64,000 nucleotides of DNA. It comes from Candida dubliniensis CD36 (lineage: Eukaryota; Ascomycota; Pichiomycetes; Serinales; Debaryomycetaceae). The number at the start of each line of letters is the position of its first letter. The first letter of the stretch is position 1. Where the stretch lies: assembly GCF_000026945.1 (NCBI RefSeq), contig NC_012862.1, forward strand, positions 1,418,501-1,482,500. The letters run 5' to 3'. Below the pieces are notes generated by a model. It was given only the letters and a program-made list of their open reading frames with translations, was not told the origin of the DNA and ran no database searches. A program made the translations under genes and the position numbers. Below, in pieces: positions 1 to 64,000 of the stretch.

Positions 1-1
1 A

Positions 2-832
2 TCTCCCTCGAATGCTGTTTTTGCAACACAAAACAATCAAACAGCTAGTTTTATAAACATTGGAAATGGCTCTTCTCCTCTGTTGCTGCGGCAATATCAG
101 CAGCCGATATCATTATCCCTGGTTCCACAAGAGAGCCTTAATCAGTCGCGTTCATTCAATAGAAGCAACAGCTTACAACATATCCCTCAACCAGCCAATA
201 CCCCTTCTTCTCCATATACTCAACAGCCAAAAATTCTGCATCAAAGACTGCTTCTGATGCAACATCAACCCAGTATATTTTTGGCATCAAATTCTTTCAA
301 TAATGGATTCTCAAGTGCTTCTAATGGGTTTAGCTTTAGATCGAACCAGCCTCTCGGAAGGTCAAATTCAATTAGTTTGAGTATTAATAACAATGAAGAT
401 GAAACTATTCCAGGTCAATATTTCACTCCTAATACTAATGTCCAAGTATCTCCTCAAGAAACCCATTCTGCAACAACACCAACCTCACGATTCTCCTTCA
501 ATTCAAGGCTTTCAGCCCAACAGTTTATTCAACATCATCATCTCCACCAACAGCAACAACCACAACAAAACTTTGGGTATTATTATACGGAATCCAGTAG
601 TTCTGCTATAGTAGATGATGATGAATATCCCACCACTAAAAACGATGTCATGTTTGAAGAGGATTTTATACCTGGTTCCCTTAGTGATGTTATACTCACA
701 CCGCAGGAATTAAAACGTCGTGACTCCAGATCTCAAAGTGGTAATTTAAATGTACGTCCTAATTTGAACAGTTTATTTGAATCAGAGACACAAGCTACAC
801 ATGATAATGGTAATGTATTTTTAATGGATTGA
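2..832 (+). CDS. 3' part of a Gln/Ser/Asn-rich protein, 5' end outside the window
   Basis: The frame is open from base 2 to the TGA at 830-832, so about 276 C-terminal residues are present and the start lies upstream. The visible part is low-complexity: Ser/Asn/Gln-rich, with an HHHLHQQQQPQQ tract and several RSNS-like serines that could be phosphosites. No folded domain is visible. Near the C terminus is a more ordered stretch, EEDFIPGSLSDVILTPQELK, followed by RRDSRSQS. It resembles the tail motif I associate with fungal Pin4/Cip-type RNA-binding proteins, whose RRM would lie upstream, but this is a weak resemblance and I assign no gene name. It converges with MBA1. A run of about 20 A follows the stop codon and may mark the mRNA 3' end region. 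Confidence 0.75.
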   Translation, partial: SPSNAVFATQNNQTASFINIGNGSSPLLLRQYQQPISLSLVPQESLNQSRSFNRSNSLQHIPQPANTPSSPYTQQPKILHQRLLLMQHQPSIFLASNSFNNGFSSASNGFSFRSNQPLGRSNSISLSINNNEDETIPGQYFTPNTNVQVSPQETHSATTPTSRFSFNSRLSAQQFIQHHHLHQQQQPQQNFGYYYTESSSSAIVDDDEYPTTKNDVMFEEDFIPGSLSDVILTPQELKRRDSRSQSGNLNVRPNLNSLFESETQATHDNGNVFLMD

Positions 833-1016
833 AAAAAAAAAAAAAAAAAAAAATAAGGAAAGGGTTCTATGTATCAAAAGTAAAATAAAAATAATAAAAC
901 GCGAGATAGAATTGGTGTATTTTTATACAGGTTATATAAATACGTCTTTTTAAAAATTAAATATATATACGTATACTTAAACAGATTTATTTACAAGTTT
1001 AAAAGGGTTCATGCAA

Positions 1017-1904
1017 TCATTTGGTTTGCTTTGGATCGGTTCGATAAATATCACTTGAAGTTTTCAAGAAACGTTGCATCAATTTTTGGTCGAAAACATC
1101 CATTTCTGGTTTCAATCCTCTGAGATGATCGCTTTCAAATAATTTACCCACAAGAAGAAGTTCTTTACTGATAGGGTTCATTGAATAAACTAAATAATCT
1201 TCAACAGAATTTTCTTGTTCTTTAACAACTTCTTGATTCTTGACAATTGAAATCTTTTGACTAGTTTTCAATTTTAAAATAAATTGAATAAAGCAAGCAA
1301 TCCCATCAGCATCAGGGATTATATTGAATAACACAACTTTGGGGTTATTTTGAATGCTTTTCAATTCCCAATTCAATTTGGAATCTTCAGGGAATGATAA
1401 ACTTCTGGCACTTAATGACTCGATTAAATGTTTCCCACAGGAATGGTCCAATTTACGTCTTAAAAGGGATGCCTTGGCTTTCAATTGCGGTTCACTACAT
1501 GCTTGAGCAAAAACTTTATTAGCACGCACATAATTTTCAATTCCCTTATCTTTCCATGCATTGAATTCTAATGGCACACCAATTTCTCGTTTAAATTTAA
1601 CAATATTATAAGTGTTTAATGCAAATAGCATTATTCTTCGTGTGATCAATTTTGGCCACGAGGTAATAGGACAAGTTGTGAGCTTTGGTGGAACATAAAA
1701 GTCTGACATTACACCAATATAAGGTAATGGGACTTTGGAGATATCCATACCTGCTTTTTTCTTTTTCACATATTTATCGTTGCCAGATGTTGATGATGAT
1801 GATGATGATGACTTTGATCTAATAGAAATCTGTGAAGAAATAAATGATTTTGAAAAACCAGATTGTTTCGATATCCCAACAATGGATCTTTTCACACTGA
1901 ACAT
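1017..1904 (-). CDS. MBA1: Mba1, mitochondrial inner-membrane ribosome receptor
   Basis: A 295-aa protein. In yeast Mba1 docks mitochondrial ribosomes at the inner membrane near the Oxa1 insertase, so that mitochondrially made membrane proteins are inserted as they are translated. The N terminus is rich in Arg, Ser and Lys (residues 1-50, including a poly-Ser run) and looks like a matrix-targeting presequence. The rest matches the Tim44/MRPL45-like fold. The segment from PYIGVMSDFYVPP through ITRRIMLFALNTYNIVKF to WKDKGIENYVRAN lines up with S. cerevisiae Mba1 as I recall it, as does the C-terminal LVGKLFES...DIYR. Length is close to the yeast protein (about 278 aa). The ATG at 1902-1904 gives the presequence, so I accept it. 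It is divergent from ELP3 across about 300 bp. Confidence 0.85.
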   Translation of the reverse strand: MFSVKRSIVGISKQSGFSKSFISSQISIRSKSSSSSSSTSGNDKYVKKKKAGMDISKVPLPYIGVMSDFYVPPKLTTCPITSWPKLITRRIMLFALNTYNIVKFKREIGVPLEFNAWKDKGIENYVRANKVFAQACSEPQLKAKASLLRRKLDHSCGKHLIESLSARSLSFPEDSKLNWELKSIQNNPKVVLFNIIPDADGIACFIQFILKLKTSQKISIVKNQEVVKEQENSVEDYLVYSMNPISKELLLVGKLFESDHLRGLKPEMDVFDQKLMQRFLKTSSDIYRTDPKQTK

Positions 1905-2209
1905 TCTTGTTGTTGTTTTATTAATGAAAATATGTATATGTTTGATTTGATTCGGATTATAGCTGATTGGATTATATGAAAATTTTTTGAGAAACCCAAT
2001 AAGCTAACAAAAATTGAAAGCAAAACAAATTTATTATGTGCCTGTATATAAGCGCCCCTTCAAAAAAAAAGAAGATGGATGATGATAAAAAAAAATTTTT
2101 AAGATATAAACCCAAGCAAAGAGTACTAATTAAAATAGAATTGAAGTTAACATCACGACATTACTAGCTTCTCTCTATAACCTAGCCTAACCGAATAAAT
2201 TAATTTATA

Positions 2210-3853
2210 ATGCCAGTTCAGAAGAATAAAGTTCCAGAAAAGGAGAGATTTATACAATGTTGCGGAGACATATCTTTGGAATTAGTTGCATCACTAAAGA
2301 GTTCCAAAGACATCAATTTGAATGGTTTGATAACTCGATATGCCAAAAAGTATAAATTGAAACAACAACCAAGATTAACCGACATCATATCTTCCATACC
2401 TGATCAACATAAGAAATATTTGATTCCAAAACTAAAGGCAAAACCAGTTAGAACAGCGTCAGGAATTGCTGTTGTTGCTGTTATGTGTAAACCACACAGA
2501 TGTCCACACATTGCATACACAGGGAATATTTGTGTTTATTGTCCTGGTGGTCCTGATTCTGATTTTGAATATAGTACACAATCTTATACTGGTTACGAAC
2601 CAACCTCTATGCGTGCCATCAGAGCAAGGTATGACCCGTATGAACAGGCAAGAGGTAGAGTTGACCAATTAAGACAATTGGGTCATTCTATAGATAAAGT
2701 TGAATATATCATTATGGGAGGTACATTCATGTCGTTGCCTATTGACTATAGAGAAAATTTTATAACGCAATTACACAATGCCTTGACTGGGTTCAATGGG
2801 AATAATATTGATGAAGCTATTGAGTTTAGCCAACAGCTGCAAACTAAATGTGTTGGTATTACTATTGAAACTAGACCAGATTATTGTACGGAAACTCAAT
2901 TGAGTGACATGTTGAAATATGGTTGTACCAGGTTAGAAATTGGGGTTCAATCGGTTTATGAAGACGTTGCTAGAGATACTAATCGTGGACACACGGTTAA
3001 AGCAGTTTGTGAAACATTTGCTGTGGCTAAAGATGCTGGTTATAAGGTTGTTTCGCATATGATGCCTGATTTACCCAATGTTGGAATGGAAAGAGATTTA
3101 GAACAATTTAAAGAATATTTTGAAAACCCTGAATTTAGAACTGATGGTTTGAAACTATATCCAACATTAGTTATTCGAGGCACTGGTCTATATGAATTGT
3201 GGAAACAAGGGTTGTACAAGTCTTATAATGCTAATGCTTTGATCGATTTAGTGGCCCGTATAATGGCACTTGTTCCCCCATGGACCCGTATTTATCGTGT
3301 TCAAAGAGATATTCCTATGCCATTGGTGACTTCTGGGGTTGAAAACGGTAATTTGCGTGAATTAGCTCTTGCCAGAATGAAAGATTTTGGTACCTCATGT
3401 AGGGATGTGCGTACAAGAGAAGTAGGTATTCAAGAAGTTCATCATAAAGTTGTTCCTGACCAAGTTGAATTAATTAGACGTGATTACTATGCAAATGGAG
3501 GTTGGGAAACATTTTTAAGTTATGAAGATCCAAAGCAAGATATTTTAATTGGGTTATTAAGATTGAGAAAAGCAAGCAAAAAATACACTTATCGTAAAGA
3601 GTTTGTTTCTCAACCAACATCGATTGTTAGAGAATTGCATGTGTATGGATCAGTTGTACCCTTGCATTCCAGAGATCCAAGAAAATTTCAACATCAAGGG
3701 TTTGGTACATTATTGATGGAAGAAGCAGCAAGAATAGCTAAAGAAGAACACGGCTCAGAGAAAATAAGTGTGATTTCAGGGGTCGGGGTTAGAAATTATT
3801 ATGCCAAATTAGGTTACGAATTGGATGGTCCTTACATGTCAAAGATGTTGTAA
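2210..3853 (+). CDS. ELP3: Elp3, catalytic subunit of Elongator (tRNA U34 carboxymethylation)
   Basis: A 547-aa protein with the full two-domain architecture of Elp3. Residues about 85-390 form a radical-SAM domain with the cysteine cluster C93, C98, C108 and C111 (CKPHRC...CVYC), which binds the [4Fe-4S] cluster. Residues about 390-547 form a GNAT-type acetyl-CoA-binding domain, with [13 protein letters not shown] as the acetyl-CoA loop and [17 protein letters not shown] near the end. Elongator adds the cm5 group to wobble uridines of cytosolic tRNAs; Elp3 is the enzyme and acts in the cytoplasm with Elp1, Elp2 and Elp4-6. Length matches the family (about 550 aa) and no key residue is missing. 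It is convergent with PBS2, the stops lying about 125 bp apart. Confidence 0.97.
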
Positions 3854-3978
3854 GGGATTGATATTGACAGATGTGGTGGGTAGTGTATATGTGTTGGTTT
3901 GTTTATTTGTTGGTTTGCTCGTTTCTATATAATATACTGTTTATAATATTACCCAATATTAACCCAATCTTTGTGTCA

Positions 3979-5589
3979 TTAATGATTGTTAAGAAAGTTT
4001 CTATTTACTTTCTGTAAACCACCTCTATGTAATGCCGGGGCCTTCACTTTGTTTCTCAATAATGATTGAACACTTTCAACATTTCTTGGAGGAGGAACTG
4101 CTGCTACTGATTTGTTCAAGCTATTTGTTCGACTGACACTCTTGTTTTGCTCCAATTTCGCTAGTTCCTCTAACCTATCTTTTACCGTCTGAGCAAGGTT
4201 TGTTTCTTTACCTCTGTTCTTGACCAACCACGGATTATTCAATAATGCCGCATATGATGGTCTCAAATCAGGGTTTTTGGCAAGACAAGATTTGACAAAT
4301 ATTTGTGCCTCCTTCGAGTAAACTTTTGGGTCGAGTTTTGGTGGTTCACCTTCAACAATAGCACTTAATTGTGAAAATATATTATCATACGTTTCAGCCG
4401 GGTAAGGATAATGACCAACAGCCAACTCTAATATCGTCAACCCTAATGACCAAACATCAGATTGAACTGAATAAGTGGCATCATCAGGTCTCATGGTGTT
4501 GATCCTTTCTGGAGCCATATATGATTGACAACCAATATTTGTTTTGGCTAGTGACGCAACTAAATTACCAGACACACCAAAATCACACAACTTTACTTTT
4601 CCCTGAGTATTCACCAATATATTAGTGGGCTTGACATCACGATGAATAATGTTATGTTTATCCTTCAATTCTTTTAGTCCGAGTATAACTGACTCAGAAA
4701 TATAGGCTAATTCATATTCATCTCTAACACCAACATCGTTACCAAATATTCTATCCAATGAACCGCCATCCATGTATTCAATGCACATGTAAACCGCACC
4801 TTCAACGAAAAAAGCCCCATAAAAATCAACAATATACGGCGAGTCACATTTATGTAAAATATCCAATTCCATTAGTATTTGAGTAAATTTATTCTCATCC
4901 AATTCCAATCGAACTTCTTTCATTGCCATCAATACACCAGTTGGTTTATGCAAAACTTTCAGTACTGACCCGTAATTGCCACGTCCCAATTCCTCTAAAT
5001 ACTCAAATTCATCTAAGGAAACTCTGAATGAAGAACCAGACAGAAAGTCAACACCCTTGGAGTGTAAAGACGCTTTGCCAGCAAAATTTAATTGACCTGA
5101 CTTTATATCGACATATTCAGAATAATTAGCAAACAACCCCTGAGGTTGTGATCCGTTTTGAACCTTACCCGTTGGTGTATCTGCTTCTGGTGTAGTCACA
5201 CTTGAATCACTAGCACTAGTATTAGAACGATGTAAGCTGTTATTACGTGACAAAGGTAAATCACTTAGTTTCAAGTTTGGTTTGGGTTTCTTTTTACCTG
5301 ATACTGTTCGATTAATATTTGCTGGTATTGTTGATATATTCGATTCTGATATCGAAGATGAAGATGATGCTTGTATGGATGGTGAGGTTGCTGCTGCTGC
5401 TGCTGCTGCTTTCGATCGTTGCTGTTGAAAGGCCATCAATTTGGCTTGCATTGTGGTGTTGAGCAGAATACCAGCAGGTGTCAGTGGAGTAGGTAAAGCT
5501 GGAGGCAGACTTACTGGGGGTGTTCGAGCTGGAGCATCGTGAATTTTCAAATTATTAATATTCAAGTCTATATCTTTATCTTCAACCAT
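3979..5589 (-). CDS. PBS2: Pbs2, MAP kinase kinase of the HOG osmostress pathway
   Basis: A 536-aa protein from the first true ATG (5587-5589). Frame upstream of that ATG stays open for about 19 codons but has no ATG and encodes a hydrophobic stretch, so I exclude it. Residues 1-180 are low-complexity, with Pro-rich (ARTPPVSLPPALPTP) and poly-Ala segments typical of the scaffold region that binds Sho1 SH3 and upstream kinases. The kinase domain covers about 195-480: glycine loop LGRGNYGSV, catalytic K224, HRD at 316-318, DFG at 336-338, and the MAP2K activation-loop sites S346 and T350 in SLAKT followed by the APE motif. Pbs2 phosphorylates Hog1 in osmotic and oxidative stress. It is shorter than S. 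cerevisiae Pbs2 (668 aa). It is divergent from REV3. Confidence 0.96.
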   Translation of the reverse strand: MVEDKDIDLNINNLKIHDAPARTPPVSLPPALPTPLTPAGILLNTTMQAKLMAFQQQRSKAAAAAAATSPSIQASSSSSISESNISTIPANINRTVSGKKKPKPNLKLSDLPLSRNNSLHRSNTSASDSSVTTPEADTPTGKVQNGSQPQGLFANYSEYVDIKSGQLNFAGKASLHSKGVDFLSGSSFRVSLDEFEYLEELGRGNYGSVLKVLHKPTGVLMAMKEVRLELDENKFTQILMELDILHKCDSPYIVDFYGAFFVEGAVYMCIEYMDGGSLDRIFGNDVGVRDEYELAYISESVILGLKELKDKHNIIHRDVKPTNILVNTQGKVKLCDFGVSGNLVASLAKTNIGCQSYMAPERINTMRPDDATYSVQSDVWSLGLTILELAVGHYPYPAETYDNIFSQLSAIVEGEPPKLDPKVYSKEAQIFVKSCLAKNPDLRPSYAALLNNPWLVKNRGKETNLAQTVKDRLEELAKLEQNKSVSRTNSLNKSVAAVPPPRNVESVQSLLRNKVKAPALHRGGLQKVNRNFLNNH

Positions 5590-5920
5590 TCTTAATTGGT
5601 AAGAGTAAGAGCAAGGATAAAAAACTAAAAAAATCAAAATACTCAAAAAAGTTTAAAAATTTTCCTTTTCTTTTTTTTTTTTTGCTTTTGTTTTTTTTTT
5701 TTTTTTGTTGGTTTAATTTTATTGATTTTGTTTTTTCCCTTCCCTATTTTCTTTCTTTCAAAGTTTACGAACACACTCAGGTACACGCACTAGCACTGTG
5801 CACGCACACGCACACGCACACACATACTCACACAGTATATATCTTTCTTTCTTTGTTTGGTTGGTTGGCAAAATAAAACTAAAAACTATTCCTGCTGCCA
5901 TAATTATCCCTAAAATATTT
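5590..5920. promoter_or_regulatory. Shared divergent promoter region of PBS2 and REV3
   Basis: A 331-bp region between the two start codons. It holds two poly-T runs (about 5670-5706), which in yeasts tend to exclude nucleosomes, and a CA-rich microsatellite (about 5801-5833) with ACGCAC units. The REV3-sense frame is open through the CA repeat from a GTG at 5798 but has no ATG before 5921. No specific factor site can be named from sequence alone. Confidence 0.5.
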
Positions 5921-8900
5921 ATGAATACTTCAAATGAATCAGCAAATTATACTACTATAAATGCTAGCTCTGTGAATTGGAGTAATAATCAAATTAATTC
6001 TTTTTCTTCTAGCTTGCGTGTGCAAATCAATGACTATGACACTTATCAAACTCTCCCAACAAGATTGGACCAATTATGTACCCAAGTCACCCAAGTTCCA
6101 ATAATCAGAATTTACGGGTCTTTATCGGTACAGCCTTCTTCAGATAATACAGATTCACCTAACAAGAAAAAACGGAAAATAAATGAGACTACTTCGCCTG
6201 CAGTTTTCCATGTGGTTATTCATGTACATAATTTCTATCCAGATATTTATGTTGACTGTAACGAAACTGATTTAACAAAATTGGAAAATGAGAAGTTTAT
6301 CAATTTAGTAACGGATTATTTAGAAGCCGCTTTAAAAGAATCTTTCAAAAATAGAAAATCTTCAAAAAATTTTGAGGATGATGAACTGAATAATCTTGAG
6401 AATTCAAAGCCATCTGGTCTACGTAAATACATTGCAAATGTATCTGTTTGTAAAGGAGTCCCTATTTATGGCTTTCAATTAGGATACAGGATGTTTTACA
6501 AGATATCTTTGTTATCGCCACTTTACAAATCCAGATTGGCAAAGCTCTTCCAGGAAAACACAATCTCGTTATTTAGAATAGGCATGGAAGAGAAGGAAAA
6601 TGTAATATACAATCCTGAGCCAACTTACGTGTATGAAGCTCATATTCCATATTTGTTACAGTTCTTGACTGATTATAATCTATTTGGATGTGGATGGATA
6701 AACATCGACAAGGATTTTGTTAGTAAGGAAGATGCAAAAACTCGAGGGTTATATTTTCGATCACCAATTTTAAGGGATATACATAAATCATGCCATAGTC
6801 CCAATCACTTACATACCCTACTACAGTTTTTATCGAATTATATTACTACTGATAATGTGCTATATAATGGACAACTTGATAGTGGGAACCCGTGTCCTTT
6901 CAACCGAATTGGAAAGTCTATTCTTGAGATAGATATTACCACAAATAGCATACTAAACCGTGATTGGCTCAGCCCTCGAGAACTACATGACGATTTCGTA
7001 GAGAAATCAGAATATCTAGAATATAAAAGAGCAATTGAGCTGGGTGGTCACAAGTATGGTTATAAGTACGATAACGAAGGTCAGCCTAGAATTTATTTGT
7101 CCTCTTTGAAACAAATTTATAACGATCTCAAATATCAGTGTCGATCAAGAGATTCACTGTTTGATGTTGCTGCAGATGTTTTGGAAACAGGACATTCGTC
7201 TTATTTTGGCACTGGATCTACAAACTGGTCGAATCAAGATCAGTTGAAAGAGTTATTTGATTACTTTAAAAAGCTAAATGGTGAAGTCAAATTGGATTCA
7301 CCGAATTATTCGAAGAAATACATACAATCCAGAAAGCTAAAACACCCAATTGTATTTGCAAGAATGCCCACGGCTTTCCAATTAGTTGATATTGAAAAAA
7401 CAATGATACACCATAAGCTTAAAATGAGAGTTGGTAGTGATTTGTTAAACTGGACTAATTACCTTTTGTTGTTTGAGCTGCAACATGATCAGAAGTTAGA
7501 CAACGATATTCCTATTGCAATCAATATTTTACCAGAAGAGAATTTATCTGAGAACGAGTCTTCTGACAATAATGATATGGCGATGGTTAATGCAAATGTT
7601 AATTCTAATGCTGATGAAAATTTGATTACTGAAACCCCCTTTGACGGAGAGCCTACCGAAAATGCTCAAGAAAATAACAACGAGGAGTCTGATGAATGCA
7701 AATTAACTCAACTTCATCAATTTGATGAAACTTTAATGAGAAATTTGACCCAAATTGAAGCCACACAAACAGCAAATTTTTTGGGTGTAGAAGATTTGTC
7801 GTATCTAGATGACTTTTCATTTACTCCTTCTCAAAATCAACCTGGTTTCAAGAACTTGAATATGACTGATTGCTCATACGAAGTTCCCATCTCTGACCAA
7901 TTGAAGCCGGAAAATGTCAATCGGACTTTTCAAATGGCTGGATTGTTAAAAGTTAATTATTCGGATCCTTTCTACGATAATCTAAATGATGTTCCAACCA
8001 AACCTTTAGTGTTTGCGAATCAAAAAATTGTGGTGCCAATGAAGAATGAACTGCTGATTCCTAGTTTAGAAATGTCTCAATTAATTAAACAAACCACCCA
8101 CATCACTAAACCGATATCCCAAATATTTAGCACTTGGCAGTATGTACCTGATCCCCCGTCTAAACTCGACGTCAGCAAGTGGCTAAAACACGATGAATCA
8201 CATGCCCTTAAAAAGAATACCAAATACCAATTTCAGATAGAGCCAGGGGTTACTCAATCCCATGATTATAAGTATTCATATGACTCTATGAAAGTATCGA
8301 GAAGACCCGACGAGTTTAATTGTTTAACAAGTTTTCACATGGAACTACATGCAAATCCACCCAATTGCAAACTAGCGGTTGATCCTTTAAGAGATCCTAT
8401 TTCGTTGATTTTTTATTCTTTCGACGATTCCAACGATATGTTTGGACATTTAGGTTTCACATCCGGTATATTGATCTTTGATAATACAGGCATTGATTTG
8501 AATGTGGTAGAAAGATTGTCACTAACATTGAATAAGCATATTGAAGTCTTTGACGATGAATTGAAAATGATAACAAAACTAGTCACACTAGTTGAGCTTT
8601 TTGATCCGGATATTTTGTCGGGATATGAGGTCAATTCGATGTCGTGGGGTTACATAGTTGAAAGACTACGAGATGTATTTGGTATGAACATAATGTTGGA
8701 TTTGAGTCGTGGAAGTTTCAAGAGTAACGGGAAGTTTGGTGACCGATGGGGGTATACTCACACATCGAATATTAAGATTTCCGGCAGACATATGCTTAAT
8801 GTATGGCGGCCGTTAAGATCGGAGATGAGTCTCACCAGCTATTCATTGGAGAATGTCGCCTATCATTTACTACACAAGTCACTACCAAGATATCTGAATT

Positions 8901-10813
8901 ATACATTATCCGAGTGGCTAAAAGAAGGTAATTTTTCCAGCCTTTTAACTGTTTTGTCTTACTACATAAACAGAGTTGATATTATTCTTAAAATAATAAA
9001 TGTTCAGGAATTGATTACTAGAAATGTTGAACATTCTAGATTGATTGGGATTGAATTTAATTCCAACTTCTATCGAGGCTCACAATATAAAGTCGAATCG
9101 ATCTTAGCTCGAATTTGCAAACCAGAGAGTTTATTGTTGAACTCGCCCTCCAAACAACAAGTTCATGAAATGAGACCGATAGAATGTATTCCGTTGATTT
9201 TAGAACCGAAATCAAACTTTTATAAATCGCCTTTAGTAGTATTGGATTTTCAATCGTTGTATCCATCAATCATGATTGCCTATAATTACTGTTATTCAAC
9301 TTTGGTTGGCAAATTACACAATTACCGCCCTACTAAGAATAATATTGGATATTTACATAATTTGAAAATACCCTTTGGGTTAGTGAATTTACTTGAAAAG
9401 GAAGATGGGTTCAATATATCTCCTAATGGGTTTGTATTTGTGAAAAGTCATATTAGAAAGTCAATACTAGCGAAAATGTTGGAAGAGATTTTAAGTATTA
9501 GAATCAAAATCAAACAAGTTATGAAATTGTTCAAAGAAGATGCTGAGTTAACAAAATTATATAATTCGAAACAACTTGCCTTAAAGTTAATAGCTAATGT
9601 TACATATGGTTACACTTCTGCCACATTTAGTGGTAGGATGCCTAATTCTGATATTGCAGATGCTATTGTGTCTACTGGAAGAGAAATTTTAAACAAATCA
9701 ATTGAGTTAATAGATTCTGGGAATTATGGTGCTAAAGTTGTTTATGGTGACACAGATTCGTTGTTTGTGTATTTCCCTGGTAAACCCAAAACAGAAGCAT
9801 TTAAGCTTGGTAAACAAATTGCGAAAACTATCACCGATTATTTCCCCGATCCAGTAAAACTAAAGTTTGAGAAAGTGTACCATCCATGTGTTCTATTAGC
9901 AAAGAAGAGGTATGTTGGTTTTTCCTATGAATATGAAGATCAAACAACTCCCAAATTTGATGCCAAAGGTATTGAAACTGTACGAAGAGATGGAATCCCG
10001 GCCCAACTGAAAATGACAGAAAAGACATTAAGAATATTATTTGAGACGAAAAACCTTTCTAAAGTGAAGCAATATACGATTGATCAATTTTACAAAATCA
10101 TATTCAATAAAGTGCCTATTAGAGATTTTTGTTTCGCTAAAGAAGTGCGATATGGTACTTACAAAAATGAAAAATATTTACCTCCAGGGGCTATAATCGC
10201 TAAAAATATGGCAGAAGAAGATCCAAGAAAGGAACCTCAGTATCGTGAACGAGTGCCTTATGTTGTTATCAGAGACTCGTCAAAACCAAGGATTAAAGAC
10301 CGGTGTATTTCTCCTGAAGATTTTATCAGGTCATATGAAACTAATCTGCCGGCTTCTCTTGATTATACATATTATATAACTAGAGTATTAATTCCTCCAT
10401 TGGAAAGAATTTTCAATTTAATTGGAGTTGACGTTAACAGTTGGTATCGAGAAATGCCTGTGGTGATGCGTGGTTCCCATGTTGCATACGCTGAAGGATG
10501 TCTTGTATGTGGGAACCGCTTGGATGATAGTGCCAATATTTGCCTGAACTGTCGTACAAATGAACAAGAGGTAATTGCTGATGTGATCCTGACCTCTCGA
10601 GACACTGAAGAGAAACTTGCTGAAGTTGAAAGTGTGTGTCGCGATTGTGTCAAAGGAAACACCTCCCTGTCAGTGGGTAGTTTTATTGATCAATGTACTG
10701 ATAATTGTGTGAATGGAGATTGTATGGTGTATTATAATAAATTTAAGCTTAATAATGAATCGAAACAAATTTTCTCCAAAAAAGACAAAATCCTTCGAGA
10801 ATTGGATTGGTAA
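5921..10813 (+). CDS. REV3: Rev3, catalytic subunit of DNA polymerase zeta
   Basis: A 1630-aa B-family polymerase that extends past DNA lesions with Rev7, Pol31 and Pol32 in the nucleus and drives most damage-induced mutagenesis. The N-terminal about 350 residues carry the Rev3/Pol-delta-like N domain, including DCNETDLTKL and YGFQLGYRMFYKI. A long poorly conserved acidic insert follows (about 580-700, Asn/Glu-rich). Polymerase motif A is DFQSLYPSIM, with D1109. Motif B is KQLALKLIANVTYGYTSA. Motif C is YGDTDS, with D1277 and D1279. The C terminus has two cysteine clusters, CLVCGN...CLNC and CRDC...CTDNCVNGDC. The second is the expected iron-sulphur site that binds Pol31. Length is near the yeast Rev3 size (about 1500 aa). 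ATG 5921 is the first in-frame ATG. Confidence 0.96.
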   Translation: MNTSNESANYTTINASSVNWSNNQINSFSSSLRVQINDYDTYQTLPTRLDQLCTQVTQVPIIRIYGSLSVQPSSDNTDSPNKKKRKINETTSPAVFHVVIHVHNFYPDIYVDCNETDLTKLENEKFINLVTDYLEAALKESFKNRKSSKNFEDDELNNLENSKPSGLRKYIANVSVCKGVPIYGFQLGYRMFYKISLLSPLYKSRLAKLFQENTISLFRIGMEEKENVIYNPEPTYVYEAHIPYLLQFLTDYNLFGCGWINIDKDFVSKEDAKTRGLYFRSPILRDIHKSCHSPNHLHTLLQFLSNYITTDNVLYNGQLDSGNPCPFNRIGKSILEIDITTNSILNRDWLSPRELHDDFVEKSEYLEYKRAIELGGHKYGYKYDNEGQPRIYLSSLKQIYNDLKYQCRSRDSLFDVAADVLETGHSSYFGTGSTNWSNQDQLKELFDYFKKLNGEVKLDSPNYSKKYIQSRKLKHPIVFARMPTAFQLVDIEKTMIHHKLKMRVGSDLLNWTNYLLLFELQHDQKLDNDIPIAINILPEENLSENESSDNNDMAMVNANVNSNADENLITETPFDGEPTENAQENNNEESDECKLTQLHQFDETLMRNLTQIEATQTANFLGVEDLSYLDDFSFTPSQNQPGFKNLNMTDCSYEVPISDQLKPENVNRTFQMAGLLKVNYSDPFYDNLNDVPTKPLVFANQKIVVPMKNELLIPSLEMSQLIKQTTHITKPISQIFSTWQYVPDPPSKLDVSKWLKHDESHALKKNTKYQFQIEPGVTQSHDYKYSYDSMKVSRRPDEFNCLTSFHMELHANPPNCKLAVDPLRDPISLIFYSFDDSNDMFGHLGFTSGILIFDNTGIDLNVVERLSLTLNKHIEVFDDELKMITKLVTLVELFDPDILSGYEVNSMSWGYIVERLRDVFGMNIMLDLSRGSFKSNGKFGDRWGYTHTSNIKISGRHMLNVWRPLRSEMSLTSYSLENVAYHLLHKSLPRYLNYTLSEWLKEGNFSSLLTVLSYYINRVDIILKIINVQELITRNVEHSRLIGIEFNSNFYRGSQYKVESILARICKPESLLLNSPSKQQVHEMRPIECIPLILEPKSNFYKSPLVVLDFQSLYPSIMIAYNYCYSTLVGKLHNYRPTKNNIGYLHNLKIPFGLVNLLEKEDGFNISPNGFVFVKSHIRKSILAKMLEEILSIRIKIKQVMKLFKEDAELTKLYNSKQLALKLIANVTYGYTSATFSGRMPNSDIADAIVSTGREILNKSIELIDSGNYGAKVVYGDTDSLFVYFPGKPKTEAFKLGKQIAKTITDYFPDPVKLKFEKVYHPCVLLAKKRYVGFSYEYEDQTTPKFDAKGIETVRRDGIPAQLKMTEKTLRILFETKNLSKVKQYTIDQFYKIIFNKVPIRDFCFAKEVRYGTYKNEKYLPPGAIIAKNMAEEDPRKEPQYRERVPYVVIRDSSKPRIKDRCISPEDFIRSYETNLPASLDYTYYITRVLIPPLERIFNLIGVDVNSWYREMPVVMRGSHVAYAEGCLVCGNRLDDSANICLNCRTNEQEVIADVILTSRDTEEKLAEVESVCRDCVKGNTSLSVGSFIDQCTDNCVNGDCMVYYNKFKLNNESKQIFSKKDKILRELDW

Positions 10814-10892
10814 TTTAGTTTATAAATAGAAAATATGTGCATTTATCTATCTGTATATATATATATATACTTTGGACAAGGTGTTGTTTTAT

Positions 10893-12047
10893 TTACTGCA
10901 TTTCTGGCATACCATCATCTTTCCAACTACCCAGAAACATATGTTTTGCGTATGCCATTGGATCATGTGAATCTTTAGCGCCCATTTGATTGACATCAGG
11001 ACTAAATGAGGTAATGGGCAATATTAAAACATCATCTATAGCAATTGGTTGTTCCATGCCAGTGAACAATTCCCAATCAATTATTGTGGCCCATTTTTTT
11101 TTATTTTTGAAAACTTCTGGTGATTGTAAAATATTATTCATATATTCAAAAATTGTATCAGTGAAAATTCCAGGACCTGTCCAGTTCATAATATCACCAC
11201 CTTCATTCTTACCCAAAATTTTCTTCAATTGTCCCTTTTTATGTCTGGTTAAAGTAATATCAGTAATCTTAGCAATCAATTCACGCAACATTGGATGACC
11301 CTTTTTCAGTTGTATAGTCCATTGACAAAATTGGATTCTTCTAGCATACCAATCAGCCCAGTCTGGGCGATCTGGATCGGCTTCAATACCAACCACAAGC
11401 CCAGATCGATTCGTTTTTTCTAAAATCATCTCTGTGTTTGATATCCATTCATCAATTGGTTTCAATCCAACGGTATCGATATCCGTATATACCCCACCAC
11501 GGGCAAACAAAATCAAGTATCGGAAAAAATCTGCTTTTAAAATCGATTTCGGCATGATTTTATAAGCTTTAGCAACATCAGGAACTTGTGAATATAATTG
11601 TTCAACGAGCAAATCGCATTGTTTATCGGGGACAACATAATGCTTGTAATCAGGGTTTTTATCTGCCCAAGTTTGTTGATATTTCAAATATCTCTTAGGG
11701 AATGATTTATCATCAATACCGACTTTCCAAGTTTGCCAAATATTTTTAGGAAATGATTTGGTTTCATCATAAGGGAATTGATATGAAAGTTGTTGTCGAA
11801 GTGTTGATTCATCTGGTAAACTATATTTTTTATTTGGTTGGAAATTCAATCCTAATTCTTTCCAGTTCGAATTCAATTCTAATTCCTTTGCGAGCTGTAA
11901 TTTGGGTGAATTATATTCGGTTTTATGAGTCAACGATGGATTACTTAGAGACGAAATTAAGAAAAACGTTGTGACTATGACTATTATTCCTAAAATGGCT
12001 AGTTTTAGATGTCTATGAACCATTTTGGGTTCCCTTAGTTGTAGCAT
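10893..12047 (-). CDS. OCH1: Och1, initiating alpha-1,6-mannosyltransferase of the Golgi
   Basis: A 384-aa protein from the first in-frame ATG at 12045-12047; a second ATG lies eight codons in. It is a type II Golgi membrane protein: a short cytosolic tail, one transmembrane anchor at about residues 15-35 (LAILGIIVIVTTFFLISSL), a stem, then a GT32-family catalytic domain. The DXD motif that binds Mn2+/GDP-mannose is in GGVYTDIDTVG. The enzyme adds the first alpha-1,6-mannose to the N-glycan core, which starts the outer mannan chain on cell-wall proteins. The sequence agrees closely with my memory of C. albicans Och1, with several differences in the anchor region, which is one reason to keep a sister species open. 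It converges with REV3, the stops about 80 bp apart. Confidence 0.95.
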   Translation of the reverse strand: MLQLREPKMVHRHLKLAILGIIVIVTTFFLISSLSNPSLTHKTEYNSPKLQLAKELELNSNWKELGLNFQPNKKYSLPDESTLRQQLSYQFPYDETKSFPKNIWQTWKVGIDDKSFPKRYLKYQQTWADKNPDYKHYVVPDKQCDLLVEQLYSQVPDVAKAYKIMPKSILKADFFRYLILFARGGVYTDIDTVGLKPIDEWISNTEMILEKTNRSGLVVGIEADPDRPDWADWYARRIQFCQWTIQLKKGHPMLRELIAKITDITLTRHKKGQLKKILGKNEGGDIMNWTGPGIFTDTIFEYMNNILQSPEVFKNKKKWATIIDWELFTGMEQPIAIDDVLILPITSFSPDVNQMGAKDSHDPMAYAKHMFLGSWKDDGMPEMQ

Positions 12048-13287
12048 GGAGTCGGGAAATGTAATTGAAATATTTATTGCCAATAATTGAAACGTAAAAG
12101 GGAATGGAAGTACTAGTGGTATAGGATAAAAGTCTCGTGTCTAGTTGACCAAAATCAAAAAAAAAAAAAAAAAATCAAAAAAAAAAATTTTTGAAAAATG
12201 AAACAATAATTTCTTTTTAAGGCAAAATCAGGACAAGGAGAAAAAAAAAAGGCGCTCCCTCCAATTCTTGACAATTTGCCCTGAAAAAAGGACCAACTAA
12301 CGAAAAGAAGAAAAGAAAAGCAAAGACTACAAGAGAGCAAAAATCACCAAATATTTCACAACACAAGAGATATTTGTAATCAAAATGTATAATAAATATA
12401 TAAATATATATATAAGGAACCCGATGTCTAAATCAAAACTAAAATAGAATATTTAAGCAATACCAAAAAAAAAAAAACACACACACACAGCAATGAAAAA
12501 TTGAAATGAAAACAAATACTAAACATGAGAAACCCTCTTTCAATTTTCTCTTTTGGCAATCATTTCAAATCAATCTTTCCCATTTTACCTATTCTATTTT
12601 CATCTATCAAAAAAATATTATTATTAAAGTAATTATCATTAATGAATATAAGGCATTAGTTAACATGAATAAAAGAAATAAAAAAAAAAAAATAACTGAA
12701 CTAAAATGCCTTTTTCTTTCACCTCTTTCTCTCTCTATTATTATTTCCCAAATTAAATAACTATACTGGATGACAACTAATAATACAATTTATGAAAAAA
12801 CACAAAGTTTGCCCCGTTTATAAAATAATCAAAAGTAACAAAAATGAAGAAATATCAAACACAAATAAAAAAGCAAACTCTATAATATAACCATAAATCA
12901 TGAATATGCAAAACGCAAAAATTGTTTAATTAGTAGCATTCAGGAAATAATCCGTAAGGATAAAAAGCAAACAATCTCAAGATCAATGAAATAACTTTTT
13001 AAAATATATGAATATCTTGAAATCCAAATTAAATCTAACAAATAAATATGATTTAAATCAAAAATAATAGTAATAATGATAATAGTAGCAATAATAATAA
13101 TAATAATAAGGATAATTTTCTTGTTGGAAAACCAAATCAGAATAATTTACGATTGAGACATGGAGTTGTCGAAACTGAAAAATATAAAGCCCTCACAAAA
13201 GTTAACAAAAAAACAAAATTTAAACAATAAAGAAAAACAAACAAGCAATCAGTATATTGGTCTAACAATCACCAAATAACTGCAATC
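12048..13287. other. Intergenic: OCH1 promoter plus DED1 3' region
   Basis: A 1.24-kb AT-rich stretch between two minus-strand genes. It has poly-A runs (about 12157-12188 and 12465-12477), a short CA repeat after 12477, and an imperfect AAT/ATA repeat at about 13063-13110 close to the DED1 stop. The only ORF of note (12506-12760, plus strand) is low-complexity and not convincing. I saw no tRNA-like B-box. The right part presumably carries the DED1 3' UTR and the left part the OCH1 promoter. Confidence 0.5.
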
Positions 13288-15723
<2,436 letters not shown>

Positions 15724-16010
15724 TCAGTTTGCACTACCTTTCTTTTTAGCTTCTTTTGCACTTTGATTTGCTTTTTTTTTGCCATCACTGGTTGTCTGGT
15801 TTATCTTTATTGAAATCAATCCAATACTAAGGACTGCAATAGCCCCGAATGTTTTATTATAAGCCTTGTAAAACTCTGGATTACATATCATTGTTAAATG
15901 ATATCCGTTTCAAAATTGATAACAAAGCTTTTGAGAATGCTGATTTAGTTGTAAAAAATAAACCCACAAATAAGCATACTATCTATGAATTGGGTAACGT
16001 ATTTCGTCAT
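15724..16010 (-). CDS. Probable small spliced gene: 60-aa single-span membrane protein
   Basis: Predicted here from two exons. Exon 1 is 15980-16010 (ATG at 16008-16010, encoding MTKYVTQFID plus one base). The intron is 15876-15979 (104 nt), with GTATGC at its 5' end, AG at its 3' end (TCCAG) and a branch-like TTTAAC about 20 nt before the 3' site. Exon 2 is 15724-15875. The phases join exactly (1 + 2 bases), the combined codon is Lys, and the total is 183 nt including TGA. The product has one hydrophobic helix at about residues 18-33 (TFGAIAVLSIGLISIK) and then a Lys/Ala-rich polar tail (KKKANQSAKEAKKKGSAN). This layout suits a small mitochondrial or ER membrane protein. I do not recognise the family. 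The 104-nt intron has an in-frame stop, so a plain ORF search misses the gene. Confidence 0.6.
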
Positions 16011-16430
16011 TATAACCTATTACATATTTCTGGAGCATGATTTAATGGTGGTAGCGTATACACTGTATCTATGGATTCTAAAACTTAACATATATAAATT
16101 AAATTTCACAAATTCTCCTACAACTGATAATCTCAGAGAAATCACTGCCTCAAAAAATATTAAAGGATTCGTTCTAATATTCTAAAATAATGTTTATTGC
16201 AAATTTGAAGTTTCTATATATGTTGTACATTATGTAAACCAGCATTCTAATATGAAGTTAAGAGTCAACGTGACCTCAAAAGAAACGAATACCATAACAT
16301 TGGTCTTCCCTAAAAGTATGCATACACTCAAAGTTGCTCTTAGCCAGTGACAACTGCCACAATTACCAAAGAAAATTACATGGTGATGAGCATACTTTAC
16401 ATTTTTGGAGCTTGATGTTGTGGGTTGTCC
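16011..16430. other. Intergenic between the small spliced gene and the NAD kinase gene
   Basis: A 420-bp AT-rich stretch. It should contain the promoter of the small minus-strand gene and the 3' end of the NAD kinase gene, also minus strand. I saw no ORF, tRNA or strong repeat in it. Confidence 0.4.
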
Positions 16431-18224
16431 TTATGTTGTCGCATTAACATGTTCTTCATTACTTTCCTCGCTGGGAGTGGAACTAGAAGAATCGCGTTCA
16501 TTGTCAGTGTAATTAATATCAAAATCTTCAGTTATTTCATGTTCTTCATGATTTACCTCATCTTGTTCGCTTGATATATGTAAATTTTCCAAACGCTCAC
16601 TTTCAGCAATACTCTTTTGAGTTTCCGGTTTCAAATATGAACTAAACGGTTTTTGTTGTTCTCTGATGTTCCAATGTAAATTTCTACTAACAGAATCAAT
16701 ATATTCGGTTTTGGAAGACATCACTGTAGGCAATGGGAATGGTGAAGCTTGAATAGTGACATAATAGCCTTTCTTCAATTCAGTACGTACTTTACCATCA
16801 AACGAACACCATGCAGTGGCTCTACTGCTCAGTGGGACTTTGACCTTCAAAAACATTCCATCGGGTAATAGTATTGGTCTAAAAGACAAGGTATGGGGAC
16901 AAATTGGAGTGACGCTGATGGCACTCACACCGGGGTGTACTAAAGATCCACCAGCAGATAAAGAATAAGCAGTAGAACCAGTTGGGGTTGCTATAATCAA
17001 TCCATCAGCTTGTGCAACCGTTAACAATGATCCATCCCCGTATAGTTCCAAATGAGTAACATAGGGACTAGGTCCTCTATCAACCACCAATTCATTCAAC
17101 ACTTGTTGTTCACAAATCAATTTACCTTCATCAGTGTGTACGCGACAAGTGAATCGCATACGTAAATTTGCTTTAACTCCAGAATCAAAACATTTGTTCA
17201 ATACTGTTCTAAAAGCACTAAATTCAAAATTAGTTAAAAACCCTAATGAACCCAATGAAAATGAAAGTATAGGAGGGACAATTTTTTGAAACAAATTGGA
17301 AGCAAACAATACAGTACCATCACCACCTAATGTAATCACTAAATCGAAAAATTCTGGGTTTTTCGTAGTTAATTTTTTATTCCAATATTTCAATTTTTTA
17401 CAACCATTGGGATAATTTGTAATAATATCTTGAGGGTTAAATCTTTTCGATTTTTCTAATTTTTCATCAACATAAATTGTTATTTGAGGATGTTGACCCA
17501 AAATCCATTCGACAACTTCTTTTGTTAAATAAATAAGTCCATTATCTCTTGCTTTAGTAATAATCATAATGGCTCTAACATCCAATTGAATGGTTGCTCG
17601 CGATAAATTCTTGGCTAGCATCCTTACTCCATTGGCTGTTTCTGCTAATTCAGTATGTGATTTAACTGAACGCAATTCATCAGTAGATAAACGAGATAAA
17701 ACTTCTTTAGCAGCTCGATTATTGGCAGAGGCAATTTCTTCACATATCAATTTATTATGAATCCGTGGAGGCTCCCTCGTAAAGAAATCTTTTGGCGAAC
17801 TGCTCATACTGGAAACAGATGAAGTAGTGCTACCGAAGTCGGTGTATACATTAAGTTGATTGCGACTGAATCGTTGAGGATTGCTTCGGCGTTGAAATGA
17901 TGAGCTTTGTGTTCCTGGTTGTGTTACAGTTGAATTGTTATTATTTAACAGTAGTTGATGAAGTGGCTGAATGATATCTGTTGATAACGTAGATATGGAC
18001 GATGATGATGAATTGCCACTAGTTGTAAAAGTAGCAGCACGTATGGTTTGTGGCTCCGCTTTAGCTTCTGGTTGTGAATCTGGTTGCAGTTGCAGTTGCA
18101 GTTGCGGTTTTGGTTCTGGCTCAATAGGCATGGTAATGTTAGTTGAAGTTGGGTTAATGCTTATTGATGGAGTATCCAAGTTTTTCATTTGTGAAGACAA
18201 TTGGCTTTGAGTATTATGCGACAT
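16431..18224 (-). CDS. UTR1: NAD kinase, Utr1/Yef1 type
   Basis: A 597-aa protein from ATG 18222-18224; open frame continues 16 codons upstream but only from a TTG. It phosphorylates NAD+ to NADP+ using ATP, supplying cytosolic NADPH pathways. The N-terminal about 130 residues are low-complexity (Pro/Glu-Pro-Gln and Ser runs) and presumably regulatory. The catalytic domain (about 190-510) has the hallmark GGDGT motif in LVITLGGDGTVLFASN. It also has the NELVVDRGPSPYV segment and the DGLIIATPTGSTAYSLSAGG motif of the beta-sandwich domain. The acidic Ser/Glu-rich C-terminal tail (about 525-597) is likely disordered. The length suits the Utr1 class (about 530 aa) better than the mitochondrial Pos5. 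Confidence 0.92.
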   Translation of the reverse strand: MSHNTQSQLSSQMKNLDTPSISINPTSTNITMPIEPEPKPQLQLQLQPDSQPEAKAEPQTIRAATFTTSGNSSSSSISTLSTDIIQPLHQLLLNNNNSTVTQPGTQSSSFQRRSNPQRFSRNQLNVYTDFGSTTSSVSSMSSSPKDFFTREPPRIHNKLICEEIASANNRAAKEVLSRLSTDELRSVKSHTELAETANGVRMLAKNLSRATIQLDVRAIMIITKARDNGLIYLTKEVVEWILGQHPQITIYVDEKLEKSKRFNPQDIITNYPNGCKKLKYWNKKLTTKNPEFFDLVITLGGDGTVLFASNLFQKIVPPILSFSLGSLGFLTNFEFSAFRTVLNKCFDSGVKANLRMRFTCRVHTDEGKLICEQQVLNELVVDRGPSPYVTHLELYGDGSLLTVAQADGLIIATPTGSTAYSLSAGGSLVHPGVSAISVTPICPHTLSFRPILLPDGMFLKVKVPLSSRATAWCSFDGKVRTELKKGYYVTIQASPFPLPTVMSSKTEYIDSVSRNLHWNIREQQKPFSSYLKPETQKSIAESERLENLHISSEQDEVNHEEHEITEDFDINYTDNERDSSSSTPSEESNEEHVNATT

Positions 18225-19104
18225 AGGGAATTTGATTCTCTTTTTTTTTTCTTTGTTTGCTTGAATGTGCAAATTAAAACGGAGAAAGATAAATTATTTA
18301 TCAGTAAATCGGAATTGCTATTGTTCACTTTAATAGTATATGTAACTGTTAATTGCCCTTTAAAGTGTCAATTTATCTATTGATTGTCTAACTGGGATAA
18401 ATTTATTGACTGGAATAAAATATTTTTTTCCTCCTGGTTTACTTGGTTGCTTTTTATTTTTCAATGGATTGTGACTTTAATGATAAGGCAGTCGATATTA
18501 GTCATGTAATGGAATGGAAAATGAGGCAGGAACGACAACAACTGTTGGGGGGAGAAGAAAGAGCACTTCCTATCTTGAGTAAAACGGATAAAGCGAAACC
18601 AAAAAAAAAGAAAAATTTGACTTTGTTTAATCACAAGAATAATATTTCAACGCCTTTTTCTTTTTAATTGAAACTTTATTATAAACTTTACGAACTCTCT
18701 CAGTTGAAAAAAAAAACCTCAAATCCATATTCAACCCTAACTATTCTGTTGTTGGGTAATTCATACCTCTATTTATACTTTTTTCTTGATTGAAAAATAT
18801 TGGAGTTGTTCATTTTCTTATCGATATTTTTGCACCTCATTCAGAATTATTTTCATTTCTTCCCACACCACCGCACTCATTGAACCCTGGCGTCGCCGGG
18901 GACCAACAACAGCTTGAAGAGAACCTCGAAAAACTGTAATGACCAATACATTTATCAATTGGTTTTTCCTATACAGGTATCTAAATTGAATGAATGAATT
19001 AATGAATACAAAGTGTGAAAACAGCAATCAAAAAGAAGATCATAACTGTATAGCATTTTCAAAATGTAACTTGAATATATCTATATATGTATTTATTTCC
19101 GGAC
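18225..19104. other. Intergenic between the NAD kinase gene and GDA1
   Basis: An 880-bp stretch. It holds the NAD kinase promoter, a possible but unconvincing 67-codon plus-strand ORF (ATG 18464 to 18667, Lys-rich middle), and an isolated GC-rich hairpin at 18893-18909 in otherwise AT-rich DNA. The right end is the GDA1 3' region. No gene here is certain. Confidence 0.4.
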
Positions 19105-20889
19105 TTATTCAGTTTTATCTATTCTACATGTCCATTTTGCATTATTCTTATCCAACAATGGTAAAGAAGCTCCCAAACACCAACCCAATTCATTGTTATC
19201 AATAGTTTTAGCGGTTTTCAATTCTCTATGTAAAGGAATGTCATAACCAGTGTGCAACATGGCAGTTATGAATGATAAATCAAGACACCATTGGGGTTCT
19301 TCATTCAAGTTCTTAACGTGATCATCCAATAAAATATCTTTCCAAAAAGTTTCTCCTTGACACACTAGTTTACTTAAATCTTTCAATTCTTCAACACTAA
19401 ATGACGATGGCATTCCAATTGGATTAGTACGGTCATAAAAATATGAGAAAACGTACATATCAGAATTCTTGTTGAAAGTACGGGTTAATGATGGTTGGTG
19501 TACCCCATTGAAAGAGCATGGCTTTGAAGTACATTCGGCATCTTTGTTCAATACCTTTTCTGCAAGATATCTGCATTGAGAACCACCAGCTAATGTGGAA
19601 TCCTTTGAAGATGGCCCCTTCATGTTAACCACATAAAACTCATCTTCTCCTAATTCAACTTGAACGTCCTTTGCAATAACACCAGGTGGAATACATGGAT
19701 TGTTGACTTCAACAATAGCTTTGGCACCTTTAATTTCCTTTTTGGTATACTTTTGTAATTTCAATTCTGGCAACTTGTTCTTCAAAATCAATTGATTGAC
19801 CTTATTTCTGCCTTGCATTAATCCATAACCTAAATGAGAGAATTGATATAAAGTGTATTGATTGTCACCAAATGTGAAATGGTACTTGGTCTCACCATCA
19901 ACTGGAACTTCTTCAACTTTGTAATCCGGTTCAAATACAATTTGAGTAGATCCACCCCCTAAATCAAACACAGCAGCAGTTGGTAATTTTTCTTTACCAC
20001 CAATGTTCCCTAATAAATAATTGGCAGTGACCCAAGCATAAACACCTTCATCTTTACCATCCATAATAGAAATACCATCTCCAGGAACTACCGCAAATGG
20101 ATAATCTTTTTCTAAATGAGATCTAACTTCATCCAAAATGGCCTTAGATTTGGCTTCTCCTAATAATCTTAATCCAGCAGTTGCTTTGACAGCAACAGGT
20201 GTACAAGCTTGTTTATTTTTAGGGACTTTAGCTAAAGCCACGTCTAATAATGGATCTAATGATTTGGCAGCACCAACTGTGTCGGTATCAAAAGAACTCA
20301 AACCTGGTTTTAACATTTCAAATTTCTCACTTAATAATTGCGGTGGTTTAACACATGTATTAAATTCATAAACATGAACTCTTGATCCAGTTGAACCAGC
20401 ATCAATCATCACAACATAATCAACGTCATTACATTTCCCATTTTCCATAGACACTTCTTCTGGGGCGGTGATTTTGTTTTTAGATGACTCTTCTACTTTT
20501 GGTTCTCCCTTTTGGGTGTACTGTTGTTGTTGTTGATTTGGTTTAGAGTTCTTAGAAGTGTCTAGCTTATCGGCCAAGACTTTGTTTGATTTACCATCAA
20601 CTTTTTCATACGGTGGTTTCGTACCAGTATGAGAAGTTCCTTGTAACGTATTTTTTTCATCACCATTTTCGTCCTCTAATTGTTTTTGGTTTCCTTCCAT
20701 TTCCTTTTGTGGTGGTGGTACAGCAGCAGCGGGAGGAGGAGGAGGAACATTTGGTGAGTTTGATGCTGGTTTGTTAACTTGTAAAGCAGTACGGTCAACT
20801 AGGGAATGTTGTGAACTGGCAAAGAATGCGAATATACCAACAAGCCCAATGACCGCAATAATCAATCGTAAATTCCTAGGGTTTATCAT
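19105..20889 (-). CDS. GDA1: Gda1, Golgi guanosine diphosphatase
   Basis: A 594-aa protein of the apyrase (GDA1/CD39) family. It hydrolyses GDP left over from mannosyl transfer to GMP in the Golgi lumen. GMP then leaves in exchange for GDP-mannose, so the enzyme keeps O- and N-mannosylation running and is functionally tied to OCH1 in this window. A short cytosolic N terminus is followed by one transmembrane anchor (about residues 8-25), then a Pro/Gln/Lys-rich stem to about residue 150. The apyrase conserved regions are all present: [44 protein letters not shown] and [16 protein letters not shown]. The length agrees with C. albicans Gda1 (about 600 aa), which is longer than S. cerevisiae (518 aa) mainly in the stem. 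Confidence 0.96.
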
Positions 20890-22419
20890 TGATCAAGAAC
20901 TTTTGAAATCAATAAAGATATTAATGTGATAATGTAAAATCAAAGAGTGGGAAAAAAGAATCGACAGAAGAATATTTTTTTTTTTTTTGAGTTATATTTT
21001 TCCGGTTGAATCAAATAATAGAATTTATAAGTTCGTGTGCTGTAAAAGTATATATGTTTGCGTCTGTTATTGTTACTGTTTCTGTATCTCTAATGGATGG
21101 TAGTAATAATTACATAGTAGTGAAAAATAAATTGAAAAAAAAAAAAAAAAAATGAAAAAGAAAAAGAAAAAGAAATTTGTACGTGTGCTTCTTCTTTATT
21201 TATTTTTAGTAATATTTGTGTCCATGCGTGTATATCTCAAAACCGTCAAGTTTTTTTTTACGTGTTTTTTGATAACATCTTCTAACAAATGGCTGTAGTT
21301 TAATAATATGCAGATCGATTACAATAGAAATTAATATACGCGCAAAATTCTGATACAACCTTAAACTTGATAAATGTTGCTATTGCTATCAGGTCAACTT
21401 AATGACAAAAGTAGATCAAATACTACCTTGTATCCGACCAATAGTACATTAGAAAAAAAAAAAAAAACAATTGGTTTCATCAAATCTTTCTAGGAGAACT
21501 CTTGCATGGTTACATGAGCGGTTTCGTTTTTGGGAAAGAAGTGATATTACACTAGCTTCAACACCTTCAACAGTAAACTGTGCTTTCATTATTTAAGGAC
21601 TAATTGATATGAGAAATATATAAATTAATAGAGCATTCTAATAAGAATTATTGTTTGGCTAGGAGAAAAGAGTTTTCGTGATTAGTTGATGAACAACAAA
21701 TTTTTTTTAAGAGAAAATTACAGCCAAAATTTTTCGAAAATCTGAAATGTTACTGTAATCATTTCCAAGCATAGATAAGTTTTCTTCAAGAATAAACAAG
21801 CAGTGTTGGAAAGAAAAAGACAGTTCCTACATAGTTTTGAATATTTCTGTGGTGGATGTGATATCCACAATTCCCCATGTAAAAGAGGATATTAGTAGTC
21901 ACTTCATACTGGTATACATTCATGTGACATAAAACAAATAGAATAATTGCAGTCGTTATATATAGACCAAGATAAATCGATAAATGAAACGGTTGGATTA
22001 AGCTAATATTTTTATTTATCCCACTGTAATCTAGATCTAAAGTTTCTTTTGTTTTTTTGCAACTTGAGAGTTTGAAAGCTTTTTTTTTTCTTTCTTTGAT
22101 TGTTCTTATTGAGAGAATGTTAGGGTTGTTCGCTTTTTTTTTTTCTGCCCATGTGGACCCACATGGACCCACATGGGGTGCGTGGTAGTAGTAGTAGTAG
22201 ATGCGTAGTGGTATGTTACAAAAAAGCAGCATATTTAAGCGAGTGGAATGAAATGTAACTCTTTAAAGAAAAATAATCCAAAACCTAAAGGAATTCTTCT
22301 TTCTTTATTCACTTTTGCTTTAATTTCTTCCATTCTAATGTATATCAGCATATTCCTTCAAAGTCAAATCAAATTGCAATTATAAATAACGAAGTCGAAA
22401 ACTTTTCTTTTTTTGCATC
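20890..22419. other. Long intergenic region: GDA1 promoter and upstream of the 408-aa gene
   Basis: A 1.53-kb AT-rich stretch between divergent genes. It holds several poly-A/T runs and a GC-rich block at about 22146-22186 built from CCCATGTGG and CCACATGGG arms. I judge the minus-strand ORF at 21786-22232 spurious: it runs through homopolymers and a (TAG)n run. A region this long between divergent genes in a compact yeast genome suggests extended regulatory DNA. Confidence 0.45.
22146..22175. repeat. Inverted repeat with CACATG E-box cores
   Basis: Perfect 9-bp arms CCCATGTGG and CCACATGGG, with an extra internal CCACATGG copy between them. The arms contain CACATG/CATGTG, an E-box core of the kind bound by bHLH regulators. 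It lies about 245-275 bp upstream of the ATG at 22420. Whether it binds protein or is simple repeat drift cannot be told from sequence. Confidence 0.4.
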
Positions 22420-23646
22420 ATGACATCTACTAAATCATCACCACTTTCAATGTTGTACCAAAAATTCCCCTTCAATCAATGTCTTGACGATCATTTGTTT
22501 GAAACAACAAATTTAATCAAACACGGCATCAACTTAACCATTCAAATGGGTACATTAACATTAAATGATATATCGTCTTGTGAACTAAGCTTACAAGCAA
22601 TGGATAAGCTATCGAAATCACCATCTGATAACCAAAATCAAATTTCTGAAACTAATACAGAAGACGTTGATTATCATATACCTCCAAGTCCCATATTAAT
22701 CCCTATCGAGCCACCAAAATCATCTATAAAGAGAAGAAATAGTAGCAACAGCAGTATTGGCAGCTTTACCACCACCAGTAGTTCACCAATAATGGATAAT
22801 CACACAACACGTTCTCTATCATCATCTGACATGTCATTACTAATATGCAGGAAGAAACTACAAAATATTATTGAAGAGTTTTTCATTACTATTTGCAATC
22901 AAAATGAAAAATTATACCAAGAAATAAGTAATTATGTTATCAACTCGATTGTACAGAATGAATCCAATTTGGAAAGTTTTTTGAGCAAAATTGTTAATCA
23001 TAAATATAAACGGGAATTAGTTGAAATCATCCAAACATTATTTATGGAAAAATATGAAGAGATCAAATTGGAAGAATTGATTGATTTTCTTAATAATTTG
23101 ATTAATTTGCGATTAGATTCAGTTAAGGACTTAAATGATCCTTCCGTTTACAAAATTTACTATAAGATTTGGAGGCTAAGTATAAATAATTATCGCTATT
23201 ATGATGAAGAATATTTTTTTGATTATTTCAATAATTCATTTAGCAATCTGGAGAATATTCTATTACAAAATGGATTTCTACTAAATTACAAGAGATTCAC
23301 TCATTATTTCAGCAAAGATTTAACAAATTACGATGACGATGACGATGACGACGACGAACAAGACAATGATGAGGATATAATTGGAAAAGAAGAATTGGCC
23401 CTTGTTGAGAACATTAACGATGACATTTCATACCAAAACAATACTGCACCCAACTCGCCCAATTATGCCTACAAGTATGAAAATACTGATACTCAACAAT
23501 TACTGTTGGATCCATTGGACCAGGACCATATTCCAAAACTGTTAAGATTTAATGAAGATATAGATATCATCAATATTAATCGGTACCTACCGGTAGATCA
23601 CGTTTTGTACAACCAATTTTTAGATCAATTAGAACAAAATAAATGA
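22420..23646 (+). CDS. Hypothetical 408-aa protein with an acidic Asp run
   Basis: The product is not recognised. Residues 1-75 are a fairly ordered start (MLYQKFPFNQCLDDHLFETT). Residues 85-140 are Ser/Pro-rich with RRNSSNSS, which looks like a phosphorylated linker. Residues about 145-300 are predicted mostly helical by eye, with repeated Asn/Ile/Leu/Tyr-rich stretches. A pure Asp run follows (residues about 305-312, encoded by GAT/GAC), then an acidic tail. There is no signal peptide, membrane span, zinc site or catalytic motif. Codon use looks like that of neighbouring genes, and the frame is long and intact, so I treat it as a real gene. It may be a fast-evolving lineage-specific protein. 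Confidence 0.7.
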   Translation: MTSTKSSPLSMLYQKFPFNQCLDDHLFETTNLIKHGINLTIQMGTLTLNDISSCELSLQAMDKLSKSPSDNQNQISETNTEDVDYHIPPSPILIPIEPPKSSIKRRNSSNSSIGSFTTTSSSPIMDNHTTRSLSSSDMSLLICRKKLQNIIEEFFITICNQNEKLYQEISNYVINSIVQNESNLESFLSKIVNHKYKRELVEIIQTLFMEKYEEIKLEELIDFLNNLINLRLDSVKDLNDPSVYKIYYKIWRLSINNYRYYDEEYFFDYFNNSFSNLENILLQNGFLLNYKRFTHYFSKDLTNYDDDDDDDDEQDNDEDIIGKEELALVENINDDISYQNNTAPNSPNYAYKYENTDTQQLLLDPLDQDHIPKLLRFNEDIDIININRYLPVDHVLYNQFLDQLEQNK

Positions 23647-24543
23647 GTAGACCACGGATACTTGCCATGCTTTAATGATGTTGGATTTCCTTCCCGTTTT
23701 TACTCTCTTAAATTAAGGAGTGGGAATTTGCTTGCTTCATTATTAGAAATGAGGGGATAGTTTCAACCGAGACATATTAAGTTTTGCAATCGGGCACCCA
23801 CAAAACAAAAAAAAAAAATTACCAGATATCAGATTTCTCAACATTGCGATACCGGAGAGGGGTGAGCATTAGCCGTCAATGTGTAAAGTTCAAACTACAG
23901 TTTAACAAATTGCCAGGTGTAGTTTGTATATATATGCTAGATAGATTTTTTTTTTTTTTTTCTTCCTAGCTTGCTGCTTGGTGGATATTGCAAGATCTAC
24001 AAGGATTTATCAAAGAAGAACCCCGAGTGATGGATATATTTCTATTGTTTTCTTCGGTAAATCTTCTTTTGTTCCCACCTCTTCAACTTTTTTTTAGCAA
24101 CTTGATCAACACAGTAGCCACTAACTCAATGGAAACATATATCGGTATATTTACCAGGACAACTGCGAACGCTGTTTATTCCTCTTATTTTTGGGCAATC
24201 CAATTTACTATGATCCTAACTTATTGCATTGCCGTGTTCTAAGATCTCTTGCTCAAAAAAAAAACCTAATTTTGTTGTCTGCAGTATTCGGAGAAGTTTT
24301 TTTTTCCTTCTTAGTTTGGAGTAATAATAAACTAAGAATCTTCTGTCTCACCAAAATCTAATTTCTGTACCCACTTGCCTCGATTTACAGGAAATTTAAT
24401 TATCACTAGAAATTGCATCTTTGACTTATTTCTCAAGTTGTCCATTGGAATAATTCATTCGAGACATAAATAAAGAATTGAGATTACTTTTCTAGGGAAT
24501 TTGTTTATTATTATCATCAATATTAATAGTTCCTTACTGAAAA
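23647..24543. other. Intergenic upstream of the C2H2 transcription factor gene
   Basis: A 900-bp stretch with poly-T tracts at about 23946-23961 and 24297-24306. The plus-strand ORF at 23988-24242 is hydrophobic and low-complexity and is not supported. This region probably holds the promoter and a long 5' UTR of the transcription factor gene. Confidence 0.4.
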
Positions 24544-27500
24544 ATGCCGCCGCTTGACTCACCTTCATCTAACACAGAAGGCACCCCAACTAGCAACGAT
24601 GATCAAGTAACTCCCAAGAAGAGACTGCATTCCACTAGTTCTAGAGTCAGAAAGAAAAAGCGGACTCTAGGGGTGTTTCCCTGCACGCATTGTGATAAAG
24701 TTTTCACTCGATCGGACCATTTGGCCAGACATAATTTAAATCATGAACCCAAAGAAGTTTATGTTTGTGACTTCATTATCGATTATCATGGATCAAAGTC
24801 GAAATGTGGCAAGACTTTTGTAAGGAAAGATTTAAAAGAAAGACATATAAGAAGACATCACGAATTGGCGAACTTGGCAAAAAAATCTGAAGGCATTAAC
24901 AATAAAGCTTTAAAGAAAAGAAAAGGAAGTACTAGTAGCAATACTAGCACGTCACTGACTGCTGGAATGCATATATCTAATATACTAGATGATCGATTAC
25001 CCCCACCCTCACCCTCTCCCTCACAGGTACAAGCACAAAGACAAGCACAACAATCTGATACCCCTACTTCAAGGAACCACAGTATAAAGCTTGATGCTTC
25101 ACCGAAATATGCTAACATGGTTCAACACAATTCTTTACAGTCACAAACTCAATCAGATATACGGATGTCTACCAACGGTTTACCGCAAGATCAGAAACTG
25201 CTGCAGAGCATTTCAAATTCAATACCTGTTATTCCTTCACAACAGTCATCTCCAGGATATCCGACCACTATCCAAGCAAGCAATTTTATTCATAACCAAA
25301 ACGATTTCAACAATTTCAGCAATTTTACTAATTTAAACAACTTGAATACGTTATATAAATCATATGGCACAACTATTCCTCAGAATGACATATTGTCATG
25401 GCTATTCAATGACTCTCCTCAAGGAAACTCTTTAGTACATTCTTCTCCAGAAGCACAGCAAGCAATACCGAGAAAGCCTTCACATCCACTTCCTCCCTTG
25501 CAAGAACAAGAAGTTCAAAATCAAGTTCCATTGACTGCTCAATTCCAACCAATCCCATCTCCATATGGAGGTTCTCAGTTTTCACCCATGGCAGACCAAA
25601 TTCAATCGAGTCTTCCAATGCCCATTTCGTCTACATTAAGTAATGGAATCCCGAATTACCCATTTGATATGGGCGCGTTTTCAAATGGATATGGTGCTGA
25701 TGTTAACATATTTCTGACCGATGACAACCCTTTAGATAATATATTGTACAAGAATCATCACAACCTTCAAAATTCAAATCAGCTTGTTGGAGCTGGCAAA
25801 GATGAATCCTTGCGCAGCATTGGGGTGAGTATATCATCGGCATCTCCTACAAACACAGTTGAATCCAGTAATGATAACACCACAGAAAATGCTCAAGAAG
25901 AAGAACATGCTTTTCTCAATCATAGAGAGAAGAATATTTCGACAAATAGAAATTGCTTTATTGAATCAAGTATTTTAGAAAACATGTTACAATCAATTGG
26001 ACTTTCACGTCAAGAATTACCTTTTGACAATAATTGCCAACTAGAACATAGATTTTCATTTTATCTATACCTGTACTGGAAACATTTCCATTCACAGTTT
26101 TCAATATTGCATAAACCATCCTTTGATACGAAATCTGCAGAACCATTATTGTTAATAGCAATGGTTTCATTAGGTGCTTGTTACAGTTTCCCCGAAAATG
26201 CCCTTTTGTTAGCAAAAGAATCTAAGAAATCCTCCGAGTTCAAATTTGCATTACAATTAGCAAAACCACTAAGGTTTGCCATATTTGAACATGAGGATTT
26301 CAAGTCGCCAGTAAGATTATGGATTTTACAAAGTTTAAACATGTTAGAATGGGTCGAGAAAAACTTTCTAACCAGAAGAATGCACGAGCGCGCTCATTTG
26401 CATCATGGGACGACAGCCCAATTACTACGAAGAAGCCCGTTATTGGGTGGGAATCCTACCCATCGCAAAAAAGCTCATGCTAATAGTACATCGTCTAGTG
26501 CTGGTGAGGAAAGTGAATTGGAAGACAGGAACAACACTAATGATACAACAGATAACGATTTATTTGACAAGTGGGTAGAGTCTGAAGGTATGAAGCGTAT
26601 AACGTTTATGACCTTTTATTTGGACATTATCGATTTCATCAAGTTTAGACACAATCCTCAAATTTTGTTCTATCAATTGCAATTGTTGAATTTACCATGT
26701 GACGATGAGCATCTTTGGGAACTGACCGAAGTTAATGGATCGTTTAAAAAAGTTGTTCGAAGGCAACGCAAATTACAAGATAGCAACATTACTACATCTC
26801 TTACCATCTCCAATAAAAAGAAAAAGGCCAAAACTGATAATTTTTTGGCTGCATTGAAAAAAATTTTGAAATCTGATAAATTGACTGAACTCAAGAATAA
26901 ATCTATATTTTGCCAAAAGATACTTATGGCAGGGCTAATATCATTAATGCATCAGATGCAACAAAGTGAACTACAGAACAGTTCTTCATTATTGACAATT
27001 CATAATTCCAACAACAATAGCAAGATTTGGAAAGAGATGTTAGTCAGATCATTTGATAATTGGAATTTTGAAATCATGCAAACTTTCAAACGTTCCAACA
27101 ATATGGGAATTTCCATGTATAGTGTACCCAACAGTAATGTCGCATTCCCCATATTTTATTTGACACAAATAATTGGGTTACCGGAAATCAATCATTATGA
27201 CATTGCCATATTTACTGGTTCACCAGCTAATCAAAGTGTGGATGCTACTCTTAAAGATCATTTTATGGTTCAACAAAAATTGAATAACATTTGGTCCAAA
27301 AATAATAAAAATATAGAAAACATTCGTGGTATCTTTTATTGTTACCTTTTCCTTTGGACGTTGATGATAGACGAAAATGGTAATAAATTAGATTGGAATC
27401 CAAATTGTGACTATTATGATACAGTCAATGCAGTGAGCACAGCTACTTTAGTTTTATGGAGTTATTGTTTCACAGTTGGAGGATTAGAAAGCAATAAATA

Positions 27501-27825
27501 TATCGATGAAAATTCTGCTACAGATCCAACAATTTGTGCTGAAGATGGATATGATTACTTATCAAGAATTATGTCCACTTTGTTGGCATCACAGCAATCG
27601 GATAAAGTCAATTTTGGTCTGGTTGCAAAATATTGTGAAGTCCTACAACAGATTTCCAATAAACAAAACATCAGCGGCTTGTGTTTTCTAATGGCTAGAA
27701 AATTAATGATGAGTCAATGGGAAGTACTTAGGGAGCACGCGAAATTAATCCTCAATTGCGGATACCGATCCATCGGTAAAAGAAATGTTCTATGTGCTGA
27801 TCTATTTGACAATGAGTTTCAATAG
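24544..27825 (+). CDS. C2H2 zinc-finger transcription factor with fungal-specific regulatory domain
   Basis: A 1093-aa protein. Two adjacent C2H2 fingers lie at residues 47-67 (C47, C50, H63, H67) and 75-105 (C75, C88, H101, H105). The second has an unusual 12-residue gap between its cysteines. A basic patch (PKKR, RKKKR) before them could be the nuclear signal. Residues about 150-440 are Gln/Ser/Asn/Pro-rich, as in activation regions. Residues about 500-760 carry the fungal transcription-factor middle-homology domain, with YLYWKHFHSQFSILHKPSFD and MHERAHLHHGTTAQLLRRSP. This arrangement is that of the Adr1/Rsf2/Tda9/Sdd4 group of carbon-source and respiration regulators. I cannot assign which one, so no symbol is given. 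It converges with NSA2, only about 18 bp between the stops. Confidence 0.9.
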   Translation: MPPLDSPSSNTEGTPTSNDDQVTPKKRLHSTSSRVRKKKRTLGVFPCTHCDKVFTRSDHLARHNLNHEPKEVYVCDFIIDYHGSKSKCGKTFVRKDLKERHIRRHHELANLAKKSEGINNKALKKRKGSTSSNTSTSLTAGMHISNILDDRLPPPSPSPSQVQAQRQAQQSDTPTSRNHSIKLDASPKYANMVQHNSLQSQTQSDIRMSTNGLPQDQKLLQSISNSIPVIPSQQSSPGYPTTIQASNFIHNQNDFNNFSNFTNLNNLNTLYKSYGTTIPQNDILSWLFNDSPQGNSLVHSSPEAQQAIPRKPSHPLPPLQEQEVQNQVPLTAQFQPIPSPYGGSQFSPMADQIQSSLPMPISSTLSNGIPNYPFDMGAFSNGYGADVNIFLTDDNPLDNILYKNHHNLQNSNQLVGAGKDESLRSIGVSISSASPTNTVESSNDNTTENAQEEEHAFLNHREKNISTNRNCFIESSILENMLQSIGLSRQELPFDNNCQLEHRFSFYLYLYWKHFHSQFSILHKPSFDTKSAEPLLLIAMVSLGACYSFPENALLLAKESKKSSEFKFALQLAKPLRFAIFEHEDFKSPVRLWILQSLNMLEWVEKNFLTRRMHERAHLHHGTTAQLLRRSPLLGGNPTHRKKAHANSTSSSAGEESELEDRNNTNDTTDNDLFDKWVESEGMKRITFMTFYLDIIDFIKFRHNPQILFYQLQLLNLPCDDEHLWELTEVNGSFKKVVRRQRKLQDSNITTSLTISNKKKKAKTDNFLAALKKILKSDKLTELKNKSIFCQKILMAGLISLMHQMQQSELQNSSSLLTIHNSNNNSKIWKEMLVRSFDNWNFEIMQTFKRSNNMGISMYSVPNSNVAFPIFYLTQIIGLPEINHYDIAIFTGSPANQSVDATLKDHFMVQQKLNNIWSKNNKNIENIRGIFYCYLFLWTLMIDENGNKLDWNPNCDYYDTVNAVSTATLVLWSYCFTVGGLESNKYIDENSATDPTICAEDGYDYLSRIMSTLLASQQSDKVNFGLVAKYCEVLQQISNKQNISGLCFLMARKLMMSQWEVLREHAKLILNCGYRSIGKRNVLCADLFDNEFQ

Positions 27826-27843
27826 ATAGATAAAGGTATACAT

Positions 27844-28629
27844 TTATACTAATAACACAGCATTTACACACCCATCTCTATCTGGTTCATTGGTAATTTG
27901 AGCATATTTACCCCAAACAACTTTACCTCCAGCAGTAACCAACCCCAATTCCGACACGTTGACCTCTATAATCGTACCTTTTGTTAAAACACCCAACTGT
28001 GTATACATTGGAGATTGCGGGTTCTTTTTCACCCCCAATATAGGTAGAAACACTGTTACCCCAAGTTCTGGATGAGTAACATTAGCCTTCTTTTGTCTTA
28101 ATGCAGCTGGACGGATGATTCTCTCCATTTTCACTGGTCTACGAGTGAACCCTTCACCAACAAAAGTATGCTTGGTAATCATTCTCTTCCACGACTTGGA
28201 CTTGGACTTCCCGGTTTTGACCACTTTGAACATTTCCTCTTCGGAAATACCTTTGACTTTAGGCAATGGGACTTGGAATTTATCAGCTTTTTCTAAACGT
28301 TTTTGTTTAATCGAACTTGAAATTGCCTTGGCCGTGTTGTTAGTTTGACGATCCAATAAATACGTTGGCAAGGCCTCACCATCTTCGGCCTTTGGTGTCG
28401 ATGGACCCTTGACTTTACTTTCTTGGTGTGCCTTGATCTTCTTTTTCATGGCAACTTTTTCAGCGTATCTCTTCTTAGCAAATTGTTTGGCTCTCCAACC
28501 TTTCAATGTCTGTGCATCCTTGGCCACCCTGTGTCCCTCTCTGGCTTCCTTCTTTCTCTTTCTTTCTTCATAGTCTAACCTCCTCCCATGCTTCTTTATA
28601 TGCTGTTCAATATACTCATTTTGTGGCAT
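27844..28629 (-). CDS. NSA2: Nsa2, pre-60S ribosome biogenesis factor
   Basis: A 261-aa protein, the same length as yeast Nsa2. It acts in the nucleus in 27SB pre-rRNA processing and large-subunit assembly and is structurally related to ribosomal protein eS8. The N-terminal 80 residues are highly basic and helical ([20 protein letters not shown], then many KK/RK). The C-terminal half is the eS8-like beta domain, including [20 protein letters not shown] and the ending [20 protein letters not shown]. The start is fixed by the ATG at 28627-28629; nothing upstream in frame is an ATG. It is divergent from LCP5 across a short shared promoter. Confidence 0.97.
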
Positions 28630-28778
28630 CGTCAATAGTCTTAGTCCTAATTAATAAAAACAAAGTCGTAGTAGAGATGAGGAGATGGGTCTGACTTTAT
28701 TTCTTTTTTCTTTTTTTTTCTAGCACCTATTTTTTTCTTTCTCTTATAAATCGATGGAACACAAAAAGATCTGTTACG
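28630..28778. promoter_or_regulatory. Short shared promoter of NSA2 and LCP5 with a PAC-like element
   Basis: Only about 150-225 bp separate two divergent ribosome-biogenesis genes. GAGATGAG at 28674-28681 is one base from the PAC element core GCGATGAG, which controls such genes in yeasts. Poly-T runs lie on the LCP5 side. The element call is by motif resemblance only. Confidence 0.4.
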
Positions 28779-29870
28779 ATGAGTTTGAAAAGAAAGAAAA
28801 AAAAAAAAGAAGCCTTGCTTCCACTACAACCTGTAGTTCCTACAATATCGACCATGTCAAAGGTGGACACTCTATTAAAGGAAATCATATCGTCTACTAA
28901 ATCAGCTGAGGATTCAGTAAAAGGCTTGATAGCGTTTGTCAAGGGCTCATCTTCTCAGCATCCAGAGTTAGTGCGGAACTTATTAGCAAAATCAAACTTG
29001 CCGTTGGAAGGGGTGTCTTTATTGGGGTTGAAAAATGAATCATTGGCTTCCTATATCAACAATATAGTGCTTGTTGTTTTGGCACATCTTGAGCGTCTAG
29101 AAAATGATCTGGACACGGGATCTAGCGCTGTTGAGCGATCGATAGTCCAGCGAGTGACGTTGGAAAAAGGCGTTAAACCACTTGAAAAGAAACTTAGTTA
29201 TCAATTGGACAAAATGATCAGGGCATATGGGCGAATGGAACAAGATGAAATGAAAGCCGAACAAAAATTAAGTGACAAGGGAAGTGAAGAGGCTGTCGAG
29301 AGCGATTCAGAAGATGACTCAGAAGATGACGAATTGGCTTATAGACCAGATGCATCATCGTTGGCCAAATTGACGTCATCGAAAACCAAACTGAAACCAT
29401 CATCAGCAGCAGTATCTCCATCGAATGAAAAGTATAGACCACCAAAGATATCGGCAATGGCGCCTCCGACTGCAGCAAAGAGCCACGACATTGATGCGCA
29501 CATGACCTCGTCAAAGAATCGTAAGTTACAGAGTATGGAAGAATACTTGCAAGAGCAAAGTGATGTGCCAATGATGGAGGCGTCGGTGGGGTCCACAATT
29601 GTTGAGCATGGAAGAGGTGGTGTCAAAACACAGCACGATCGTAAGAAAGAACAAGAGATACAAACGTATGAAGAGGATAACTTTGTCAGACTACCAACCA
29701 ATCAAACAAAGAAAAGTTTCAAGGAAAAACAACGTGATATTCGCAATCAATTTGCTGGTGAAGACTGGTCGATGTTTAATAACAACAAAGATGTGACTCG
29801 CCAAGGTACATCACGAAAGAGAAAGGCAACCACTGTTTGGGATAGAGTGAAGAAAAAGAAGAGTGCATAG
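28779..29870 (+). CDS. LCP5: Lcp5, U3-snoRNP-associated rRNA processing factor
   Basis: A 363-aa protein of the Sas10/Utp3/C1D family, needed with the U3 processome for early 18S rRNA cleavages in the nucleolus. The conserved N-terminal Sas10/C1D helix bundle includes ERSIVQRVTLEKGVKPLEKK and LSYQLDKMIRAY. A Ser/Asp/Glu-rich acidic stretch follows (about 170-185), then AYRPD, YRPPKISAMAPP, SMEEYLQEQSD and the EEDNFVRL motif, and a basic C terminus. Two starts are possible. ATG 28779 adds 25 residues, beginning with a KRKKKKK run. ATG 28854 (MSKVDTLLKEI) aligns with the start of yeast Lcp5 (MSELNALLKDI) as I recall it and is my preferred start. The longer form is drawn. Confidence 0.93.
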   Translation: MSLKRKKKKKEALLPLQPVVPTISTMSKVDTLLKEIISSTKSAEDSVKGLIAFVKGSSSQHPELVRNLLAKSNLPLEGVSLLGLKNESLASYINNIVLVVLAHLERLENDLDTGSSAVERSIVQRVTLEKGVKPLEKKLSYQLDKMIRAYGRMEQDEMKAEQKLSDKGSEEAVESDSEDDSEDDELAYRPDASSLAKLTSSKTKLKPSSAAVSPSNEKYRPPKISAMAPPTAAKSHDIDAHMTSSKNRKLQSMEEYLQEQSDVPMMEASVGSTIVEHGRGGVKTQHDRKKEQEIQTYEEDNFVRLPTNQTKKSFKEKQRDIRNQFAGEDWSMFNNNKDVTRQGTSRKRKATTVWDRVKKKKSA

Positions 29871-30138
29871 CTGGTATCTAGGGACTGGCATTTTGCAGCT
29901 GTATCGATGTGACGATTTTGTTAGTAGTACTGTTTTATGGAATGACCAATAGAAAGTTGATTTTGGGTTATAATTTCAAGTCTTTGTTGTGTAGCACATT
30001 TGTACGATCTGATTTTGCACATCATAATGTGAGAGAGCAAGAGGGAAATAATGACCAGAAAATGAAAAGACAAAAAAAAAGTGCACTTGTGTTGAGATCT
30101 CTACCCAATCCCACAACCCAACAGAACCATAATTAACA

Positions 30139-30777
30139 ATGAAGTCGTTGACATCAATTGCATTAATTGCTTCAGTCATAGTAGCATTCTATACTCAGCT
30201 TGTTTTGGGTAGCTCCTCAAAATTACCGGAGAACCCACCCATCACAAACAAGGTATATTTCGACGTCGAGGAGGATGGCAAATCGATTGGCCGTATCACC
30301 ATTGGTCTCTTTGGCACAGTTGTCCCCAAAACTGTTGAGAACTTCAGAGTCTTGTGTACTGGTGAGCTTGGGCCTAGCTATGAAAACACAGTTTTCCACA
30401 GAGTGATCAAGGATTTCATGATCCAATCTGGAGACTTTGAATATGGCCAAGGGTATGGCGGTTATTCCCCAACCCACAACAACGGGAAGTTCGATGACGA
30501 AAATTTTGAATTGAAACATGACAGAAAGTATCGTTTGAGCATGGCCAATGCTGGAAAGAACACCAACGGGAGCCAGTTTTTCATCACCACCGCCTTAACA
30601 AAGTGGTTGGACGGGGCACATGTTGTGTTTGGCGAGGTTTTAGATGGCAAGGATGTTGTTGATTACATTGAAAATGCCAAAACTGGCAGAGGTGACCGTC
30701 CGGTCAAAGAAATCAAAATAGTCGCTTCTGGGGAGTTGAAGGATGGTGGAACCAATCCATCTAAAGATGAACTTTAA
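30139..30777 (+). CDS. CYP5: ER-lumenal cyclophilin (peptidyl-prolyl isomerase), Cpr5/Cyp5 type
   Basis: A 212-aa secretory-pathway cyclophilin. A cleavable signal peptide occupies about residues 1-24 ([20 protein letters not shown]). The cyclophilin fold follows, with the active-site and cyclosporin-binding signature [15 protein letters not shown], the motif [10 protein letters not shown] and the tryptophan in [13 protein letters not shown]. The protein ends in KDEL, an ER retrieval signal, so the isomerase should stay in the ER lumen and assist folding of secreted and cell-wall proteins. The length fits Cpr5 (225 aa). It lies about 270 bp after LCP5 and converges with MED6. Confidence 0.94.
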
Positions 30778-30849
30778 AAAGAGTAAATACGTATATATAT
30801 ATATAGATATATATTTATAGCTGCATGCTGCCTCAATAGTAAAGCAAGC

Positions 30850-31638
30850 TCATAGACTCATACCCGCATCTCTATTTCCCTTTAACCCAAGCCACTCAAG
30901 TGTGCTTCCCTCACCATGCAAGGGAATCTCATCGATGTACAATTGATCGTCACTCATCACCACATCATTCAACAACGCATCAAACGCTCCGCTGGAAATC
31001 TCTGTGCTCGTTGAAATGCCATTAGACACCGTGCTTGCAACAGTGGCACCCAGCGGTGTTGTCAAAGTAATCGGGGTAACTGTATTTGTTCCAGCACTGG
31101 TTGACGGAGGCTTCGACGCAGCCGATGAGTGGGGCGGTTTTGAGGCACTGCCGTGTATGGAGTTGATATAGGAATGGCCCCCATCTGAGATATGATAGCT
31201 TGTCATGTCATTTAGTAGGTCTGTCGAGTTCTTTATCGACAAAACACTGGCAAGGAGTCTTGACGACAAAACGTCGTAGATCCGTGGTGCCTGGTAAACA
31301 TTTGCCCCTATTATGTAGTAATCTTGTAGCGTCAAAGTGTTCTGGGGGTCCTGTCGTTTCTGTTTTCTGATAATCCAAAAATCAGGCTCTTTGGTATACG
31401 CAATAACAAACTCTATCCCAGTCATCTCACTCAACCGCGACTGAAAGTATTGGTGGAACGAAACACCAAGCGGTATCTGTATCTGCTGATACTGAAATTG
31501 CATCATCAACACTTGGTTGTTCGATGTGCGGTCGTAGAATGGCGATAAAGAGAAGTACTCCAAGACATTATTAGTATTGAGTCCTCTCTCTTGTATAAAC
31601 TCAGGAGACTTCCATTGTATTTCGTCTAATGATTCCAT
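30850..31638 (-). CDS. MED6: Med6, Mediator head subunit
   Basis: A 262-aa subunit of the Mediator complex, which links activators to RNA polymerase II in the nucleus. The N-terminal Med6 domain (1-140) shows the family signature clearly: DEIQWKSPEFIQERGLNTNN, VLEYFSLSPFYDRTSNNQVL, KEPDFWIIRKQKRQ and LQDYYIIGANVYQAP. After about residue 160 the chain is Ser/Thr/Pro-rich and probably flexible, as in yeast Med6. It ends in an acidic patch (NDVVMSDDQLYIDE) and a short conserved-looking tail. It is slightly shorter than the S. cerevisiae protein (295 aa). It has the same orientation as HNT2, about 130 bp downstream of it. Confidence 0.93.
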   Translation of the reverse strand: MESLDEIQWKSPEFIQERGLNTNNVLEYFSLSPFYDRTSNNQVLMMQFQYQQIQIPLGVSFHQYFQSRLSEMTGIEFVIAYTKEPDFWIIRKQKRQDPQNTLTLQDYYIIGANVYQAPRIYDVLSSRLLASVLSIKNSTDLLNDMTSYHISDGGHSYINSIHGSASKPPHSSAASKPPSTSAGTNTVTPITLTTPLGATVASTVSNGISTSTEISSGAFDALLNDVVMSDDQLYIDEIPLHGEGSTLEWLGLKGNRDAGMSL

Positions 31639-31765
31639 TTGTCTATTGTCTGGGAACCTATATATCTATTGTAGAACTATGGTGCTCTTTTTCTGTTGTT
31701 CTAATTTTTTTTTTCGTTCACCAATCCTTCAGGTTAGGATCAACCTGCTTTCTCATAAAAATTGA

Positions 31766-32308
31766 TTACACTGTATACTTTTCCAACTCACGGGCCAACC
31801 ACGCGGCTTCCTCACTCATAACTGCCTCGCTTCTTGCTACTCTTTCATCGTCGCTTTTGGATAGTTCGTTTTTTTTGGTCATCTGCTCAATCTCGTAGTG
31901 TGACTTTCTCTGGAAGAAATCTTGGTACTCGCGGTCAAGATCCTTGTTCTCCAACATGCTGTGAATCAGATCACCGTAGCCATCACCTTTGTATCTGGGG
32001 ATGATGTGAGTATGCAAATGAGGCACCGATTGCCCAGACTCAGGGCCGTCTTGTATTGCTAGGTTCAAGGAGTCGGCCTTGTAAACCTTTTGTATAAACT
32101 TGTGGACCAACTGCAAGGTGTTCATGTAATCGACAGATTCCTCTGGGGACAAGTCGCCAAGTCGTAACACACTGGTACGCAAAGGAACTACCAAAACATG
32201 TCCCGGCACCAACGGCTTGAGGTTCACTAGCGCATATGTATACCTAGACTTGTAGAATACCTGTTTGCTCACTAGGAACCGGTGAAAGTAAATCTCTTGA
32301 GAAGTCAT
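31766..32308 (-). CDS. HNT2: Hnt2, FHIT-type dinucleoside triphosphate hydrolase
   Basis: A 180-aa HIT-family hydrolase of the FHIT branch, which cleaves diadenosine triphosphate (Ap3A) to AMP and ADP. The HIT motif is H97-L-H99-T-H101-I-I, with H99 as the expected nucleophile. The preceding QDGPESGQ stretch is typical of FHIT and not of HINT proteins. The N-terminal FHRFLVSKQVFYKSRYTYALVNLKPLVPGH is also FHIT-like. The true start is the ATG at 32306-32308; an upstream extension starts only from TTG. Length agrees with the family (human FHIT 147 aa, yeast Hnt2 about 200 aa). Confidence 0.93.
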   Translation of the reverse strand: MTSQEIYFHRFLVSKQVFYKSRYTYALVNLKPLVPGHVLVVPLRTSVLRLGDLSPEESVDYMNTLQLVHKFIQKVYKADSLNLAIQDGPESGQSVPHLHTHIIPRYKGDGYGDLIHSMLENKDLDREYQDFFQRKSHYEIEQMTKKNELSKSDDERVARSEAVMSEEAAWLARELEKYTV

Positions 32309-32532
32309 TGTGGCTTCAGTTGTCTTGATACAAGAAAACAAAACAACAAAAAAAAAAATGAAAATACTTGGGAGGGGAGAATGTCAAAGGGCATTTGCAT
32401 TCCAGTCAAAACCAGGCTCAAATCAAACTGGCACACTGTAGAATTGAGAATTATACAAAACAAAGCTTGTTGAAACACTAATCTATTTAGCAAAAAGAAA
32501 AAAAAACGTACATATATATCTATAAATCCTGT

Positions 32533-33123
32533 TTATTTGTTGACTTTGTTGAAGTATTCCTTGGAAGCTTCTGGGCTTGGCTTGATGGTTTCATCACCTG
32601 GGTGCCAGTTAGCTGGGCAAACTTCACCATATTTTTCAGTAAATTGGAAAGCTTCCAACAATCTCAATGATTCTTCAACAGATCTACCGACTGGCAAGTC
32701 ATTGATGGTGATTTGTCTCAAGATTCCCTTTGGGTCAATCAAGAAAATACCTCTCAAGGCAACACCTTCTTCTTCAATCAAAACACCGTAGTCTCTGGAC
32801 AAGGAATGGTTGGTGTCGGCCAAAACTGGGAAGTCGACTTTGCCAATACCACCGTCTTTTCTGGCAACATTGGTCCAGGCCAACCAGGTGTATTCGGAAT
32901 CAGTGGAGGCAAACAAAACTTGTGCGTCCTTTTCGGCAAACTTCTTCACAGCTTCGGAATAGGCAATAATTTCTGATGGGCAGACAAAGGTGAAGGCCAA
33001 AGGAATGAAGGCCAACAAGACCCATTTACCCTTGTATTGCTCCAAGGTGACTTCTTCGAAGACACCATCGACGACGGCGGTTTTCTTGAATCCTGGAGCT
33101 GGTTGTTGAACGACTGGAGCCAT
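32533..33123 (-). CDS. TSA1: Tsa1, typical 2-Cys peroxiredoxin
   Basis: A 196-aa thioredoxin-dependent peroxidase that reduces H2O2, organic peroxides and peroxynitrite and also acts as a chaperone when hyperoxidised. The peroxidatic cysteine is C48 in FTFVCPSE and the resolving cysteine is C169 in [11 protein letters not shown]. The GGIG motif and the C-terminal YF motif, which make eukaryotic enzymes prone to hyperoxidation, are both present. No signal peptide is visible, so the enzyme is cytosolic or nuclear. Codons are strongly biased, as in highly expressed genes. In C. albicans I recall two near-identical TSA1 copies on chromosome 3, close to ALS6 and ALS7. Only one copy lies in this window. 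Confidence 0.96.
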
Positions 33124-34495
33124 TTTTGTAGTAGTGTATCTATTTGGGTGATAAACTAGTTAATTGATTGAAACAAAATGCAATACTGCAAAAAGAAAAA
33201 AAAAAAGAAAAGGATTAGATAGAAAAGGAAAATGCAATTGGAAGTACAATTGAATTCATTATATACTCTATGTCAGTTTTTTTTTTTTTTCTCTCGAGCT
33301 GTTGTTGGTGATTGTGTCCGATGGCTCGATTCGTCTCTGATACTAGTTATTCGCCTTTCATATGATTTCTCATACTCCAATTGTGTGGCACATATTCCTT
33401 AATATTCCGACAACTGTGTGCAGGTGGCGCGTTTTTTCATTGGTGAAAAACTACAATGGGTAGGGACATTATGCAGGAATATCGACCTAAAAAAGGTCTA
33501 GGTCCATCGAGGTGATTTGTAATGAATATGTGGATGTAATTGCCTATCAATGAGCTTTTCTTGTTCAGCCTAGAATACAATAATCTTTAATTTGTCTGCT
33601 CAGGTGATGGCAATCTAACTAATGCATTAGTACTTGGCATAGGGGATATCTTGGCTTAGGGTTAGTAAGCAAGACGTTCTATTGTGTTGTGGCGACAAAG
33701 TGAATTTCAAATTATGTAAGAGCCGAGGAATACTTCAGTAATTTAGATACACTTGTTTTTTTTTTTTTCAAGGAGACATGTGGGGGGAATGGGGTAGAAA
33801 AGAGATGAAATTGTACAGATTCTTTGATCAGATAACAGATTAACTTTGTTTTTTTTTAATATCTGCACTGTAAATGTTTAGATTTCAAAATAGTTAACAA
33901 AACAATTTCAGCTTCTAGTTAAATTATTGAAAAACTTGGAGCAAAATTAAGCTGAAAAATTGCTTTTGTCTTTGCCACCATTTCACGAAAATAAGGCAAC
34001 AACAGCCTCTACACCAAATAATCAATCGCTGCAGTGGTAAAAATTGGTTATCTGAAACTAATAACCTACTTTTCCAATGTTTAATCATGTAATAAAGTTG
34101 TAGCAAAAAGACATTTTCTTTCTCGTGAATTATTACATTAAAAGATATAATAGTCACTGCCATCTTTTGGTATTAGTTCAGTCTTGATAAAGTGTATTCT
34201 TAATGTGAAATCAAAGTTAAAATCTGTTGAGGTTAGACCTTCACAATTGTTTTACACTTCGATGCTTGAGTATTTGACGCGTCCTAGATTGAAACGGAAA
34301 GCTACATTACTTTAATTTATAATAAAAACTTAATTGAATTATACCATATAAATAATATATAAAAACATTAGGGTCAAAAAAATAAAAGCATATAAATAAT
34401 ATATGAAACCATTAGGGTTAAAAAAATAAAAGCACGCAATGAAAATCTTGAAAAAAAAAACCACGAAAATAAAAATAAAGTTTAGTCGGAGATCA
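33124..34495. other. Intergenic: TSA1 promoter and ALS 3' region
   Basis: A 1.37-kb stretch without a gene. The left part is the TSA1 promoter, with poly-A/T runs at about 33191-33207 and 33278-33291. One TTAGTAA core at 33662-33668 could be a Yap/Cap1 oxidative-stress site, but it is single and lacks the usual flank. The right part is the 3' UTR of the ALS gene, including a 44-bp tandem duplication. Confidence 0.45.
34346..34433. repeat. Two tandem copies of a 44-bp unit just after the ALS stop codon
   Basis: Copy 1 is 34346-34389 and copy 2 is 34390-34433. Each starts ATATAAATAATATAT and ends AAAAAAATAAAAGC around CATTAGGGT; they differ at only three positions. The repeats lie 60-150 bp past the ALS stop, in the 3' UTR, and contain AT-rich efficiency and positioning-like elements for polyadenylation. 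Confidence 0.75.
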
Positions 34496-37400
34496 TTAAA
34501 ACAATCCGAATATTATGTAAAATGCAATCATCCAAATAGAATACTTGGAAGTTGATCCCAAATTATCAGACATAGACAAACTTGGTGGAGTATTGGTAGA
34601 AGTTTCACGTTGTTCATTTATTGTCGTTGAACCTTGCTTTAAATACTCGCCTTGTTGCACAGTGGTAAGTTTAGTATCAGTAGGGTCGGTGACAACTGTA
34701 TTAGTTGACTCCAAATTAAGTGTGTTTATTCCAAAACCTGGATACTTGTATCTACCACTTGATGTACTTCCTGAAGTAATTTTTGAATTGGTTCGAGCAG
34801 ACTCAGCTCCAAGAGATTTCGAATAATCTGACTTGTGTACATCTGAGACAAATCCTCCTATCGGCGATTCCGAAATCTTAGCTGGCACAACTTGGTCATT
34901 TTGGTTGTTTGCAGTCGTGACAGAAGGAAAACTAGTAACAAGAATATTACTTTCAATTGTTGCACCAGTTTTATTTTGGTCAAATTCAGTATTAGTAACA
35001 GTCATTCCCGGGCCTGCATCTTGCAAATTAGTACTTTGACCAGAACTCTTCATTAATGACTGATTCTCATTAGTGTTTTTGTTTTTCTCTATACTAATAC
35101 TAATTGCATCAGCTAGTACAGATACTGAAGACGGCTTCGAGGGCAAGTCGCTTCCGGATGTTGGCATATCGTTTGCCTCCATCACATCCGAAAATGCTAT
35201 TACAGATTCTGAAGATACTAGTTCTCTGGATGTTGTAAATAGTTTCACCTCAGATTCGGATGACGAGGACATTGACGTATATGAATCACCCAAAGATTCT
35301 TTCAGTATGGAAATACTGTAATCTGTAGATGCAATTAAGGAAAGACCTCCATTTGATTCTTCACTCGATGCAGCATCAAAACTCAGTAACCCAGTAACAT
35401 GCGAAGGATATACAGATACTGGAAATGAGCTACTACCTACTGCAGCGCCTGTGCTCTTCAACAGTTGGCCATGTTCATTAGTCATGAGTGAAGAAGACCT
35501 CTGACTTAAAAAGGTGACTTCATCAACAGTAGCCGGCAGAGTTAATTCTATCTCCTTTCTACCTGCAACCGAAGATGATTCTGTATCTTCCGTCAAAATA
35601 TCACCTGAAATCAATATCCTTGACACCGTGTCAATGTCACTATTTTTAAAAGACAATTCATTAACTTCATACGTGGAGGTACTCTCATAACCAGCACTGC
35701 TCAAGCTAGGAGCCCAATACAGTAAGGCAGAATCAACCGATGTTGAAATAAATAATGACAAAGAGCCATCACTTTTGCTAACCTCCATCAACGACCCAGC
35801 CACACTGGAAACCAAAACAGAAGATTCCTCAGGCAATTGCGAAATAGTTGTAACTGCCTCATCAATAACCGAAAATGACACAAATCTTGTTGAGAACGTG
35901 GATGAAACCGAGTCGCTGCTTTCTTCACTTGAAAATGTACCAATAGTGGATTCACGTGACTCACTTGATTCTTCTGAACTTGGCATTATCAGAATACTGG
36001 ATCTCTCTTTAGTTGACGATACAGTAGCACTCATACTAGATTCGCTGCCACTAGTAGAAACCTCTTCTGACGTAGTGTAGAAATCAGAAATATCACTCAC
36101 AGCAGTAACCAGCACCCTTGATTCACTAGTTTCATCTCCAGCAATGGATGACAGAGCACCATCCGAGACCAGTGCCTCAGTCGAATTCGTATAACGTGTG
36201 GAACTCATTCTGGAACTCATTCTGGAACTCATTCTGGAACTCATTCTGGATGGAGACACATATTTTGTTGAGAACGTGGATGGAACCGAGTCGCTGCTTT
36301 CTTCACTTGAAAATGTACCAATAGTGGATTCACGTGACTCACTTGATTCTTCTGAACTTGGCATTATCAGAATACTGGATCTCTCTTTAGTTGACGATAC
36401 AGTAGCACTCATACTAGATTCACTGTCACTAGTAGAAACCTCTTCTGCCGTAGTGTAGAAATCAGAAATATCACTCACAGCAGTAACCAGCACCCTTGAT
36501 TCACTAGTTTCATCTCCAGCAATGGATGACAGAGCACCATCCGAGACCAGTGCCTCAGTCGAATTTGTATAACGTGTGGAACTCATTCTGGAACTCATTC
36601 TGGAACTCATTCTGGAACTCATTCTGGAACTCATTCTGGATGGAGACACATATTTTGTTGAGAACGTGGATGGAACCGAGTCGCTGCTTTCTTCACTTGA
36701 AAATGTACCAATAGTGGATTCACGTGACTCACTTGATTCTTCTGAACTTGGCATTATCAGAATACTGGATCTCTCTTTAGTTGACGATACAGTAGCACTC
36801 ATACTAGATTCACTGTCACTAGTAGAAACCTCTTCTGCCGTAGTGTAGAAATCAGAAATATCACTCACAGCAGTAACCAGCACCCTTGATTCACTAGTTT
36901 CATCTCCAGCAATGGATGACAGAGCACCATCCGAGACCAGTGCCTCAGTCGAATTTGTATAACGTGTGGAACTCATTCTGGAACTCATTCTGGAACTCAT
37001 TCTGGAACTCATTCTGGATGGAGACACATATTTTGTTGAGAACGTGGATGGAACCGAGTCGCTGCTTTCTTCACTTGAAAATGTACCAATAGTGGATTCA
37101 CGTGACTCACTTGATTCTTCTGAACTTGGCATTATCAGAATACTGGATCTCTCTTTAGTTGACGATACAGTAGCACTCATACTAGATTCGCTGCCACTAG
37201 TAGAAACCTCTTCTGACGTAGTGTAGAAATCAGAAATATCACTCACAGCAGTAACCAGCACCCTTGATTCACTAGTTTCATCTCCAGCAATGGATGACAG
37301 AGCACCATCCGAGACCAGTGCCTCAGTCGAATTTGTATAACGTCTGGAACTCATTCTGGAACTCATTCTGGAACTCATTCTGGATGGAGACACATATTTT

Positions 37401-40400
37401 GTTGAGAACGTGGATGGAACCGAGTCGCTGCTTTCTTCACTTGAAAATGTACCAATAGTGGATTCACGTGACTCACTTGATTCTTCTGAACTTGGCATTA
37501 TCAGAATACTGGATCTCTCTTTAGTTGACGATACAGTAGCACTCATACTAGATTCGCTGCCACTAGTAGAAACCTCTTCTGACGTAGTGTAGAAATCAGA
37601 AATATCACTCACAGCAGTAACCAGCACCCTTGATTCACTAGTTTCATCTCCAGCAATGGATGACAGAGCACCATCCGAGACCAGTGCCTCAGTCGAATTT
37701 GTATAACGTGTGGAACTCATTCTGGAACTCATTCTGGAACTCATTCTGGATGGAGACACATATTTTGTTGAGAACGTGGATGGAACCGAGTCGCTGCTTT
37801 CTTCACTTGAAAATGTACCAATAGTGGATTCACGTGACTCACTTGATTCTTCTGAACTTGGCATTATCAGAATACTGGATCTCTCTTTAGTTGACGATAC
37901 AGTAGCACTCATACTAGATTCGCTGCCACTAGTAGAAACCTCTTCTGACGTAGTGTAGAAATCAGAAATATCACTCACAGCAGTAACCAGCACCCTTGAT
38001 TCACTAGTTTCATCTCCAGCAATGGATGACAGAGCACCATCCGAGACCAGTGCCTCAGTCGAATTTGTATAACGTGTGGAACTCATTTTGGAACTCATTC
38101 TGGATGGAGACACATATTTTGTTGAGAACGTGGATGAAACCGAGTCGCTGCTTTCTTCACTTGAAAATGTACCAATAGTGGATTCACGTGACTCACTTGA
38201 TTCTTCTGAACTTGGCATTATCAGAATACTGGATCTCTCTTTAGTTGACGATACAGTAGCACTCATACTAGATTCGCTGCCACTAGTAGAAACCTCTTCT
38301 GACGTAGTGTAGAAATCAGAAATATCACTCACAGCAGTAACCAGCACCCTTGATTCACTAGTTTCATCTCCAGCAATGGATGACAGAGCACCATCCGAGA
38401 CCAGTGCCTCAGTCGAATTTGTATAACGTGTGGAACTCATTCTGGAACTCATTCTGGAACTCATTCTGGATGGAGACACATATTTTGTTGAGAACGTGGA
38501 TGGAACCGAGTCGCTGCTTTCTTCACTTGAAAATGTACCAATAGTGGATTCACGTGACTCACTTGATTCTTCTGAACTTGGCATTATCAGAATACTGGAT
38601 CTCTCTTTAGTTGACGATACAGTAGCACTCATACTAGATTCGCTGCCACCAGTAGAAACCTCTTCTGACGTAGTGTAGAAATCAGAAATATCACTCACAG
38701 CAGTAACCAGCACCCTTGATTCACTAGTTTCATCTCCAGCAATGGATGACAGAGCACCATCCGAGACCAGTGCCTCAGTCGAATTTGTATAACGTGTGGA
38801 ACTCATTCTGGAACTCATTCTGGAACTCATTCTGGATGGAGACACATATTTTGTTGAGAACGTGGATGGAACCGAGTCGCTGCTTTCTTCACTTGAAAAT
38901 GTACCAATAGTGGATTCACGTGACTCACTTGATTCTTCTGAACTTGGCATTATCAGAATACTGGATCTCTCTTTAGTTGACGATACAGTAGCACTCATAC
39001 TAGATTCGCTGCCACTAGTAGAAACCTCTTCTGACGTAGTGTAGAAATCAGAAATATCACTCACAGCAGTAACCAGCACCCTTGATTCACTAGTTTCATC
39101 TCCAGCAATGGATGACAGAGCACCATCCGAGACCAGTGCCTCAGTCGAATTTGTATAACGTGTGGAACTCATTCTGGAACTCATTCTGGAACTCATTCTG
39201 GATGGAGACACATATTTTGTTGAGAACGTGGATGGAACCGAGTCGCTGCTTTCTTCACTTGAAAATGTACCAATAGTGGATTCACGTGACTCACTTGATT
39301 CTTCTGAACTTGGCATTATCAGAATACTGGATCTCTCTTTAGTTGACGATACAGTAGCACTCATACTAGATTCGCTGCCACCAGTAGAAACCTCTTCTGA
39401 CGTAGTGTAGAAATCAGAAATATCACTCACAGCAGTAACCAGCACCCTTGATTCACTAGTTTCATCTCCAGCAATGGATGACAGAGCACCATCCGAGACC
39501 AGTGCCTCAGTCGAATTTGTATAACGTGTGGAACTCATTCTGGAACTCATTCTGGATGGAGACACATATTTTGTTGAGAACGTGGATGGAACCGAGTCGC
39601 TGCTTTCTTCACTTGAAAATGTACCAATAGTGGATTCACGTGACTCACTTGATTCTTCTGAACTTGGCATTATCAGAATACTGGATCTCTCTTTAGTTGA
39701 CGATACAGTAGCACTCATACTAGATTCGCTGCCACTAGTAGAAACCTCTTCTGACGTAGTGTAGAAATCAGAAATATCACTCACAGCAGTAACCAGCACC
39801 CTTGATTCACTAGTTTCATCTCCAGCAATGGATGACAGAGCACCATCCGAGACCAGTGCCTCAGTCGAATTTGTATAACGTGTGGAACTCATTCTGGAAC
39901 TCATTCTGGAACTCATTCTGGATGGAGACACATATTTTGTTGAGAACGTGGATGGAACCGAGTCGCTGCTTTCTTCACTTGAAAATGTACCAATAGTGGA
40001 TTCACGTGACTCACTTGATTCTTCTGAACTTGGCATTATCAGAATACTGGATCTCTCTTTAGTTGACGATACAGTAGCACTCATACTAGATTCGCTGCCA
40101 CTAGTAGAAACCTCTTCTGACGTAGTGTAGAAATCAGAAATATCACTCACAGCAGTAACCAGCACCCTTGATTCACTAGTTTCATCTCCAGCAATGGATG
40201 ACAGAGCACCATCCGAGACCAGTGCCTCAGTCGAATTTGTATAACGTGTGGAACTCATTCTGGAACTCATTCTGGAACTCATTCTGGATGGAGACACATA
40301 TTTTGTTGAGAACGTGGATGGAACCGAGTCGCTGCTTTCTTCACTTGAAAATGTACCAATAGTGGATTCACGTGACTCACTTGATTCTTCTGAACTTGGC

Positions 40401-43400
40401 ATTATCAGAATACTGGATCTCTCTTTAGTTGACGATACAGTAGCACTCATACTAGATTCGCTGCCACCAGTAGAAACCTCTTCTGACGTAGTGTAGAAAT
40501 CAGAAATATCACTCACAGCAGTAACCAGCACCCTTGATTCACTAGTTTCATCTCCAGCAATGGATGACAGAGCACCATCCGAGACCAGTGCCTCAGTCGA
40601 ATTTGTATAACGTGTGGAACTCATTCTGGAACTCATTCTGGATGGAGACACATATTTTGTTGAGAACGTGGATGGAACCGAGTCGCTGCTTTCTTCACTT
40701 GAAAATGTACCAATAGTGGATTCACGTGACTCACTTGATTCTTCTGAACTTGGCATTATCAGAATACTGGATCTCTCTTTAGTTGACGATACAGTAGCAC
40801 TCATACTAGATTCGCTGCCACTAGTAGAAACCTCTTCTGACGTAGTGTAGAAATCAGAAATATCACTCACAGCAGTAACCAGCACCCTTGATTCACTAGT
40901 TTCATCTCCAGCAATGGATGACAGAGCACCATCCGAGACCAGTGCCTCAGTCGAATTTGTATAACGTGTGGAACTCATTTTGGAACTCATTCTGGATGGA
41001 GACACATATTTTGTTGAGAACGTGGATGAAACCGAGTCGCTGCTTTCTTCACTTGAAATTGTACCAATAGTGGATTCACGTGACTCACTTGATTCTTCTG
41101 AACTTGGCATTATCAGAATACTGGATCTCTCTTTAGTTGACGATACAGTAGCACTCATACTAGATTCGCTGCCACTAGTAGAAACCTCTTCTGACGTAGT
41201 GTAGAAATCAGAAATATCACTCACAGCAGTAACCAGCACCCTTGATTCACTAGTTTCATCTCCAGCAATGGATGACAGAGCACCATCCGAGACCAGTGCC
41301 TCAGTCGAATTTGTATAACGTGTGGAACTCATTCTGGAACTCATTCTGGAACTCATTCTGGATGGAGACACATATTTTGTTGAGAACGTGGATGGAACCG
41401 AGTCGCTGCTTTCTTCACTTGAAAATGTACCAATAGTGGATTCACGTGACTCACTTGATTCTTCTGAACTTGGCATTATCAGAATACTGGATCTCTCTTT
41501 AGTTGACGATACAGTAGCACTCATACTAGATTCGCTGCCACCAGTAGAAACCTCTTCTGACGTAGTGTAGAAATCAGAAATATCACTCACAGCAGTAACC
41601 AGCACCCTTGATTCACTAGTTTCATCTCCAGCAATGGATGACAGAGCACCATCCGAGACCAGTGCCTCAGTCGAATTTGTATAACGTGTGGAACTCATTC
41701 TGGAACTCATTCTGGATGGAGACACATATTTTGTTGAGAACGTGGATGGAACCGAGTCGCTGCTTTCTTCACTTGAAAATGTACCAATAGTGGATTCACG
41801 TGACTCACTTGATTCTTCTGAACTTGGCATTATCAGAATACTGGATCTCTCTTTAGTTGACGATACAGTAGCACTCATACTAGATTCGCTGCCACTAGTA
41901 GAAACCTCTTCTGACGTAGTGTAGAAATCAGAAATATCACTCACAGCAGTAACCAGCACCCTTGATTCACTAGTTTCATCTCCAGCAATGGATGACAGAG
42001 CACCATCCGAGACCAGTGCCTCAGTCGAATTTGTATAACGTGTGGAACTCATTCTGGAACTCATTCTGGATGGAGACACATATTTTGTTGAGAACGTGGA
42101 TGAAACCGAGTCGCTGCTTTCTTCACTTGAAAATGTACCAATAGTGGATTCACGTGACTCACTTGATTCTTCTGAACTTGGCATTATCAGAATACTGGAT
42201 CTCTCTTTAGTTGACGATACAGTAGCACTCATACTAGATTCGCTGCCACCAGTAGAAACCTCTTCTGACGTAGTGTAGAAATCAGAAATATCACTCACAG
42301 CAGTAACCAGCACCCTTGATTCACTAGTTTCATCTCCAGCAATGGATGACAGAGCACCATCCGAGACCAGTGCCTCAGTCGAATTTGTATAACGTGTGGA
42401 ACTCATTTTGGAACTCATTCTGGATGGAGACACATATTTTGTTGAGAACGTGGATGAAACCGAGTCGCTGCTTTCTTCACTTGAAATTGTACCAATAGTG
42501 GATTCACGTGACTCACTTGATTCTTCTGAACTTGGCATTATCAGAATACTGGATCTCTCTTTAGTTGACGATACAGTAGCACTCATACTAGATTCGCTGC
42601 CACTAGTAGAAACCTCTTCTGACGTAGTGTAGAAATCAGAAATATCACTCACAGCAGTAACCAGCACCCTTGATTCACTAGTTTCATCTCCAGCAATGGA
42701 TGACAGAGCACCATCCGAGACCAGTGCCTCAGTCGAATTTGTATAACGTGTGGAACTCATTCTGGAACTCATTCTGGAACTCATTCTGGATGGAGACACA
42801 TATTTTGTTGAGAACGTGGATGGAACCGAGTCGCTGCTTTCTTCACTTGAAAATGTACCAATAGTGGATTCACGTGACTCACTTGATTCTTCTGAACTTG
42901 GCATTATCAGAATACTGGATCTCTCTTTAGTTGACGATACAGTAGCACTCATACTAGATTCGCTGCCACTAGTAGAAACCTCTTCTGACGTAGTGTAGAA
43001 ATCAGAAATATCACTCACAGCAGTAACCAGCACCCTTGATTCACTAGTTTCATCTCCAGCAATGGATGACAGAGCACCATCCGAGACCAGTGCCTCAGTC
43101 GAATTTGTATAACGTGTGGAACTCATTCTGGAACTCATTCTGGAACTCATTCTGGATGGAGACACATATTTTGTTGAGAACGTGGATGGAACCGAGTCGC
43201 TGCTTTCTTCACTTGAAAATGTACCAATAGTGGATTCACGTGACTCACTTGATTCTTCTGAACTTGGCATTATCAGAATACTGGATCTCTCTTTAGTTGA
43301 CGATACAGTAGCACTCATACTAGATTCGCTGCCACTAGTAGAAACCTCTTCTGACGTAGTGTAGAAATCAGAAATATCACTCACAGCAGTAACCAGCACC

Positions 43401-46400
43401 CTTGATTCACTAGTTTCATCTCCAGCAATAGATGACAGAGCACCATCCGAGACCAGTGCCTCAGTCGAATTTGTATAACGTGTGGAACTCATTCTGGAAC
43501 TCATTCTGGATGGAGACACATATTTTGTTGAGAACGTGGATGAAACCGAGTCGCTGCTTTCTTCACTTGAAAATGTACCAATAGTGGATTCACGTGACTC
43601 ACTTGATTCTTCTGAACTTGGCATTATCAGAATACTGGATCTCTCTTTAGTTGACGATACAGTAGCACTCATACTAGATTCGCTGCCACCAGTAGAAACC
43701 TCTTCTGACGTAGTGTAGAAATCAGAAATATCACTCACAGCAGTAACCAGCACCCTTGATTCACTAGTTTCATCTCCAGCAATGGATGACAGAGCACCAT
43801 CCGAGACCAGTGCCTCAGTCGAATTTGTATAACGTGTGGAACTCATTCTGGAACTCATTCTGGAACTCATTCTGGAACTCATTCTGGATGGAGACACATA
43901 TTTTGTTGAGAACGTGGATGGAACCGAGTCGCTGCTTTCTTCACTTGAAAATGTACCAATAGTGGATTCACGTGACTCACTTGATTCTTCTGAACTTGGC
44001 ATTATCAGAATACTGGATCTCTCTTTAGTTGACGATACAGTAGCACTCATACTAGATTCGCTGCCACTAGTAGAAACCTCTTCTGACGTAGTGTAGAAAT
44101 CAGAAATATCACTCACAGCAGTAACCAGCACCCTTGATTCACTAGTTTCATCTCCAGCAATGGATGACAGAGCACCATCCGAGACCAGTGCCTCAGTCGA
44201 ATTTGTATAACGTGTGGAACTCATTCTGGAACTCATTCTGGAACTCATTCTGGAACTCATTCTGGATGGAGACACATATTTTGTTGAGAACGTGGATGGA
44301 ACCGAGTCGCTGCTTTCTTCACTTGAAAATGTACCAATAGTGGATTCACGTGACTCACTTGATTCTTCTGAACTTGGCATTATCAGAATACTGGATCTCT
44401 CTTTAGTTGACGATACAGTAGCACTCATACTAGATTCGCTGCCACTAGTAGAAACCTCTTCTGACGTAGTGTAGAAATCAGAAATATCACTCACAGCAGT
44501 AACCAGCACCCTTGATTCACTAGTTTCATCTCCAGCAATGGATGACAGAGCACCATCCGAGACCAGTGCCTCAGTCGAATTTGTATAACGTGTGGAACTC
44601 ATTCTGGAACTCATTCTGGATGGAGACACATATTTTGTTGAGAACGTGGATGGAACCGAGTCGCTGCTTTCTTCACTTGAAAATGTACCAATAGTGGATT
44701 CACGTGACTCACTTGATTCTTCTGAACTTGGCATTATCAGAATACTGGATCTCTCTTTAGTTGACGATACAGTAGCACTCATACTAGATTCGCTGCCACT
44801 AGTAGAAACCTCTTCTGACGTAGTGTAGAAATCAGAAATATCACTCACAGCAGTAACCAGCACCCTTGATTCACTAGTTTCATCTCCAGCAATGGATGAC
44901 AGAGCACCATCCGAGACCAGTGCCTCAGTCGAATTTGTATAACGTGTGGAACTCATTCTGGAACTCATTCTGGAACTCATTCTGGATGGAGACACATATT
45001 TTGTTGAGAACGTGGATGGAACCGAGTCGCTGCTTTCTTCACTTGAAAATGTACCAATAGTGGATTCACGTGACTCACTTGATTCTTCTGAACTTGGCAT
45101 TATCAGAATACTGGATCTCTCTTTAGTTGACGATACAGTAGCACTCATACTAGATTCGCTGCCACCAGTAGAAACCTCTTCTGACGTAGTGTAGAAATCA
45201 GAAATATCACTCACAGCAGTAACCAGCACCCTTGATTCACTAGTTTCATCTCCAGCAATGGATGACAGAGCACCATCCGAGACCAGTGCCTCAGTCGAAT
45301 TTGTATAACGTGTGGAACTCATTCTGGAACTCATTCTGGATGGAGACACATATTTTGTTGAGAACGTGGATGGAACCGAGTCGCTGCTTTCTTCACTTGA
45401 AAATGTACCAATAGTGGATTCACGTGACTCACTTGATTCTTCTGAACTTGGCATTATCAGAATACTGGATCTCTCTTTAGTTGACGATACAGTAGCACTC
45501 ATACTAGATTCGCTGCCACTAGTAGAAACCTCTTCTGACGTAGTGTAGAAATCAGAAATATCACTCACAGCAGTAACCAGCACCCTTGATTCACTAGTTT
45601 CATCTCCAGCAATGGATGACAGAGCACCATCCGAGACCAGTGCCTCAGTCGAATTTGTATAACGTGTGGAACTCATTCTGGAACTCATTCTGGAACTCAT
45701 TCTGGATGGAGACACATATTTTGTTGAGAACGTGGATGGAACCGAGTCGCTGCTTTCTTCACTTGAAATTGTACCAATAGTGGATTCACGTGACTCACTT
45801 GATTCTTCTGAACTTGGCATTATCAGAATACTGGATCTCTCTTTAGTTGACGATACAGTAGCACTCATACTAGATTCGCTGCCACTAGTAGAAACCTCTT
45901 CTGACGTAGTGTAGAAATCAGAAATATCACTCACAGCAGTAACCAGCACCCTTGATTCACTAGTTTCATCTCCAGCAATGGATGACAGAGCACCATCCGA
46001 GACCAGTGCCTCAGTCGAATTTGTATAACGTGTGGAACTCATTCTGGAACTCATTCTGGATGGAGACACATATTTTGTTGAGAACGTGGATGGAACCGAG
46101 TCGCTGCTTTCTTCACTTGAAAATGTACCAATAGTGGATTCACGTGACTCACTTGATTCTTCTGAACTTGGCATTATCAGAATACTGGATCTCTCTTTAG
46201 TTGACGATACAGTAGCACTCATACTAGATTCACTGTCACTAGTAGAAACCTCTTCTGCCGTAGTGTAGAAATCAGAAATATCACTCACAGCAGTAACCAG
46301 CACCCTTGATTCACTAGTTTCATCTCCAGCAATGGATGACAGAGCACCATCCGAGACCAGTGCCTCAGTCGAATTTGTATAACGTGTGGAACTCATTCTG

Positions 46401-49400
46401 GAACTCATTCTGGAACTCATTCTGGATGGAGACACATATTTTGTTGAGAACGTGGATGGAACCGAGTCGCTGCTTTCTTCACTTGAAAATGTACCAATAG
46501 TGGATTCACGTGACTCACTTGATTCTTCTGAACTTGGCATTATCAGAATACTGGATCTCTCTTTAGTTGACGATACAGTAGCACTCATACTAGTTTCACT
46601 GTCACTAGTAGAAACCTCTTCTGACATTGAAACATCACTCACAGTAGCAGGCGGTTCGATGGTAACCAGACTGAAAGCCGCAAGAGTTGAAGACCAAGGA
46701 TAGTATGATGATTCCTTATCTGAGGAATATATTGGTATTATAGTATTCTGCGTATTGCTAAAAAAATTGGAATCGGACTCAAACTCGGTTCTTGTGACAG
46801 TAGGGTTGTGTGGTTCTTTAGCAATGACCGAGTCAGTTCCCTCTGGACTGTTTATGATGGTAGTGGTAGGAGCATATGATTCTGACCAAAATTCAGTTGT
46901 AGTCACAGTAGGGTTGTGTGGTTCTCTGATAATCACACTGTCAGTTCCGTCTGGACTGTTTATGAGGGTAGTGGTAGTAGCATACGATTCTGTCCAAAAC
47001 TCGGTGGTAGTCACAGTAGGGTTGTGTGGTTCTTTGATAATCACACTGTCAGTTCCCTCTGGACTGTTTATGAGGGTCTCTGTAGTAGCATATGATTCTG
47101 ACCAAAATTCAGTTGTAGTCACAGTTGGGTTGTGTGGTTCTTTAACAATAACCGAGTCAGTTCCCTCTGGACTGTTTATGATGGTAGTGGTAGTAGCATA
47201 TGATTCTGACCAAAATTCAGTTGTAGTCACAGTAGGGTTGTGTGGTTCTTTAACAATAACCGAGTCTGTGCCCTCTGGACTGTTTATGATGGTAGTGGTA
47301 GTAGCATACGATTCTGACCAAAATTCAGTTGTAGTCACAGTTGGGTTGTGTGGTTCTCTGATAATCACACTGTCTGTGCCTTCTGGGTTGTTCATGAGGG
47401 TCTCTGTAGTAGCATATGATTCTGACCAAAATTCAGTTGTAGTCACAGTTGGGTTGTGTGGTTCTTTGATAATCACACTGTCTGTGCCTTCTGGGTTGTT
47501 CATGAGGGTCTCTGTAGTAGCATATGATTCTGTCCAAAATTCAGTTGTAGTCACAGTTGGGTTGTGTGGTTCTTTAACAATAACCGAGTCAGTTCCCTCT
47601 GGACTGTTTGTGATGGTAGTGGTAGTAGCATACGATTCTGACCAAAACTCGGTTCTTGTGACAGTAGGGTTGTGTGGTTCTCTGATAATCACACTGTCTG
47701 TGCCCTCTGGACTGTTTATGATGGTCTCTGTAGTAGCATATGATTCTGACCAAAACTCGGTTCTTGTGACAGTAGGGTTGTGTGGTTCTCTGATAATCAC
47801 ACTGTCTGTGCCCTCTGGACTGTTTATGATGGTAGTGGTAGTAGCATATGATTCTGACCAAAACTCGGTGGTAGTCACAGTAGGGTTGTGTGGTTCTTTA
47901 ACAATAACCGAGTCTGTGCCCTCTGGACTGTTTATGATGGTAGTGGTAGTAGCATATGATTCTGACCAAAATTCAGTTGTAGTCACAGTTGGGTTGTGTG
48001 GTTCTTTAACAATAACCGAGTCAGTTCCCTCTGGACTGTTTATGATGGTAGTGGTAGTAGCATATGATTCTGACCAAAACTCGGTGGTAGTCACAGTAGG
48101 GTTGTGTGGTTCTTTAACAATAACCGAGTCTGTGCCCTCTGGACTGTTTATGATGGTAGTGGTAGTAGCATACGATTCTGACCAAAATTCAGTTGTAGTC
48201 ACAGTTGGGTTGTGTGGTTCTTTAACAATAACCGAGTCAGTTCCCTCTGGACTGTTTATGATGGTAGTGGTAGTAGCATATGATTCTGACCAAAACTCGG
48301 TGGTAGTCACAGTAGGGTTGTGTGGTTCTTTAACAATAACCGAGTCTGTGCCCTCTGGACTGTTTATGATGGTAGTGGTAGTAGCATACGATTCTGACCA
48401 AAATTCAGTTGTAGTCACAGTTGGGTTGTGTGGTTCTTTAACAATAACCGAGTCAGTTCCCTCTGGGTTGTTTGTGATGGTAGTGGTAGCAGCATACGAT
48501 TCTGACCAAAATTCAGTTGTAGTCACAGTTGGGTTGTGTGGTTCTTTGATAATCACACTATCAGTTCGGAGAGGCGCTTGTGAATATATCTCCGTAGTTA
48601 GGTAATTGTTTGACCAAAATTCAGTTGTAGTCACAGTAGGGTTGGGATATGGAATTTGTACAAGAACAGTATCTACCAAGTTGGTATCATCGGAGTAAGT
48701 GGTTGTTCCTATTGTTGATTCTAGCCAATATGTACTTATTGTAGTCACTGTGTGTTGTGGAACATCAATAAATACAGTGGCGGTGTCACCAATGATAGCT
48801 CTCTTTGTATAATATCTAGTATAAAAACCATGATGAGAAGTTGTAACCGTAGTGGTGGGTATTGGCTCTAACACTAGAACGGTTTTGGTCTTCTGCACTA
48901 GGGAAATGAAGGGTAATGTGATTGTTTCCGTAATGGAATCAAGATATGTAGATGTAGTCCGAACCAAATCCGCTCCGTTAACTAAAGCTTTGTCATATAG
49001 AATAGACTGAGAAAAGAAACTTGTGAAAGGTAAGGATGTGAAAAGGCCATTAACACAAGTAAACTCATTTGTATACTGTACGTAAAAAGGTTTTGTTGTT
49101 GGTATTTGAACGATCGCGTCCACAAAAGGTCGGTAACCTGCAGGAATTTCTTGAAACTCAATATAAAGAGCACGTGATGTGCAACTTCTAGTATGATCGA
49201 AGGGAACAGAAGATACGGGCATACTCCAATCATTTATTTCATTGGTTATACCCACATGTATAGAAGAACAGTCAATTTCAAAATCATCATCAGCAAATGA
49301 AAAACCTAATTTACCCAGCTGATAACCCGTGAGACATGGAGTGGACATGACAAGATTAGTCATTTTATCAAGTGACGCAAAAAGTCTTTGACCCACAACG

Positions 49401-49951
49401 AGACCATAAGCAAGATCTCTTCGAGGAGCAAAATATGCAGTTGTAGAAAGTTGATTATCACCATCAAAAAATGTTACACTATTGTACCCACCTGAAAAGC
49501 ATTTCGAGTCCTTTAGCGTAGATTCGGAACCCGAACCTCCAACATTGAATACAATCGGCAAGATAATGTCTCCAAAAACATTGGTATTCTCAGTCAACTC
49601 ATTGGTCACTGTACACTTCAAACTGGAAAAAGTTTTGGAATCTTCACCTGCATCAAAGTTACATGTGGCATATGGAATAGAATTGGAAGTTAACTGTACC
49701 GATGATTGATACGTCATGAATTTATACACACAGGGCATGACTAATGTAAAAGTATCATCTGGACTGGCCATAGTACCATCCAAAACCCATTCCATTTGAG
49801 CATTAGCAGTAAGAGTAGGAATTTCTTCGTAACGGGCTCTGTATGTAAATGACCATATTAATGAATCAAATTTAGTAAAGACTCCAGTAATTTCTTTAGA
49901 TATGACCGTTGTGATCAAAGCCAACAAATATGGAAGATATAATTTGTTCAT
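34496..49951 (-). CDS. ALS7: Giant ALS-family GPI-anchored cell-surface adhesin, probably ALS7-like
   Basis: One uninterrupted frame of 5151 codons. A signal peptide (1-18) leads into the Als ligand-binding region (about 19-330), with ITGVF at its start. Counted from the predicted mature end, Lys59 (VMPCVYKF) matches the invariant cavity lysine of Als adhesins. A Thr-rich region (about 330-433) with the aggregation-prone stretch KTVLVLEP follows. Next come about 17 copies of the 36-aa Als repeat (about 434-1054), then 30 Ser/Thr/Glu-rich units of 118-130 aa (about 1109-4690). The non-repetitive Ser/Thr tail ends in a hydrophobic GPI signal ([17 protein letters not shown]). Als proteins mediate adhesion to host and abiotic surfaces. 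ALS family is certain. The ALS7 assignment rests on the chromosome-3-type neighbours and the hypervariable second repeat array, so it is tentative. It is far longer than the roughly 1500-2300 aa I recall for C. albicans Als7. Confidence 0.93.
35880..46625 (-). repeat. Array of 30 near-identical 354-390-bp coding units with a nested 12-bp minirepeat
   Basis: Thirty copies of the segment [12 protein letters not shown]...SESSM, with 29 copies of the RMSS-to-SEEVST segment between them. Measured spacing is 354, 366, 378 or 390 bp, always 354 + 12n. The extra length is due only to the number of 12-bp units encoding RMSS (2 to 5 copies; rarely KMSS). Units are almost identical even at silent sites, apart from a few recurring variants (SGSESS/GGSESS, SVPS/SVSS, GTFS/GTIS). 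Each unit contains the octamer TCACGTGA and four CTG codons. Confidence 0.95.
46785..48650 (-). repeat. About 17 copies of the 108-bp (36-aa) Als tandem repeat
   Basis: The repeated motif [19 protein letters not shown] plus [16 protein letters not shown] recurs every 108 bp. The first, N-terminal copy is divergent ([10 protein letters not shown]), and the last is cut into by the stretch [10 protein letters not shown]. Variants (SESY/TESY, IIN/LMN, VKE/IRE/IKE) are mixed along the array. In Als proteins these repeats form Thr-rich beta domains that extend the adhesin and help aggregation. The long plus-strand ORF over this array is only its antisense shadow. Confidence 0.95.
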
Positions 49952-52900
49952 AGAAACTGGGCTTTTGAAAATTATAAATTGTTAAATTGATAAAAAGATT
50001 TATTTTCAAAGCTGAAAAGTATAGTACTAGACTGATAACCTTTTTCTTTTGTTTCATTTAAAGAACCATTTGACATATTTATGTCTTCCCAAAATCCAGA
50101 ATCTTTGAAGCGGTATACTATGAAAAGATTTCTCTTTTTTTCTTTTCTTTTTCTTTTTCTTTTTTTCACTGACCTCAAACCTAACAAAGAAAGACTGGAA
50201 CAATGTACTATCTTTTGAAAAGAACTTCTTTTTAACGTATATAAGCTCCTTTTTTCAAAAGTTCGAATGTTGTTGGTTGAAAAAAAAAAAAAGAATGGCA
50301 AACTAGATTGTTAATATTGTTCTGTGACTTTGTGGCTGGTCAGATTTTTTTTTGCAGTAAAAAAAGAAAGTGAGTATCTTTCGCAAACAACAATTGTGTC
50401 ACTTTTGAGAATCAATTTTGTTTCATTATGTTTTAAAAAGACTTATAATCTGTTAGCTTTTATTACAATATACATCAGAGACATTGGAGAAACTATTGAC
50501 TATATGTCCTTGCAGCCTTTACAAGTATTCGCTTAGATGTCAGTTACAAAAAATATAATGCAGTATGCATGTCAACTAGGAAATGTCATGAGAAGAGTCG
50601 GAAAAAAGGGAGTGGTGAAGAATATACTTTGTGTTCTTTAGAGCTAGAAGAAAGAAAATGAAAAAAAAAAAAGAAATAAAAAAAAAGCACAATAAAGAAC
50701 AGACAATAACAACTTCAATAATGCTTGTATAGTCGTAAAAGAGATGAGATATATAATGTGAAGAACGAAAAGTTACAATCACAAACTAGTTTTCTTGTAT
50801 TATGGGATGAGAGAAGAATTTGTAGACTAGCTTTTTTTTGGGGTTTTACAGTTTTACGTAACTATTTCTCAAAAAAAAAAAAAAAAAAAACTTTTACAAT
50901 TCACTATTATGAGGATATATATATCTGAAAATATTTGTAGGTATTAAGAATTCTATTTGATGGAAATATTGACTTTGTTTATTGTCAAGTAAAAATTAAC
51001 AGTCATGCGCATGCACTATGTTTTAACTTGATCGTTAAATGGATTTAAATTTTGATAATAATTCTTTTGCTATGCATCCTTTCTTAAATGGGCTTAATTA
51101 TTGGCTAATTTCTGCACAGCTGTTGGTTTTGTGTCTACCTAGTTTTTTATTGGATTATTCGGAAAAAGAGGCCATTAGGACTACTATGATGATAATGTGT
51201 TAATGAATACATAATGTTTTCTCTCCATTTAGTTTATAAACAGATTTAATCTATTTAATATCAAGATTATTAAACAATGGTTAACAAATAGAAACTCTTT
51301 GAAAGATAATGAATTGTTCCTAACTCATATTCAAACAGAGTCATCCGAATTTTCTTATCAACAGAAGAAATACAACTTCATCCAAATTATGTAGACTATT
51401 GTTGAGTCAATATCAATTAGAAGAAGTTGTCTCAAATGATTTTAAAATTCTTTTCTTGTCTAGTTTTGGACGAATAAAGAAGAAACTTTAATTTACATCT
51501 AATATTAGTTAGTATTCCAACGTAGTAATAATTGTAGTACCAACAATGTTATGGTATAATGATGTTGTTTCAGGAGAATACCTTGATTAAATTTTTCAAC
51601 GATTTTATCTTAGTAGAACAAAAATCAAAGTAGTAAAAAAAAAAAAAAAAGAAATTACTGAAGCTTCTTCACCACACAAATAATAAATAGTATTCGTAAA
51701 TTCTTTTGTGGACCGGACATACCGCATACATATATGCAATTTTCTCGTATACATTCCTTTTTATTTCTATACTTTTAAACTTAATTGCAGTTTAAGAAGA
51801 GCAAATATTTCATAATTAAATTATTGCAAGCCTATATAGGGTTTACTTTATGTAAATAGTATATAAAAGAGTTTACAGCATATACTAAGGAAAGAGAGGG
51901 TGTGAAAAAAAAAGTAAGACAAGGTTCGTATTACTAAATCTGTTTTTTTTTTTTTGCACTCCTTTCCAAACCAATAAATGTCACCCCATTTTAAAAGTAG
52001 TGCATTTTTATAAAAAAAACCGAAAACAAAAAAACAACTTTTTAGTTAGTCGTTCTTTTTTTTGGGGGGCCTCCTATTCTCTTTCCAGTATTTATGTATT
52101 ATCAAACCATCTGAAGAACTAACTATATACAGAATTATTCTTTTGGTACATTTTTGCATCATCTTTAAAGAGGTATTCTTAGATGGTTAAACTTCTTAAG
52201 TTCGGGATCACTTCAATTTAAGTATTCTAAGGTATAACTACACGACATTTACCCCCAAAAATAACTATTGAAATGGTTTCTATATGTTGAATTTGACTTA
52301 ATCTCCATTTCTTGATATTAGTAAATTTGCTTAATTATAACAACTCAAGAGAGCAATGAAGATATAAATAATTGAGGTTTCCTCGCGACAAAGGTGGTAT
52401 TTGAACTCTAGCAGTCCAACTCATTTTGTACTTATGAATAAAGCATTTTAATAAATCAATAGAAAAGAGTCAAAAACCAAGGAATGATAACATGAGTGGT
52501 TTTTTGTTGTTAATTCGTACAAATTTTGGTTAGTACAAATCATAGTACTTTACGTTTTCGAGATTGAATCGACTTTAAAATACATTTTCTGGATATTTCT
52601 TTAAGAAATGTAATGATATTGTTACCAAAAAGCAACCAAACGTGTAGATTGAATAAATGTGAATATAACCGTTTTTTCACAGATCAATTTCTAACTCTTG
52701 TGTTTACCCCCTACACCAAAAGTTCTTAGAGAACTTGAATTGGATTTTACAAAATTATGTACAATTGTCCACCCTTCGAAATTTTTTTTTGTGTTGTTGT
52801 TTTTTACTTAGTTTCGTATTATTAATTATAGGATTTTGTTCATCAATACTCCCAAAAGTTATAATATTAAATTACTAGAAAATTATTCAATCGAATTTGA

Positions 52901-55378
52901 TAATGCGTTCTTCTTCTCTTTCATGCATATACGTAATTCTTTTAATTATGTGTAATTGTCTATCTACTTTGTGTTTTGTGGTACTGATCTATTGCACAAA
53001 ATCACACTGTATACAAACACAAAAATTAACCAAAGGGCATTTTTTTGCAGAAGTTTTGTAATTGGTTGAAGAAAATGTGAAATTTGCGTGCATATTAACA
53101 AGATGATTTCTCAAAAAGAAAGGAAAGACATATACCTGTTTCTGATTCTGACGTACTATAGCAGTGCTTTTAAGTTTACTAGCAAATACGAACTTATATT
53201 ATAAATACAATCGATAATGTCTAGATAAGAAACCATCAATAGATTTTTGGTGGTCAGTCTCTAAAGAGCATTTTCACACATATATACAATCCAACCTCCT
53301 TTTTTTCTAGCACACTTCCAGTTTTTATCCCTAATAGGAATTAATCATAATACATCAATAGCGTATGGTAGTAAGTTGGCTTTTCATTAATTAATTGGCT
53401 CAACCTAACACTTTAATTTAACAATAACAATAATAACGGTATTCACAATAACTATATTAAGGCATTCAGCCTGTGTATAATATAGCCATATTAGGTTTTC
53501 ACACTAACCAAGAATTAGCATGGGCTATATTTCCAACAGTGGCTATTCGAAATACTCACTCTAATGAATCATGATTAAATGTATAATTAATGAATCTAAG
53601 TGCCCGTATGAAAGAAAATAGGTTTCTTTTTGAACAGTAATATCCCTTTAATGGAGATACAAAACCATTTGTCTTGGTTAACACATGACCAATGCTTACC
53701 ACAAAACTTTTATAACTTTTTGAATCAGTTTGAGCGGCTATTAATTACCGACCAAGTAAACAAAGTATTGAAAAGTGTCTCTCCTGGTGCTTCTTTCAGG
53801 CCTTGTACATAATTACACGACCTAATTTCATACAATTAATAAATCAAATTGTAAACAGATTAATATATTGATTTAAATGAACTAAATAAACATTTCGTTT
53901 TCCCATGATAAACTTAAAGGTGGGTTAGATGGATGTCTCATAAAAATAAAGATAGTTGCGGTATTATAAAAATTAGAAAGTTGTTCTTGTTTTTAAAGAA
54001 TTTTCAACAGAAAAATTACCGCAAAATTATAAAACTGGTGATTCCAATAAGTATCACCAATTGAAAAAACAGAATACATACAACATAATATCTTTTATAC
54101 TTTTAAATAAATAAATCATAAAAATCCATGTAGCAGAAGAAGATTATACTAAATTTGAATATATATAAGGAAGATCACAAGCTATTAATTGTGTTTATAT
54201 ATTTCTAGAAGTTGAAAATATCGTAAAATCTGCTAGTTGAAAAAATTTGCTCAAACGATCCAACATTAGCAATATAGTATTCAGGAACCAAGTAATCACG
54301 AGATAGTAATGATTTTGGTTTAAAATTCATTTACTCGATTTGAAACTATAACTTTACCAAGGTCACGTGATTTTGACGTGTTAAGAGAGTGTATAACAGT
54401 TTTGCGCCAAAAAGATAAGTTTTTTTTTTCTTTTTGCCAACACACTACAGGATTTTTCTCCACCAAAAAAAAAAAAAGAAGTCAAGTTATACATAGAGCT
54501 AGAGAACATAAATACACCAGAAATAAACAAGAACAACTAATAAAGCTTTAAGTTGCCAAATATAACTAACTTTCATGTTAGGATGATCGGAGAAGTGAAT
54601 TGTTGCAAACAGTCTTTTCCAAAAATTTGCGACTCAAACCAAAAAAAAAAAAAAAAAAACGTGGGGACATTTGAACAAGAATTATAATCGAGTTCACCTT
54701 CAATGGACGCGTTAATAAACACTTGCTTAACAAATCAAAAGCCTATAACACATAGATCTCTCTCTCTCTCTCTTTTTTTTTTTTTCTCTCTCAACATCAG
54801 AATCATAGAATAATATTTATTTGTTAGAACAGAAATGCAAAACCAAAATGGGTAACAGGTAATTTCAACACATATAAAAATGATAATAAAATGAACTTTG
54901 AATTCACAGACAATTATTCGATTTCAAAAAAAAAAAAAAAGTCGTGTAAAAATGTCAGATATCTCTATCAAAACTCGGGCTGCATAAAAAAAAAAAAAAT
55001 CAATCCATAATAAAGCACAACAAATGTTTTGAGCATTTTTTTTTTTCTTCTTTTTTTTTTTTTTCAAATAATTTTTATAGAATAACATCAAACAAAAAAA
55101 AAACAACCAACTTTGAACTTATTTTACATCACTCCTTTTTTTTTTATTCAAACATATTAACTACTCTAAGTCCTCTTCTCCACCTTATCACAAGTATCAA
55201 TTAATTTAGCACGTTGAATTTGCTATTTAAAACAATATTAGATAATTGCTATCAATTTGCAACCACACATTATATACATAACTATATCATATTATTCTTT
55301 TTTTCCTCCTCCTCCTCCTGGGCATAAAGAAACCAAGCAACATATTTAAGTCTAATAGATTTTTTTTTCTTGACAAAA
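49952..55378. other. 5.4-kb gene-free region between ALS and ISW2
   Basis: No convincing coding sequence. The best ORF (53630-53812, 60 aa, WLTHDQCLPQNFYNFLNQF) is short and has no support. The DNA is very AT-rich, with many A/T runs (for example 50872-50890, 51635-51650, 54642-54659) and a CT run at about 54757-54773. A weak 9-bp inverted repeat (AATATAGCC 53479-53487, GGCTATATT 53523-53531) is present. There is no clear tRNA and no LTR with recognisable ends. It should contain the ALS promoter on the left and that of ISW2 on the right. Its length is exceptional in this window. Confidence 0.6.
54363..54370. promoter_or_regulatory. TCACGTGA palindrome, Cbf1-type E-box, upstream of ISW2
   Basis: GTCACGTGAT fits the Cbf1 consensus (RTCACRTG) and sits about 1.0 kb before the ISW2 start codon. 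The same octamer recurs in every large ALS repeat unit. The binding call is motif-based only. Confidence 0.3.
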
Positions 55379-58300
55379 ATGACAACCACCACCACCACCA
55401 CCACGACCAACGGTCAATCATATCTGGATGAGAGTTTGGAAGAAAGAAGGAAACGGTTTCTATTAGAAGTAGATGCAAAACACGAACGGGCACACGACAA
55501 GGATGATGCAACCAAACGATTTCAGTATTTATTGGGTTTAAGTGCATTATTTAGAAAATTTATCAATCTAAACGCTTCTAAAGACCCAGAATTTAAAAAA
55601 AGAATTAGAGAAATAGACAACAAAACTTCATTCAAGGAATCAAGTAAGAAGGCCAAAAATTCAAGACGAAGAAAAACTGAAAAGGAAGAAGATGCAGAAT
55701 TGTTACAGGATGAAGAACATCAAGACGATGAAGATCATCAACATACAGTATTAACAGAATCTCCATCGTATATTAAAGAAGGAAAACTAAGAGAATACCA
55801 AATACAGGGGTTGAATTGGTTAATATCGTTGTATGAAAACAGATTAAGTGGAATATTAGCTGATGAGATGGGATTAGGGAAAACTTTGCAAACCATCTCC
55901 TTTTTAGGTTACTTGAGATATATCAAACATATCGATGGACCTTTCATTGTTATAGTTCCCAAATCAACCTTAGATAATTGGAGAAGAGAGTTTGCAAAAT
56001 GGACTCCTGATGTTAACGTGGTAGTATTACAAGGTGATAAAGAACAAAGAGCCAATATAATTAAGGACCAATTGTATACAGCAAAATTTGATGTTTTAAT
56101 CACTTCTTTTGAGATGATTCTTCGCGAAAAAAGTGCTCTTCAAAAGTTTAGATGGGAGTACATCGTTGTTGATGAAGCTCATAGAATCAAAAATGAAGAC
56201 AGTTCACTTTCAAAAATAATTAGATTATTTTATTCTAGAAATAGATTACTTATTACTGGTACCCCATTACAAAATAATTTGCATGAGCTTTGGGCGTTAT
56301 TAAATTTTCTCCTACCGGATGTATTTGGTGATTCCGATCAATTTGATGAAGCATTTGACAATCAGAATACCGAAGAACTAGATGAAGAGCAAAAGCAGAA
56401 AAAACAGGATAAAGCAGTTCAGGAATTGCACCAGCTTCTAAGCCCCTTTTTACTTCGAAGAGTAAAGGCAGACGTGGAAAAGTCGTTATTACCGAAAATT
56501 GAAACTAATGTTTACATTGGTATGACAGATATGCAAGTAGAATGGTACAAGAGATTGTTAGAGAAAGATATTGATGCGGTTAATGGTGTTGTTGGAAAAC
56601 GCGAAGGCAAGACACGACTTTTGAACATTGTGATGCAATTGCGTAAATGTTGTAACCATCCTTATCTATTTGATGGTGCTGAGCCGGGGCCACCATATAC
56701 TACAGATGAGCATTTGGTTTACAATTCCGGTAAAATGATAATTTTGGATAAAATGCTTAAAAAATTCAAAGCAGAAGGCAGCAGAGTGCTAATTTTCTCA
56801 CAAATGTCACGTGTGCTCGATATTCTTGAGGATTATTGTTATTTTCGAGAATATGAATATTGCCGAATTGATGGATCAACTTCACACGAAGATCGAATTG
56901 AAGCTATTGATGAATATAATGCACCAAATTCAGACAAATTTATTTTCCTTTTAACAACACGTGCTGGTGGGTTGGGCATTAATTTAACAAGTGCTGATAT
57001 TGTAATTTTATACGATTCAGATTGGAACCCTCAAGCGGACTTACAAGCTATGGATCGAGCACATAGAATTGGTCAAAAAAAACAAGTCAAAGTTTTCCGA
57101 TTTGTTACTGAAAAAGCCATTGAAGAGAAAGTTCTAGAAAGAGCAGCACAAAAATTGAGATTAGATCAGTTAGTCATCCAACAAGGCCGACAAATGAACT
57201 CAAATAACAATGTTGGAAACTCGAAGGATGATTTGATTGGTATGATTCAACACGGAGCCAAAGAAGTTTTTGAAAACTCCAAGGGCACAATGTTGGATGA
57301 TGATGTTGAGGAAATTTTGAAACGAGGAGCAGAAAAAACAGCAGAACTCAACAATAAATTCAATAAACTTGGTCTTGATGATGTGCAAAATTTTACTTCT
57401 GATGCTTCTGCATATGAGTGGAACGGTCATGATTTCACGAAAAAGGGAAATAATGCTAGTTTAGGCTTGAATTGGATCAATCCATCCAAGAGAGTAAGAA
57501 AAGAGTTAACATATTCCGTCGATAATTATTACAAAGATGTATTGAAGCAACCTGTCGTGGTCAAAGAAAAAGTTGCTAAGCAACCAGTTGTGAAACCCAA
57601 GGCTCCAAAGTCGTATAATGTACAGGATCATCAATTTTTTGCTGATGAATTAGTAACCCTACTTGAAAGAGAACAGTTGGCATTTAAAAAGGAAATCAAT
57701 TATCAATATTCTGTAGATGATTTTGGAGATAGTGATGAAGAATTCCTTGAACAAGATGATGAGGACGACATGACACGTGACGAGAAGCGTAAAATTGCCC
57801 AAGAAAAGATTAATAATGCAGTTGCTTTAAATGAAGAGGAAATTGCTACAAGGGATAAGTTACTTGAAGAGAGTTTCCATAATTGGTCAAGAAGAGATTT
57901 TACCAATTTTATACATGCAACAGCAAAGTATGGACGCAATGAATATAAAAAAATTGCCAAAGCTCTAGGTAATAAAAAACGTGCTGAAATTGAACGCTAT
58001 TCCAAAACGTTTTGGCAAAATTATCAAAAGATAGAAGGTTACGAAAAGTATTTATCTCAAATTGAAGCAGTCGAGAAAAAGCGTGACAAGTTGATAAATC
58101 AACAAAAATTATTAGCTAAAAAAATTGAAAGCCTAGAAGATCCTTTAGAGGATTTGAAAATTCTATACCCACCAAACAATTCCAAACGAGTTTATTCCAA
58201 AACAGAAGATAAGTTTTTGTTATACTGTGTTCACAAGTATGGCTTATCAACAGAAAATTTGTATGATAAGATAAAAGATGACATTCTAGCCAGTGACATT

Positions 58301-58543
58301 TTCAAATTTGACTGGTATATAAGGTCTAGAACTCCACAAGAAATTGGAAGAAGAATATCCACATTACTACTAGCGATATCTCGTGAAATGGAAGGTCCAT
58401 TACATGGGAAGAAAAGGAAAACAATGGGTGAATCAAATAGTAGCTCTAGATTTGGATCAGTTGAACCTTCATCAGTAAACGGAGAAAAACATTCTCCAGA
58501 AGTTATCGACAATGAACAGACGGTTAAAAAAATGAAACTCTAA
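55379..58543 (+). CDS. ISW2: Isw2-type ISWI chromatin-remodelling ATPase
   Basis: A 1054-aa SNF2-family ATPase of the ISWI class. It slides nucleosomes in the nucleus and represses genes by spacing or moving nucleosomes. The N terminus begins with a run of Thr and an acidic/basic linker (about 80-125). The ATPase lobe 1 has Walker A DEMGLGKT at about 162-169 and DEAH at about 265-268. Lobe 2 has the motif ending in [18 protein letters not shown]. The C-terminal HAND-SANT-SLIDE module is complete: SANT around [17 protein letters not shown] (about 835) and SLIDE from [17 protein letters not shown] (about 938). It could be Isw1 or Isw2; I favour Isw2 from overall likeness and from gene order as I remember it in C. 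albicans. The ATG at 55379 is the first in frame; the TTG three codons upstream is not used. Confidence 0.93.
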
Positions 58544-58568
58544 TATTATTATTATTATTATTATTATT
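58544..58568. repeat. (TAT)8 microsatellite directly after the ISW2 stop
   Basis: A perfect TAT/ATA trinucleotide run begins at the first base after the ISW2 stop codon. It lies in the 3' UTR, between the converging ends of ISW2 and DOT1 (about 150 bp apart), and is likely variable between strains. Confidence 0.85.
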
Positions 58569-58697
58569 CTTTTATATTTTCATTTTGAGTAAAGTTATAG
58601 ATATACATACTAAAATACACAAGAAATATTAATTATTATTACAATACTAACATTATAGACAAACTTCTAGCTTTGGTATACCGTAGCTATGCATTTT

Positions 58698-61600
58698 TTA
58701 GCTTTTAATAATTTCCGACTCTGAAGAGTCAGTTGGAGGAGTCATCATGGCAGCTGACACATTTCCAATTTCACCTACCGGACTGACTGATTTAGATTTC
58801 CCACTTGTTTCCATTGTTTCTTCTCTGCTCAAATACTCCCGTGGTATTGTTTCTTCAACTGTTGATATATAATAAGGAACTTTGTTAGCAGTCCAACTAA
58901 CAGACATAATATCGCTCATTTCATGTTTCTCGACACTCAAAAAATCAAAAACTGTATCAAAAGTGGCCCGGTAACGAGGACTAATAAAATTTCTCAAACT
59001 AATAATCTTAGTACCAGGCCTCAATCCATACAACAATTTCCCAACTTCATCGTTTAATAGCCCATCAAATAAGTAATTATTAATAATGAGAACATCACAA
59101 TCCAAGCAGCTTGTCCTAACTTTTTCATTACCAACAAAACTTTCATGCAAGGCAAAATCTAGATTTAATTTTTGTAATCCCAATACCGCCAAATGCTTTT
59201 GAATTAATTCAGCTTGTAATTCAGTCAATTTGGAAGCATGATCCATAATTTCACAACCCCCACTACTGCATGCACCAAATTCCAAAGCAGCTTGAAAAGT
59301 GGTATTCCCAACACCTGAGCCTAGATCATAAAACTTTTGTGTAGGTAACAAATTCAATTTTTCCAATACCTCACTAGTAAACGATGGAAGCAATTCGCCA
59401 TAAGTCTCAGCAGTAAAAGCTTTATAAGACCGCAATTTTCTAGAATCAGTCGAGACAACCCGTGAATAAACTCTAAGAAGAATTTGCTGCATGGCATATC
59501 TTGATATTTCAGTTTTTTCTTTCAATCTTCTGAAAAAATCAGGAATATAGTTATCTGGCATTTTTTCATTTACCTCTTCAATAATATTGTTCGGAGTCTC
59601 AACCTCACCTAACGGAATGGGTGCCGACTCTGCATCTAGTTGCAGATCGGAACTATTCAGATTAATTGGATTGAATAATGGACTAGCAGATTCATACATA
59701 ATCTCGTCATAAAATGTTTCTATTTTCAAATCCGAAATTGTGGGTACACTAACCTCTTGGTTGTTCAAGTAAGCTCTTGGCGCCTTGTTGATGTCTTCTC
59801 CTAAACCTAAGATCTTTTGTACCGAAGCAATGTTAGGGGAAAGTTTCATTACCAAATGGTTCCATTTATCCACCACAAACATAAACTCACCAAAATCATT
59901 TTCTTCAACAGAATGCTCAAGTTTATGACAGTAATCTTCCGTTATGATTTTCTTTAAAGTATCCGAGTGCGAAAAATATAAGGAATATTGAATCATGAAT
60001 AGTTTGGCAATTTCTTGAACTGGATCAAGTTCATTTGATTTCGGAGATGCAAGCATAAACAGTTCATAATGTTCTGGATAAAGAAAAAACCTAATTCTTA
60101 CAACATTTGCGACATTTAACTCTCGGGTTGTTGGATCCAATACTGGTGGAAATGAAATTGGCAAATCACGATATGACTTTATATGTTGAGCAACGATTTC
60201 AAACGCCAAACTGTCATCATATAGAATATCATCGTTTGCTGAAGTCATTATTTGTTTTGCCACAGTCATATCATTCTCAGACATCTCCAAATGTGATGAA
60301 GACACAAACTTCAACTCTGGGATTTCTGGACGCTCTTCGTAAAATGAAGACACATACAAATGTCTTCCATTCAATTTCACCTGTGAATCAGAAATGATGT
60401 CTGGTGGGTCATAGGGGCTGATGTAATCTTCTTCATCATCTTCTTCTACTTCCAGTTCAATATAAGGCTCCAGCGAAAGCTTATACACATCCTTAATTTC
60501 TTCGATGATCTCATTATCAGTTTTGACTCTGCGTTTGTTCTTTTTGGGAGCAGCAACCTTCTTCTTTTTGATTTTTGACTGAGCTTCACGTTTCAACTGT
60601 TTCTTGATTTTATTTTTTTCTGCTTGCCTTTTTGTAGTTTTCAATTTCACCGGTTTAGGCTTTTCAATAAACTCTGGGGCAAAATACTCGGCTTGAATCC
60701 TTTTTCTCTTTTGGCCTTCCTGAACCTTTTGTTTATCACCAACTATGGATTGAAAGTACTCAGCACTAGTGACGAGGTCTTCCAACTCGTGACCAGAAGT
60801 AGAGGGCTTGATTAGACCAGCAGCTATTTTCTCCAATCTTTTGGCTTTCAGGATTCGATACTTTTCTCTTTTCTCCTCTAACTTCTTTAAACGCAAAAGC
60901 TCATTGTGTTCCTGTCTTTCACGGCGTTTTTCTTGTTCCTCTTCTGTCAACTCAATTCTTCTTTTGGTACGCTTCACACTGGCTGCTTGCTCCAACTTAC
61001 TCAACTCGTCTATTTCGCAAGATCTTTTGGTGGATCTTGTCTTTCCTCGACCATTGTCCGCTTTGCTCATGTTAAACAAAGTCCATTTTGCTTCATATGC
61101 CAATCTTTCTTCGGGGGTGTTGAACTTCATTTTTCTACCTGAAACATATTCAGCTTCCGCATATTTGGAACGAACAAATTCTTCTTCCCTCAAGGGAAAG
61201 TAACAAAAGCAGTCGTCGACCAGGTTTCCCTTTTTAACCAACTGCATTATTAATTCCTTTTCACCCCTTGTAAACACAAGTGGATCAAATACATTGTTAT
61301 TCTTGATTCTCCTGATAACATCTTCAATTGGCTCTGAAGGGAAGGTATCCTCGATCGCTTGTAATGAAAGATCAAACATAATCAACTCTTTTATATATAC
61401 TGCATCTCGGATATTCCTCTCCTCCTCTGCCTCACTTTTTATTTTAGTTCCGGTGTGAGACTGCTTTTGTTCAGTGGTTCTCTCCAAGTCTTTCAATGCT
61501 TGCAACTTTTTTTGTATTAAATGCTTGGATCGAAAAGGTAGATTATTTTGCAAAGTGTCCATTGGAGCATTTAAATTATCTTCTAAATACTTTATTTCTT

Positions 61601-62741
61601 GATCTGTGTAAGGTATTCTTGGACTCGTAATATTAACGACTGCACAAATATCCGTTATACTCTTGGAAGGAAAACTTTTAGTCAAAGTGCTTTTAGTTAG
61701 ATCATGAAAACCAAAACAATACAAACGCTCAAATTCTTGCAACGACCAATCCTTGAAAGAATCAAGAGTTTTAATTTCATTCCAAACAGACTGCATCCTT
61801 TGATAAATCTTGCTACCACCTCCAATTGATTTCAAAATTCCTTTATCAACAGATTTTGAATACACGACACAATAGAAATAAATCTTCTTCAACCAAATCG
61901 AATTATCTTCTGATGAGTTCAATTGAATTAGTTCACGCGCAATGTATTCCCAAGCATGACTTGGAAACTTAGCAAGCACCTCAGAAAAGCATATTGGTTT
62001 TAATACTAATCTTTTCAACTGACCTAGTTCCTTTCGAGTAAACTCCCGAGCAAAATATTTATTATTTGAATCTGTATTTTGGGAAACCCTGGTCTTGAAA
62101 TTTTGAATTTCGCTTTTGGAAAAAAGGTTATCCCTTTGTATTTTCTTCGTAATAGATTCAAGATCTCTAAAGAAAAGATCCGTTTCCAATTTTTCTAAAT
62201 CATTTTTATTTTTGATTAGGATTTCAATTTCTTTACGTGTCCAACGTGGTTTCTTATATATATGATTCACTGCCTCTGCAATCTCATCCAAAGTCTTCCC
62301 TGGAATTGATGCTTTCACTCCTGATGTGGTTAAATCCTCTAGATAGTTACAAAATAGTTGCTCAATTTCCAAAATACTCCAATTTTTCAATATTAATTTT
62401 TCAAGCTTTTGTAATATCGTCTTCATGCCGCCAAGATCATATTTCTCTTTCAGAGGTTGGAAAAAATACTGGTAACAGTATATTTTCTTTTTCCAATTGT
62501 TTATATCACAATTTTTATTCGATAAAATTTTGGACACTATAGTGTCCTCCAGGACAGAAGGAAATTGCTTCAATATTGAACTAAACGTGACCAGTTGCGT
62601 AATTCGTCTTTTCAATTTCTCTTCCAAATCCGATGACCATAGTTCATTTGTTTTCAGTGTTAGTCCTGATGATTTGGTCAACTTAGCTTCATCACCTGAA
62701 TGATCCGACAGATCTGGTGTTTGTAGATGTTCTGATATCAT
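58698..62741 (-). CDS. DOT1: Dot1, histone H3 lysine-79 methyltransferase with extended N-terminal region
   Basis: A 1347-aa protein. The C-terminal third (about 1080-1320) is the Dot1 SAM-dependent methyltransferase. It has YGELLPSFTSEVLEKLNLL, the SAM motif DLGSGVGN (at about 1139), GCEIMD and VLIINNYLFDGLLN. It lacks a SET domain, as expected for the family. It methylates H3K79 in nucleosomes and affects telomeric silencing and checkpoint signalling. The middle (about 580-800) is very Lys/Arg/Glu-rich and likely coiled coil, and may bind DNA or the nucleosome. Residues 37-414 contain two tandem copies of an unrecognised module of about 170-180 aa, each ending in a Myb/SANT-like stretch. 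S. cerevisiae Dot1 is only 582 aa, so the N-terminal addition is large. Confidence 0.93.
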   Translation of the reverse strand: MISEHLQTPDLSDHSGDEAKLTKSSGLTLKTNELWSSDLEEKLKRRITQLVTFSSILKQFPSVLEDTIVSKILSNKNCDINNWKKKIYCYQYFFQPLKEKYDLGGMKTILQKLEKLILKNWSILEIEQLFCNYLEDLTTSGVKASIPGKTLDEIAEAVNHIYKKPRWTRKEIEILIKNKNDLEKLETDLFFRDLESITKKIQRDNLFSKSEIQNFKTRVSQNTDSNNKYFAREFTRKELGQLKRLVLKPICFSEVLAKFPSHAWEYIARELIQLNSSEDNSIWLKKIYFYCVVYSKSVDKGILKSIGGGSKIYQRMQSVWNEIKTLDSFKDWSLQEFERLYCFGFHDLTKSTLTKSFPSKSITDICAVVNITSPRIPYTDQEIKYLEDNLNAPMDTLQNNLPFRSKHLIQKKLQALKDLERTTEQKQSHTGTKIKSEAEEERNIRDAVYIKELIMFDLSLQAIEDTFPSEPIEDVIRRIKNNNVFDPLVFTRGEKELIMQLVKKGNLVDDCFCYFPLREEEFVRSKYAEAEYVSGRKMKFNTPEERLAYEAKWTLFNMSKADNGRGKTRSTKRSCEIDELSKLEQAASVKRTKRRIELTEEEQEKRRERQEHNELLRLKKLEEKREKYRILKAKRLEKIAAGLIKPSTSGHELEDLVTSAEYFQSIVGDKQKVQEGQKRKRIQAEYFAPEFIEKPKPVKLKTTKRQAEKNKIKKQLKREAQSKIKKKKVAAPKKNKRRVKTDNEIIEEIKDVYKLSLEPYIELEVEEDDEEDYISPYDPPDIISDSQVKLNGRHLYVSSFYEERPEIPELKFVSSSHLEMSENDMTVAKQIMTSANDDILYDDSLAFEIVAQHIKSYRDLPISFPPVLDPTTRELNVANVVRIRFFLYPEHYELFMLASPKSNELDPVQEIAKLFMIQYSLYFSHSDTLKKIITEDYCHKLEHSVEENDFGEFMFVVDKWNHLVMKLSPNIASVQKILGLGEDINKAPRAYLNNQEVSVPTISDLKIETFYDEIMYESASPLFNPINLNSSDLQLDAESAPIPLGEVETPNNIIEEVNEKMPDNYIPDFFRRLKEKTEISRYAMQQILLRVYSRVVSTDSRKLRSYKAFTAETYGELLPSFTSEVLEKLNLLPTQKFYDLGSGVGNTTFQAALEFGACSSGGCEIMDHASKLTELQAELIQKHLAVLGLQKLNLDFALHESFVGNEKVRTSCLDCDVLIINNYLFDGLLNDEVGKLLYGLRPGTKIISLRNFISPRYRATFDTVFDFLSVEKHEMSDIMSVSWTANKVPYYISTVEETIPREYLSREETMETSGKSKSVSPVGEIGNVSAAMMTPPTDSSESEIIKS

Positions 62742-63286
62742 TATTAGTCCTTCTTAAGTGCACACCTCTAAATCATAGACTTGTTGTTGAATATGTATCC
62801 TCGTTTCTGTAGAATCGATGTTTGATACTTGCTATACAACTTTGAAAAAACAACTGGATAGCTTGAAGTACAAGTGGAACAACTGTAAAATTGAAACAAC
62901 AATGGTACTTGCTGGGTGGGATTGGAATTGTTTGTGTTTCTAGTCTGGAAACAGAAATACGAATTCAACTTTTGTTTTGTTTTGTTTTGATTTGAGTTTT
63001 GTATTTTTTTTTTTGTCAAGCAGAATATTTTTTGAAGACAAGAAAGGAATAAAGCTGAGAGGCGGAATGGGGAATCTGACAAAGAAACACTACTAAATAA
63101 AACCACAAGCGCAAGAAAAAAAAAAAACGCACTAATTGTACTTGGAGTCATAGGAGCCATACCGCGACCTCTGCGACAAAAACAAACAATCATATTTCAC
63201 AATAGGCACATCCAAACGCGTAATAATCTTTAGAAAACAATAATATGTCTAATTCCTATCTCAATACTATACACGTACATTATAAC
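62742..63286. other. Intergenic: DOT1 promoter and 3' end of the next gene
   Basis: A 545-bp stretch between two minus-strand genes. It has a poly-A run at about 63117-63127, T-runs and a TTTTG repeat at about 62973-62988. The minus-strand ORF at 62768-63193 passes through these homopolymers and is Phe/Ser-rich, so I do not accept it. No other gene is visible. Confidence 0.45.
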
Positions 63287-64000
63287 TTATAGCTTACTTG
63301 CTCTCAATCCATTCAACCTGAACTTGAGGTCTTTGTAAACTTTTGTTTCCGGTTTCCAATTTTCGAAACTTTCATACAAATCATGAATTTCTTCATATCC
63401 GTTTTTCACTGTATCGTTGTCTTCAATTCGACCAACTTTCCTATGGGGCCAATTCTTCTCGATATTGAATAAAAATCCCCGCAAACACCATGGCAATATA
63501 TATGGATTTGTGCCTATCTTGGCAATATTATACTCTTTAACATATATTTGATTTGAAATTGGCAATTCACTTTTAATTATATCTTCTGGCATATTTGATT
63601 CGCTATCAAAAGGAATGACAATATCGTCAGTATCAAGAACAAATTTAATACCTAAATCGTAAACTTTCCCATCGTTATAAATCTTGGAATGCCCGTTTCC
63701 ACTAAATGGTCCAGCCAAAGAGGTGCTGAGCTCTTTTATAACATTGTTATCAAAGTAACCAATATTCAACAAATGGGTACACAAGGAAACTAATTTTCTC
63801 ACAAATTTGGGTGTATGTGAAGCGTAGTCAATGTAGCAAGCACGATATATGTTTGGATGAAATATATGTGAGGCAAGTGCTGAAAATAGGGGCACCAATT
63901 GATCATTTATGGATGCAATAAAACAGATTTTAACATTAGCATTAATAATGGTTTGAATCGAATCTTTATAAGAGATTGATTGTTGACTGTCAAATTTATT
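63287..64000 (-). CDS. 3' part of a lipase/hydrolase-like protein ending in SKL (5' end outside the window)
   Basis: The frame is open from the TAA at 63287-63289 to the window edge, so about 237 C-terminal residues are present. There is no plausible start inside. The segment ICFIASINDQLVPLFSALAS...HPNIYRACYIDY looks like the late part of an alpha/beta-hydrolase fold, with the D of INDQLVPL in the position of a catalytic acid. It resembles what I recall of the yeast putative lipase Mil1 (YFL034W), at low confidence. The protein ends ASKL-stop, and C-terminal SKL is the canonical peroxisomal targeting signal type 1. It has the same orientation as DOT1, about 545 bp downstream of its own stop. 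Confidence 0.6.
   Translation of the reverse strand, partial: NKFDSQQSISYKDSIQTIINANVKICFIASINDQLVPLFSALASHIFHPNIYRACYIDYASHTPKFVRKLVSLCTHLLNIGYFDNNVIKELSTSLAGPFSGNGHSKIYNDGKVYDLGIKFVLDTDDIVIPFDSESNMPEDIIKSELPISNQIYVKEYNIAKIGTNPYILPWCLRGFLFNIEKNWPHRKVGRIEDNDTVKNGYEEIHDLYESFENWKPETKVYKDLKFRLNGLRASKL

What the first reader, a model, noticed from the sequence alone, without database searches (positions are those of the whole stretch)
35880..46625. About 117 CTG codons concentrated in one adhesin repeat array; the unit has no other Leu codon
In every unit the four Leu-like positions (SSILIMP, TEALVSD, DGALSSI, SRVLVTA) are all CTG; no TTA, TTG or other CTN codon occurs. Thirty copies of the first and 29 of the other three give about 117 CTG codons. 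CTG-clade yeasts read CUG mostly as Ser with a few percent Leu, and CUG is generally avoided. So the array is really Leu-free Ser-rich protein. Each adhesin molecule would carry a random handful of Leu residues in a surface-exposed stalk. That is a built-in source of surface variation within one clone.
Basis: partly seen in the sequence, partly recalled or inferred. Interest (0 to 1): 0.78.

Follow-up and report, generated by a model that had tools for sequence, protein, structure and literature searches.

The report
CUG-rich repeat stalk in yeast adhesin
A yeast surface protein carries 117 CUG codons because one short stretch with four of them was copied about 29 times; they are very probably read as serine, so this looks like repeat amplification rather than a device that makes the cell surface vary.

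Summary
The count is exact. The ORF at 34496-49951 (-; 5151 aa, code 12) has an array at 35882-46621 of 29 full units and one partial unit, with 117 CTG (30/29/29/29 at the four named positions) and no TTA, TTG or other CTN codon. The gene is an ALS7 orthologue; the genome fits Candida dubliniensis CD36. The proposed mechanism is not supported. (1) The 117 are four sites copied. Per unit, 4 CTG among 42-46 Ser codons is not unusual against 45 background ORFs (P 0.147-0.185), though nominally high against 17 wall genes (P 0.039; stalks 0.021). (2) Units differ at 10 of 330 core positions, so invariant CTGs say little. (3) Published mass spectrometry on C. dubliniensis CBS 7987 (= CD36) reported no ambiguity towards Leu, but covered about 10% of CUG positions and may have missed wall proteins. 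(4) The surface-variation idea is already published and contested. In C. albicans-type ALS7 the unit is present once or cleanly absent between direct repeats, so unequal recombination is the likely cause. What may be new is the scale: 124 CUGs in one gene against a published maximum of 38 in C. albicans.

The parts
34496..49951 (-). ALS7-type adhesin ORF, 5151 aa under code 12, stop included
49898..49951 (-). N-terminal hydrophobic stretch, probable signal peptide (aa 1-18, boundary by eye)
   Evidence: by eye; no predictor run
49055..49792 (-). NT-Als domain (PF11766)
   Evidence: PDB relatives
46772..48661 (-). Region of 36-aa ALS repeats (PF05792), no CTG codon
35882..46621 (-). Array of 29 full units (118-130 aa) and one partial unit; 117 CTG, 0 Leu codons
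35882..36067 (-). Partial last unit (62 aa) with one CTG
34499..35881 (-). Ser-rich C-terminal region (aa 4691-5151) with 5 CTG and 33 Leu codons; hydrophobic GPI-type tail by eye

Best explanation
It is the Ser-rich, presumably O-mannosylated stalk of a GPI-type Als7 adhesin. An ancestral unit lay between direct repeats (SSESRES...TFSTRY). It carried two CTG codons shared with C. albicans; the C. dubliniensis line has two more. The unit was then amplified about 29-fold by unequal recombination and homogenised. CUG is read as Ser, and the 117 CTGs are passengers. What would vary between strains is the repeat number and so the stalk length. Shown: the counts, the homogeneity of units, copy states 0, 1 and 29 in the proteins compared, the tRNA features. 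Inferred: the stalk role, mannosylation, recombination as mechanism, Ser decoding in this very protein, variation between strains of C. dubliniensis.
For: Four sites repeated 30/29/29/29. The 29 full units differ at 10 of 330 core positions, none in a CTG codon, and in the copy number of a 12-bp minisatellite (2-5); 15 full-unit types. Of 7 ALS7-type proteins printed, 5 carry the homologous segment once and 2 (P0013, P0015) lack it with one copy of the direct repeat left. L/S differences between two kinds of translation mark 16 sites in C. albicans ALS7, read here as CTG, among them TET.VSD and VV.SSV; the other two unit positions are Ser in both translations and Pro. Per-unit CTG share is within background. 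tRNA with CAG, G33, G37, G73. MS of C. dubliniensis CBS 7987: 466 supported CUG spectra, a single ambiguous position (27 Ser, 1 Asp); at 2.96% Leu about 14 Leu spectra would be expected if spectra were independent.
Against: CTG share in the unit is nominally above other wall genes (P 0.021-0.039). CTG sites in the unit have unusually hydrophobic neighbours (exact P 0.0003, 0.0062, 0.0139 for 1, 2, 3 residues either side), which neutral passengers need not show; n = 4 and chosen after looking. The MS data cover about 10% of CUG positions, in yeast form, and its authors discuss that wall proteins might be absent from lysates. The L/S reading of C. albicans CTG sites is indirect, as no C. albicans DNA was seen.
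Confidence: 0.85

Rival explanations
1. One reading: CUG is read partly as Leu, so each stalk carries a random set of Leu residues and the surface varies within a clone.
For: The tRNA carries G37, which as m1G37 is listed as a LeuRS element (PMC8178436). C. albicans work reports 2.96% Leu, which would give 3.5 Leu per array. More Leu at CUG raised adherence in C. albicans, and Leu at two CUG sites of Als3 altered its function (Miranda 2013 as told in PMC8178436).
Against: MS on CBS 7987 reports no ambiguity towards Leu. Tandem copying accounts for the number. No expression evidence for this gene was found here; C. albicans Als7 is described as naturally low in abundance and without documented adhesive function (PMC4791367 passages).
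Confidence: 0.05
2. CTG is kept in the unit by selection for something other than Leu, for example slow decoding that helps secretion or folding of a long Ser-rich stalk.
For: Nominal excess over other wall genes (P 0.021-0.039).
Against: No excess over background ORFs (P 0.147-0.185) nor over TCG (P 0.264). Several other wall stalks have no or almost no CTG (5 of 17 have none).
Confidence: 0.05
3. The copy number is partly an assembly artefact, so the true gene has a different number of CTGs.
For: A 10.7-kb array of near-identical 354-390-bp units is hard to assemble; no second assembly could be examined.
Against: 15 full-unit types occur in a scattered order, with no repeated block of exactly identical units longer than 3; the frame is open throughout.
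Confidence: 0.1

Closest known systems
Candida albicans ALS7 and its hypermutable repeats (Zhang 2003, seen only as a citation)
   Same: Orthologous gene: NT region 80% identical, C-terminal region 53%; same unit in the same place; inferred CTG at two of the four positions.
   Different: C. albicans-type proteins have the unit 0 or 1 times, some with expanded VASES/VTSES-type repeats inside it; here the whole unit is present 29 times.
CUG ambiguity as a generator of surface variation in C. albicans (2007 and 2013 papers; contested by PMC8645108)
   Different: Here 124 CUGs in one gene, by tandem copying; MS on this species reports no ambiguity towards Leu.
Als3 and Als9 NT domains (PDB 4le8, 4lee, 2y7l and others)
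   Same: NT domain matches at E 3.3e-87 to 1.3e-83.
   Different: Only the NT domain (query residues 19-313) is matched; the stalk is not.

Membership tests
ALS adhesin family | NT-Als domain (PF11766) | tested here: met
   288.6 and 285.6 bits, cut-off 25.
ALS adhesin family | 36-aa tandem repeats (PF05792) | tested here: met
   17 stretches; 108-bp period, 16.2 copies.
ALS adhesin family | Secretion signal and GPI-anchor signal | tested here: inconclusive
   Hydrophobic ends seen by eye; no predictor run.
ALS7 orthologue | Closest named relative is C. albicans ALS7 at both ends | tested here: met
   PMC8712946 pairs CaAls7 with CdAls86150 (passages).
ALS7 orthologue | Synteny with C. albicans ALS7 | not tested
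   Only seen: a second ALS gene about 35 kb away on C4.
CTG-clade decoding (CUG = Ser) | tRNA(CAG) with the Ser discriminator G73 and G33 | tested here: met
   positions read by eye. ARAGORN labels it Leu because it applies the bacterial code.
CTG-clade decoding (CUG = Ser) | CTG at conserved Ser columns | tested here: met
   codon 212, Ser codon in 5 of 6 paralogues, Phe in 1; only this one column was tested.
CUG-ambiguity surface diversifier | Leu at CUG above ordinary mistranslation | not testable with these tools
   Published MS on this species says no (PMC8645108); whether array peptides were among those seen is unknown.
CUG-ambiguity surface diversifier | CUG over-represented among Ser codons of the unit | tested here: inconclusive
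   P 0.147-0.185 against background ORFs; P 0.021-0.039 against wall genes.

The most novel reading that the evidence does not exclude
Three of the four CUG sites have the three most hydrophobic neighbourhoods of the 38 Ser positions in the unit core (I_I, V_V, A_V; the fourth, A_S, ranks 13th; exact P 0.0003). If Leu were inserted there even occasionally, for example under stress, each event would extend a hydrophobic patch in a long stalk with 117 chances. The array would then act as an amplifier that turns a low, regulated mischarging rate into surface stickiness.
Probability: 0.04. Interest if true: 0.75.

Novelty: new member of a known kind. Interest (0 to 1): 0.3.

Why it matters
It shows that a striking codon count in a repeat protein can come from copying alone, so enrichment should be tested per unit and not per copy. 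It also offers a practical test case: each protein molecule would present the same CUG-bearing peptides about 29 times, so wall peptides of this strain could test, in a surface adhesin, the open dispute over Leu at CUG.

Tried and rejected
(a) CTG sites of wall proteins having hydrophobic neighbours in general. Within-gene shuffles gave P 0.0103 for 17 wall genes with ends trimmed (n = 113) and 0.0117 for their stalks (n = 68); ALS only 0.028, Hyphal_reg_CWP only 0.055, N-terminal domains 0.39. After removing similar contexts it was P 0.21 (60 CTG against 1210 other Ser contexts). ALS7 outside the array: P 0.23, n = 7. Background ORFs show the reverse (more hydrophilic, P 0.0003, n = 94). (b) Finding the unit in other proteins: one search scored none at E <= 0.001 among 3335 candidates, but only proteins of 0.55 to 1.75 times 5151 aa were candidates. 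(unit DNA against the own genome) was not scored, so copies elsewhere in the genome are not excluded. (c), a guessed DNA pattern of the unit, found nothing because the codons I guessed were wrong. (d) tRNA patterns: one search missed (wrong spacing), one search gave one hit; a search for a tRNA-Leu(CAG) was not made. (e) Expression: passages of PMC3626586 show no ALS7 or ALS6 in its main text. (f) The PF14759 hit on the 36-aa repeats looks spurious. (g) A wider background: see below; it rests on 26 ORFs from five 10-kb stretches and 19 other window ORFs, taken mechanically (>= 150 aa, some may not be genes).

Full report
What is there. The ORF on the minus strand at 34496-49951 encodes 5151 aa under code 12. 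It has an NT-Als domain (PF11766) matching the solved Als3 and Als9 domains, then 36-aa ALS repeats, then the array in question, then a Ser-rich C-terminus with a GPI-type tail by eye. The genome (14,618,422 bases, 8 contigs) shows 7 ALS genes, the number PMC8712946 gives for C. dubliniensis CD36 (passages). The NT region is 80% identical to a protein named C. albicans ALS7, and that paper pairs CaAls7 with CdAls86150 (passages).

The count. In 35882-46621 there are 29 full units and one partial unit with 117 CTG codons, no other Leu codon and 1168 other Ser codons. CTG is 9.1% of Ser codons in the array. In the rest of the gene it is 1 of 40 (NT), 0 of 63 (36-aa repeats), 1 of 13 (linker) and 5 of 99 (C-terminus).

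Is it more than chance. The copies are not independent. The 29 full units have 13 distinct cores and vary at 10 of 330 core positions, none in a CTG codon, where 12 of 330 positions would be expected to take about 0.4 of the 10. So the test is per unit: 4 CTG in 42-47 Ser codons. Against 45 ORFs (26 from five 10-kb stretches on five contigs, 19 other window ORFs; 94 CTG of 1929 Ser codons, 4.87%) P is 0.147-0.185 for n = 42, 44, 46. Three other window ORFs have a similar share (9.6%, 9.1%, 8.8%). Against 17 wall genes (6 ALS, 11 of the Hyphal_reg_CWP family; 118 of 3855) the unit is nominally rich: P 0.039, and 0.021 against their stalks (68 of 2720). One of the 17, L034, has 11.1% in its stalk. 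Lack of Leu is not remarkable: those stalks average 2.14% Leu, and the longest Leu-free run is 723 aa.

Origin. ALS7-type proteins from elsewhere suggest how it arose. Of the 7 printed (7 of the 8 hits; the eighth, P0002, carries the unit once), 5 carry the unit once between two copies of SSESRES...TFSTRY, and 2 (P0015, named C. africana, and P0013, unnamed) have a single copy of that direct repeat and no unit. This is what recombination between direct repeats gives. One of the five, P0005, has an NT region only 50% identical to this gene and may be a chimera. Comparing P0001 and P0002 with P0003 and P0004 gives 16 L/S sites in each of the three comparisons made, read here as CTG under two codes; PMC1991585 counts 18 CUGs in ALS7, the most of the ALS genes it lists (passages). 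Two of the four unit positions are inferred CTG in both species; of the others one is Ser in both translations and one is Pro in C. albicans. Outside the array, 4 of the 6 CTG sites compared (212, 4744, 4805, 4856) are also inferred CTG in C. albicans; 4830 and 4883 are not. CTG 1095 was not compared.

Decoding. The genome has a tRNA with anticodon CAG and, by eye, G33, G37 and G73. PMC8178436 lists G73 as a SerRS element, m1G37 as a LeuRS element and G33 as lowering leucylation (first part of section 5 read). CTG 212 aligns with Ser codons in 5 of 6 paralogues. PMC8645108 (abstract, Discussion, one Results section and passages read) measured C. dubliniensis CBS 7987, which a passage of PMC3626586 equates with CD36: 232 CUG positions covered, 121 supported, 466 supported spectra, one ambiguous position (27 Ser, 1 Asp), and no ambiguity towards Leu. 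At 2.96% about 14 Leu spectra would be expected if spectra were independent. Limits: about 10% of CUG positions covered, yeast form only, lysates that may lack wall proteins, and the figure with the full split by amino acid was not visible to me. The other side: PMC8178436 and PMC2246281 report 2.96% Leu in C. albicans and effects on adhesion, so the dispute stands for C. albicans.

Prior art. Variation by CUG ambiguity was proposed in 2007 (PMC1991585, PMC2246281; passages) and for the cell surface in 2013 (Miranda, mBio; known here only through PMC8178436 and reference lists). PMC2246281 reports 1 to 38 CUGs per C. albicans gene; 124 here is over three times that. Whether it is the maximum of the C. 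dubliniensis genome was not tested; in the 45 background ORFs the most is 12 and in the 17 wall genes 17. A search for 'CUG codons' with 'ALS7' found 3 papers. Searches for C. dubliniensis ALS repeats (15 of 29 listed; 12 of 57 listed) showed no title or abstract start on this array. Zhang 2003 and Jackson 2009 were not held, so I cannot say it is unreported. C. albicans Als7 itself is described as low in abundance and without documented adhesive function, with more adhesion after its deletion (PMC4791367 passages), so calling this protein an adhesin rests on its family.

A loose end. In the unit core, CTG sites rank 1, 2, 3 and 13 of 38 Ser positions by hydrophobicity of the two neighbours (mean Kyte-Doolittle 3.05 against -0.39 for all Ser; exact P 0.0003, falling to 0.0062 and 0.0139 with wider flanks). 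The trend in other wall stalks is not significant after removing similar contexts (P 0.21) and is reversed in background ORFs (P 0.0003). It may reflect origin from Pro, Leu, Val or Met codons by single changes (inference).

Verdict.

Noticed in passing
window 46755-48605 (+): A 616-aa open frame (code 12) lies antisense to the 36-aa repeats; probably a by-product of the repeats.
   Followed up: no
window 35882-46621: A 12-bp minisatellite (encoding RMSS) varies from 2 to 5 copies inside the full units, a second level of length variation nested in the array.
   Followed up: partly
P0013, P0015: Two ALS7 proteins (one named C. africana) lack the unit, leaving one copy of the flanking direct repeat.
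   Followed up: yes
L022 8993-10000 (+) and L024 6933-8099 (-): ORFs with the same N-terminus lie beside two different ALS genes on C7, suggesting a segmental duplication.
   Followed up: no
P0005: An ORF from an unnamed source joins an N-terminal half only 50% identical to this gene to an ALS7 C-terminus; recombinant allele or assembly chimera.
   Followed up: no
L034 168-3848 (-): A Hyphal_reg_CWP-family gene has 17 CTG, with 11.1% of its stalk Ser codons being CTG.
   Followed up: partly
45 background ORFs (L037-L041 and window): CTG codons sit in more hydrophilic surroundings than other Ser codons of the same ORFs (P 0.0003, n = 94).
   Followed up: partly
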